NCBI GenBank assembly: GCA_020055645.1 | Contig: CM034548.1 | Location: forward strand, 34,584,201-34,648,200 | Origin: Tomocerus qinae | Taxonomy: Eukaryota; Arthropoda; Collembola; Entomobryomorpha; Tomoceridae | Length of the DNA: 64,000 nt | Direction of reading: 5' to 3' | In this document: positions 1 through 64,000 of the stretch, piece by piece | Layout of the letters: every line of letters begins with the position of its first letter | Position numbering within the stretch: the first letter of the stretch is position 1 | The notes under the pieces: model-generated | What the model was told of the DNA's origin: nothing | What the model saw: only the letters and a program-made list of their open reading frames with translations | The model's database searches: none | Program-made: the position numbers and the translations under genes

Positions 1-2340
1 CACGCCTTTAGTAGATAAAATGCCAAGTATCGGGGACGAAAAACTAAAGCTGACCATCTTTTGAATCAGGAAACAACATAGCAAACATATAAAGGAACAA
101 AAAGGTATCTTCTTGCTTTATTTTTATTTTGATTTAGCAATTTGTCCCACTTACTTAACTTATAATATGTCTACCCCCGTGCATGTGAATAAAAAGGTTA
201 AAAAGTGAAAAAGAACTGCTGCTAAAAGAAGCCTTTAAAAAAAGAAGGCGCCTTTTTGTTCGCTATTTGAAATGAGTCCAAATATTGGAAATGTGTATGG
301 TAGCCGAGGCAGCCTTAACTTGCTTACCTAATTCGAAGTTCAGTTTTCGTAGAACTCATACTCCACGGCGAAAATACTCAACACCAACCGAGACGGATAT
401 TTCTCAGGCTATGAAATATTATAGTCTATTCGCCGTTGTAAAATATATTATTCATATCAGAATTTTCCCATTATACCACAGATTCGTTGGTTACATTTAC
501 AACTGGAACCATGCGAACTCTTGTAAATATTTTTTTGTCGATTGCCTAATATTTTATGTACGCGGTTGCTTCTATAACATATTACATTTACCATATTTCT
601 TGATACTATTTTATTGCCATCATATATTATTATGTCCAAAATGTTCCATGTGCTCATGCAGCGTAGAAACAAAATACTACTATCAGACGGAAAAACGGTG
701 GGTTGTCAAAATTTGCAATGTCAGCTTCAAGATGGCGATGAAGTTTGTTTTTTAAATGTTCGGTGGGATAATATATAGGGCTTTAATGGAATAATCATCA
801 TCTAGAATAAATCTGTGGATCAAAAGAAGTGCTGGCAATGTCTTGTTGTATGCATAATAAATGAAGCACATTTGCAATGAGATTGATGGGAATGGGTTAC
901 TAATGCAATAAATGCAATTACGATAACGGTATAGAAAACGGAATACATATAAATGTCTACTTTATTTGAGAATACACTTTCCAAATACCTCAAATTGGAA
1001 GAGAGTTGACAAATACAAACGCAGTGAATGTATAAAGCAATTAATAGTAATTTGTGTATTTAACACTCATTTGAAAATAAACGATCCATTTGTAAATACG
1101 GGTACCCAGTGCCCAGCTTATAACATTAAATTAGCCACGAATTTATCCTGAGTGTACAGATATTCCCCTGCTAATGGCATAATGCAAAAATAGCGAAGCT
1201 TTCCTTTTTTCGTGTAGTATACGATTTATACGTATGCAAAATGGGAAATGGAACTGCCTGCATACAAAGTAATACATAATGTTATTATAGCAGTCTAGTA
1301 GGGTCTTTGGAAACTTAATAAATATACACAAAAGCAGATAGCGTAAAGTTTGAGTTGTGCAATATCATTATGTTCCCTGCTTCTTGATCTAAATTCTACA
1401 TTTTGGTTTGGCTGCGTTGAATAACTTTTCCCGTAGACACGCTTGTGTATTCTGATTGCGTAGGGCCAAAGCTAATTAATTTACTTTCATGATTTTCCAC
1501 TGCGATGCATTTTTCAATGCGAATGCTGCCACTCTCCTACAGTTAGATTCAGAATTTGTAATGGCCCTGTCTATCATTTTCATTTTGCTATCTCGTTGCT
1601 ATCTCCCAAGTTGAAATGGGCAACTGTATAATCTGTATAAACACATTTTCATCCTATTCAATAATAATCATGAACAACCTCATGCCAGGCAAAAATCTTT
1701 AAAAGAATTGGCATTTGGCTGTAGATCTTTTTGCAAATATTTTTTAACTTTAATATTTTAAGGCTCATTTTATATTGGGGACGTAAATCCCCAATTTAGA
1801 ACTCAAAATTTTGATTAACCCTAGAACATGACTGACTTCGTTCCAACTGAGATTTTTTTTAGTTTGGTGTCCCCACTGGACATAGATGCCGTATAATCTC
1901 AGGATTCTTTGTTATATTTGTTAAGACTGTATTTCTTTAGATATATTTTTGAAGTTTTAATTGAAGTACAGTGGCTTTCAGTCATTTTAGTACCACAATA
2001 CCGGAGTTCCACCTCGATTCGATCTTCTATTGGTTGATATTTTTTGAAACCCAGTCATCTATCTGATTGGTTATGGCTATAACGAATATTTCATGGATTC
2101 CCTAAATAAAATGTTGGCAAAACTTGACAAATTTTACAAAATATAATACAATTAATGAAATATTCTACACAGAATGCACACAAAGACTTTACAAGGTGCT
2201 AGGTACAACTAAGTACGTATAAAGTCATTATTATTCTATTTTATGAATCATTTACCACCTAAACAACATGAGGTGGAATTTCCATGATATACACATAGTA
2301 ATTTAAAACCATTAAATTGAAATTATTGACTGAATTAACA
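1..2340. other. No recognised gene
   Basis: AT-rich sequence with short overlapping ORFs on both strands. Apart from the 156-codon ORF at 285-755 I see no family, repeat or RNA gene. Confidence 0.5.
285..755 (+). CDS. Unrecognised 156-codon ORF
   Basis: This is the longest plus-strand open frame in the gene-poor left part. It starts with two near-adjacent ATG codons (MEMCM). The product is rich in Tyr, Phe, Ile and Cys, with several hydrophobic stretches from residue 45 on. I recognise no family, and composition alone could produce it. It may be a chance ORF; no splice signals or promoter clearly support it. Confidence 0.1.
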   Translation: MEMCMVAEAALTCLPNSKFSFRRTHTPRRKYSTPTETDISQAMKYYSLFAVVKYIIHIRIFPLYHRFVGYIYNWNHANSCKYFFVDCLIFYVRGCFYNILHLPYFLILFYCHHILLCPKCSMCSCSVETKYYYQTEKRWVVKICNVSFKMAMKFVF

Positions 2341-2891
2341 ACAAATACACAGTCTATGTTTCTTAAATACGCATTGAGGAGGGAGGGCTTTATGGGTTGA
2401 ATTCCCTCCACGATATTCAAGAAAAAAATATTTTCTCAAAATAACAATATTTTGCGCTCCGCGCGATTATTTGCCATTTTTAGGCTATTTTGACTCATTT
2501 TCTTCAAAAAATGCCAAAATTTTTCTCGGTTGGGAATTAAAGTTTATGGCACACACAAGAATTTTGTATGGCAAGAAATTTTAGTAAGTATGGTGTGTTA
2601 GAAAACCGTGTGAATTTTTCCGGTAGTTACGGGAATATTGTATGGTTATAAGAGTGTTGTGTGACGAAGAATGGTGAACATGACAATGAAAATGTAAATA
2701 TTTCAACATTGCAGTTAATAGGTCACAAATTGCTGTCTTTTGCTTAGAATTCGTCGTTTTTCATCTTTTTTCGGAAGGTAAGGTACTTTTGCAACTTATA
2801 TTTATTATAACTGTTTGGAAGCATAAAATAAGATGAATGACATACGCTTTGACCCTAAATAACTTTTGAACGGTATGACGAGATATTCAGA

Positions 2892-3103
2892 CGAGATAGA
2901 TACCGATGGAAAGACCAAGCGATTACTTAGAAGTGAACTAAACATCAATACTAACAAATAACTAGAACTAGGTAAAAAGTTGCTTGGACAAAAATAAGTG
3001 AATTCGTACTCCCGTAGGTGACTAAATGCCACTTTGATATTTAATAAAGTTTCAATTATTACTTCTAGGTAATCGCTTGGTCTTTCTATCGGTATCTATC
3101 TCG
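2892..3103. repeat. Inverted repeat, 43-nt arms
   Basis: Positions 2892-2934 and 3061-3103 are reverse complements at 41 of 43 positions, separated by 126 nt. Both differences would be G.U pairs in a plus-strand transcript. The arms have no recognisable coding content. The pair sits beside the GC-rich mobile-element-like sequence at 3179-3233, so it may belong to a degraded transposon. Confidence 0.75.
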
Positions 3104-3178
3104 GTTCTGTATACGTGCTTGACTACTACATATGTTTTTCAGAAATAAAATTGTTGAATTTTATTTTCGGGCGAATAG

Positions 3179-3233
3179 GGGCGGCATTTTCTACTTCGCA
3201 CTGGGCGGCATTTGGCCTAGGGACGGCCCTTCT
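3179..3233. mobile_element. GC-rich transposon-end-like relic
   Basis: An island of GC in AT-rich DNA. GGGCGGCATTT occurs twice (3179-3189 and 3203-3213), followed by GGCCTAGGGACGGCCCT. Read on the minus strand, the start AGGGCCGTCCCTAGG resembles the GC-rich ends of hAT-type DNA transposons. I found no partner terminus, target-site duplication or transposase in the window, so this is at most a fragment. Confidence 0.3.
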
Positions 3234-3239
3234 TAAGCT

Positions 3240-6200
3240 GTATCTGATATAACCACTTTGTCACCTTTTAACCTGGCGATTCCTATAACATGCTTGCAAA
3301 TGTTTTTTTAGGAATTGTGGGCAAGTACAAATTGAAATAGAGGTTGTCGGGTAATCTGGATGTATATTATCTTCCTAGTTTGTTCGGACAATAAGGAATC
3401 GTTAAACAAGCGCCAATGTTCCATTATATCTACCGAGGAATATTTCGCGATAATTTCTGGAGTGACGGGTGGCATTTAGACTTAAACGCAGCAGTGTAGC
3501 ATTACTCCGTTCTCATTAGTTTCTAGCACTTTAGGATGAGTCTGTAACCAGTGGTATGCTTTCACTTGTTCATATAGGGAAATTGTAGCTGCTGTGGCAA
3601 CTCGTTTACAATTCATGTAGCTCGGACCCTCTTTATTTACTCTTGGTACTCTTATTAGTACCATACATTATTCCCTTAACTACCAGAAAGTTTTACACGG
3701 TTTCCTACAACACACCATACAAAGTACGACTGTTTACTAATATTTCTTGCCATACAAAATTCCTGTGTGCCATAAGAATTCCATTTTTCCATTCTAAATT
3801 GCATGGTCATTTGAAACTTAAGTAAATAATGTGAACAATAACCTGAAATATATAATTACTTAATTTTTTAAATCCAATAACAGCATTATTTCAAAGCGCT
3901 CGAGAATCAGAAAATAAATGTTTGATTAATCAATACCTACTACCTACTGAATGTGATTCCGCTGATTCCATGAGCAAAAGTTGCGTTACAGTACAGAGCA
4001 GGAGTACCTATGAATAAATAGTAGAATAGACAAAGAGTGTTGCTGAAAATCGACGGTAGATTGAGCACAAGAAGTGGTTTTCTGTTAAAAAGACCATTAC
4101 ATACCACAGATAGGGTTTGGAGGAGAGGAGAAAGTACAACTGATGAAAATAAATCAGTGTTCAACGGTATATTATTATCTTACCTTCTGGCTGGATCGTC
4201 AGATGCCCTTTATGAATTAGAATTGTCGAGGAATTACCTATAACTCTGAAATTCCCTGAAAAAATTCAGCGAAGTAGTAAACAGTAGTAAATAAACGAGT
4301 GGTCAGTATTGAATGTACTTACCTTCAAGTTAATTAATTTAGAAATATATTTCCATGTAAATAGATATTTTAATGACTCAGACTTTTAGTCGGTTGGGTA
4401 TTTCAATTATATGACAATAAAGAACCCACTAAATGAATTGTAGTACAAAACTGAAAAATATCATTGTTTCACACCTTCCTGCAATATTTACTGCCAACTT
4501 ACTATATAACTTTTGGTCCTTGATGAGTATAATATTATACTATACCAATATCCAGCATTTTGTTAAATGGTTAAAGTAAAAGACTACAGATTTTAAGCAA
4601 TTGAAAAAATTACAGTGTGACCAAAGAATAATTAAATAAACCAGTAATATTCCTTTGTGACAATTAGTAATAAATATCTCTAATTATATTAAAATAAACG
4701 AAGCCATTTATTATTAAATTGATTAATTTCATTCCACAAAGCGTGCATTGTGAAATTGACTGAATGGAATTTAGAGCTAATGATAAATTGCTGTATCCAG
4801 CCACACGACAGGGCTGTATCTAAGATGGTCTCATTTTAAAGCACCACACTTCTGTGTTAACCAAATATTGTGGGGATAGCTGTATGAATAAAGAAAGTTA
4901 GACTTTCTCCTTTGTCCACTCAACAGTCCAAATTGCCTAATTTTGTGGAAAAGGGAATAGCCAAAACTTCATCTTCCCATTTGATTTATGAACACGGTTT
5001 TATTTAAATATCTACCACCACAACAGAATGGATCGTAACTAATGACTGTCACAATACGTATCTGAATGAAACCCCTACAAGAGCACAATTGAAATTTATG
5101 CTAGTATAAACGCTCTTTAAATGTTTTCATATTTCATTATAGAGATATAAATAGTTGGAGAAAACAGGAATCTTCAATTTGCAATGCCATTTTGTTGTGA
5201 CAGCACCAAATCTTTAAATGTTTATCGTCATCTCAATTAATGTCTGCAATGTATTAATTATAACGTCATTAATTCATTATAAAAACAAAATTATTATGTG
5301 TCATCATTTAGTCAATTAAAGACAAATTTTAATAGATTATTCAAATTAAGAACTAGTTGGGAAATATCCAAATTTTCAAAAAAATGATGTTCCGAGATAC
5401 ACAATCATATTAAAATTGTGCAATGAAGTGAGAAGGAAACTTTAGGAAAAGATTTTTCTGTAGGTTGCAACCAAGTCTTAGATTCGTACTTGGTTACTAC
5501 ATTCCAAGACACGATTTGGTATTCGAATCATGAAGTGTATCATGCATCTCAAGATAAGATACTCTAGAGGGAAACGAGACCACAGAACGGACCGTGACTA
5601 CACTAAACTACAATGCATTGCAGTGAGAAATTGTGTTGGTGGTCTGACTGGCATGAGACCTAAATGTAGATCGCAAAATCCTAAAATCCCAAAACTCATA
5701 TCCTTCAGTAGTAAAATAGCCAGTAAAAGGGTACAGCATAAAGTCTTGACGGAATGTACTTCAGGATTGCTTTCTGCAACCAAAATAATAGCACAGCACA
5801 AGTAAAACTACATACTTACTAAAACAATGACGCCTAATAAAGGACAGACGAGCTGAAGGTCAGTATTTGAATTTCAATGCTGAGAATGCAAGGAAAGCCG
5901 TCAAATAACAACCCAAAGGACTTGCTATTTAGAATAATGTAAATCTATTGTTGAATATTACATTATAAAAGCTAAATTCCTAATGCCCGAGTCTTAGTAT
6001 CTCCAAAAGCAACAGAGAAAACAATAACAGCGTAAAAATTTTACTTAATTAAAAAATTTCATGAACAATAACAATTCATTGAAATAAAATAATACAGGAA
6101 ATCAGAAAATTGGTCCTAATGATTTACCATCTAAATACTTAAAGGTACTATTACTATAGCAGTTCAATTTAGACAGTATACTCCAGTCATGATTTTATGC

Positions 6201-8425
6201 TACTAAATTGAATACTTTCAATTATTTGATCATTGCCCTAAAAACAATGCGGCCGCCCTTTGGGAGAAATTAATGGGAATAATAATTCTTTTACTTGAAG
6301 TTAAATGAGAAAAAGCGGTTAGTTATGTTATAATTGTATTACAGGTATACCATGAATGGTGTTGGGTTGGATGGAAGACAACATAAATTTCCATAGGAGT
6401 GTTAGTTTTAGTCTATCGGAGTTCCTGCGGTAGTTAAGTAAATTAACGATTAAATGAACGTATGTAGTTAGTTGCTCTGTAATGGGATATTAACATTAAG
6501 GTATACTCTCTGCTGAAATGAGACGATAATAAATACGGGTTATAAAATACCTGCTGTCCTTCTTTGTTTGCAACGAAATTATGAACGTGTAATATTCTGT
6601 ATACATTCGATAGAGACATTTCATATGATTGTGCAATATTGTTCAGATTAAGGATTTTACGAACCCTTTTATAGATTGTTCATAGTGAAATAGATGGGAA
6701 ATATCTTGTGGAAGCTGCAGGCAACAAAATTAGTAGTAAAATAATAACTGCTGACTCGACGAATATTATTATCGTCGCACAATAAAGCTGGAAACCAATC
6801 GCAATGGAATAATAGATGTTTTTACTAAGGTCAATAAAACAGGATAACTCTGGCATTTCTACTTTATTCATTATAATATTTGGCAATTTATTATCTTACT
6901 GCTCGTTGTCTTACGTGCTTATTAAGTAATATAGATATATTATCCTATACCTACACTTGTATATATAAATAGTTGTAAATATTGTAAATATAGTATTTAT
7001 ATGAAATGCAAAGAATGGTTGAAAAGCTTCTTTATGACTTATTGGCCAGTTGGATTGACGAATTTCATCTTTATACTTGTCCCTGTGAGTGTATGTCGTA
7101 TCTTGTGTTTCTAAATGTGTGTCGAGTATTAACTAATGCTTATCGTTAGCTGTGCGGTTGGGTAATCCACTCCAGGATATTAAAATTCAGTAGGAAATTC
7201 ACTACAGACCCCGATACAATTCAAGGACGTTGAACAACTGCAAGAATAATAGACTTGACTTGACTACCAATATTATCCGTTTTTCATTGAGTGGGAGAGT
7301 TTGCTGGAGAGAAGGACGGAGATTTTCTTTATCTACCAACCCGTACATACTATACGTATTCATGCAACACATTTTTGGTCCTACTATATATCTGCAGTAG
7401 ATGGGAAAAGTATAGCTCTTTGAATTTCAATGACACACTTGCCATTTGCATTTTGCTTTTCTACCACAGTAATAAAATATTATGTACATTGCAACAACTT
7501 TACTTGCTTCATTCTACACCGACTCACATTTCCAGTCCATACGAAACGCACAGTTGCCGACAAAGTATAAAGCCAACTATTGGAGAAGACCAAAGACAAC
7601 GATTTGCTAAATAAGTACAATCAATTCTCACTTCAACCCTACAATACGGACTCTTGAGTATATTTAGGTACTGGCTTTCTCTTCCACAAGCTATTTAAGC
7701 AAATCTAATTCTTTTTACATAAATTTACACTTTCATACTTAGGAAATAAAATGGTTATGCAGTTAGTGCTGATTTCTCTGCTTTGTCTCAGATATAACCT
7801 TGCTGATAGTATTAATTTAATATGTTTCTTTTTGCAACACTTTTGAAATCAGGAAAAATAAAATATTTACATACACTCCAAGTTTTATTCTGTAAGTTCA
7901 AAAAACTTCTACGTCTCCTTTTAGATCTACAATGGGACCTTGTCCGATTTTCTACTATTAAAAGTTCTCCGAATTAGAAATCCAAGAATTATGTCTATGC
8001 AGTTTGAAAGAGTTAAGTATACAGTTGCTGAGTCACACTTCACCCCCATTTTGTCAACTCCATAACCTATTCCATTCCTAAACTTCTGTTGGCGAAAACT
8101 TGTCTTTCACTTTTCCTTTCTTACTTCCTTCCAGGTTTACCATTAAACGTTTAAAGATCAAGACGAGTTATCTGTACATCGGAATTAGTTATCATATCCA
8201 TAAGCTTAATTTGACCATCTTTCGCATTTAAGTAACAATTACTGCTTAGAGTGACACATTTATTCAGGCTATGTCAATTTGGAGTGATTAAGTCGCATTT
8301 CCGACACCAATTAAAAATTAGAGATGTAACTTAGAATATACATAACGAAAAGGATATTGAAAGTAACAGAATCCCACAAAAATATGGCAAAAGGTCAGGA
8401 GTCAGGAGTAGGAATGGGACATGGC
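3240..8425. other. No recognised gene
   Basis: AT-rich intergenic or intronic DNA. The small open frames here (for example the 91-codon basic ORF at 5530-5805) have no recognisable domains. A NotI site, GCGGCCGC, at about 6249 is a lone GC spot. Confidence 0.45.
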
Positions 8426-8430
8426 AGGCA

Positions 8431-8610
8431 TCCCAAATTTTCCATTATTCAAGGTAACTAGCTTCACCAAATTTCCAGGTTTTGGCTCCGCCACAAGCCA
8501 CTCCCCTTTGGGGCGCTGTAATTTTTAAGCGTAAAATCTATTCCGCCCATTTTGGAGGCGGAGGAAGGTTTTCCAGGGGAAGCTGGTTACTGAGTTCCCG
8601 AAAATTTAGA
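8431..8610. mobile_element. Diverged snap-back (MITE-like) element
   Basis: The left arm (about 8431-8495) and right arm (about 8545-8610) are imperfect reverse complements. The conserved pieces are TAACTAGCTTCACC against the complement of GGGGAAGCTGGTTA, CTCCGCC against GGCGGAG, and outer AAATTTT tracts. The middle is GC-rich, unlike its surroundings. This is the shape of an old non-autonomous foldback element. No target-site duplication is clear. Confidence 0.4.
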
Positions 8611-9252
8611 ATGCTTGAGAAATAGAATAAAACCTTCCACTCTTCACATTTTTACAGGCGTTTAACGGGGTTTGTCTCTCCTTGAAGCAGTTTACGAAAT
8701 TGATAACTACGGTAGCGTCTCATCTAATAGTATCAGCCTAAATCAAGGATTTTTCTCCTTGTGCCGTATGTAGGCAATTAATAAAATGGAATAAAACACA
8801 TTCCGACCGACGTCCTATAACATGAGTGGTAGGAATAGGAAAGGTTTCTATCCCGATCCATTTATCTGCCATGCCAACTTGCCAACTGTAGTAATCATGT
8901 CGCAGTAATGGATTCCTAGATTTACTAAGATTGAAAGCAAAAAAGTCTTGTTTCAATTATAGCCTCCCTATTTATTTAATCGAGGAACTTAAAAGACCTT
9001 CGGTGCTTCCTTTTTAGATGCAAAAATTTAAAATGGATCATTTTCCTGTTTCTTTCGGCTTATAGAGTTTAGGTTTCACCGATTAAAAGACTCCTTTAAT
9101 TAACAAATTTCACAACTCTTTGCATCTTATATCGGGCATCGACCACTAACAACTACTAACAAAACATTAATAATATTTAATTTAAGGTCCACGTCCACAT
9201 GTTTTGATGCTTAACTAGTTTATAACCCTTTTGATATCTTCTACTGTCTTAG

Positions 9253-9276
9253 GTCGAGCAAAATTTGTCATCGCCG
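9253..9276 (+). other. Candidate 24-nt micro-exon
   Basis: A pyrimidine-rich tract ending in CTTAG is followed by exactly 24 nt and then a consensus donor, CCG/gtaagtaag. The length is a multiple of three and frame 1 is open (VEQNLSSP). There is no homology to assign, and chance pairing of splice motifs is possible. Confidence 0.2.
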
Positions 9277-10189
9277 GTAAGTAAGCAATGCCCTTGAAGC
9301 TCTTGTTTTCATAATTTTTAAATACATTCCCATTTTTATGAATTTACTCGGAAGTATAAGTGAATTCCAATTAATTATAGTTGTATGCAGCAATAAAATA
9401 TGTAATAAAGTAGTATTTATTCTACAAAATTAGATAGTTCGAAATTTCAAAAGTTAATAAGCATTTTAATGTAAATGTTGTTATTGGGCATTTTTTTATA
9501 GTAAGATCACCAGAAACGGGTAAAATCGTTTTTTAAAATGATGAAAATGTAAATGCAACACAAAGCTGCTATCTCTGAGTGAACAGTAATTGTGCTTCTT
9601 GTATAATACCCGACAGTAATACAATATAGGTAGATAAAGTCTCCCGTTTCCTCATCCGTAACTATTGCTCGCTCGAAAATACTGCCAGGATACTAATTGG
9701 AATCGAATTATGTTATCTTGAGCGAATTCGATGAAATAGACACTATAAATGTCATTTGTAATAGAATCTGCTACTGGATGGTTTTATTCGGTGAGTGAGA
9801 TGCATGATGGCTCGTAAAAATGCTCAAAGTCATGAATGAATAATCTGCTCTTATTTCCATATTATTTGTAACATGTCGAAAGGGAAACGGAAATTAAACA
9901 TTAATTCAATGTAAAATTTCTTTGTGAAGAGGGAGAGTGTAATGATATTCAGAATAATGATTACCATTTAGGTTGCCGTTTCTTTTTTACTTTGTACACA
10001 TTTGAATGACATTATTCTAGAAAATAGAAATGCTGCTTTTATGTGGTCGGAAGAAAATGTACGAGTTGAATCGAAATGGTCGCTGTTTGTACCAAGACAG
10101 AACTAATGGGAATAAAATTGCAGAGAGGAGCAGAAGACGGCAAAGAGAGGAAATGAGATCGTCACTGGATTTCCATGCATTTGTTAGTA

Positions 10190-10377
10190 ATCTAGCTTCT
10201 ACCTGTTGCTCTGCATTCTGTAGCTCTCTCTGTCTCCTTCCCTGTACACGTCTCCTATTTATTTACTCACCTACCTACCTATACCTATTTATTAATCAAT
10301 TTCACTGTCTCCAACTCTCCAAATCTCTCTACGTGCTTTTCTAGTCTTACTACCTTGGACTATTGCACAATTCAGTG
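10190..10377 (+). other. Putative pyrimidine-rich leader or 33-nt micro-exon
   Basis: A CT-rich, ATG-free stretch ends at a strong donor, TTCAGTG/gtaagtatt (after 10377). A pyrimidine tract and AG at 10343-10344 would define a 33-nt exon (10345-10377, a multiple of three). Alternatively the whole CT-rich block is one leader exon. No protein family is recognisable. Confidence 0.22.
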
Positions 10378-11436
10378 GTAAGTATTGGTTTCCCGTGCAA
10401 TCTTGTAATTCTAATCTGGAATCGAAAATCCAACTCTGTCATTGCCTTAGATTTCCTCACGCTATTCGTCTATTTCTCTATGGAAAGTGTTTTAATTGAT
10501 CTTTCACAAATATTTACTTATGTACCTAATATCCTGATGTCCATGTAAGTCTTACAGATGATAGACATGCCGAAACGTGTTCATTCACTATAGATTGCCA
10601 ATTATTTCAAGTTTAAATACAATGTAAAACATTCATAGTAGAAAACATTCATGAATAAATAAATTTTTTGCAATAAAATTCAAAAATCAAGTTGTGAATT
10701 ATGATTTATTCATCATTAATTATTTTTTAATGGCATAAATATTAAATGCAAAATATATGCTTATTGGACTACATGCATGTAGAAATTTAATAAGATTATG
10801 TTAAAAATTGGGCTTTATGGTTAAATTAATAGTGTTCTTCTGCTAAAAATAGATTGTTCCAGATAGCCCAAGATAATTAACTTCGTTAGACCTTTGGTTG
10901 GTATCAATAGTGATAGAATGTCTATTTAGACGCAGACATAGACAATAAATGCGTCTGATGTGCGTATTCGTAAAAGGAGACATAGGTATTACTTGAAATA
11001 AAGGAGTGAGATGAAATAACATAGACACCGCAAGGCTATTGATCTCCCTAGTATTGTACTAATACTAATGTTTGAATATGTTTAATGAAGTGAATCTTGT
11101 GATACAAAAACAAAACGTTGTGTGAGCCATGGCTTTATATGGAGAGAATCGAGCAAGAAAATTGCGATAGCTATAAGAGAAAAGGGCAGTAAAAGGATTT
11201 ATTCCTTTCCCCCTACTCAACTACTCCCTACCACTACTAGTATTATATGCTTTCACATAAATGGGCATCACCGTAAATACCAGGCTGATACGAGTTTTAT
11301 TTTAGACAGGAATATAAAGTATATTTTGTTATATCTAAGCATAGACCTGGGATTATAGAAGGGAAATACGTTTTGGGCATATAATTTGTTTTCATTCATA
11401 TAAATAGTATATATTCGTCGCTATAAATTCCCTTAG

Positions 11437-11503
11437 GTGTGAGTCGTGTGCAGGTGAAAACAATCACGTCAGCTCGCAGCCCTTTCCCAAAGGGCTAATT
11501 ACG
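11437..11503 (+). other. Candidate 67-nt exon carrying a hairpin
   Basis: TTCCCTTAG precedes and gtaagaacg follows a 67-nt segment that is clearly richer in GC than its flanks. One frame is open throughout (begins CESCAGENN) and stays open beyond the donor to about 11640. A perfect 8-bp stem with a 3-nt loop (AGCCCTTT/AAAGGGCT, 11478-11496) lies inside. A second donor, gtaagtatc, follows at about 11530. The protein is not recognised. Confidence 0.22.
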
Positions 11504-14500
11504 GTAAGAACGTGGGATGTGCAAATGTATGTAAGTATCTTTGTAATTCTATTCCCTTCTGTTTGCTCCTTTTCTCTATGTACCTCAACAATATTTGATG
11601 ATACAAGTTTCTGGCTGAAGGGAACAAACACAGTTACATAAATTGCTCTGCAATCCGAAAGTCCTCGCCTTCTTTCCCGAAATCTTATATCAAAAGCATT
11701 TATATGTCTACAATTGATCGCGTCCTACGTCTGTATTGAGTGGGCACAAAATTGGATATAAGTACAGATAAATCGTGGTCGAATGAATATATATTATTAG
11801 TATGGAGTACAAATACATTCTGATTTATTGAGAACTTCCACTTCATATGCATGAACGTGTGCTATTTACTGACATGTTTGAATCCCTGTTATGAGTAAGT
11901 ACTTATTGTTGTGATGATGAAGAGCATGACGTTTTCCAGTTCTTTCAAGATTCCACAGAGTCAGAAATGTCAATCATTTCTAAATTCCGCCCAACTGTGA
12001 AAATAAAGTTGAACCTGTAGGAGAAGAGACTTGAAATCGAATAAACTTAAGATCTGTTTGGAAATCGTATTATTTCTCCTTGTCTCTTATATAATATCTG
12101 CTTTATTGCTTTGTTCTTGTCAGTAATCCTCTTCTCTCTCTCTCTAGCATCTCTATCATGAATGTTATATATTTAATAATGTTTTAACTTTCTTTAGACA
12201 TATAAGTATTTAATTACATAAGTAGAAGTATAGACAAGTCATAAGTCTGAACAGAATCCTTAACCTTATAAACGAGATATCTATTTATATGCAACTAACA
12301 TAATTATAGTAGTAGAAGTACCTAATAATATTAGAAGTATAGAAGTATGGTGATGCTGTCAGAATACAAAATATTGAACACATTGGTTCTTAAAGCTTAG
12401 GAATAAATCTCACAAATGAAAGTAGGCGTTCATCATGTTTAAGGACCTAATTAGCTCTAAGTTCGACAAAATCAAAAGGTTCCCTTTATAGCTATAAGTA
12501 GCTAAGGGAGCTATAAATTAGCATACTTACATATAGACATACTTTATACTTTGTAAGTATTTATAAGATGTATACTTACACTGTTCTATATTTGACCTTA
12601 TACTTCTAATTCCTAAAAATGTCTTTCCAATTGAATTTATTCATATGTAAATCAAGGAAAGCGCGTCATAGAAGATAACCAAATTTCAAGAATGATAGAA
12701 TTCCAACAGTTGTACCTATTTACTAGCGTATACATAATACCTTTCCTAGTACACCAATTTGTTTCGACAAGCATAACTTGGTAACGTGTAGGCGGAGAAA
12801 ATAAGTGGGCAATAAGATATAAATCGATTCCAATGCTGTATGAAAACTTGTGTAGCGTTCCCAGCAAACGTATTTTTTTAAAAATTACATTTTCTACATT
12901 GGCTACCAATTGTATAGTCAATGTATTGGCTAAAAAACGTTATAGGGTATTTACATACTTATTTTTCATTTTCTTAGTGGTCATTTGAAATAACAGATGG
13001 TTACAATGTCAAAGAATGGGGAAATATTCATGTCGTTATTTAAAGATACTTGCAATGACACTATTTTAATGTTATTACGTTTTATTTATTAAGTTTTAAT
13101 AATGTAGTGTAATTTCAATAGTTTGTCAGTAGTAGACAACTTTTTATTTCGTAAATTTAGTTTTTTGTGCAGAGTCAAGAATTACTCATTGTTATAAGGA
13201 GATGGAGAAATGAACAATTTACTTAAAATATCTTTAAAATGATAAGATAGTGGGAAATGGGGGGTTATAAAATAGTGAGAGGGGGGAGTTACGGAAAGGA
13301 TGGCGGAGTTGCAAATATGGTATTTAATTTACAATGGAATGGGAAAGGAATTCTTTTAAGATTTGGACCGCTTGCTATTTCTTGAGTTAAATGACTAGGG
13401 CAGTTGGGAAGTTAGGAAAGTTAGTTCTGTGAGGTTGAGGATAAAAGAATCTAAGAAGCAGGGTGTGGAAGAATTTGTAATAGTAGAAGGTAAAATTAGA
13501 AGGCGGCTCGCTTGAGTTGAAGCACGTAGCTCCCACATACAACAATAAGCTGATGTCATTTAAGCACCTTTGATGTGTGGAGGCATTGGTGCAAGACAAA
13601 TGCCTACAAAGAATAAATTACTGAAATAGTTCAAGTTAAGTTTAATAGTTTAGTCAGTTATGCAGAAATAAAGAACTGCCCTGGTTTGCTAGACATTGAA
13701 TTGTCATGTTTTGCCCAAATTGTAGAATTACGTCCAATTGGGCGAAGATGTAGTTCATTAGACTTTCTGTTCTGGTTGTTCGGTTAGGTAGATTTTAAAT
13801 AGCCAGAGGTAGTACAGAGAAAAGGAAAAACAAAACTTTTCGGTGTTCCGTTCTCCGACTGCACAAAATAGAATGCCATTGCAAATACTTACTACTTTAC
13901 TACTGCTCTGCCAACTGTTTCACGATGCGCAGTTTGAGATTTTGCGAAATGAAACCCATATGGATACCTAGTATAAATTTTTATGTCATAACTTGACTTG
14001 AGTGAAAGTTGGTTATGCAGCGTCCTACTCAGACCTAGTGCATTACATCTACTATGTACTTATTGAAATTCTCAATGCTACTCTTTATGCACTCTACACT
14101 GGCCCCTAACTCACTCATCACAATATTTAAACATTTTTACTATGTGCACACAAGAAAAGGCACAAAAGCACAATCTGCTTCATCGTTAGTTACACTATTT
14201 TATTGCTTTATATCAAAGAAACTGACATTGTAAAAAATTGAGACTCTTCTTACTCAGACTGCATCCTTCTTAGTACATGCAATTCATTATTCTTGCCAAA
14301 AAAGGGCAGACTGCCAACAAAAATGATAAATAAATGCCTTTCTGTGTAGCTAATTGTTTCATATGATTTATTCCAATAAATTCATCTTATTTTATAGACT
14401 AAATTACTGAAATTATTACTTTTTCAATGATGCCTACACATAATTGTAAAACTATACTGTCTACTAAAATATATCTAAAATTTACGAACGAAACGTGAAT

Positions 14501-14977
14501 GAAAACTAATATTATAATGATGTGGTAAGATTTTAAAGTTTTTTTCAGTATACGTAAGCAATTTCAGTTTAAAGGAAACGGAAGGTGGGAGTATGAAATT
14601 TATGAGTGGAAATAAAAAGTTGATTAAAGAAAAGGTCAGGGCAATCTATTTATTTATTTTTGATATTGGAAGGAAGAGGAAAAAGGCACTTGCGTACTTA
14701 AGGGACATCGTGTATTGAATATAGTTTAGGCATGACTTATTATAAATGTTTGGTTAGGTATATGGCAGTATTGGGAGAAATGGTAATGAGATAGGCTTTT
14801 GTAGTAGCAGGATGTAAAAGTATTTTTATTATGTGATAGGATATAGTTGGAGCTAACAATAAGTGCTTAGTGCATAAGTAGATAAGCCTACTTGAGGATA
14901 TGGCCACATCTTGGCGTATTTTATTGCGTAATATAGTGAAAGGGTAAAAGATTGGGATTCGTCAAGTGAAGCCAGGA

Positions 14978-15036
14978 TGACGTCAGGTCGAGTTTCTATA
15001 TAAAAAGAGTTTTCACCCTCGCGAAAGCACTCTGCA
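14978..15036 (+). promoter_or_regulatory. Core promoter: CRE, TATA box and initiator-like start
   Basis: A full palindromic cAMP-response element TGACGTCA (14978-14985) is followed by TATATAAAAAG (14997-15007). An initiator-like CTGCAGTCA lies around 15036, with an alternative start near 15029 that gives more usual TATA spacing. What follows has no ATG for several hundred nucleotides, as expected of a leader. The nearest recognised plus-strand gene downstream is AstA, 11.7 kb away, whose first coding exon begins with a splice acceptor. Assigning this promoter to AstA is inference. Confidence 0.55.
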
Positions 15037-15654
15037 GTCAACTTTGCCGTGTCCTGACAAGCGTTGGAACGTCTTACAAACATACTCAGGGACTGTTTAC
15101 TATATATTACACTCTCCCACTCAGATATTTTTACTTCCTGACGAGAGGAGGAGGCTTTTATCCCGCACTTGCATTATAGCTGAAGAGGTGGAAAGAACAA
15201 GTTTGAGACAGAGCAGGCAGAATTATAACGAGGATCAAACAGGAACTCGCCACAAGAGAGAAAGTCGAATTAGTTGTCCAGGCAAGATATTCCGAGCCGC
15301 CTCTTTCTTTCACTCCCCGTCATCTTTTCCCCAGTTTACACCCTCCCAACCGACTCTCTCACTCACTCACTCTAACCCAGTTCCAGCTTCACACCAAGTA
15401 AACCAAATCTAACCAAGCTTAGCCACTCTGCTCATTGCCTCCTGTCTGCCTCCATCTCAGTATAGTCAAGCCACGATTTCCGCTCAAAGCTCTTTTCACT
15501 CCAATTCTATTCAAGTGTACATCTACTACTCAACCTCCCAACCAGCCACCAAACTGACACACAAATACTGCTGTTCTGCACTATTCTCATTCCCGAATCA
15601 ACCCTACGGAGCCAATTCATTTCTAAACACCTGTTGACCATCGCCTCACTATAA
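15036..15654 (+). other. Putative 5' untranslated leader exon (ATG-free)
   Basis: No ATG occurs anywhere in these 619 nt, and the ATG-free stretch continues to about 15766. That is very unlikely by chance and typical of a real 5' leader. The segment is more GC-rich than its surroundings and strongly pyrimidine-rich in its second half. It ends at a plausible donor, CTATAAAG/gtactt. It sits immediately downstream of the CRE-TATA promoter. It could be the distal first exon of AstA or of an unrecognised plus-strand gene. Confidence 0.5.
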
Positions 15655-17462
15655 AGGTACTTAAAAATTTTAACTATTTTTTACCATTTCACTCTACAAA
15701 CGCTTTCTCTATTAGAAATAAGCAATTCTTTATTCTTTCTCTGTTATAGTAGCAATACATCCCAAAATTATATGTGCATCTCAATAATACGTAGACTCCG
15801 TCATTTCTATTAATTTCTTTCATCTCATTTCCAATCTGTAACAAGGAATCTCAACCATACAGAAAATTACTTTTTAAATCTTTCATGATAAACTTTTTAA
15901 GCTTCTCCTTTATTCCATTACTTCATAGCATGAAACCGGCTTTGCTTCTAACTCGTTGGAATTTTAAAGCATAGAGATTCATAACTAAAACCGCATTGTC
16001 TAAGAACATACTCAAAATAGTCTATGTTTGATTTTTGATATTAAAAGTCAAATCCCTTGAAATGAATAAGCATAGCTTCGGCATCTCATATTGAAAATCG
16101 TGCATCCTTTTTGCAAATACTATTTAGAAATAAGTGCAAACATACTAGCATATCCAAATACCATAAAATTGATGATATTCCTATCTGTATGATGTAATTA
16201 CAGTAGATCTTTTATTCTTTGTCATCTTTTGTGTTGTAAAAAAGTTGGGGAATACTGACAAACTTTCAGAAATCTTATTTTTTAATTTTTCGTACATTAA
16301 TATAAGACGTCAAAGCATTTTGACTAATGTAAATGAATATTTTAAATGGCGATTCCTAAATTCTAAAGTCATAAAAGTGAAAAATTATTGCCCTCACTTT
16401 TTACTCAATCATAGCATCTCCTGAAATAAATATAGAATGGAATCATTAACCAATGCAAAAGTATTTTCAGCCTCTGATAATGAAAATTTGTGTTGATGTA
16501 GTTTCGATGTCTAAATCGCTAGAAGTTATTTCTTGTATTAGAGGCAGAACCTAAGTTTATAGTGCATTACTCTACATACGGTAAAACTGTAGGGGGCTAA
16601 GCTCATCTGCGTTGGTTAGTGTTAACTTTTAGGTACTTTTTGGTGGCGTTCATGAAAGCTGTGTATTATTTGCATCTGCTCATCTTTAGAATTTTAGTAC
16701 CAAGGTATTCCATTTCATTTTTGGATCTAAACTCTCGATCACCTAACTGGCATGATTTGTATCATATTTACAATATAAATGTTATTGGCATACACCCAAT
16801 TCTTACTTCATCATTATGTAGTATCAACATCAAAAGTTTTGCATTTGTTTGTCTAAAATGTTAAATTTGCATAAAATTGACAAAGGATTTGTTTTTCATA
16901 TTATGAGAGGAAGCAGAGGCCATAGCAATAATGCAATCTCATTGAATTTAATGGTATGTACATTGAAGCGAGAGCCATTGGTCCATTACACTCTTACATC
17001 CGCTGCCTTTCCCATCTACTCGTGTATTCCCATCTTTTGAGTAAGACTGCGGAGCTAGGAAAAGTTTTCTGGGGAACTTACAGACGTATGTTGTGGACGG
17101 AATTTCCCATTTTCAGAATTGGTTTCTTGGCTAATATTATCAAGTTGCCTCCGAGTAATAGTATTATACCGAAAGTAATAAATACAGGGTCAAATCCTAT
17201 GAGTTTTCTTTCAAGGTTAGTTTCCAAATGTCTTTATAATCTCCTTTTACAAAATATTGGAGACTTTGCCCAAAAAAGAAGCTTAAGAAAGTGATAATAT
17301 AGCTAGAAGACAAAAACCTAAATGAGTTTACCTGTTGATACGAATTCTACTATATTGTAGAAAATATCACTATGAAATAGATGATATATATTTTGTTGGA
17401 TAGCTAGTTAGTTTGTCAAAGTAAAATAGAAGGTTCATATAACATGGGAGTCAATTTCTTGC

Positions 17463-17560
17463 AGGCGACAGTGAGAGGAGATTGTAGAGCCGGAGGATAG
17501 TTGAGTTGGTAAACCGTGAGCAAATAGAAATTCCACTTCAAACCAACCACAACTAGGTAG
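17463..17560 (+). repeat. tRNA-like (SINE-head) relic
   Basis: TAGTTGAGTTGG (17498-17509) fits an RNA polymerase III A box. CTTCAAACC (17536-17544) is a weak B box, about 38 nt downstream as in tRNA genes. No cloverleaf with a clear anticodon stem can be drawn, so this is a tRNA-derived repeat fragment rather than a functional tRNA. Confidence 0.25.
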
Positions 17561-20500
17561 CCACTTATTAGAAAATTTAAACCAAGAGGGGACTATTGAG
17601 ACCAAGAGTTAGTAGTAGTTCTTTGGTCATTTGTTCATGTCGAAATCAATTCTTGGAGTGAAACAAATACATAGGAATCCCTACGAAGGGAAATTACATC
17701 AACCTACTCAATGTACATAAAAAGGAACAAAGAGAAAGGAGATTTAATGGGACAAATATCCTGGAGTGCTTCTTCTGACTTTTATCTCTAATGTATCTCT
17801 TTCATCCTAGTAATAGTTCTATTGAACTCTGTTTGAACTACATCACCACAAAAAGACTGGCTGGACACTACTATACACCAAGAGCAACTGGTGTTATATA
17901 AACCAAACCAATTATTCCTGGTATTCGTTCTACTATGTCCACACCAGAATAAATCTGCCCATAAATACATACAAGTTGAATAAAGACATATAAAAATGAT
18001 TATTGAACATAAGATCATCGCATGCTACAATGGTTTTAAATTGCTCACATCGGTTTCTCAGTCTAAGTAGCAGCATCATGTTCAGCCTTGTATCATTCAT
18101 TCTGTAACATCAAATCCATAAAAGTAGACTTGTATTTAGGAGCAATGTAAAAATATGTTATAGGGACAGCTTTTAAAAGAAATGTTATATTTTTATTTCC
18201 AAAGAGATTCTAAAAAGTTTGACAAACCTTGAGTTTGGTTTTCACTACTTACTAACTTTATCAATACCATAAAAATAGTTAATAACAAAGTACGAAGTTG
18301 TACATTGACACACTAAATGACAAAAGAATCTCATCAAAGAATCTCAACAGTAAACTTGCCCACCTTTGAATGTATTTCAAAGGTAGGAAATTTTACAACG
18401 TTTACCTTGTATTATTTAGTGAAGCGTTTACTAAATCATTTATTTTGATATGTTAATACATACTGGGCAAAAAAGTTTTAACATATATATTCTAATAATA
18501 ATTTGTTTGTTTTAAATGATGAGTCAGTGGTGGTGAGAATAGTAAGAAACGTTTATTATTCCGCATCTGCATAAAAATGGAGAGACAGAAAATGCGGAGA
18601 ATGTCGAAATTGATGTCGGTTTATGTTTGTTGGTCTTGTTGGTTGAGGGAAGAAATTGTAGGGTAAAGCCAAGTGCATGTTCGTGCTTAAGTTTAGAGAG
18701 AGTTTAGTATAGGGAGAGTAATATTTGGTGAAAAACAATTGTGAATCCGACAGGAGGACTCAGGTTGAGATTGTACTGCACCAGGAGGATTTGTTAGCTC
18801 CTGATTCTTACTTATTTAAAAAAGATTATATGAAATGTCATGTCAGCGTCAACGGAAGGAGCGAAGAAAAATAGGACAAGCTTGCAAATTGGAGTGAGAA
18901 TAGTAAGTCCCTGAGAATCGTGCGGATATTAGGTGAGATGCATTGTGATGGTAGTTTGGCAAATACACGGAGACGGGAGGCAGCTGTCCTTCTGCAGATA
19001 TTCTTCAGGATAAATGTAAAACAGTTGTCAGAACTCAGTCAGTACACATAAAAGTGCAGTATAACAATCTCCGTTCTAATAATAGAGAAAAGTTGATGAT
19101 AATTCGGAAACATATGTTCAGAACAAGAGAGATGTGAAGGACAAATGTAAGGAATTCATGTTCAACACATTATGACGCATTCCGAACGACCAGAGAAAGA
19201 GCCAATTCCCATTAATTGCCGTGAAAACGTGTTTGTGTAAATGAGTTTCGGTGAGGGAAAAGAATTGACTTGACTTTTGGATTGATTTGACTTGTGAAAC
19301 ACAAACTCCCAGCTTTCTCCTATCTTCAGCAGTTGAACCCACTATACACATACATCATTTAGTACACTAAATGTAGACTTCTATGCTTTGCTTGCATTGC
19401 TCGCACACTAAAATTAAATTTAGTGAGCAATCCCAGAAAATTGTAGGGGGAAAGCGAGTGCGATGGAAGGGAAAGTCATTTCACAATAAAAAAACAAAGT
19501 GGAGGTTATAAAAGACTTAAAAAAGTGTTTGCTTACACAAAGCGATGTAGATCTTTGATGAGGCTAAACATTTTAATTATTATACAACTCTCTTTTACTA
19601 TCAATTGTTGGGTTATTCCTTGGGCTATGCTATTTGTTAACAAGTTTCACTCATTTATGTACCTAATTCATGTCATTTAGTGAAAGTGATATTATCTCCT
19701 TAGGCCGTAACTCCATCCTCGTAAAAAATGCACAAAAAGTAATACGTTGAATTAACAGCTACATGCATCGGCATTCATTCGTCCTGATTTACGACGGTTT
19801 GGTAATTACAGTGCATTTATTACTTTTTCACGATTTTGCGACGCATAAAGCTTTTGTGATAGCATGCATATAGTTTGAGAATACTTATAGGGGTAAGCTT
19901 TTGAGACGTTGTAAGTTAATACGAAAAGTTTTGATTCCAACGTGTCTTCGATTAGCACGCAAGAAAAGAAATACGAGACAAGTGAAACAACGTAGAGCTG
20001 AGACGCCTCAACTTTCCTTTTTGTCTTTCAAAACAATGTGACTTTGACATGTGGACGATCTCGAGTATTTTCGGTAGCATAACTTAACGGATGCCTAAGT
20101 TCCATTGTGTACTTTCTCTCTGTACTTTCTCTTCCTCTAGTTTTAGGTATCTACTTTTAAATAAATTACGCTTTGGTACTTGCATTTGTGAAAGGAGAGA
20201 AAGGTGAATGGCTTTCTCTAGTTTAACATAGAACAGTAGCATATATTATGAAGGCACGATTAGTCACCAAAAATAAATCTACGAACGCAGTAATAACTTG
20301 AGACAGCTAAGAAATTCCAATGTTACAGTCAGGACATAGCTAATGGTTTCATGTCACTGTAGATACAAATAGTTTGTAAGCACCATTTATTGCATCGGGA
20401 TAAAAAGCTCCTAAAATTCTATATTTCCCCAAGTTTATATAGTTCTTATTATTACTGTAGAAAACATGAAATTCTTTGTACTACAAAATTCAAGTTATTT

Positions 20501-21298
20501 CGATGCTTATTTCTTGTCCCTTCAATTATAAATATAAATCAAAATTTGCAACTAAATAAGAGCATGAGCTCTACTAACAACAGGATTCATACAATGCAAC
20601 GTAGAAACACATTTGAGTGGTTTTAGATATAAACCATTACTATATAATTTCAACTATTTTTGAGAAAATGAAATAAAAAATTGCAACTTTTTAAATACAT
20701 TTATTCTGTTTAGGGATGATATTAAGCTTGAAATTGGATGAGTTATGTATTCTTGGCAAATAAAATGTAAGGTCGATGTGTCAAATATAGAAAAGAAATT
20801 GGTTTGAGGGCAGAGAGTTGTGCAATGCTGGTTATAGGAGGATGAGTTGTATTTATTCTAGAGAAGCTGCAAGGATGAATGATTGAATAGGAGTTGCTAA
20901 ATATTTGTGCCCTTGATTTGAGGCGTGTGTGGTGGGTAAAGAAGTGCAAGAAGGTGATAATCCCTGTAACATAATATGCATAGAAATGTAGAAACATGGA
21001 ATATTTTCAAAGCTAACTAGTAAGTCGTGTAAAAGCTGTAGAAAATTACAAATAGGGACATTGTAAGCATAAGTTAGTGATGGATGTTGGTATTCGGATA
21101 TTGAAGAGTATGGGATTTGAATGTGGGAGAGTAGTTTTGGGTACATCGCAGAAGAAATTGTATTAGAAAGAAAGCGTGAGGAAAAGGGGGCTGAAGAGAA
21201 AGTGGCAAGACTCCCCACCCTGTCTCTGTAATGCGATGTGCGAAGTGTAGTCGTGTGTAAAAACCACACATACTACTTACTCTCTCCATCCCACACAC

Positions 21299-21353
21299 GA
21301 TGGTGGTGGCATAACATGGCCTATTACCAGATCAGCTCATCTCCACCACCATC
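21299..21353. repeat. Short inverted repeat with 11-bp arms
   Basis: GATGGTGGTGG (21299-21309) and CCACCACCATC (21343-21353) pair perfectly around a 33-nt loop. A consensus donor on the minus strand (gtaagtagt) lies about 25 nt beyond. Its role is unknown. Confidence 0.5.
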
Positions 21354-22252
21354 AACGTAGAAAGCACAGCAATGGTCGTTATAAGTATAGAATGAAATAG
21401 AAAAGTTGGATGCAGACAGACAAGCCAAGAAAGCAACAGACGGACTGAACGGAATTCACAGCATATGGTTGACGGTTCATGCAAAGATGAAATGCATCTT
21501 GACAAGGGCAGAATGAATCTTTGGCTGGGTTCAAATCAATTTTATTCACTTTTGTCATGTTATAACCTAATCTGACGTTGTTCACTAGCTCTTCTATGTC
21601 TTAATTACATTATCCTAGATTCAACTCTCTTCGATTCACAATTTCCTCTAGCCGAGCTATCTAATTTTAATTAGAATATCTAATAGCAAAATAAACACGG
21701 TAGTTGTAGTACCTACTCAATAATTGTACAGCTTCTGGATGGAATCCTTAACCTACTAATTGCAGAAATGGAGTGTGTGAGATGAGGAAATTTCCTCGCA
21801 CGGAATGTTAACTAATGACATGATTAATAGGTTCAGTTTCTCTTGGTATTTATTCACTAGAGAGTGGGTTGTATGTGTGTGTGGGATTTGAAAGGAATGG
21901 TGAATAATTCGACTGATTGACTCATCCAATATGTAGAGTAGGTACTGGAGCTAATCTCCTTTTCGGGTTTGCGACACCAAGTGTCAGAAAGAAAGGGAGA
22001 GACAATTGACGTCGACAATCAAAGTCCTTGCCAATTAACTTCTCTGTCAAATCCTGTCTTGCCTTTCACCATGATTGGACAATGGGAAGAGCCAGCTGAA
22101 GAAATATCAGTTAGCATTGTAAATAAGTAACTGATTTAAATTGCGAAGCCACCCTTCACGTTCACATCAGAATTTCCTTGTGAATGACTTCCATGACTTT
22201 TCAATTATCCACTCATAAATATGTCTCTGTCGGGTGGGAGTCACTGAGCTGA

Positions 22253-22772
22253 ACTATATAGACCCTTTTAACTACTCACTCTGTGGACTCACATCAAATG
22301 TAAATGCAACTCAATTGCTTCTGAGATGACACCACAACAACTCAGATACCAAACGACACGACGTCTAACGAACGAAGACAGCTCCTTTCTCACAAACGGC
22401 TTCCCATTCTATCCAACTCAAATATCAACTCGATTTATTTCATTCTCCTCTCACCCCTTACACTCCAAGGCCTAATAACTACTTCCCGTCTACACTCTCA
22501 CTTTTCTTATTCCATCGATTGCTCACACAATTTTTACTCTCCTACAAAAGTCAACCCGAAATACTACTCACAAACTACATCTGAAATTCAGTTATTAGTA
22601 CAAGGTCTACTACAGCAAAGATCCATTACTCCAATAGTTATTAAGTTACTCCTAAAAATTGTAGATACATACCTTGTGGTTAATTTTCAGTGTAAAGTTG
22701 GCCACCCTTTATTACTTTCACTTGGAGAAAGTTGAGATATTTATCTATCATTGGCTAAATTGAGTTTACCCG
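22253..22772 (+). promoter_or_regulatory. Second putative promoter and leader exon
   Basis: TATATAG (22255 region) is followed about 30 nt later by an initiator-like ACTCACTCTG. Then comes a pyrimidine-rich segment that lacks ATG from about 22328 to 22803, and a near-perfect donor ACCCG/gtaagtaat after 22772. Three ATGs lie at its very start (about 22298-22327). The layout resembles the 15 kb leader. It could be an alternative, closer first exon of AstA. No coding sequence was recognised in it. Confidence 0.35.
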
Positions 22773-22779
22773 GTAAGTA

Positions 22780-25700
22780 ATTCTATTTTCCTACAGTTTA
22801 AATTATGAATTAAAACATTTAGCTGTGTTTTCTGCAAAAGAGACATCAAATAAATAATTGATATCTGAGTTAGTTAATTGGCAATAAAATTGGAAAGCTG
22901 GAGGGTATTCAGGTACTTGATGGAAAGAGGAATGAGTAGTTTATTACCAAACGGACTTTAATTGGCAATAATGAGATTATATCTTTTTGCCAACACTTAA
23001 TTTTTCTGATGGCAAATTAGTAACTGAGTAGTTTTTTTATAATTGCGGGTAGTAGCCTCAGCTTTCATTATTTATGGTTGCAGGTCAGATACGTTGAGTA
23101 GCCTATCTTGTTTCAGTTTCAGCTTACAATTTTGTAGGTTCAGGAATTGGACCATATCTTCTTTCAGATGTGATACATTGGTCATATTTATATTTATTTT
23201 CACTTACTAATTCCCTTATACATTAGCTGTATAGTTAGGAGTAACCAATTGGATAGCGTGCGTGCAAAGATTAAAGAAGACATGGGAAAATTAAGAATTA
23301 TCTGGAACATCTCCAAGGTTATGATGCAAACGTTGCGCTAGTCACGATTTCAATTTGTCGGTTTTGTTTTCTTTCATGTACAAGTATCAAGTTACGCAGA
23401 TAAAAAAGCAATGGTCAACTTTCTGGAAAAGTTTTGGGTTAGGACATAATGTTAAGCTTAGTCGTCTCACAGTATGTAATTGTAAATACCTAATACCTGG
23501 GAATTAAGATGGACACGCTACAGAGTAGAGAAAGCATAGGCAGATTTACCCCGTAACTCTTTTTGATACTACACTATCATCTTTTTTACTTACCTATGTT
23601 GCAGAAAAGTAGAACACTTCATGAATTACTCTTAGTAGTAACATCACACGAAAGGAATAGCCACGTGTTGATTTACTACAACAAAGACCAAATAAGCAAA
23701 AATAAAATTATCTGTGCTACAAACATGACATAGAGATTGGCACTATGTATTTCCACGAACCTTGTTTGATGAGAGTCTTAACTCTTTCAGAAGATAATAG
23801 AAACAATGGCGAATTGTGTGGGAAGAGACGAAAGGTACTATATATATACAGTATATACAGTACCTAATACTATGTACTTAGGAACTACTACTTAATTCTG
23901 CAAGTTCCACACAAAACAACTTTGTGCACACATAATATCATGTACTAACTAAGTAGATGTCTATTGAAACAAAGTTTCATCTAATACAGAATAGTAACTA
24001 AAATAGATTAGTTACTAGAATCCAGATGGTTTATTAAAGGAAAGGTTGCAACATTATAATCAACGTACAGACGGACAGTTGTGTGCACTTAAGTATTTCC
24101 TAGTAGTACTTCTGTGAATTTGAGTAGGCGTCTTCCATTTCCATATCTGCTGGTTGCTCCTCTATTTAACTATTCAACCTGTACTACCATAGAAGTACAT
24201 TAGTATAATAATATCACCACCATTGCGACTATTTTGCCAACTTTTACTAGCTCAACCTTCTGGAAATTTGATACGCCAATAAATTATTACATTGCCACTG
24301 AATGCGAACCTATCAATCACTTTCTATTAGGGCCTTATCCCCCTATATTTCTAAAACTGTCAGTTTGCAAAGCGAAAACAAGGTATTTTTCCAATCAATG
24401 AATTTCAGTTGGACAGGTAAATACGAAGTGATAATCATATTTATTAACATTCCATAACTTTCAAAACATTCGCTCCTAGTCCATATAAAGTTCGAGGGTT
24501 CATACAATGAGGCTACAAAGTAACTACTATTTGATTTTTGCAACATTTCACCTGTTTTGGATTTCAGTGGAATATAAAACTAATTGAAGCTATCGAGGGC
24601 ACATAGGCATAAGAAAAGTGACATGCACTAAAGTGATAATGATAATAACTGTAGCTAGACATTTTTTGTACTTACTCAATTACACAAATTAGTTTAATCT
24701 GCAATCTGCAGGATATTACTAGCCAACCCCGTAGAAATAGAAAATTTAGATACTTATATTTCCTATATGCAGATATTCATTTCTCTATTGTTCCACTAAA
24801 TCCTTTGTAATTATATACTTCAATTTTAATAGCCCCAATTGGGCACTTAGACAGGTTTACATTTATGATTGTAAATACATATTGTCCGTACTTTGGATAA
24901 GTGGCAACTGAAGGAGTATAGATATATTATTTAATATGGCTGATGCACTTGAGAAATAATGATCCAATTGCCAATTCTTTTATTGGTGCAAAATACAGAT
25001 AAATACAAATGAATAATTTATGCGTTAGGTACTAAGATACTTCTGTAATGGTTAGTTATCATTAAAAAATGTATATAGGTGTAATATAGCCGATGAAGGA
25101 TTCGTTATCGATTAGTTTTTTTCAGTCCATTCGTTGGCGAGGAATAGAAGTGTCGGATGTGATAATAATATTATAGCTTTGAGATTTTATTTTGCTGCAG
25201 CTGCCAGTTTGCAGCACTTATTATTACACTACCCAGATAGTCGCTGCCGGTGCCAAGCTGTTTGCATCAGAACCGGTGAAAGCAGGGCAAGGCAACCCTT
25301 ACTGAAACAAATAATAAAGGATTCAGTAATATATTCCTAAATCCCATAATCTTGCTCTGATACAACAACCGCCTGTGAACTTGGTTCACTTTGTGCCATG
25401 AAAATGATATTTTCTTATCGGCTCCATTGTTATTAGATCTTTTTTTACTAAGAACGCGTTATTACTACTACGTCAACTATGTGAATGTGCCTTAAGAAGC
25501 TTTTTGTTATTCTTATAATTTGCAAGTGTGCAACAATAAAAACATTGCATTGATACTGTTTTCCTTTCTTACAAGCGGTTCTTTCTGAACAAACCCTTTT
25601 TTGAACACGAAATAGCAAAATATATAGCTAATTTTAGCAATATTAATATTTCGAAATGAATAGATCCACCATGCAGAACTAAATTAGGCTTTGCAAATGT

Positions 25701-26715
25701 TTTTTGAAAACAAAACCAGAGAAATAGTCAAGAGTATTTTTGGATGATGTTTGCCAATCCAATTTGTACGTCTCTCGTAGGTGAAATTATTACCTTAGAT
25801 ACATACATAGTTATTTTATGATTGCTTTTTTGTTTAATTAGAATAGTGGCTTACGTCATAAAAGAGAAAGCGGAAATCAATTCTTGAACACAGAAATGTA
25901 CATATAGAATGGTACAAGAATTGCACTACTAGTAATTCTGCTATTGAAGTATAATTACGGAAGGTAATACCACTATTTTGCAATTTCCGTGGGCAAGCTA
26001 AATGTCAACGTTTGTATTGCTACAGAATATTGTAAGACCAAAATAGTCTCGATCCTTTGTAAAATATTGACCAACGTTTTCCTTTATGTACGAGAAAAAA
26101 TAAACTTGACTTTGTAGTATTTATGGTGAAATAATTTCATGAAAATAAAGAGAAAGTAAGTTAACACGCATTTTAATGCTTTAATCCCAGTGGAGATTAT
26201 TTTTGATACATTATGTAGGCGGGGTCTGCAGAACTCTTGAATTTTTTTAATTGACTTCCACTTATAAGTGTCAGAATACGTGTAGGCGTTTATCAGTCTT
26301 GAGTCTACGTAATAGCAATTACACTTTGAACTTTTGTGGTTGGGGTTTCACCATGGTTATTTATAATAGTGTCAATATAATTACTTTACATCCCTTTGGC
26401 ATTTGCCAGTTGGTTGTCAATTAGTTCAATTTGCATCAATGTGCATTGTGAGGTATGTGGGAGTTAGGTGTAAGGTATAATATATAGTGAAACAATGAAA
26501 AATGGAATAAACGCTGTAGGATAAGGATAGATATTGGAGTAGAAAATTGCGTTGGCGAAGAGAGAGTGTGCTGGCAAATGTCATGCGAAAGCAATTTGAT
26601 TGTGAAATAAATAAGGGAGAGAGGAGTGAATTGGTCTGTTGTAAGGATTCGGTTGGTGTTAGGGAAATGAGGTAGGAAAAGAAAGATTTGATTTGGTTCA
26701 TTTTTTTACTTTCAG
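22780..26715. other. No recognised gene; likely AstA upstream or intronic DNA
   Basis: This stretch ends at the acceptor TTTTACTTTCAG of the first AstA coding exon (26715). The 26.43-26.70 kb part is purine-rich on the plus strand. No domains were recognised in its short ORFs. Confidence 0.45.
23834..23864. repeat. Near-perfect AT palindrome
   Basis: A 31-nt sequence from GGTACT to AGTACC reads almost identically on both strands. It is alternating TA-rich and could form a cruciform or hairpin. No gene link is seen. Confidence 0.5.
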
Positions 26716-26729
26716 ACAGAAAAATAAAG

Positions 26730-27421
26730 ATGCAGCGTCTAGGGAATATTTTAGCGTACCAGCTGCTGATGTTGCTCGTTGTGGACTCGTATGCCTGGCC
26801 TCGGGAAGTTCAGGAGGACTATGACACGAAAGGATTGTACCCAGCTGAATTACAAAACAATCGATTCCCAAACTATGAATTATATCCGGGGAAGCGGAGT
26901 GCAAGAGATGAATCATCTTACGAAGATTTCACATCGCCGTCCTTGGTAGATACAATGAATGTGGCTGACAAACGAGTTCCCGCTAATATGTACTCCTTTG
27001 GTCTTGGCAAACGGAATAAAGCATATGGATTCGGACTGGGGAAGCGAGAAAATATCTGGAAACTTCACCCAGTCAACATGCCCTACAGGTAATTACCTAC
27101 ACTGCTCTAATTGGACCAAAAATTATGCAGACTTGTACAAACAGCAATGCCAATAACCTCCAGTGGTGTTTGTGTAATTCAAGTTGTATTTATTCACTTT
27201 CACACATATTAATGAGTCAGATGAAACTCTAATTGTGGCTTTCTGTCTCTTTTCCGCTCTCCTGGCGTGGCAGACAAGAGAGAAGTTCAAAGATCTATTC
27301 TTTCGGACTGGGCAAACGGGGAAGCAGCTTCGACGACCACGACAGAGGCTCAGTCACTCAATCACGCCTATTTTCTTTTGGTTTGGGAAAGCGTGAGACA
27401 CAGTCCAGTCCTTCCAACTGA
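26730..27421 (+). CDS. AstA: Allatostatin-A (FGLamide) neuropeptide precursor
   Basis: Secreted prohormone cut in the regulated pathway into C-terminally amidated FGLamide peptides, ligands of the galanin-like allatostatin-A receptor. Coding exons are 26730-27088 and 27274-27421, giving 168 residues; the total is a multiple of three. A pyrimidine tract and AG at 26714-26715 lie 14 nt before the ATG, so at least one upstream untranslated exon exists. Residues 1-22 look like a signal peptide with cleavage after SYA. Four repeats end in FGLGKR: MYSFGL (ends about 95), AYGFGL (106), IYSFGL (135) and LFSFGL (160). In each, Gly is the amide donor and KR the cleavage site. The intron (AG/gtaatt to gtggcag/A) falls in the spacer between repeats two and three. 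A further KR site at 55-56 follows NYELYPG, which keeps the repeat spacing but not FGL. A short tail, ETQSSPSN, ends the protein. Many insects have more copies; Drosophila has four. Identity is very secure. Confidence 0.96.
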
Positions 27422-27824
27422 TTCTAGCAGCCAACTACAGCAAGTCAACCAAACCCATAATATTATAAAGCAGCAATCTAATATTTCAAACATTTTGTAG
27501 AGTTATAACTACTATTAGACTGCTTCCATTTATTGCACTGCATTACATCTCATTATATATATAAACTCTTGCACTCACCTTTTCCTTTACCTATCAACAT
27601 ATTACTATATACAAGTAGAAAATGATGCCTATGTAATGTGTGTGTATGTATGTACAACGTCTGTTTCATAAATAACACTTCAAATTTATTTCATGGCTTA
27701 TTAGAATAATATACCAAAATGTGCATGTTAAACTACCTCCTTTTAAATGCATCTTTATCAGTATTTCTACGCTATTCATGCGTCCCTCCTAAACATACCT
27801 TGTTAAGTGTAATTATACACTCTA

Positions 27825-27830
27825 ATAAAT
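27825..27830 (+). terminator. Candidate poly(A) signal of AstA
   Basis: AATAAA about 400 nt after the AstA stop codon. It is the first exact AATAAA I see downstream on this strand. The assignment is by position only. Confidence 0.4.
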
Positions 27831-29827
27831 TAGTAATGAAAATTAATTATGTAAATATTATACTGATCATTAGTAAAATGAAAATTCTGTGTTCCTACTC
27901 GCGTTCCTCTAACCTCATTAAATATCAAGTCATTTTTGGACAGAGAACTAAGCAAGAATGCTGTTGAACTAAGTATCGTCAATTAAAGATGCAAGAACTC
28001 AACTTAGTTCAAAAAAGTGACAAAAGAAAAGGAAACACTAGCTGATGATGAAATGTAAATTTAAAAAAGTCAATCATTTTTCTGGCCAAGAATGACAAAG
28101 GTGGTTGGAAAATTTTAAATGGAATTACAGGATTTTCATTAGAACTTTTACCCATTGTGTAGTTATAAGTTTGAATTATAAGGATGATTAAATTTTCTTA
28201 CATAATGTTATGTAATAGGAATAGTAAAATGTCATACCTACTGTAATTGCTTTCTATGTACTACTACTTAACGTTGTAATTGTATTTGTTCAAGTTATAA
28301 TTAAAAACAGATAGTCTATTCGTGGATATCGGTAGTCCTGAAACAGTTTACTACAAAGACATAAATACTACTGTTACAAAGAGGTACTTAAGTACACATC
28401 AAACACATCTCCGAGATTACACAATAGTAAACCCCATGCTGAGGAATACTCAGCGTCAACCCATGTAAACAAATCCATTCACAATAGCTATACAAAAAAA
28501 TTAATTCTCAGAGATCAATTTACTTCTTTTTTTCTTTGAGACACGTTTTACATGGGATTCACTTTAAATATAGAACTTTCTAGAGAAAGTTAAGCAACTG
28601 GGGTTAGCAAAGAAGAAACGTGTAAAATAGCTTGCACAATAATAGTACTTTTATGCATAATAGAATTAAGAATGTACCTGGGATCTATCCTAGCACCATT
28701 ACATAACATATCCCTAGCATTATCTATTTAAATTGTACATCACACACACACGTAGAAATCTAATTTATTTGGGAAGTATTCCCTTTTCTCGTTATATTTC
28801 TGTTTGTACATTATCACCTTTCTTTGACAAAGTCTTTTCGTCTTATGCCAAGTCATCTTTACCTTATAACACAAGACAGTACTATGTTACGACTTGATCA
28901 GGTCAAATGCTTTATAACCCACAAGAGTTAAATGTTATAGAAATTTGAGGTAATATTACATTCCAGTAGTGTAGTTGTATACCAGGCATGCCGAGTTCTT
29001 ATATCTAATGTTTGAAATGCGAATGTACATATCTGTCTCAACTTTAGGTACTCCTGACAAACCAACCTGTACAGTATTATCAATTTCTCTAAGTTTTGTT
29101 AATTACTTTCTTTAACACGGGAAAATTTATGCATAAACTACTATCCATACCAAATCATACAGCAAAGTTAATCTTTTCAGGATGGTAAGAAATTAAAAGA
29201 CCAGATTGCAAGAAATTGAATCAACCGATGCATATTTACATTATTTACAGTGTACATTTAGAGCATTTTTCTTACGCTTCTTTACTCAAAGTAGGAAATT
29301 GTTGACTACAGCTTGTTAATCGATTCGTAGCAATGAAAAAATCATGTACATTGTAAAAGTGTTAGTGTTTCGGTAATTTCAATACCTGCCTTTTGGGTGT
29401 TCCGTTCTCTGATAAAAAATATGGCTTGGTATGTATAGTAAAAAGTATTCTATAAAAGATTTGTGGATTTCGAACCTTTTTTCCTATTTTAGAAAATTGT
29501 TTATGTTCACATTTTAATGAATTTGATTCTTTACAATAATAGTATATATTAATTTATTTCTTTTTTAATTAAAAAATTAATTGTTGTGACACGGGTCGGG
29601 AACGGGACACTTTAGAATACATAGTTAAGAAAATTAAGGCCGAAACCTGCTAAACTTTGGGGTTTGGATGAATAAATAAATGCAGTTTAAATATTAGTTG
29701 TATGTATTACAATTAAGATAGCAATTAATTCTTAGGAGTGTACTGTAATGTTAACTGTGTATGTTTATGCAATACACAATATAGATGCCTAGATAAATGA
29801 GAATGCAAATTATAGCAAACTGCTTAC

Positions 29828-29981
29828 CTGTAACTGTTTTGGCTGTTTTTCCATTCATTACAAAAGTGGAATATTGACATTGATGCTGATCACATAATAA
29901 AACTAACGATTCGTAGAACTCGGAGGAAAGACGTTCCGGGATGATATATGCATTCAACAATTCGCATACTCGGCATGCCAT
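29828..29981 (-). CDS. Candidate first coding exon of an unknown gene
   Basis: An ATG at 29981 is directly preceded by an in-frame TAA and opens a 51-codon frame. The frame starts MACRVCELLNAY and contains four Cys (two in CRVC, one in LLCD, one in HQCQ). It runs to a good donor, ACAG/gtaagcag, after 29828; read through, the frame continues to 29751. The Cys spacing does not match a family I know. A following exon was not identified, so this could be a chance ORF. Confidence 0.22.
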
Positions 29982-32900
29982 TTAACTGCATTTTCTAATC
30001 ATATTTTATTCCATACCTGTAGTTTTACTACAGATCCTATTCTTACCGAGTATTAGATTTTTTAATTGCAGGCCATACCGCTTTAAAAATATTTTATGTC
30101 GACAAGAAATGTACTTGCATGTAACGATTACTATTACCATGATGTTTTTACCCATGTAAAGAGGCATCAAAAACGCCATACTTAAAATGGTTTATATTTA
30201 GTTCATATTTTCAAAGAGTAATATTATTTTATGAACCATAACATGAATGCATACATTAAGTATTCACTATACTAACTGGAAATGGATTTTAAAACGATGA
30301 AAAGGTAATGAAATGGTATAGAATAATGCTTGTTGATGCTTCAGAAGTCCAATGTTTTGAGAATTGGTTAACTAAACAATGGATGAATGAATTCTAGTTC
30401 AATATACTTACTCTAAAAGATTATCTTATCAAGAAAATGGCATTTCGAAGAAACTTGATTGTCATGTAAATATTTGCTATTCTTCCGTCTCTCGCAACTT
30501 AAAAGGATGAGAACCAAGAATTACTTTTGACCTTAGTATCCAAAAAAAAGTAACTCCTGAGCAATCAAATCCTAAAACTCATAACGGCTTCTATGCCGAC
30601 CGACCTTTTCATGATACGATAAAATATTTCATTCAGTAAACTTCAATAATACATTACGAAATTGTTGTCATAAATAGGGTTTGGATGATTGAAGAAGAAA
30701 ATCGTTAAATCTGTTTCACAGGAGGATGCAAATATGAAAATGAATAGACAAAGAGACATTAGTGTGTAAAATCTATTTGTATTTTTATTTCATCTCTATT
30801 ATCATAAATCATTAACCGTGAGTGAGACTTTCGACTAGGTTGCACAACACAAAGAAACCATAAATCTTTCTTTCTCTTTCACCTTTTGTAAACATTTCGC
30901 TCTGCTTCCAACATCATTCAACTTACAATACCAATTACATTACAATTTACAATAGTTAATGAGTGTCAATACACGACACCTCGGAGGTCGGGAACCTTAT
31001 TTCCACGGTAGAGGATAAAACTTAAAGAAATTAAACTTTAAAAAATAAAATTCTACAGATTTTCTTTTTAAAAGGTTTGAAGAGCTATAGCAGACAATCA
31101 GCTAAAATGATCATTTTAATTTCAAAAAGAATTTCATTCAAAAGTAGTTTAGCTGTAAAAACTTTCGGAGTATTGTTTTATTATTTCCCTTGGATATAAA
31201 ATTCAAATTTTAAAAAATTTCTTTTGAATTTTGATAGAAAATGAATTTGGATAAAATCAATTCATCATAGAAATAAAATAATCATCGTTTTACAACTTTA
31301 GAAGTGAATCCTTAGGGAAATAGATCATCTGAGCGGGTCATTTAGCTGCTGAACCTTTTAAAATGACTCTGTAAAATTTTATTGAGTAGAAGAATGATCT
31401 CCCAAGTTTTATTCTATACAGTGTAAAAAACTCCAGAGCATCTTAGTGTCTTGGCTTAGCACTCTAAGTTATTGTTAGCCTGTTCTTCCCTCCACGGAAT
31501 TAGAGATATGCTCTTAAATCAACATTTCCCCATTGCACTCAATTGACAAATAACGACAAAGTCGTTTCACAAATGACAGCCACGTCAACCAGCAGTTGGT
31601 TAGTAAACAGTGGATCATCTGTTTCGTGGTACTCTACACCGTCTACACCATAATTAATTTTACAATTAAGTAGGTACATTATTACAGATACGCCTCATTC
31701 CTATTGTATAGATATCATCGATCCGATGATCCAAATGTGGATGTTGCTCTATAGCCACTGCTTCAGCTGCTGTGCATTTATGTCACCTTACTTTACTTAG
31801 CCACCTACAGACCTACATTACAGTGTATGGGTAATTACATCCGCGTACTGTCTCTCATCTCAAGTCACTATTCTTTAATTCTTGCTTGTAAAACAAAGCC
31901 ATTCGACTATTCGACTGCATATACAATAGATAATAACAAATAATCCTCTTCCTTATATAGTACAATTAGCACTGCAATAGAAAACAAAGGAAACTCAATT
32001 TACTAGTACATCTACCTACTATTTACTTGGTACAAATAAACCAATCGAATCGAATTATGATGGAACCAAATAATTCGAAATCACTGGAAATCACAATGAA
32101 ACCGATTTGCTTTGCTGGACTGGACTGGACAAGTGTTGTTGCATTGAACAAACTAATTATGGATTTCTTCACTAGACGAATACAAATGAATTGCCTAATA
32201 TGCAGTTGTCGATTTTCTGCTCTAAATGCAAATCAGTACTTGACATTCCTCACCCTCAGTATTTATTGCCTGACTTGTTCTGTAGCGTTAGCATTCCTTC
32301 CGGTTCCTTCTAAAATACAATTCGAAATACACAAGATAGAATAGAGAAATAAAGTGTGATGTGATATCATGTTTTGTGTAGGATAGCTTTGGTGACACAT
32401 AGTCTGTTTCATTATCATATACTTAATCATAATAATCATACTTCGCTACCCATCCTCTGTATATTACATAGTTATGCATTTATAAGTAACTCTGCAGTAA
32501 TTAAATTGCATGCTGATGCAGACAGAGATACTATAATCCACTACATTTCATAATACATATAATATATTGATATCGTATTATATAATAATAATGTTAGGTA
32601 TTTATCATATCATTAGGTATGCATTTTATGATAATATACTTTTTAGCTAACCATTCCTTCCTAGACAATTTACTCCATACTTCTCTGCTTACATTACATT
32701 ATATTTTCACACTTAATATTTTATATTACACGTTAGTTTATTCAAAATCAGCTAACTATTGTAATGAATGTATGATACTCTTCATCTGTGTAGAGTCACT
32801 CTATAGTATTATTCATGCTCTTCCCATACTATCTATTTTATTAGTTAAATCATTTTTATTTTAGCCTATAATGATATATTTTGCCTGTAGAGCAACATTT

Positions 32901-35900
32901 TAATAAGCCTTGTGGTGTAATATTTATCATAATATAGTATAGTGGAAAGTGTAATGTAATGTGAAATGTGATGTATGTAAATTAATATCAAGTGTACTGT
33001 ATTTGTCGTGATGGTATATTCTCGTGCTATGTAATCCTAGGTCATTACTGCAGTGGCATAATAATATTATCTCAAGCTATATATGTAAAACATTCTGGTT
33101 TCTAACAAACACCAACAAAACTTCACGGCTGGCTGGACAGGCAAGGACTGTCATTAAATAAAATCAAACCCATTTAAATTTACAATCTAGAGTACCCGTT
33201 TCAAGGCAGTTAAAATCATCTAATTAAGTGCAAAAGTATAGCAGGACAATTCTTTAAATATTATTATTGTCATTCTGACAACATTCTACATTTCCAGAGA
33301 AAACATTTAGAACCTGATAATGCACTGAAATTTTTATATCAATTAATAATTCTACAATTGTTATCACAAAACCTAAGATTTTGATACTAGTAAGTAGTAA
33401 AAGCAAATTGGGTCAGACTTCAGACATTTTATGTATATCTATGTAACTTGTCCAGCCTCCAAATCCTTAAAAAGTGGAAATCATAATATTAGTGTCTATT
33501 GTTTTTGTAATCTGAATATACAAAAATGCTAGTTATTTAATATTATTATTAGTGTTATGAATGAGACGTCAAGTGGCTAACTTGAAGATAAGTACTAGAT
33601 CCCTGCTCTCCCTACCTAGGAAGAGGTACAGAGTTAGCCCAATTAAAAACAAGTGCGAATGTGAGGTACAGAGACATATTAGTGTTTTACTTGTAGAAGT
33701 GACTCGACTATGTGCCATCATGAGCTATCACATACTGTTCAGTAATTTCGTCTTAACAAAATGCTCCGAAAGGATTTTTCTCGCATCTTCCTATGGCTCA
33801 AACGAGGTACGTTTAGTTTCTCATAATTAATTAATCATTTCATTATCATCGATGCTACAATAATCAAAACTACAGGCACCTAGCTGTATTGTATTATAAT
33901 GCATGTGTGTGTGTGATGGATTTCTTTGTGATTCCCTAGATAGATATATAGATGTTTGTTAGGTGCATACCCACTTGTATGTCAATAATGCGGTTTGTGT
34001 GTTTGTCTGCATAGTGTGTAGTAGTATAGATATATAGTGGAGAGAATAATGTGCTCATATCTGCAGTACCGTTCCTTCAGTTCACATTTGTAGACAATTT
34101 TCAATGGAACAAGAAAAAAGACTGACAAAATACGAGTACAGAAATGGTTAGTAAATAGCAGGAAAGAAAGGAGGAGAAGCAACTAATTGAACAGGATGCC
34201 ATTCTTTTGCATAATCTAGAACCTACGAACATATATCTACCTAGTTTGAGATGGAGACATGGAAAGCACATCAGTAGCTAAAATACTTGGAAAGCAAACC
34301 TCTGACTCACAGTATAGTTAGTTCTACATTATTAACAGCAAAACTACGACAATAATACGTAACCCATCGGAAAGTATTCTTTGGGCATTCAACTACGGAC
34401 CGATAGCAAACAATGTCTAAAGAAGCAAAGGGCTCTATTATTTTTCTTTTACTTTACTTACAAACAAGGTAGATGTGAAAATGCGTCTACTTAAGTATAA
34501 AATTGAACTAAACAAAAACTGAGTCAATATTTAATTTAGTGGCTATTATTTTGTGTATATTGGAGATTGGACTGGACAGGAAATTGGACGAGTCCAGCTA
34601 GTCCAGCCATAAATAAAAAGACTACTGACATTTTTGGAATCATACATTACAATTACTAAAAAACGGTAGACCTACGTATGCAAACATGCATTTAGTATGT
34701 ATAGATATTTTGTATTTATTGTAGTTTAGATGTGTAGTGTATGTATATACCTGCTAAATGCTACCTTTATACTACTACTATTCTATTTTACAAATGATAA
34801 GTAAGTATCGACCTCCTACTATTTATATACCTAAATATTTCACTAGTTAAGTTACCATTAAATATGGAGTCTTGAGTCTGTAAATTCTCACAATAGGATA
34901 CAATACGACTCGATTCGATTCGATAGGGTTCACTGTCGTTTTTCATTCTATCTAGCCTAGTCTAAATAAATATTAACTAATTCATTGTAATTGGATGATG
35001 ATAATTGAAAATCATTAATTCAAATAGAAAATGATGAGGAGTCATAATGAAGAGGAATGTTCCTTTGTCAACTCCCTCATGAATCGAAATCTTCTGTGGC
35101 TCTCAACCTACTTAACATTAATAGTATAACCTCGCCGAAAACCAAGGCACAAGACAATTTCCCAGCTCAAATGACTCTGTTTCAAGTTTAATATTAGTCG
35201 CAGTCGTATCTACACTGCCGTAGTAGTACGCTAACCCTAATATATTATTATAGTTATGTAGTACTCATAATAATCTAATAGCTAACGTATCTAAATACAT
35301 ACAAATAGCGTGTCTTACGGTTTGCCTACTTAACGCAGGCCAAGCAATGTAGATTCATTGTTAGTAACTAATAACAGTTGTTGATCCTTAGCACATGTTG
35401 TGTAATACTGATTTGAATCGTTGACATCTTTCAGGAACATTATGGGACTTCGTCCCGATACTTTGATTTCCTAGTTATTTGTAAGAGCTCTTCAGAAGTC
35501 ACACAAAAGATAGAGAACAACATAAAAAATCATTCACACATCTTGAAACCATTGTAAAAAGGATAAATTAGAGCATGACATTCACAGTTCAGATGCTCAC
35601 GGTAATTTAGACATTATTTTAAATACTAGTAGGTAGTATATTGGTAACCAAAACAAAAGGCTCGTACGTAAATGTCTCTTTGAGGTCAAACTATCTGTTT
35701 ATACTGACGAAAATTAATCAATATTCACTACAATGTTCACATGGAACAAAATTTAAATTCAATCCATTGTGAAAGAGCTCTTGCAAATAATTTTTGGTCA
35801 GAGATGAAATCAGAGTATACACAATATTCCTATAAATAATTAAAAGATATAAATACTACACATAGTAAAATCACTACAGACTAAAAGGAAACAGTGCACC

Positions 35901-36557
35901 GATTAACATACATTTATGTCTGCCAACGTACAACACAGAAGGTAAGGTATTAAGAACAGTCAGCAGAAAACCTGTGAACATATTGTAATCATTTCCACTC
36001 GCCATAATAATCACCAAACAAATAACTCAATTTCTTAAAATACTAACCTATGAATTAATCAGTAATCTTATGACAATATTCATTTCGAGGAACAAAACGG
36101 AGCTAAACTACCATAACCATAAAACGCAAATCAATTATCAGTGTGTGCACATGTATATCAGCAATTCCAATTTCTTTCTTTCCATTAGGTAACTTGTCCA
36201 TGGATTTCAATAAAATTGGGAAATATAATACACGTACACGATCATCAGTACACGTACATGATTAATAAATTAATTAATACAATTAACCCGATCAAAACAC
36301 TTGTTTACAATAAATTATTGACAATCTAAATTTCCAGTGTCTATTACAAAATTACAATTATATACACATTTTACAAAACAGACAAACAGAGACATAATAA
36401 AATCCCTTCTTTTTTCAGTGGACTAAGAGATGCTAAAGAATTATATTGTCAGCTAATCAACCAACCACAGAAAATTGCTTTTGGTAGGTACAGATACACT
36501 AATACAATTCAAATAGACAGAATAAACTCTTAAGTAATGTATAGCGTACTACAGTTA

Positions 36558-36645
36558 TAGTTGAGTAGCTCAGCGGGTGAAAGCTGAAGACTTTCTCCGC
36601 AGATACATACTTATTAGAGAACAACTCAGGTTCAATTTATTCCAG
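36558..36645 (+). repeat. tRNA-like relic
   Basis: TAGCTCAGCGG (36566-36576) is an almost exact tRNA A box. GGTTCAATTTA (36629-36639) resembles a B box with its last positions decayed. The A-to-B spacing of about 63 nt and weak stems argue against a working tRNA. The flank ATAGTTGAGT is shared with the 17.5 kb relic, which suggests a common repeat family. Confidence 0.3.
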
Positions 36646-38781
36646 CCATTTCTATTCTCGATTGTGTGTTGTGATTTGAGTCACAGTCATTTGACTACTT
36701 TATTACCACTAAATAATAGTTCTACATAATTATAAATAGTTATTTATATAACAATACGGTACAGAAAATTTACGAGATCTTTAAAATGAGTAACTACAAT
36801 ATAATACGATACAACAAAGAAGTTGGAGCACCTGGGATACATTTACCTACTTAATTATCTACTATTGCATGAAGTGATACCTATTAAGCATCCAATCATT
36901 GTAGTCATATGTAAAGGAACGAAGCGAACCGATATTGTCTATGGACAAGTCTCTATCCGTTTATTCAGCCGTGAAACGGAATAGTAACTCCAATGGCCAA
37001 TGGTAAATACAATTATTGGTAAAGGTACACGCAACGCAGGTTTCATCCATAGCCACCATTTAATCCTGTAATCTGACTAAACTCAATTCAAGTGTTTGTC
37101 TTTGCTCATCACTCTAATGCATCCAAGAAGCACTCTCCAATTCCTACTGAATTTTATTCTACGGCCATATCATTATTTTCCCATACCAAAGAAACCTACA
37201 TTACAGAAACGTCTTTTAATTTGCCTTTCTTCATAAAATATGGTTATACGGAAAAGATATTCATATGTACATACAAATATATATCCCAGTTTTATATGGA
37301 AACATAATATTTTACATCATTAGTAAACTACGTTTTCCATCTTCTATTCTACGGATTCTACCTAATTGGTAACCTTATTCCACATGTAACCAATATTTGA
37401 ATATTCAATTATTTCTCCAATTTCATTTCTCTGGATCTAGTCTATAATACGATTTAGTATTGCTTTGTTTTTTGTGATTTCGTAAGTCATTACTCTTTGT
37501 TATTGATATCGTAGCGTCGGGAAACAGAATGTTTTCGAGACACAAAAAGGAAATATAGATAAGGGATAGATAATTCAATTACATCTGTTACACTATGTTA
37601 TGGATATATCATACGAGATTAGCTGAAGCATCACTAGTGTACACATTTTCCTTGACAATGTGTCTACCTCACATTTTATCTAAACCTAACTAAGCTGCTC
37701 CACATAGTCCCGCTGAACATCCAAACACGCAAGCGGGTTTGTTTGTTATTCGATTCGGATTACATAAATGACCAAAACTAGGAAATCATTAGATCGGTTC
37801 TGTTATGTAAGCACATTTTTGACATAACGATTGTTAAACAGAGTAAGCTGTACCTTGAAATGACGAAATAAAGTGTAGTATTTCAAACTGCGCAATACAA
37901 CCTTATTATATGTTTTACAAGACGAGCAATAAGATAAGATAACAAAAGCTGGTATTAAACAGTAAATGGAGTAAATCTAACTGAACCAGTTCTTTCTCAA
38001 GGCCTTGTATCACTAGTATCTATGGAGTAGGAAAACGAAAGCTCGATAAAAGGAAATTCGATAATGCCTATGGTTAGTAGTAGAGTTTTGTTGAAAACAA
38101 CAAGGTCTGTGAAGTACGTACGTAGGATCCGTTTGTTTAGTAGGTACCAATAATTATATTAGCGTATGTAGTGAGAAAATTGATTAGTGGGGTTATAGAA
38201 CTATATCGATTCGGTTCCTAAACATTTGGCCGTGCATTGTTTTGATATCAGAAGGTGTACCCATTTCTAGTCTGCAGAAGCCTTAGAATAACACATATTA
38301 TCACTATAGGGAACTATTGCATTTTCAATATTTCAAGACACAACACTAAGGACAATACAATGAATTGACAAATGAAAAATTGAGTGACAATATCATACTT
38401 TGCCTTCTAAAACTAGACAAACATGACCTGGATGAATGGTTAACGATTGTGTAGGTAAAATTAATCTGAGTACTCCAAGATAAAAGTATGTAGATTAGAT
38501 ACATACTAAATACATTATTTTATTAAATACGTAGTAGTGTATAGCCTAGCGCTCTATTTACGTATGTGTTATCGTAAATACGATTGACGACGAATTAATT
38601 AGCTACTTATGTAGATTATTTCTTATCTTATGATTTTTAAGGAAATCCGAAAATAAGATTAGTATGTATAATTTATATAACTATAACACAGTTACAAGAG
38701 GTGGTTGACATCAAACAGACGGTTTGTGGATTGGAGTTCTGTACTTACGTAAAATTAATTTTAGTTATCATGTTTAGCTAT

Positions 38782-38787
38782 TTTATT
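38782..38787 (-). terminator. Candidate poly(A) signal of Mob2
   Basis: AATAAA on the minus strand about 120 nt beyond the Mob2 stop. Another AATAAA (38903-38908) overlaps the stop codon itself and is less likely to be the one used. Confidence 0.4.
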
Positions 38788-38906
38788 ATCTAACGTGTGA
38801 TGATGTTCAATAGTTGCTAGTGGCATGGAAGTGCCGTTCCAAATTGATTTATCATGTTTACATTACTTTAGAATAATTTTGAATTACCTTCTAAGATAAA
38901 GGTTTA

Positions 38907-41900
38907 TTATGATTCAGATGTAGCGTTGCTAAAGGCAGGTTCTTTGTTAAGAATACAATCTTCTGATGGGTCGAACCCTTGCACCGACGAGGTTGCTGTG
39001 ACAGAATGTTCACAAGACTCCGATTGAGATGAGGTATGAGCCACTGACAGTGGTTTTGAATAAATTATGTTCTCCTTATTAGCTTCAGTCATGGGGTCGT
39101 CCTCCATTACATCAGTTCGAAGCTTCATGGCCAAAGTTAGATCCTACTCAAACAGTTTTCTTTGTCAGTTTAACGGTGCATCCACAATTTAACAATCATG
39201 CAATTAAGGAAACCCGTATGTCGGTACTTTACATAAAATATAGACACCACTTACTTCCAAAATTTCTGTTTCTTTGTCTTCGACCAGTTTAAACGTTTCG
39301 TTGAAGATAGTAAAATGGGCAAAAACACAATTCAGATGTGCATGCAAATTTAAGAGTGCGATCTCCTTGAAGTGACAATGGTATAAATGAGCTATTACGT
39401 GGAACATGAGGCGGCATATTTTTTTCACAATAGGCTTGAACGAACTAGGAAACGCGTTAGCTGTACAAAAATCATCATATTAAATTGAGCATGACATACA
39501 AAACGTCTAAATATAAAATTCACATTGCATTGTTTTTATTACTTGATTTCGTGGGAAATATAGACTCGTCGTTGATAGTTTTTTGAATAAATGTCATGAC
39601 ATAATCTATGTACTGAGGGGCTGCAACTTTGACTTTCTTCCCCTTTTCATCAAACCACAGGTACGTTCTGCAAAAACAATGCCTCCGAATGTCAAAAATA
39701 TTTCACACACTCTATCTGCCTTGTTAGACTACAATTCACACAGACGCTTTCTCCATCGTGATACACGATTGTACAGAAGATACAAAAAAATTAGATGCAG
39801 TTAAAAAATATTTACCTCATACATGGACCAGTCATGTCGGGGCAACTGGTCGACGTACAAAATTCGGATATAGTTCCATAGATTAAATTGACGTGCTCAA
39901 ACAATGCTATTGCTGCAAATTTTATGACAAATGATATTATAGCTCCATATACATTTACAAATGCAAATACATTTTTGATGAACTACAACATGGCATTCAA
40001 ATATTATCAGTGTTACATTTTAAACCATATTAATACAATTTTTAGCAAACGTTCCTTTTATAGCAATTAGCAAAAACGTTAGTTAAACGTGACTCACTAT
40101 GAGACGCCATCCACTCGTTCTCTTCTATTCCTATTGGCATTCCAACCATTCTTCGTAGATCAGTCTCATTAAGGTGTCTTTCGAGAAGTGCAGACTCCAA
40201 ATATAACTTTCCCTCGTCGTTACTTGAACCCCCGGAACCAGCAACACCAATGGCACCACTGGCTGAAGGTGCTGTTGATGAGTCTTTATCTTTCCGACGG
40301 GCCTTCCTGTAACATTTCAATTAATCCATACATTATTATTAATTGTCCTATTCATTCATTATTAGCATGTAGATTTCATACTTACGTAATCTACTACATT
40401 TCTTGACAATTAAAGCAACATGTTTCATAATTTCTAAAATCATCAATTAGAACTATGTATTTGTTCTCCATAAAATATAATTACTCAGCCTGTCATTAAA
40501 CATCGAGAGTGGCGAAGAGAGATGGTCTTATAACTAACAACATTAGCACAAAGCAGAGGAACTACTATACAGTTAGAAGGGAAACATATTATGTAATTTA
40601 GCAATTAGTACGCAGTAAATGTTAGCTTGTCACTAATTGGCAGTTTGCTAGCTACAATTTAACAAGGTAAGCGTTAGGGAGTTATCCAAGTTGGTAATAA
40701 GACTAATTTTCTGAATTTAATCACTCTGCATTCACAGAAACAGTAATATGTGGGTCGGAGGAACTCCGTATAGAATTAATGTGCGGTACTAGCAAATCTA
40801 TCTCACTTCGCTTTGATTCCATTCATGCAATTGAAGATAAAATTGAAGGTCTGTTTACCCTTCCAGCACCTGCTACAATAATGACCTAGTCCATCTTAAT
40901 TAGGACAATATAAAAAAATAGCCAAGTTCTCTCCACATTTTCTGTATATTTTATTTGGCAAGCATTTTACTTTTGATGAGCATTACCATGCATAACTATT
41001 AATACTGATGAGAGCGACGCAAGCATTTGGTTCATCTACATCTGCCTACACATAAAATCCTCTAAATTATCTCAATCATGATGAACAGAGGCGTAAAGTA
41101 GATTGTAATAGGGATCTCTCTACCCGAATAATAAATTCTGAAAAAGGAAAACAGACCAAAACCTCACAATTGGAACAATTTCTCTGACGTCTGTCCAAAG
41201 TGTTTCTTCTTAAGTCAAACTAATTAATTTGTCCTTACTCAACTAAATATCGGGCCATGTGTCTATTTAACTATGCACCAACATCCCATGAATGAAACTT
41301 TTCAGTTACACCTCTGATCATTAAAATTAATGAAGGAAGCATGTGTCTTATCGTTAGTTACTATTTGCCAGCGAATACCCGTAATAACTAGCATTTTCCT
41401 GTGGCTACCCTCTTTATTTTCTCGCTATCAAATCCACAGCAGATATTCCAGTGCATTCTTTTTATCCAACCTTAGGTTGTGCACAAACACAGAGCAAAGT
41501 ACCTAGTTACAATCTTAACTGCGAGACTGCTAGTAAAATATAACTTAATTGTAATCGTAATATTCAACATTAAACTTAACGGGAACACCGCTAGTCATAT
41601 TCTTCCACTTCAAAAAAATCATAAGAACGCAGTTTCCTTAACACATTTACATTATGTACTATTACGTCTTCAATTCAGCGTAAGTCGTATATACACCTAT
41701 TGCATATGCATACCATTACAGTATAAAATACATCTACTACTACTAGTTTCGTTGCTAGAAGAAAGGTTGCAGAAGAAGCATTATGGCCAAGCAAGTCAAG
41801 GCACACCACAGAGGGATATAACAATAACACAACACTAAGGCATAACTTTGCACACACACAAAGTATAATAACATGTCAGGCTGAACTAGAACAATTTGCT

Positions 41901-44900
41901 TTTGCTGGCGTTATCAAAAATCATGTTTCATAATAATATAGCTCTCCTTCATTCGCTTTGGCTATATTTACATATGTTTAATAGCATAGATGTAAGCGTG
42001 GCGTGTCAAAGTGCCAATTGTGGTAGAATAACTCATAGTCAAACATTAGTGGTGACAATATCACAATACGTCTTCGTCATGTCTCATATAGTCATCATAT
42101 ACTACACAATAGCACAAAGGCCAATCAAATATCGGAAAATGTGCACTACATTCTAAATATACACACTCATTTAACTAACGATACAATATAACACTTTCCT
42201 ATACTACAGATAGGCTCTGCAGTATTTAATACGGATACCGACAGTGTTATTAAGTTCTCTTCCTCATTGTGAAATGCAGATTGGTTGCTGGACCTATCTG
42301 CTACTCGCTAAGAGATAATATTTACCCCACAAACCTATCATAGACAACTATCATAGCCCTATGAGGAAAATAAAAATTTTAAACCCAACTCGTAGGCGTT
42401 TTATTTCTGTTAGTAAATAAATATTATAATATCAGATGTCAAATAAATAATGCGATTTAAGATAAAATTATATTCTGTTCATCCATTATCAATATTTCGA
42501 TTTGTCGCAAATATCTAGGACACTTTATTTCGTCGATTTAGAGATAAACTGAATTTACTATGATGCGATACGATTAACTTGCCAATTAGTTCATGGACAG
42601 ATTATTATAGATGATTCTTTCTTACTATTATTTGCCCAGTGCCTTTTATAGGGCCATAATATGATTATTAATAGGAATTGTCAATGCATTTTGTTATTTC
42701 AAAGGAATAAAGGAGTGTATACTATAGATTTCCTACCGTTTATAGTAATAACAATAGAATTATAAGGTCTCCATAGGAGTATTTGTTGTCAGTCTTTTGA
42801 AGTGTGCAGAAATATAAGAATGTTATCAGGTATGGTATCTGCATTCGTATGCAATATACTAATTGAGAGCAGCAATATGCAAGAAGAAGGAAAGTAAAGG
42901 ACAGAGGAGTTCTAGATTCATTTTCGTGATGCAGAATCGCATTTGTGAGCTACTGCTACCTAATAAATTCTATTGAACTGGATCGGAAAGCAGGAACAGA
43001 GTCTGATATGGAATAAGATTAAGATTATCAAGAAGTAAGTAGGTAGCAGCGTGTACATTGATGAAATTGATAGAGACGTCATTTGACCTGGGGAAAGGCC
43101 TCGGCAACGGCTTAGTCTAAGCAGAGGAGTCTAGAAGCACGATTTTACGGTACAACTTAGGTAAGTCGGTAACTGCTACATTTAGTTGTAGTCTGTGCTG
43201 CATTTTGCTCTAGAGTCGCATTCGAATTCGTAAATCCGTAGTTTTAGCACAGTCAGTCTGAAGCAATAGCTCTCATATAATGGGCAATAAAATAAAGGAA
43301 TGAACAAACTACGAACGACTACCCGTTCTGATTCTACTCTACTACTACGCTACACATACATACATAATATTCCTAGATGTATAGGATCATGAGACAACTT
43401 ATAGACAAAACTGGAACTAATGCACTATTATTACATCATTGATCATAGCCCAGTCAGAAGGACTAAAAATAAACATTCGTATGACATACTGTGAAGGTGA
43501 AACTAAACCTGTGCTGGGACACAGTAGAACAGAAATTATTTAACTAATTGTATTGCAAGCTACCAGAACTCCAATAAAACGGCTAAACTTGTTAAATGAA
43601 ATGAAATTAGCATGTCTACAAATAGCCTCTGGAGATGCTTCTTCCTTTCATTTCAGAGTAATAGCAATAAATACGTTCGTCAACGTTCAATAATATTTTA
43701 ATAATAACATTAACCAACCAACAAGGTACGTTCCCAACCAACCCATAATATCGCCACAGCTAAATTCTCCATAGTTGTAAAAATTTCATGCCCTTTTTTG
43801 TATTATAGGCTACAACTTAAGTAGATAGAGGAGAAGATCTCTTGGTCTGAGACATGTAACGATAAAAGGATTACTCCTACAATTTCAATATCATTTTATA
43901 CGTAAAATGTCCAATTCACTAATTTTAATGCGACAATGATAATGAAAAATATTGTAATGTGGAATAGGAGGAAAGATACAACACGGCAGTAAAGTATTAA
44001 CGACCAAAGAAGCAGAATCACAAAATTGAGTCAGCCTGTGGTAAATAAAAAGTTTAACTATCAGCCTCGAAGCAATCTGAGCTAAAGCTGCGATGGTACC
44101 TATACTTAAATTGCAATGTAACATTTATTACATACCTCAGCATTGGGAGTCAACTAAATCTAGTACTTACTTACTTGTATGTATGTAGTAGGAATATTGC
44201 AGGTTGTTTAATTGCTACACCTAAACTACAATTATTAGGTATAGGATGCATGCACATAGGACTCATACGGACAAACGTTGATATGATTAGTATGAGTCAT
44301 ACTTTTGATCCTAGAGCGTTGTAAGTACTACGCGTGCTATGTACTATGATAGAAAATAGTTCTTTTTAAATATTTGCAGTAGTGTAGAGAGATAGAGAGC
44401 ACGGAAACCTTAAGAGTCGAGAGGTAGCCAAAGATATTTTAGTAGCAATATAAGTAATAGCCAAAGATAGTTTGCTTTTTGCTATATAAGTTATATAGTT
44501 GAGGTACACGAAAATAAATAGGGACAAGGAGAATAACAGAATAGAAGTGTAAGCGATATGATAATAGTTTAAAAACAAGCAAAGCAGTGCTAAGCACAAT
44601 GAAGTACATTATGGCGTTATTATCAAAATTAGGTAGCACTATCACTATCTTTAGTTCTAATATAGCACGGAAATGTATCCCGTTGCTAATGTTTAATAGA
44701 GGTAGTGCAAAAACGCAAGGCTTCATAGGATAATGATAATGGCATTATGTACATTATTTAATATGCCCCACAAATGCATCTACTACAGCATGAGCAACGA
44801 GGGGAAAAGCTGTAAAAATCAAATCCCTGGAAGAAAGTACATACTTGGTAGAACATAAAAAGAGTTTTAATTGTAAATGGATGAGTAGGAAAGAAAGAAA

Positions 44901-44912
44901 GACGTACCCCAT
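38907..44912 (-). CDS. Mob2: MOB2 kinase-adaptor protein
   Basis: MOB-family co-activator that binds the N-terminal region of NDR/Tricornered-type kinases and affects cell shape and neuronal growth. Coding exons are 44908-44912 (minimum), 40098-40306, 39816-39912, 39543-39667, 39255-39460 and 38907-39143. They sum to 879 nt (292 residues), with good donors and acceptors and matching phases. The N-terminus joins DWFMG to KARRKDKD, as in MOB2 proteins (human starts MDWLMGK). The Mob domain spans about residues 40-215. All four zinc ligands are present: C90 and C95 (CTSTSC), H170 and H175 (AHLYHCH). The motifs HVNLIYGTISEFC, FDEKGKK and LNLHAHLNCVFAHF are diagnostic of MOB2. The C-terminal tail (about 79 residues) is Ser/Glu-rich and unconserved. 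The true start is unsettled: the frame is open upstream of 44912 (LPEYLRDTVDW) but has no ATG before a TGA near 45014, so a further 5' exon or start at 44912 is needed. Confidence 0.93.
40307..44907 (-). other. Mob2 intron 1 (4.6 kb)
   Basis: Donor GG/gtacgtc and acceptor TGTTACAG/GAAGG bound it. It contains only short ORFs with no recognised domain. Confidence 0.8.
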
Positions 44913-45055
44913 AAACCAATCCACGGTGTCGCGGAGATATTCTGGTAACCTATCCAGCTTGATAAATTTCTCAGTACTTATAGTACAAATCACAAATCGA
45001 AATGAAATAAATCATCCAAAATTCGATGATTGCAACGAGTTTCACTCATAAGTCA
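44913..45055 (-). promoter_or_regulatory. Upstream Mob2 coding or leader segment with a uORF
   Basis: The Mob2 frame continues upstream from 44912 as KLDRLPEYLRDTVDW, which looks like protein, to a TGA near 45014. Possible acceptors inside it are ATAAG/TACTG and ACTGAG/AAAT near 44970. An ATG near 45050 opens a separate 19-codon frame (MSETRCNHRILDDL...) ending in TGA before the Mob2 frame. If transcribed from above, that would be an upstream ORF. Confidence 0.4.
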
Positions 45056-45059
45056 GCAT

Positions 45060-47960
45060 CGACCTTTGCTGACTCTCTTCAATTTTTTTTGAAATGCACC
45101 CAAACCGTTCTGGCTCGCATCTCACATTGATGTCTGGGTTGAACGAAAATATTTTGATTTTAAGCTCATTGTTTCTGATTTTTTGACAATGTCATGACAC
45201 AGACACCTAATAGTTGACGATGAGGGTTGATAAAATATATAATCTTGTGTTGATGATAGTTGTATTATGAGCCCGATGATGTCCAATGTTTTAAATGTGC
45301 TTGCTTGCTTAGTGTAGGAAATCTATTGCTTAGTGTAGGATTAACTATTTATAATAATTGCAAACTAACGGTATACTTATACTAATTAAATGTTAACATA
45401 AATAAGTTCTGTTAATTATAATATCGAGTTGACATTGAAATTGATTGTCTGTAAAATATGATGGTTATTTAGCGTAATAAATAGTAAAATGGATTAAATG
45501 CGAATAAATGTTCTCACGAATAAGACAAAAGGATGTAAATACTGATTCACAGAGTGCTGTGTCCTAGTTTAAGTAGAATAAAATTGACAATTAACTCTAC
45601 GTACCCCTCGGAAATTAGTAAGTAACTCTAAAGAAACATCTAATTAGACTTGCGACTAGGAGGAGAATATCTGGAGAAGAATCAGCTATCAAATGTCAGA
45701 GGTTACGTACAATTGAAATATTAAATTCTGTGTGGCACTGATAACTCAACACAATATTTGGTACATTGCCACATACACATTCTGTATTTGGCTCCGCTAC
45801 AGACTATATTAAACCAGTGACATTTACAACTCAAAAACTAATTCTAATTTAAACTCCCTATCAGCTAGGCCCTACTTCAATACACAGAATATATCTTATC
45901 TAAGATACAGCTTTAAAAATTTAACAAAACTATAAATAGCAGAATAAATATTTAACCAACGTCATTAAAATAGATTATCAGTAGTAGTAGAACAGTACAA
46001 AACTATCCCTACCAGTAAGTAAGTAGCTGGTAGTTACAAATAAATATTACCCCTAACAGTTATTTATTCATTATTATTATTATTATTCTAAAATAGAAAT
46101 GAAACCGTTTCAGAACAACTGTTTATTGTTAATTACCCTTATTCTCCTAATATATAACTTAATATTTATTCAAATCAATGATAATAATAAACTTCACTCA
46201 TGGATAGTTGACAAAATAGCAGTTGACAACGATTTCTATACAGAAACGTACACTATTTGTTGACAATTATCAGTTTGTAATATTATAAATAAACAAGAAT
46301 AAAAACAATGAATGTACTCTACATGTAAAATGATGTCGAACTGGAACTTTATTTGCTAACTATTGTCCATTAAAATGTAGAACGAAAAAAATGGGGAAAC
46401 GGTAGTTGGAGGAGTCAAACAACAAAGAATTGTATTGTTGACATTGTAGTTCACAGTTGGGTTGACTGGTGAATGATATTTTATATTATTTGTTGATTGT
46501 GGAGTAATTTCAGATTGATTTTTCTTTCTTGTCCGTTCGTGCCGTTGAACTTGGTTTTCAGAATAGTTTTAAATTAAATGCTGAAGTGAATTAGTAGTGA
46601 TCGCGATTCTGCTGATACATTTCACGAGACATTAATTCGCACAATAAAGATTGACTGATAGATATTACACATTGTATTGTACACTGCTCTGTTTTGTATT
46701 GTTTGCGATTGAGTTGCTCGACTGTCTATGGGAATAACGACAACATTTGCGCTGATATTCAATCTGACTGACTCTGCTCCTGCTAGTCGAGTGCACTCTG
46801 AGGAGCTTATTACTTTTTCGCTAGTCCCACACAGTTCCACTTCTTTTCCGTCCGTTCCTTATTCCTTGTGTATTCTGTCACGTTGTCAGTTGTTTTGTTA
46901 CCTCTACTACTATACTCTATCTATACTAACTATTACTCTTATACTAATACACTAAGACCTGTGTATGTCCTCCTCTTGTCCTCCTATAATATATCCTGCT
47001 GCTGCAATGCAATTTCCTATACTATCCTCCTCATCTATAATAATATTGCTATAGTATAATATAGTCTATATAGTACCTATAATAATATGTATAGTATAGT
47101 GCTCCATATTATTAAGGATGTTCTTCTACTATCTACCTACCTGTACAATGTTCTCTCCTTATTCTACTATGTAGTTTGAACATTACTTGACTCAGTCAAA
47201 TCAAGACAAGCAAAAAGTCACAATAATAATAATAATAATCCCTTCATTCAGTCAGTCAGTTCCGTTCAGCTCACTCACATTGACAATAGAATCCCAATCA
47301 CTTCTTTCCTCTCTCCTACACTCCAATAATATCTATTGTTTCATTTTATATTTAAGTAGAGCTGGAGCTACCTATGCGTGCTATCCATCCATCTGCCATC
47401 GCATATTAAATACTCATACTTACCTATACATTATAATTTATATACCAATATGTATGACTTTTCTGCCAGGCAATCCAGTCCTGCCCTGCGTTCCTATTTT
47501 CCGATTCCATCATCCTCTCGTGTTGTCGTGTGTAGCTCTAGGCTACACCATATCCTTACTGTGTTCCCTTTATACCTATATATGCCATACTTAATAGCAT
47601 ACAAGTATCAAACAGTCTTGCAGAATATATGTCCCCACAATTACTACTTCCATGGAATTTTACACCTTCCTAGGGATTTCCCCATACCCAAGATTCCTTA
47701 ATTGTTTTATATCTATTCGAACAAATGTGAATACAAAGGCATGCTTTTGGGTATGAATTACTGCAGGAGAAATTATTGGACAATCTATTGGGCATTGAAA
47801 AAAGAAAACCCACAGGACTTATTGACCATGTTAAAATGTGGTGGTCAATTAAGTATGTTTTCGTCATAAAAATCATAAATACAACGCTCACATTTACATG
47901 TTTTGAAATCAATAGCGGAATAAAGCTACGACAGGCGACATACGTCTTATTGTAATAGTT
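45060..47960. other. No recognised gene; possible Mob2 upstream region
   Basis: AT-rich DNA with a directly repeated TTGCTTAGTGTAGGA (about 45303 and 45328). The 46.74-47.6 kb block is pyrimidine-rich on the plus strand. A minus-strand initiator-like GTCAGTC near 46.77 kb could mark a Mob2 start. No coding exon was recognised. Confidence 0.4.
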
Positions 47961-47966
47961 AATAGT

Positions 47967-48187
47967 AATGGTTGAGTTTCTTATTATAAGTCTCTGGTGG
48001 ATGGGCGACCTCACTAAGGAATAATCATCGTTATTGCGCTCGATAGATGCCCCACCACTGCACTGAAAGTAACGTGCATGTACAGTCAAATGCAGTGGTG
48101 GGACATCTATCGAGCACAATAACGATGAATTATTCCTTAGTAAGGTCGCCCATCCACCAGAGACTTATAATAAGAAACTCAACCATT
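47967..48187. repeat. Long near-perfect inverted repeat (96-bp arms, 28-nt loop)
   Basis: Left arm 47967-48062 and right arm 48091-48187 are reverse complements except for three substitutions and one single-base insertion, about 96% identity. The spacer (48063-48090) contains a small GTGCATGTAC near-palindrome. Flanks show no clear target-site duplication. RNA from either strand would fold into one long hairpin. On the minus strand all three substitutions become G.U wobbles. It may be a young foldback element or a hairpin-RNA gene. No other copy is visible in the window. Confidence 0.95.
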
Positions 48188-48368
48188 GTACAAACTAATG
48201 ACTTGTGAATTAGGTAAATTATGTGATGATGAGAATACTTCGAAATTGATATCATTGGAGATGGGAACATTCGTACTGATAATTACCCTCATTTTTAGAA
48301 ACGTATTGATCATAGAATAACTATATACTGCGCTGCACTACACTTAAAGTAACGTTTGAAACAGTAGT

Positions 48369-48408
48369 CTTTTCACTTCCGTGGTATCAATATGATACCT
48401 GTGAAAAG
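48369..48408. repeat. 40-nt hairpin
   Basis: CTTTTCAC pairs with GTGAAAAG (outer stem). GGTATCA pairs with TGATACC (inner stem, 3-nt loop). An asymmetric internal bulge separates them. It lies about 180 nt beyond the large inverted repeat. Confidence 0.6.
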
Positions 48409-48409
48409 A

Positions 48410-50160
48410 ATTGGTATATCTTAATATCTATCTTGGTAGAGGAGGGTGGCAGATATTGTGGAATGGGTATATGGGGTAAAAACAAATTGCAAAAGTATCC
48501 TTCCTTCCTTCCTATGAGACATGTAGAAGCATAAAGGTAATAATAATATCAATATAAAGCATGCATAATATAACTGCACTAAAGGCAAATATGTATGGAT
48601 TGTATACTTTGTATACCGCACCGTAGTAGTAGCAATGCAGAGCAGTCATCGTTTTAGCTAGAGCAGTAGCAGCAGAATTGCAGAAATGATAAGCAGCGAT
48701 AAGTTGCAGAGCAATTACAGTTCTACTGTTATCTGAAGATTACGGTGGATGGAGCAGGCATTCACATTTGATTACTGTGGCTCTGAGAGTTTAGCCAAAT
48801 ACTATTTCAACTTTTACCATTATTGTGTGGAGTTAGCTGGCAGATTAAAATTCTTTTGCAATTTTTGCCGTAGATTTTTATGTCGATGAGTTTGTAAGTG
48901 TTGCTTATGACATAACATAGTTTTTATAGACAAAGGAAAGGGTTAAGTAACAATAGAAGACCAAAATATGCTTGGAAATTATTCACATTCCTAATGAACT
49001 ATTAGTGACTATTGTGACTGATGATTTACATGAACATCTTATCTTAAGTTGGCATATCTGGAGCACAATTTCTGTCAAAATGTTAGCTAATATAACAAAA
49101 ATTGAAATAAGTCCACATATTTCCAGATGGCTTTAAAAGTTAATCAAGCTGGCTTAAGTGGCTTACAAACTGTATCTGCGCCGTTTCTTCAAAATGGATA
49201 ACTCGTTATAAAACATTTTGTAATAGGACATGAGTTACGATAAGGTTTTAAAATAGATTGATCATTTTCTTCATGCAATTGATTTTGTCACATTTCTTAT
49301 GGAATTGGTTTAGACAGATTGGTAAGGAGAAATATGCTTTTGTTTATGAAAATATTTTGTAGATTGTTATTATGAATGAATATTATGGTAATATGCGATT
49401 AAGATTTAATCAATCTCAAGAATGTAGGCGAATTAAACAAAGTTTTTAAGTTATGCATATCAACTCCTTTCTTTATTTTACTTCAATATGTTGACGTCAG
49501 TCATGTAGTTCATCCTTTTCGATTAATAACAGATCATGCCTAAAACTTGTAAGAAAATGTAATTTGAAACCTTTTAGTTATTTACGGTTACAAGTTTACC
49601 ACTATACATAGTTTTTTTAAGAAAAACTTTAGTTACACTCAACAGGACAATTGTTTATATCATAAGACTATATAGTATGGTTATGGTATTAAGCCAAGTG
49701 ATGCACTGAATATTCTATATATCACAGATAACCTGTTAGCCTGTAACTACGAATTGTACATACTTAGGTATAGATAAATTCATAGGTATCTAATAATATG
49801 TTCTAGCAGTATACAATAAATGCGCATCGTTGTACCAAAGTAGTATCTTGTAGTTGTGTAGGTATCGACTATCATTTATGATACATTTATTACAGTAAGT
49901 TAAAGTATTACAAGTTCTTCAATATTCCATAGCTTTACAATCGATTTGATTCTCTTACAATAGTACATTAATTATCTATTAGGCATTCAAGATTATTAAC
50001 AAAGTTCATATTACATCCGTTCAAAATGAATAGTATCATTTAATTTACTTTAGATGGTTAAATAACGACTTGACAACTTTCAAAATGTGGATAATTTAGT
50101 TATAATATATATGTGTATAATGAATACGTATATTATTCTCACAATTATATGACCACTAAC
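48410..50160. other. No recognised gene
   Basis: AT-rich DNA between the hairpins and the swm 3' end. There is a full CRE-like TGACGTCA at about 49492 without a visible promoter. Short ORFs have no recognised domain. Confidence 0.5.
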
Positions 50161-50162
50161 AG

Positions 50163-50168
50163 TTTATT
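50163..50168 (-). terminator. Candidate poly(A) signal of swm
   Basis: AATAAA on the minus strand about 175 nt after the swm stop codon, which implies a short 3' UTR. Confidence 0.5.
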
Positions 50169-50343
50169 GAAGTCACCTACGAGTATATGCATAAATATAG
50201 TTTAGTTATTAATTAATAAACCGAACTCGTAAGTATGACATGACACTATTTCACTAATAAGCTGTATTAACTTACATTATATGATAGCTAGATAGTAATA
50301 GTCACCAATGTCAAAATTGGCCTTTTTCTTCCGATGCGGGTGA

Positions 50344-53300
50344 TTATCGACGCCAGCTTCTTTCATCCTCGTCATCCTCCTCCTCGTCGTACTGCAAAAG
50401 TATTTCGTTTGCTAGCATATCCCCGAGCTGAAATAGAATTAGAGTATATTTAGTACTTATATCAAAATAGACAGTTCTCATGTGCACTCAGTGCACTCTT
50501 TAAACACACCAGTTTGTAAAAATTAATGGCAACTTTTATTCGGATACAAAAATTAGAATAATGTACCTCGTCATCATCCAAGGACCCTGCATTATCATTT
50601 TCCTCAGTGTGAGAAATTTCTCCATTAGAAGGGCTGTTTGAATTCTGCTTATCAGAACTATCTAAACTATCATTAGCAACCCACTGTATGTTAAGGGTCA
50701 AATCTCCAAAGTTGACGCCATTGGATTTTGCTATTTCAGCCATTACTCGAGAACCATAGCTAATTGTCATACTTGGAGTCTTCATGTCTGTCTCGTAAAA
50801 CTCGATGGATCCATATTGCTAAAATAATAAAAACAAAGAAACCATGACTGCATTGCAAATTTATATTTCATATACATAAAAATAAGAATATTACTGCAAA
50901 GTGTGTGAGAAGATCTGTTAGCCGAACAGGTGGAAATCCTGTAATTAAGATTTTGGTGGGACGGCGATCAACTGTTCGTAAAGACCGCATTCTTCCTCTA
51001 CCCCGTCTGCAAATAAATAGAAAGTTAGTGCATGACTCATTATTAACAAAAATTAAAACATTTATCAGCAACAATTACAAAGCACTAATGTTTTGTTCAA
51101 TAACCAGTTAAGTGACTAGTTAGAATAATTTGAAAATGCCTACAATGTAAAATGTTTGAGGTTAAAAATGAAATCTTACATCACACGACCCCGAGATACA
51201 AATCCTCTTGAAGCACCTCTAAATGACCCTCGACCTCGAGGAATTATACCCATAGATTGAGCCTGTACCCGCAGTTCTGTTACTTTTTTCTGAAGAGCGA
51301 TAGTATCTCCACCTTCCTGTTCCTTATTATATAAATCTAGTTCAGCGTCCAAGATTTCACGCTGAGTTTGAATCAACTGCAACAAAAATTTAAAACCATA
51401 ATAATAAATATAAATTCACTTTATTTCACTTAAAATCTAGTTTCGTTAACTTGAGTTTGAATATTATGTACCTCCTCTCTGCTTTTTGTTACAGGTTGAT
51501 TTAACATTTGGGCTTTTGATGAGTCCTCGAGATCTTTCTTAATAGTCTCTATACTCTCTTGCAACGATTTGATCAGAGACATTAATTTTTCGCGTTCGTC
51601 CGGTTTCATTTGAGTTTTATTAGTTTCCAACTTAGCTATTAACTTCTTTTGTTGTTCGATCTGCTCCTTCATCATATCTTGTTTTCGTTTCCGTAAATCA
51701 CACATTAACTTAAGAGTCTCTTTTTTCTTTTCTTCTTGCATTCGCTTACGACTTTCTTGGGCCGCTAGCATCTCCTGACTTTTCTTTATGGCTTCAACGG
51801 CCTTCACAAAGTCAAATATTGAAAACGTTCAACTCATTTATAATTTGAAATCATATTCAGTATTTTAAAATAATTACACTACATACCTGGACTTTATCCT
51901 GGGCAACTTCTGCTTGTTTTTTAAGAAGTGATGGGGTATACACAGTTTTAGTTAGATTGCTGCCGGATACTAAAACTTTTTCTTGCTCGACTTTTTCTGG
52001 TTCTTCGGTGGACCCAAGACGATCTTTCAATGGAACTCGAGGAGTGCCCCCTTCGACTCCATCCTCGTTTTCCTGATATTAATCATACAAATTATTTATC
52101 AAAACTTTATTTGCAGTTATACAAAATACCAAGTAATCCCATCGTATAATTAGTTTTAGCGGCGGAACTTGAACAGGTATAATAATAATGTATCCCTAAT
52201 AAGCTATTAGTATTATTTTATAATAAATTGCTTAATGCAATGTAGGTCATCAATATGAATGAGAAACCCTAAGGGCCTCCAGTGGACGATAACACATTTT
52301 TAACCACTTTAGTAAAAAAGCTAACAACAGTAAATACTTTTATTTTGACAATAACTTTTCCCCTGGTAATAATCATGGAAACGCTCACCAAGAAGGCAAA
52401 TAGTTCAATACATATTCAAGCACATATAATATTATCTCATGAGTAAATTTACCTTCTCTTTATTGTGCCAGAATACTCGGATGAATCTATTGTTAAGTAC
52501 GGCTTCAGTGCATCGGTAGGCAGCTTGAGCTTCCATTGGGCTTGAGAAAGTTATTAGGGCTGCCTCTGGGTCGTTTTCGAAGTTTATTTGAATGTTGACA
52601 ATTTTTCCGAAACGAATGAAATGACTATTCAGTTCCATAATTGTGTTTTGTTCTCGGGGAACTTTTTTAACTTCCAGAGAACAATTGGCAAAATTTCGAG
52701 CAGGCTTCGCCCCAAGACGACCGTGATCGAATCCACCTCGTCCACGTCCTCTAGGTGCATGGAGAAGTCCTCTAATAATTGGCTGATGCATTTGGTGAGG
52801 GCCTCGCATATCTAAGACCATTGGGTTTGCTGATGGGACCCCCATAACTGGAACACTGATTAATTCCCGCTGATGAGGAATTGGAAATGGGCCCATCGGA
52901 CGCTGTAATAATCCTGGACGACACCTTGGACCTTTCATATGCAATCAAATATACAATTGTTGTTAATACTTTGAAAGTATTTCTAGCTAATTTAAATTAC
53001 AATTTTTTCTTACCCATATGGCGAGGTCTAAACGGAGGCTGGCCAGTTGACCAACCGATTCCTGGTTCTACAGCTGGATTGTCGGGATAATACTCTCCTA
53101 TGACACATCATCAAAAATATTTTACTACAATATGGCTGTTACAGTTGAAAAAGATCGATATTTAATTGTTCAAGTAAAACAAAATTGTCAATTGCAAGAA
53201 AGTTGAAGTGTCATATACTTTTAGTTATTGACATATGAAATATAAAATGCTAACCCATTAAAGGAACAGCCGGGCGCATTATTTGTGGAGGCCCTGAGAA

Positions 53301-56300
53301 AATTGGCTGAGACGGCAGATTTTGGCTAAACTCGGCAGCCTGACGATGGATATGAGCCGGAACTATTATATCTTCCAGGACAAGGGGATCCTGCCCGTGG
53401 TCATAAGGACATAGTTCACCTCGCATGCACAAACCACGCTCTGTATCAGAAAAATGGAATCATTAGACAAGGCTGATTATTCTTTGAAGTCCATGTTATT
53501 TAGAAAACTTACCGTCAAAATCCCGGCATCTATTCCCAACGTTCATAGGCGTACTTTGCAAGGCGGTCGCATAACCTACTTCTAAAACAAACGAATATTA
53601 TTTAGATAAAAATATTAAAGCAAGTGCTTTCGTTAAAACTATCGAAAATAAATATTTGAATTCTTACTATCGCTTTGGTCATTAACCCCCGGTCGCACAA
53701 CGACGCTTGGCAACATCGGTTTTTCGGGTTCAGTAGCGGCTTCTTCTTCTATACTAACTGGTATAGGCAACAACGGATCCTTTTTATCCAACTTCTCTCT
53801 CAACGGGCTCCTTGACCGGTTACGGTTTTGCGATCTGGAGCGCGATGCTGAACGTGATCGACTATGATAAGCCCTTCGATATCGCGGCGGGGTTCGACTT
53901 CTTGCTCGCGGGGATGCTGAGCGGTTTCTGGCAGGGGAACGAGACCTTCTGTAACATTAAATACAAAAATGATTAGCAAACATCCAACCAAATTACTTTG
54001 AACCTCAATTACATCATTATTGACCTACTTACATTATTTACTTAATCTAGAACTTATAATACTTAACCTATGCAATGTCAAAGAAATATTCTTATTTGGG
54101 GATTGTTTTAATAACTTCCAGAAAATCATCAGAAATAATAGGAACAAGCTATTTAATGTATTTTACATTAGCATTAGCTACCAAAAATATCACTCAAAAA
54201 TCAAATTCCATGTTTTAGTGGTTGGTATGGTACATAAATTCATGTTATATTTATGTACGATTTACATTTTACTAATGTATATAACCCACCGACTGTAACT
54301 TGTGGAAGGTTCGTTATTGTTTCGAGACCGTCTGCCTGAGTAATCTTGACGAAGAGTTCGATAGTCCGATTCAGACGAACTGGTACTAGATTTGAACCGA
54401 ACATTTTTTTTAGGAGGGTCAGGAGGGACAAGAGCATATTTCTTTTTCCTTTTTTTTCTTTTTTTGGCTGCTTCCATTTGCTCGCGTCTTTCCTGCCGAG
54501 CTATGGCCAACTGAGACAAGGACTCGTCAAAATCACTCTCACATGATGTATCCACCTCGCTCCACTCATTGTTTTGGGATAGAAGAAGGCGAAAGAATCT
54601 GGCCTGACTAGCAGTCCTTCGTACGTAATCTGGAGTATGTGCAGAACCTGATGAAAATGAGGAATCCACTACCGAACCTTCTGGATATTCTCGGTCACTT
54701 TTATCAATAGCATCTCCACTCAAATCAAATAGTGAAGGTACATAAGTAATCACATCCGACGACGAACTTGATGTCGATTGGACAAAAGATTCGCTGAATG
54801 AGTATCTTGCAGTGGAATTCAATGTATTGCTCGATGAAGGATTTTCATGAGTACTCGCACCATAACTAGATGAGACTTCAGTTGAAGAAATCTGCACTAC
54901 TGAAGATGTCGTCCTAGTGGTTTCTGTTTCTGAGTCCGATTCCATTTTGATTCAGGCAATTTTAAAAAGACCGGCCAACACGCGACTTGTAGTAATTAAA
55001 TCCAAAAGAGGAGGATGGACAGACAGATGACTAAAGAAAACAGTTCAGATGTTTTTGGAAAGAAACCTTTTCAAAATTCGGAAAACCCTAGTGAATTTGA
55101 TTACTATTACTAGATAACTATTTGGATGTTCGAAATTACTATTTTTTCCCACAGGAATACTATATTTTTACTCGAAATTTTAAGAAAATTAGAAGAGAAT
55201 TATTTGACTGCCGATAATCTGGGTACAACAAAAGGAGAATGAGAGTGAAGTGAGAGCGAGAAAAGACCGACGAGTTGGTGGGGTGAGTGGGTGAAAACGG
55301 AAGACGACTAGAGATGAGAGGACTACAACAATACTAGTAGACAGCAATTAGTCACACAGTCACAGCACTCTCGGCGGGCGCAGAGACAGAGGGACTTGCA
55401 ATGCGGAAGGAAGGAAGGTTCCCCTAACCGGACACGTGTGTCCACTTCTGTGTTATGAATATGAATTATTTCTGTTAAATGATCCAATAAAAAAACCTAT
55501 TCTCATCTTTCAACCAATTTTGAATTTAGACTAAGTACACAGTAGCATGTTGTAGTACATTTAGAGCAATTATTCCGATGTCCGAGTCCAAATTTTGTAA
55601 TCAGTAACTGATTCCAGTGAATTTTGGAGTAATTCCACAAACAAGGAGAACTATTAGAGTAGTAATTACGATAATTAAGAAAAAAATTAAATTATGAAAG
55701 GGTAAAGTAAGTTATTATTAATTATTTAATTATTTTTATTTTCATTATTATTATCTGGCCATGCCGCTCTCATTTCACATTTACTCCTTGTGTGTAGGTA
55801 GGTACTAGGTATACTTCAATTCAAACCTTCTACTACTAATGAAAAACATCTACTCTTTGTTTAGATTTGATTATTGATTTAAAATAACTCAGATCAATTC
55901 TTCTGACTATCAACTATTAGATTAGGAGTGTACATTGAATAAGATGTTAGATCACCAGTTCATAGTTCAGCTTTATTCAAGTGACAGTGACAACATAGGC
56001 CCATCAATCACACAAAGTTGAAATAAGTAAGAAGGTCCAGAAATAACCAACTCTATTCACCGAGAGTCACCAGTATTCAATTATTTAGTGCAATCCAGCG
56101 TAAAAAGCTACTTGTTGAACCAATGTTGAATGTTTATTTTATGTTTTAAATCGAATTAGGTGTTCACTTTAAGAATAGTCGTTTGTTTAAAGTTTTCCAT
56201 GAAGTAAAGAATGATATTTATATTTATAATTCCTTTTCGTCCCGACATTGCAGATATAATGGTTTTTATATCTTACAGGGGAAACTACATACTTTAGTAA

Positions 56301-58300
56301 CTAGGCACAACTGGAAACTATATTTAAGATGCATCTTTATTCATGAAGTGCTATTCATCTGCTGGATATAAATAATTTCCTTTCAAGAGTGACTTTGATA
56401 AGGAGTTTTTCTTTGAAAACAAGCTAGCATATTAGGTTTCCTTTAAAATTAGATCCTCGGTCTATAGTTTCATCTTTCATGTGTTCGCTCACACATGGCC
56501 CGTGAACCACACGCGAACAACTTAGGATATTAAGTTTGTATTGCTACTGTGCTGGCACATTGATCCTTATTGAACAAAGGACATCTACTTCATAGCTTAC
56601 AAACAAGTTATAGTGGGTACCTTATCTGATCACGGCGACTTTAAGGTACACTTTCACTTCCATTATGACCTTTGATTTTATCTGTTGATTGCTTTTGTAT
56701 TGACATTGAAAAAGATAATTTGCTGTCAAAATATAGAATGAATACCTTTACAATCAATTAGTACAAATGCGTAGGTAGCCTGCCTATTTCATTTAGATGT
56801 ATTTGCTTTCTCATTTCGGAGAATTTATGTCACCGATTGTGGCTTCCCAATAGCAAAAGTTTATTTGATATTTTTAATTTTTGCAGATTTGTGAGATCCA
56901 TCTTACTACAATACTCAGCTGGAGAGTACAAATATCATGGTGGCAACACAGGACGAATACTAATATTTTTGCTGGAGGAATGAATTTGAAAATCAAGTAG
57001 CATCTGAGTCTGATTGCATTTAGTACTATTATATCAATTCGGATTGTAGTAAGTGTAAGTCAGAAATAGCTTCACAATTCTATTGTACACTCTTTAACAT
57101 TGCAAGCTTTCAATACTTGTACAATTAATAGTATGTTAAAACAATTTTACCCTTTTTATGTTTCAATTCAAATTAAATATTTGTTGGGGTTAAAACAAAT
57201 ATTTAATTACCCATTTAAATATTTAGAGCGTAATTAATTTTTAAAATTTGTTCATTAATAATGTAATATTTTTTTGTTTGGTATAGGAAGGTGAAAAGAT
57301 GACACTGACCTTCTATCCCAAATATCTCTTTCGTATCTGCGAATCGGTGGGGATAATTTTCTTCCGCGATGTCTATTTCTGTCTCTTTCTCGATCTCTAG
57401 GGCTCCTTGATCTACGATTTCTTTCCCTGGAACGAGATCGACTTCTACGGGGACTTCGAGATTTCCGCTTGTTTCTATCTTTGTCATCCTAACGTGGATA
57501 TTTAAAAAGTTAATCACTACGATTCCAAACCTTGTAATAATTAAATTATCGGAATACTTACATCCTTTCTATCTCGTCTCGCAGGACGATTTTCATCGTT
57601 TTTATTTGTGTTTAAAACTGTTGTAACAATTTCATGTGTTGGAGCAGGAGGATTTTGTGATAACGGTGTAGACGGGACTATATCAGCAGCACTGTTATTG
57701 AGACCACTCTGAAGAGAAGAAGTGACTGTAAGCTGCAATTCATCTTCATTTTCTGAATTCATTGCTAAGTCTTCTGATATTTCATTATGTGACATATACT
57801 TTTTTGAGTTCAAAGTTTGAAAGAGAAGTTCAACAAAGCCTTTTGTTTCTGTAAGTACATTTTTAAAATTTAATAAAATTTAACACAAAAATATTAACTT
57901 ATCAATAATAATTATATTTTTACCTTGCTGTAAGAAAACATCTAATTGATCAATCATACTCTGTCTTAACTCCTTTTCAGGTTTATCTTTTTTAATTAAT
58001 GCTAGCACATATTTAGCCAATGCTGAGGGATCGGCATCACACCTGTTAAATAAATTGAGAGTATTTATATTATTATTTTGTTTGGCGAGGAAGAAATAAT
58101 CCTCAACAGTTGACACCTGTGTAGATAATGAGCAATATGTTATTTGTTAAGTCAAAAGTTATAACAGATGGTGAAAAGAAAAGTAAATAGAAAGTTGCTT
58201 ACAATGGTTTTAAAACTGAAGTTAGCCATTTTCGTAAATTTTCAGTACTGTCGACCTGTACTCCTGTAGGGGGCACAGTTGCCCCTGGTTTCTTAGACAT
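50344..58300 (-). CDS. swm: RBM26/RBM27-family nuclear RNA-binding protein
   Basis: Homologue of vertebrate RBM26/27 and fly second mitotic wave missing; family members act in nuclear poly(A) RNA surveillance with the MTR4-ZFC3H1 exosome adaptor. Fifteen exons: 58203-58300, 57924-58042, 57562-57848, 57310-57488, 53668-53948, 53513-53581, 53255-53440, 53014-53097, 52453-52931, 51887-52072, 51472-51801, 51180-51376, 50895-51006, 50567-50818, 50344-50427. The sum is 2943 nt, 980 residues, all phases matching. Order: PWI-like fold (about 15-90, with CDADPSALAKYVLALIKKDK and QLDVFLQQ); RS-rich region (170-300); CX8CX5CX3H zinc finger (about 337-357); Pro/Arg/Gly-rich linker; RRM1 (about 518-590); coiled coil (about 650-770); RGG-type region (about 810-840); RRM2 (about 848-920); acidic tail ending DEDERSWRR, a family hallmark. 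The start ATG at 58300 gives MSKKPGATVPP. Length is close to human RBM26. Confidence 0.97.
54290..54945 (-). CDS. swm: Alternative serine-rich first coding exon of swm
   Basis: It lies inside intron 4 of swm. ATG at 54945 has an excellent context (ATCAAAATGG) and an in-frame TGA two codons before. The frame runs 218 codons to a donor, AGTCG/gtgggt, at 54290. It leaves phase 2, exactly like canonical exon 4, so it joins in frame to the exon at 53948. The resulting protein would be 971 residues (2916 nt) without the PWI-like domain but with zinc finger and both RRMs. Residues 1-110 are Ser/Thr/acidic. Residues 148-169 are charged, ending in KKRKKRKKK (nuclear-localisation-like). KNVRF (180-184) fits the RVxF docking motif for protein phosphatase 1. 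Without splicing, the frame stops at 54262. I do not recognise the segment as a family. It might instead be an independent gene nested in the intron. Confidence 0.7.
54946..55440 (-). promoter_or_regulatory. Internal swm promoter and ATG-free leader
   Basis: On the minus strand no ATG occurs between about 55502 and the start codon at 54945. This stretch includes a locally GC- and CT-rich patch (55240-55440) unlike the AT-rich intron around it. An E-box, CACGTG (55433-55438), lies inside a near-palindromic GGACAC/GTGTCC context at its upstream edge. No TATA box is evident. This is the layout of an alternative promoter with an untranslated leader. Confidence 0.55.
55441..57309 (-). other. Distal part of swm intron 4
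   Basis: AT-rich intronic DNA from the canonical donor AGAAG/gtcagt (57309) to the internal promoter. No coding sequence was recognised. Confidence 0.6.
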
Positions 58301-59124
58301 TTTAAAATCTTAAAATGATATTAGATCGTTGATTTGTATTCACAGAAGATAATTTCTAAAAAGAGCGGATAAACAATATGTGATAAGATAGCGAAGCACA
58401 AGTTTATAAAATAAATCCTTTTGGCTCAATTATTTGCAAAGGAGCGTTTGAAAACTATTCCTAACCTACTAAGGCCTAAGTAATTGTTTTTTTACATTGG
58501 CATAGACACTGATATGAATTAATGTACAATATTGTCACTTTTTAGGATCTTTCAAAGTGGGCTAGTTCTCTTCACGATCAACGTCCCGATTCAATACTTC
58601 AGATTGATAGTTTACTATCAAGTGCACACAACACACACATAACTGGTTGTGGTCTGATTAGGTCACTTAACAACATACAACTCAACAACATCAACTTACA
58701 ACAAATTTTGTTCTCATCTTGCCCAATACCGTAAATCAACATGTAGTAATATCATTTTTTTGTTTAGATGAAGTGTATAAAAGGGTTATTGGAGAGAAAG
58801 AGAGAGAGTTAAGATTAACAGCCTAAGGCTTCAGAATTTTAAACAATCAACAATACACACGAAAGTTGCAGCTATGACATAAAGTTGTGGCTCATTTAAA
58901 GAAAACCGGAGTCCTTCGATGTGTCCAATGAATCGGCCATATTTGTATTAATTTAATCACTCTAGATCTGAAGCAAGCAGCTTACTGAACTCTCTTACCA
59001 TTCACTGCATAGAGAATATCGTTGCAGTTTGGCGAGAGGTTTGTTCGCGTAGGGAAAATTCGAGGTCGCAGGCCGGTGGTGGTCTTGTGGGTTGGAGATT
59101 AACTTTGTAGAACATGTGATGAAG
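58301..59124. promoter_or_regulatory. swm 5' region, possibly bidirectional promoter
   Basis: There is no ATG on the minus strand for about 195 nt above the swm start. The 58.94-59.12 kb part is less AT-rich. On the plus strand it ends in a good donor, GATGAAG/gtaaga (after 59124). This suggests divergent transcription of swm (minus) and an unidentified plus-strand transcript. Confidence 0.35.
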
Positions 59125-59223
59125 GTAAGAACGCTCCTCAAGACTATCCCCGCTAACAAATCTTATGCACTTTTTCGATTAATTGCCTAAATTTAACTGC
59201 CTGTGTGAGTTTTCTTATTTATT

Positions 59224-59532
59224 ATGTCTCTGTCTTCCACAGGTTCCTCTCCGTCGCTTCTGAAGATTCTCTCATCTCCAGCAGTGTCTCTCTTTCAAGG
59301 TTCCCTCACAGCTCTCCAGAAGCTCAACTCTTTTGCCGAACAGAAGAAGCTCTCCAACGTCGAAAACCCAACGGAAAAGTACTGCCAGTCTATAATAACG
59401 TTTTATATACTACTGCACATTATAAACTTCTATAGAGACAGACAGACAGCTGCTTCTTCGGAAGAGACGTCACAACCGATGGCATTCGCTACGGTGCAAA
59501 ATAATCACTCACATCGACAAAAGCCAGTCTAA
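59224..59532 (+). CDS. Putative small protein divergent from swm
   Basis: An ATG at 59224 opens 102 codons. Residues 5-50 read like protein, with an amphipathic stretch SLLKILSSPAVSLFQGSLTA followed by LQKLNSFAEQKKLSNVENPTEK. After that the composition becomes less convincing; a donor, GAAAA/gtactg, near 59381 may end the exon. An AG acceptor (59241-59242) lies just inside the frame. Splicing to the exon ending at 59124 would remove this ATG and leave no start in this frame. The family is not recognised. Confidence 0.25.
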   Translation: MSLSSTGSSPSLLKILSSPAVSLFQGSLTALQKLNSFAEQKKLSNVENPTEKYCQSIITFYILLHIINFYRDRQTAASSEETSQPMAFATVQNNHSHRQKPV

Positions 59533-59539
59533 ATGTGTA

Positions 59540-60297
59540 GCTGAATGACTATGTAGTTGCTATATGCAATCGCTCAGAGCTCGTAAAAACTTTCCACTCC
59601 AGAATAATATTTGGACGAATCCTTTCGACGAAGTAGTTTATATCTCTCAATCACTTAGCCATTTGTCTCGGGAAACAATCACTAGATCAGTTTATGATGT
59701 TTTCTAGAATGAATTTCTGTTGCGTAATCACTATATGAATAAATTGAGAAAAGACGAAAAGGGATTTGGTAGGGTTTCAACGCGTTTTAGCCGTTTATTA
59801 ATGTTTCTCATTTTATTGAACTTTTACATGTTGTAGGTCGTAGATAGTAACGAATAAATATTGTAATATGTAGTTTTATATTGAATCACAAAAGCAAATA
59901 TGTCGAAACATAATGCAGCTAAGTATATTTCTATTTATTGACAAGTAATATAAATATCTGAGTTGCCCTGCAGCAAAGAATTATGGAGCAGGGAAGGGTT
60001 GAGTTTAGTCTAGAGACACTATTGTTTGTATTGTACACTAACCCTTACGGTAGTACTTTACATTACAATACATAAGGTAGAAAACTCTCGTAGATTCATA
60101 GATTGCCTGTTTTGTATTAGTTAGTAATGTGTATGTATGTAGTATGTATTTATGTATGTATGATTGTACCTATCTATAGTACTTTACTTACAATTAGTAG
60201 TTTTAGTTTGTTTATAAGACAACAGTTCTCCATTTGTTTCTGTTAGTTTTGCAACAAAATGATATTATTTTACCTTCACAGAGCTACGAGGCAAGTC
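59540..60297. other. Intergenic DNA and probable TRPC 3' UTR
   Basis: AT-rich, with a TATG/TATT simple-repeat patch at about 60130-60166. No gene was recognised. Confidence 0.5.
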
Positions 60298-60327
60298 GGA
60301 GGAGGTGAAACGGTCCCCGCCTCCTCC
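60298..60327 (-). other. GC-rich hairpin in the TRPC 3' UTR region
   Basis: GGAGGAGGTG (60298-60307) pairs with CGCCTCCTCC (60318-60327), one G.U and nine Watson-Crick pairs, around a 10-nt loop. It lies about 235 nt past the channel stop codon, just beyond the AATAAA at 60356. It stands out against AT-rich flanks. Confidence 0.6.
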
Positions 60328-60355
60328 TTATCTAAGAACTAGGACTGCCTTATCT

Positions 60356-60361
60356 TTTATT
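60356..60361 (-). terminator. Candidate poly(A) signal of the TRPC gene
   Basis: AATAAA on the minus strand about 200 nt downstream of the TRPC stop codon. Confidence 0.4.
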
Positions 60362-60562
60362 AGAGTCGTGAGCTAAGTAACTATCCCGTACAATTACAGT
60401 CTACGTTCATTCATTTCAGATATAATGACGATGTAGATATATTCTGCAGATATAATGAAGGTTGAATTATTCAATATAATCCCTTGGTTTCTTTGGTAGA
60501 ACAAGATAATTGAAAGAGAAACAAAGTTATCTTATACGATAGGGAAACAATGTTTGAAAATT

Positions 60563-63105
60563 TTAGAGCCATCCGGAAGATTTGGAAGATCGAAGAGGTT
60601 GAACGATCCCTTGAAGTTTCGTGGAAGTAGTTGGAGCTGGGGTTGAGCCATTTGGCTTGACTGGCGGCACGGGACCTGCTCCCGTAGGACTAGTTCCTTG
60701 CTCTGCATAATTATTTTTACTGACATCACATTGGGCCACGTCCTCCAGGAGGACACACACATGCGGGGACGAAGACTGTTTCGGTTTGCTGCTCGTCGTC
60801 GGCTGGATAATGTCCTCCGATTGACTGGAGAAAAGAACCACTTTGCCCTCGGGTGGCGGCGTCGTCGACCCATCTCGCGAAGGGGCAGACGAAGTCCGTT
60901 TGATCCGCATATCGTCAAATGAGTCATTCATTTCCGAAGTGTCGTAGGCGTCCAAGCTCTGGTTCATTCCGGGAGTCGTCGTCTTCCCACTATCGCGGAA
61001 TTTAAAACGCGACAAGGTCATAGACATAGGAAACGGCATTCCAGAGCGACTTCGTGCAAATCTCTCACGCTTCTTCTTACCCATTGTACTAGTTTCACCC
61101 AAATTGGAACCACTGCCCAATTTAACACACAAAATCTTTCTTTAGCTAACTCCACCTTAACCCCCGCCCACCAAAACAACCCATTGACTCAAGTACCTCT
61201 CTTCAGTACGAACTTTCGTATTTTAATTTTACAACAGTCTGAAACGTTTGAAAAAGATATTTTTCCCGATGAAACTGGGTTACTTTAAGTAATAGGTGAT
61301 AAGAAACGTTTGGATTGCGTTACAATATCAAAACGAGAGGGGTCTACTTGGGTTACTTTACTATCACAACACAGAGACTTATCTTATTGATCTAAATATC
61401 TACTACGACTTACTTATATCTAGTCATCTTCTCAATCTCTTTCACTCAATCATCCATTCACACTCTCACACATTCTCAAAGTTGAGGAAACATTAAGAAC
61501 AGAATGGGAAAGACATACGCTGCGTCGGTGGCTTTCCGGAATTTTTTTATGACCGTAGCACTTCCTTGACTACAATTTGAACAAACAGAATCCTCTGAAC
61601 GAGATCGACCCATTATTTTTGATATACTTGCATTCCTTGCAGCTTCAATCAAGGTTCCCCACTTTTTCTTAGACAGATCTCTTTTGGCTCCTGCCATTCT
61701 AGCCAGTCGGGCAAGCCTTGTCTGTTTAAAAATTAATATTCAGGTTAGTGCCTACCAATTTGCATTGCATCAATATACACTTCTCAATGAGTCTAAAAGA
61801 CATAACCCAATGTACTTTAGGAGACTTTTTATCATAATGGACGGTCTCGCAATCTCTTAAATGCTCCAATTCCAGAACATCTGACAGTGTTGGAGTTGAG
61901 TTGGACGGAGGGGCAGTGGCTATGTTGAAGCCTTTCATCAATCGACGCTCTCGTTGTCGGTTTTTCTTTCCTCCAGAACCTAACCAAAAGAACATTGCAT
62001 TATATTGCCCCATCCTCATTGAATTTTGTTTTAATCCATTGGCATCTCCAGCCCCCATGGCTCTATCACTATTCGCATAACTTTTCTGATATGTATCTAC
62101 TTATGTGCAAATAAATTGCGCAAACAGAAATTAAAGGGTTTCTTCATGGAAATAATGCGCCTATATTTTTTGTCCAAACGAGGATGGGGAAACTTTTCCT
62201 ATTAGCTTGAATATCCATTTAGTCACATTCTCACATACTCGTCAAACTTGTACTTTACCTGCTCTTAGAAACCAAATAAATGCCAAGAACAACTTCAACA
62301 CAAAGCAGCGAGAGTACAACCTTAGTACCTCTCTCTTCTCTATTCCAGCTCTACAGGCTAGAGGCTACTGTTCAGACATACACTACAGACAATTTGATCC
62401 TTTTATAAATAAAGAATAGGAAAAAGAAAACATATTAACGGAAACAAATCGGCGAAACTTTGGTATTATAGATTGCTGCGGATCTCTCACTGTGGTAAAC
62501 TTTATGCTTTGTAATGCATCTACTTCCATTTCGTCGCTTTGGGTTATCATAACGAAATAAGTAACAAAGTTAGCCGATGTACACGGTCAAAATCATATTA
62601 CAACGCATTTTGTCTGGCGTTACTTAATCTAATTATTGCTAGCTCTTTCCTTTTACATTTATGCGTACTTATACATGATAAAAAGAGCTATTGGATTATT
62701 TTATTATCCTTCTCGTCATATATTCGGCTTCTCAACCTTATCAAGTAGATTATCACTGCTTAATACAACTAAATTCGTCATTAAAGTTTTCTACCTTGAC
62801 CCATTCCTGAAACAGACGAGATATTCATTCCAGAATTTTTCAAAACTTCCAAAAGTTCACATCTGAACGCAGATATATCCTGCTTAATTTCGTTAACGTC
62901 ATCCTCCGTCACTCCCTGGTTATCCGCTTGTCTTTGCTCCGTCGTCACATACCGTCTCACCAAATTTCGTATTATATTCTGAAATTATATATTTCGAGTC
63001 ATTGACATTGTAGATTACATAAATTATTTCACAGAAAATCCATACTTGGCATTTCATACTTACTTGATATCTGAAATCCCTTTCACTTTGCTGCTGTACT
63101 TTTCG
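60563..63105 (-). CDS. Trpgamma: TRPC cation channel, C-terminal tail (TRPgamma-like), partial
   Basis: Cytoplasmic tail of a transient receptor potential channel of the insect TRP/TRPL/TRPgamma group. Exons are 63064-63105, 62795-62978, 61816-61979 (or to 61756), 61519-61721 and 60563-61112, all phases compatible; 381 or 401 residues are visible. The conserved block after the TRP region reads NLVRRYVTTEQRQ then GVTEDDVNEIKQDISAFRCELLE. KKNRQRERRLMKGFNIA and the WGTLIEAARN/SRSEDSVC segment favour TRPgamma over TRP. The last residues are SSGWL; a C-terminal GWL is also how Drosophila TRP ends, where it binds the PDZ scaffold INAD. The ankyrin repeats, membrane segments and pore must lie beyond 64000. 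The third exon has two usable donors (AAA/gtacat and TTG/gtaggc) in the same phase, so its end is uncertain by 20 codons. Confidence 0.9.
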
Positions 63106-64000
63106 CTGTAAAAAATTTACAAAATATTTAAATTATCTTCTGAAATTTGTTTGCGGTCATATTTCTATGCAATAATATGAATAAAACCTCATCAGATACT
63201 AACTAATATATTACTTCATGCAATGGTTTATGCATAATACTACTGCTTCAAAAAATTACTCTAATGTACTTCCTTTGTTAGCGTTAAGGCTGTCTTAATG
63301 AAAACATTGATAACTCGGGCATTGGAATTTTTCATATTTTCAAAACCATGTACCAATACTATCCTAGAATCAGTGTGGCCCTTACCCCCGAAGCCTTTCA
63401 TTTTCTAAAACTTTATGTTTTGTATGGCAGAAATGCTTGAAAAATATTTTTCAACGGGCCAGCTGAATTTGAATTATTTTAAGCTGTTTTTTTGAGATGC
63501 TGCGATTTGAAACCTGTTACCCCAAAACGGAGTAATCAATACTATACGTTTTTCCTATTGTAATTAGTACACACCTCAATTGAAAGCTTTTCTACGGTGG
63601 CTGGCGGCGTTTTAATTTATCATTCGCCCATTAGTAAAATGACGTGCAATGTTGACTAGATAGCATTAATCACGATAATTTAGTTTTAGGTTAACTAAAT
63701 AACTGACCATTCTTGTATATAAAAAATGCTACAATATCAATAGTATAAGCAACAAAAAATCCTTTTTTACAAATACACTCCAAGAATAAGACATGAAAGT
63801 AGCGGAGTGAAATAAATAGTGGTAGACATAGGAAAGGCGTGGGAGTGCATGCTTTTAGTGCATGCAAGTATAATAATTCGTCAATGGTAAAGCAATTGAA
63901 CTAAGAAGAATGCTATAGAAATTGCGACAGGGAAAATTGCTCAACATGTCGATTTGAATTTCTCGATATCTAATAAATATGGATTATTTAGAAAGTCAAT
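63106..64000 (-). other. TRPC intron (start of window-edge gap)
   Basis: AT-rich. I looked for the preceding conserved exon (the segment before the NLVRRYV block) and did not find it, so the next exon lies outside the window. Confidence 0.5.

Follow-up and report, generated by a model that had tools for sequence, protein, structure and literature searches.

Within the fourth intron of a swm/RBM26-27 gene we found an open reading frame on the gene's own strand, which is longer than chance would give and is probably, not certainly, coding. Among the explanations considered we favor, with about even confidence, an alternative first coding exon served by a second promoter in this intron over a nested gene or a chance frame. 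It is the single model that fits best, since it joins a coding-like frame, an ATG-free leader, a matching splice phase and the strongest U1-pairing donor of the intron.

The host gene lies on the minus strand of the window (the whole 64-kb stretch of DNA analysed), where 15 exons between 58300 and 50344 join into an open reading frame of 980 aa. The encoded protein shows a PWI domain, RS-rich sequence, a CCCH zinc finger and an RRM in this order, which is the arrangement of RBM26/27/swm. We named the gene swm/RBM26-27 from this domain order and family knowledge, without alignment to a named orthologue. A PWI-like domain had been expected in the N-terminus that the alternative exon would replace, and residues 21–88 of the canonical protein were indeed assigned to PWI (PF01480) with an E-value of 2.8e-8 and 34.4 bits at a cut-off of 22. 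The zinc finger (zf-CCCH, PF00642, 21.0 bits versus a cut-off of 20.5) and the RRM (RRM_1, PF00076, 52432–52944, 21.8 bits versus 20.7) barely passed, and the stretch 50462–50818 gave no Pfam match above any cut-off. A comparison of the N-terminal 407 residues of the canonical protein with the PDB returned two zinc-finger chains (E 0.03–0.08) and a designed cytochrome trimer (E 0.0017), with no stretch passing alone. The same combination of PWI, RS-rich, CCCH and RRM parts is shared by swm, RBM26-RBM27, rbm-26 and Rmn1, the PAXT and MTREC exosome adaptors (family context in excerpts of PMC7049725 and PMC11556708). According to such excerpts, Swm is the fly relative of RBM26/27 (PMC7049725), RBM26/27 are connected to nuclear exosome targeting (PMC7049725, PMC10598014), and RBM27 has a PWI-like domain, within which the human variants L13V and P79L fall (PMC11556708).

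Canonical exons 1–4 total 683 nt. Thirteen of the 14 introns span 72–380 nt and intron 4 is nearly nine times as long as the next-longest one, a size that argues for an alternative first exon within it. The coordinates of all features are given in Table 1.

Table 1. Features of the swm gene and of the open frame in its fourth intron (window coordinates).
Feature	Position	Strand	Remark
swm canonical exons 1–3	58300-58203, 58042-57924, 57848-57562	-	encode PWI domain
swm canonical exon 4	57310..57488	-	phase 2 at its end
swm intron 4	53949..57309	-	3,361 nt
Start-like patch, GC-rich and C/T-rich	55201..55445	-	putative promoter activity
ATG-free leader, 560 nt	54946..55505	-	ATG counts
Candidate alternative first coding exon, serine-rich N-terminal segment	54290..54945	-	open frame, phase 2 at donor
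Same frame to its own stop, 227 aa (P0001)	54262..54945	-	what a nested gene would encode
RVxF-like motif KNVRF, residues 180–184	54394..54408	-	matches a loose and a strict pattern
Candidate donor TCG/GTGGGT	54288..54289	-	U1 duplex -8.6 kcal/mol; exon end 54290
Second in-phase candidate donor AAT/GTAAAT	54264..54265	-	exon end 54266, overlaps stop; missing from the earlier note
swm exon 5, RS-rich	53668..53948	-	acceptor used at 53948
swm exons 6–15	50344..53581	-	CCCH zinc finger, RRM, C-terminal part; common to both isoforms

The frame begins with an ATG at 54945 in the context ATCAAAATGG, and an in-frame TGA begins 9 nt above it at 54954, both as described in the earlier note. This TGA excludes an in-frame internal (cassette) exon read through from exon 4. 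The 218 codons that had been counted from the ATG to a donor are likewise present, the stretch between 54945 and 54290 measuring 656 nt (218 codons plus 2 nt). The earlier note had missed that the frame closes itself at a TAA at 54264–54262, eight codons past the donor codon. On the opposite strand of intron 4 the longest ATG frame has 47 codons. None of 2,000 simulated introns with the composition of intron 4 reached 227 codons, at order 1 as well as at order 2; when the ORF's own composition was used, this length was attained in 1 of 2,000 (order 1) and 9 of 2,000 (order 2) simulations. The length of the ORF speaks for the alternative first exon.

Upstream of the frame about 550 nt had been claimed to be devoid of ATG. 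The next ATG above lies at 55506, which leaves 560 nt; no two successive ATGs of the window's minus strand are further apart. The dinucleotides of the leader would predict 5.99 ATGs, of which none is found (Poisson chance about 0.0025), whereas the reverse trimer CAT is present 10 times in the same 560 nt. Such strand asymmetry is what a leader should show. An ATG-free gap of this length was not reached in any of 2,000 simulated introns with the composition of intron 4, nor in any of 2,000 with that of the minus strand; the leader's own composition produced it in 112 of 2,000, which counts against the alternative first exon. The longest ATG-free gap of the whole window, 795 nt, is found on the plus strand at 14977–15772 and covers a stop-to-stop frame of 143 codons at 14981–15412.

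The CACGTG motif that had been proposed as part of a GC/CT-rich start region was located at 55438–55433 inside a locally GC- and CT-rich patch, where it sits within the dyad GGACAC-AC-GTGTCC (55430–55443). GC content is 0.445–0.49 in the windows of 55200–55499 as compared to 0.27–0.305 in those of 55500–55999, and the observed/expected ratio of CpG amounts to 0.73 at 55500–55301 and 1.24 at 55300–55101.

At its 3' end the candidate exon leaves phase 2, the same phase as exon 4, in agreement with the earlier claim. Joined to exon 5 from 54290, the isoform measures 2,916 nt, a multiple of three, and is open over 971 aa. How the donor at 54290 is rated varies with the measure used. Its U1 pairing is the best among the 196 GTs of intron 4 and at least as good as that of 11 of the 14 swm donors. 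A matrix derived from these 14 donors gives it 0.97 bits, less than any of their leave-one-out scores (1.63 at the lowest), and 80 of 197 intron 4 GTs, itself included, do no worse; a G at +3 or +4 is absent from all 14 swm donors. This poor score argues against the alternative first exon. With fly-like frequencies the donor scores 1.81, above 3 of the 14 swm donors, a value equalled or exceeded by 9 of 196 GTs when the donor itself is counted. Sites whose U1 pairing is as strong as that at 54290 number 25 on the minus strand of the 64 kb, those of swm included (0.39 per kb), so that an in-phase site of this strength is expected by chance in about 1% of given 70-nt stretches, the stretch having been chosen after the site had been seen.

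A second in-phase candidate donor, ending the exon at 54266, would give an exon of 680 nt with the same phase and an isoform of 979 aa. The swm matrix gives it 6.92 bits, the highest value within 55510–54262, and the fly-like frequencies 3.26, above 7 of the 14 swm donors; its U1 duplex of -1.6 is weaker than those of all 14. The frame's own stop forms part of the GTAAAT at this site, and among noncoding TAAs 11 of 288 lie within GTAART. Since the two candidate donors are 24 nt apart and of equal phase, both would keep the frame and their products would differ by eight residues. The proposal that a second promoter replaces the N-terminus of the protein is thus supported in part: frame, leader, phase and U1 pairing fit, but for the donor at 54290 the other two scores are middling and poor.

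As the frame stops only eight codons beyond the donor codon, it could also belong to a nested gene on the same strand, with its own promoter and a single coding exon for a 227-aa protein, polyadenylated before exon 5 and never joined to swm. We regard such a gene as possible, if rather unlikely. The coding and leader signals fit it equally well, and the self-closing frame, which counts against the alternative first exon, is what it would need; the poor swm-matrix score of the donor at 54290 points the same way. Between stop and exon 5 there are ATTAAA hexamers at 54157 and 54112. This hexamer arises easily in AT-rich DNA, and the absence of AATAAA from the 316 nt between the stop and the end of the intron is weak evidence against a nested gene, and poly(A) hexamers before exon 5 therefore fail to decide between it and a first exon. 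Against the nested gene stand a strongly U1-pairing donor of matching phase close to where the frame ends and the lack of any paralogue or parent gene in the own genome at E-values up to 10. The frame is single-copy in its 334-Mb assembly, with one match even at this threshold. An origin from a transposon or retrocopy was rejected on the same search, which returned no second copy, paralogue or parent gene. Repeats in intron 4 are confined to families and tandem runs of short length.

We also assessed the coding signal of the frame. Over 654 nt it has a period-3 signal of 7.06, compared to 3.9–7.2 in five windows of swm coding sequence. This signal exceeds all 3,644 non-swm windows of 654 nt on both strands of the 64 kb (maximum 4.28), and 119 overlapping noncoding windows near swm reach at most 3.89. 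When the frame is divided into thirds, 0, 33 and 60 of 424 noncoding windows are as high as the first, second and third part, respectively; the periodicity is thus mostly carried by the serine-rich first third. The codon log-odds of 0.127 equal the bottom value among seven held-out stretches of swm (0.127–0.304) and lie above all 60 noncoding windows (top -0.088). Period-3 signal and codon log-odds above those of noncoding windows support the alternative first exon. It is weakened by the low periodicity of the later two thirds, by an antisense frame with equally good log-odds (0.134) and by synonymous codon use that is not swm-like (-0.040 per codon, a value reached by 846 of 2,000 null versions; -0.045 for the noncoding-preference null). 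This last test has low power, as swm itself is only slightly biased (0.051 when scored on the data used for training).

Homology searches with the 227-aa frame returned no Pfam family and four PDB chains with E-values of 0.19–0.53, which were treated as noise. A relaxase match in NCBIfam (E 0.0037) was discarded as composition noise, as its 16.3 bits compare with a cut-off of 250. The 28 pattern matches in IMG/VR and 85 in GTDB contigs were not confirmed by tblastn in any case; these collections are viral and prokaryotic, so the absence is uninformative on insect conservation. RNA families gave no match in 50–60 kb at E up to 1. The lack of a homologue in the collections searched is a further point against the alternative first exon, and it would suit a chance or decayed, untranslated frame in a long intron, the GC/CT-rich patch then being an enhancer or an unrelated promoter. 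Synonymous codons resembling noncoding sequence, a periodicity stemming mainly from the serine-rich first third and the 9 of 2,000 second-order simulations that attain the length agree with this explanation as well. We consider it unlikely, because, at the rate at which stops occur in the remaining intron, 226 open codons have a probability of 2e-9 and 150 one of 2e-6, and because the ATG-free leader lies directly upstream. Most improbable of all is a regulated (poison) cassette exon that is spliced to exon 4 and begins at 55030, preceded by TTTTCTTTAG: this acceptor-like site, chosen by eye, would yield a 741-nt exon to 54290, a multiple of three, in which the frame entered from exon 4 meets the TGA at 54954 and ends after about 26 codons, but it does not rank with the top 15 acceptors of intron 4 by the swm matrix, and the 227 open codons downstream would not be needed.

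For the favored alternative first exon we infer the following course of expression. Transcription would start at a second promoter within intron 4, somewhere about 55.2–55.45 kb, and the transcript would be translated from the ATG at 54945. Splicing would most likely lead from 54290, possibly from 54266, to the exon 5 acceptor at 53948. The product would be a Swm/RBM26 protein of 971 or 979 residues lacking the PWI domain, with a new serine-rich and probably largely disordered N-terminus that includes a basic helical stretch. The protein would retain the CCCH zinc finger, the RRM and the RS region encoded by exon 5. Such an isoform could still bind RNA and might engage different partners, a speculation by analogy to RBM26/27 in PAXT. 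Among the literature matches listed, we did not recognise a report of such a swm isoform.

Serine accounts for 23% of the encoded segment. A single-sequence AlphaFold2 model has a mean pLDDT of 55.7 and a confident helix at residues 136–169, where the ten-residue blocks of 141–170 average 89, 94 and 83. The segment ends in SR-containing sequence which runs on into the RS-rich exon 5, a further argument for the alternative first exon. The earlier note had suggested that the new N-terminus docks protein phosphatase 1 (PP1). An RVxF-like motif, KNVRF, is indeed present and has no counterpart in the canonical protein, but it is the only match in the segment, and among 20,000 shuffled segments 15.7% match the loose and 2.8% the strict pattern. 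Around the motif the pLDDT is about 46–55. PP1 docking by the segment is possible and weakly suggested by this motif. As described in excerpts of PMC13322074, an exosome-linked surveillance pathway includes LENG8, which recognises the PP1-binding protein RRP1B; we take this as context and not as evidence for PP1 docking here. That a PWI-less isoform from an intronic promoter recruits PP1 through its serine-rich N-terminus to nuclear RNA surveillance complexes, and so acts as a phosphatase-linked adaptor of the PAXT type, appears very unlikely to us.

Compared to the swm/RBM26-27 family, the candidate isoform loses the PWI domain and gains a serine-rich segment for which no match was found. Padi2beta and ADGRB1 are reported likewise to use a downstream intronic start that leads to a changed or shortened N-terminus; the swm candidate differs in being known here from sequence alone. 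RVxF-type regulators of PP1 offer another parallel through the KNVRF motif, around which the structure model has low confidence, whereas the swm segment has a single motif and no homologue in the searches. If the isoform exists, one gene would encode a conserved exosome-adaptor protein in two versions, one carrying PWI and one lacking it, and would provide a natural tool for separating the functions of RBM26/27 proteins. Should the frame instead be a nested gene, it would be a single-copy gene of a family unrecognised by the searches made here.

Two further features were noticed in the window. On the plus strand, a frame at 26676–27092 with MYSFGLGKR and AYGFGLGKR resembles an exon of an allatostatin-A neuropeptide precursor, a resemblance that hints at an insect genome. 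Downstream of swm a long foldback at 47967–48187 consists of outer arms of 59 nt (47967–48025 and 48129–48187, 98% complementary) and inner arms of 38 nt (48025–48062 and 48091–48128, 95%) separated by 28 nt, and is like a small foldback element.
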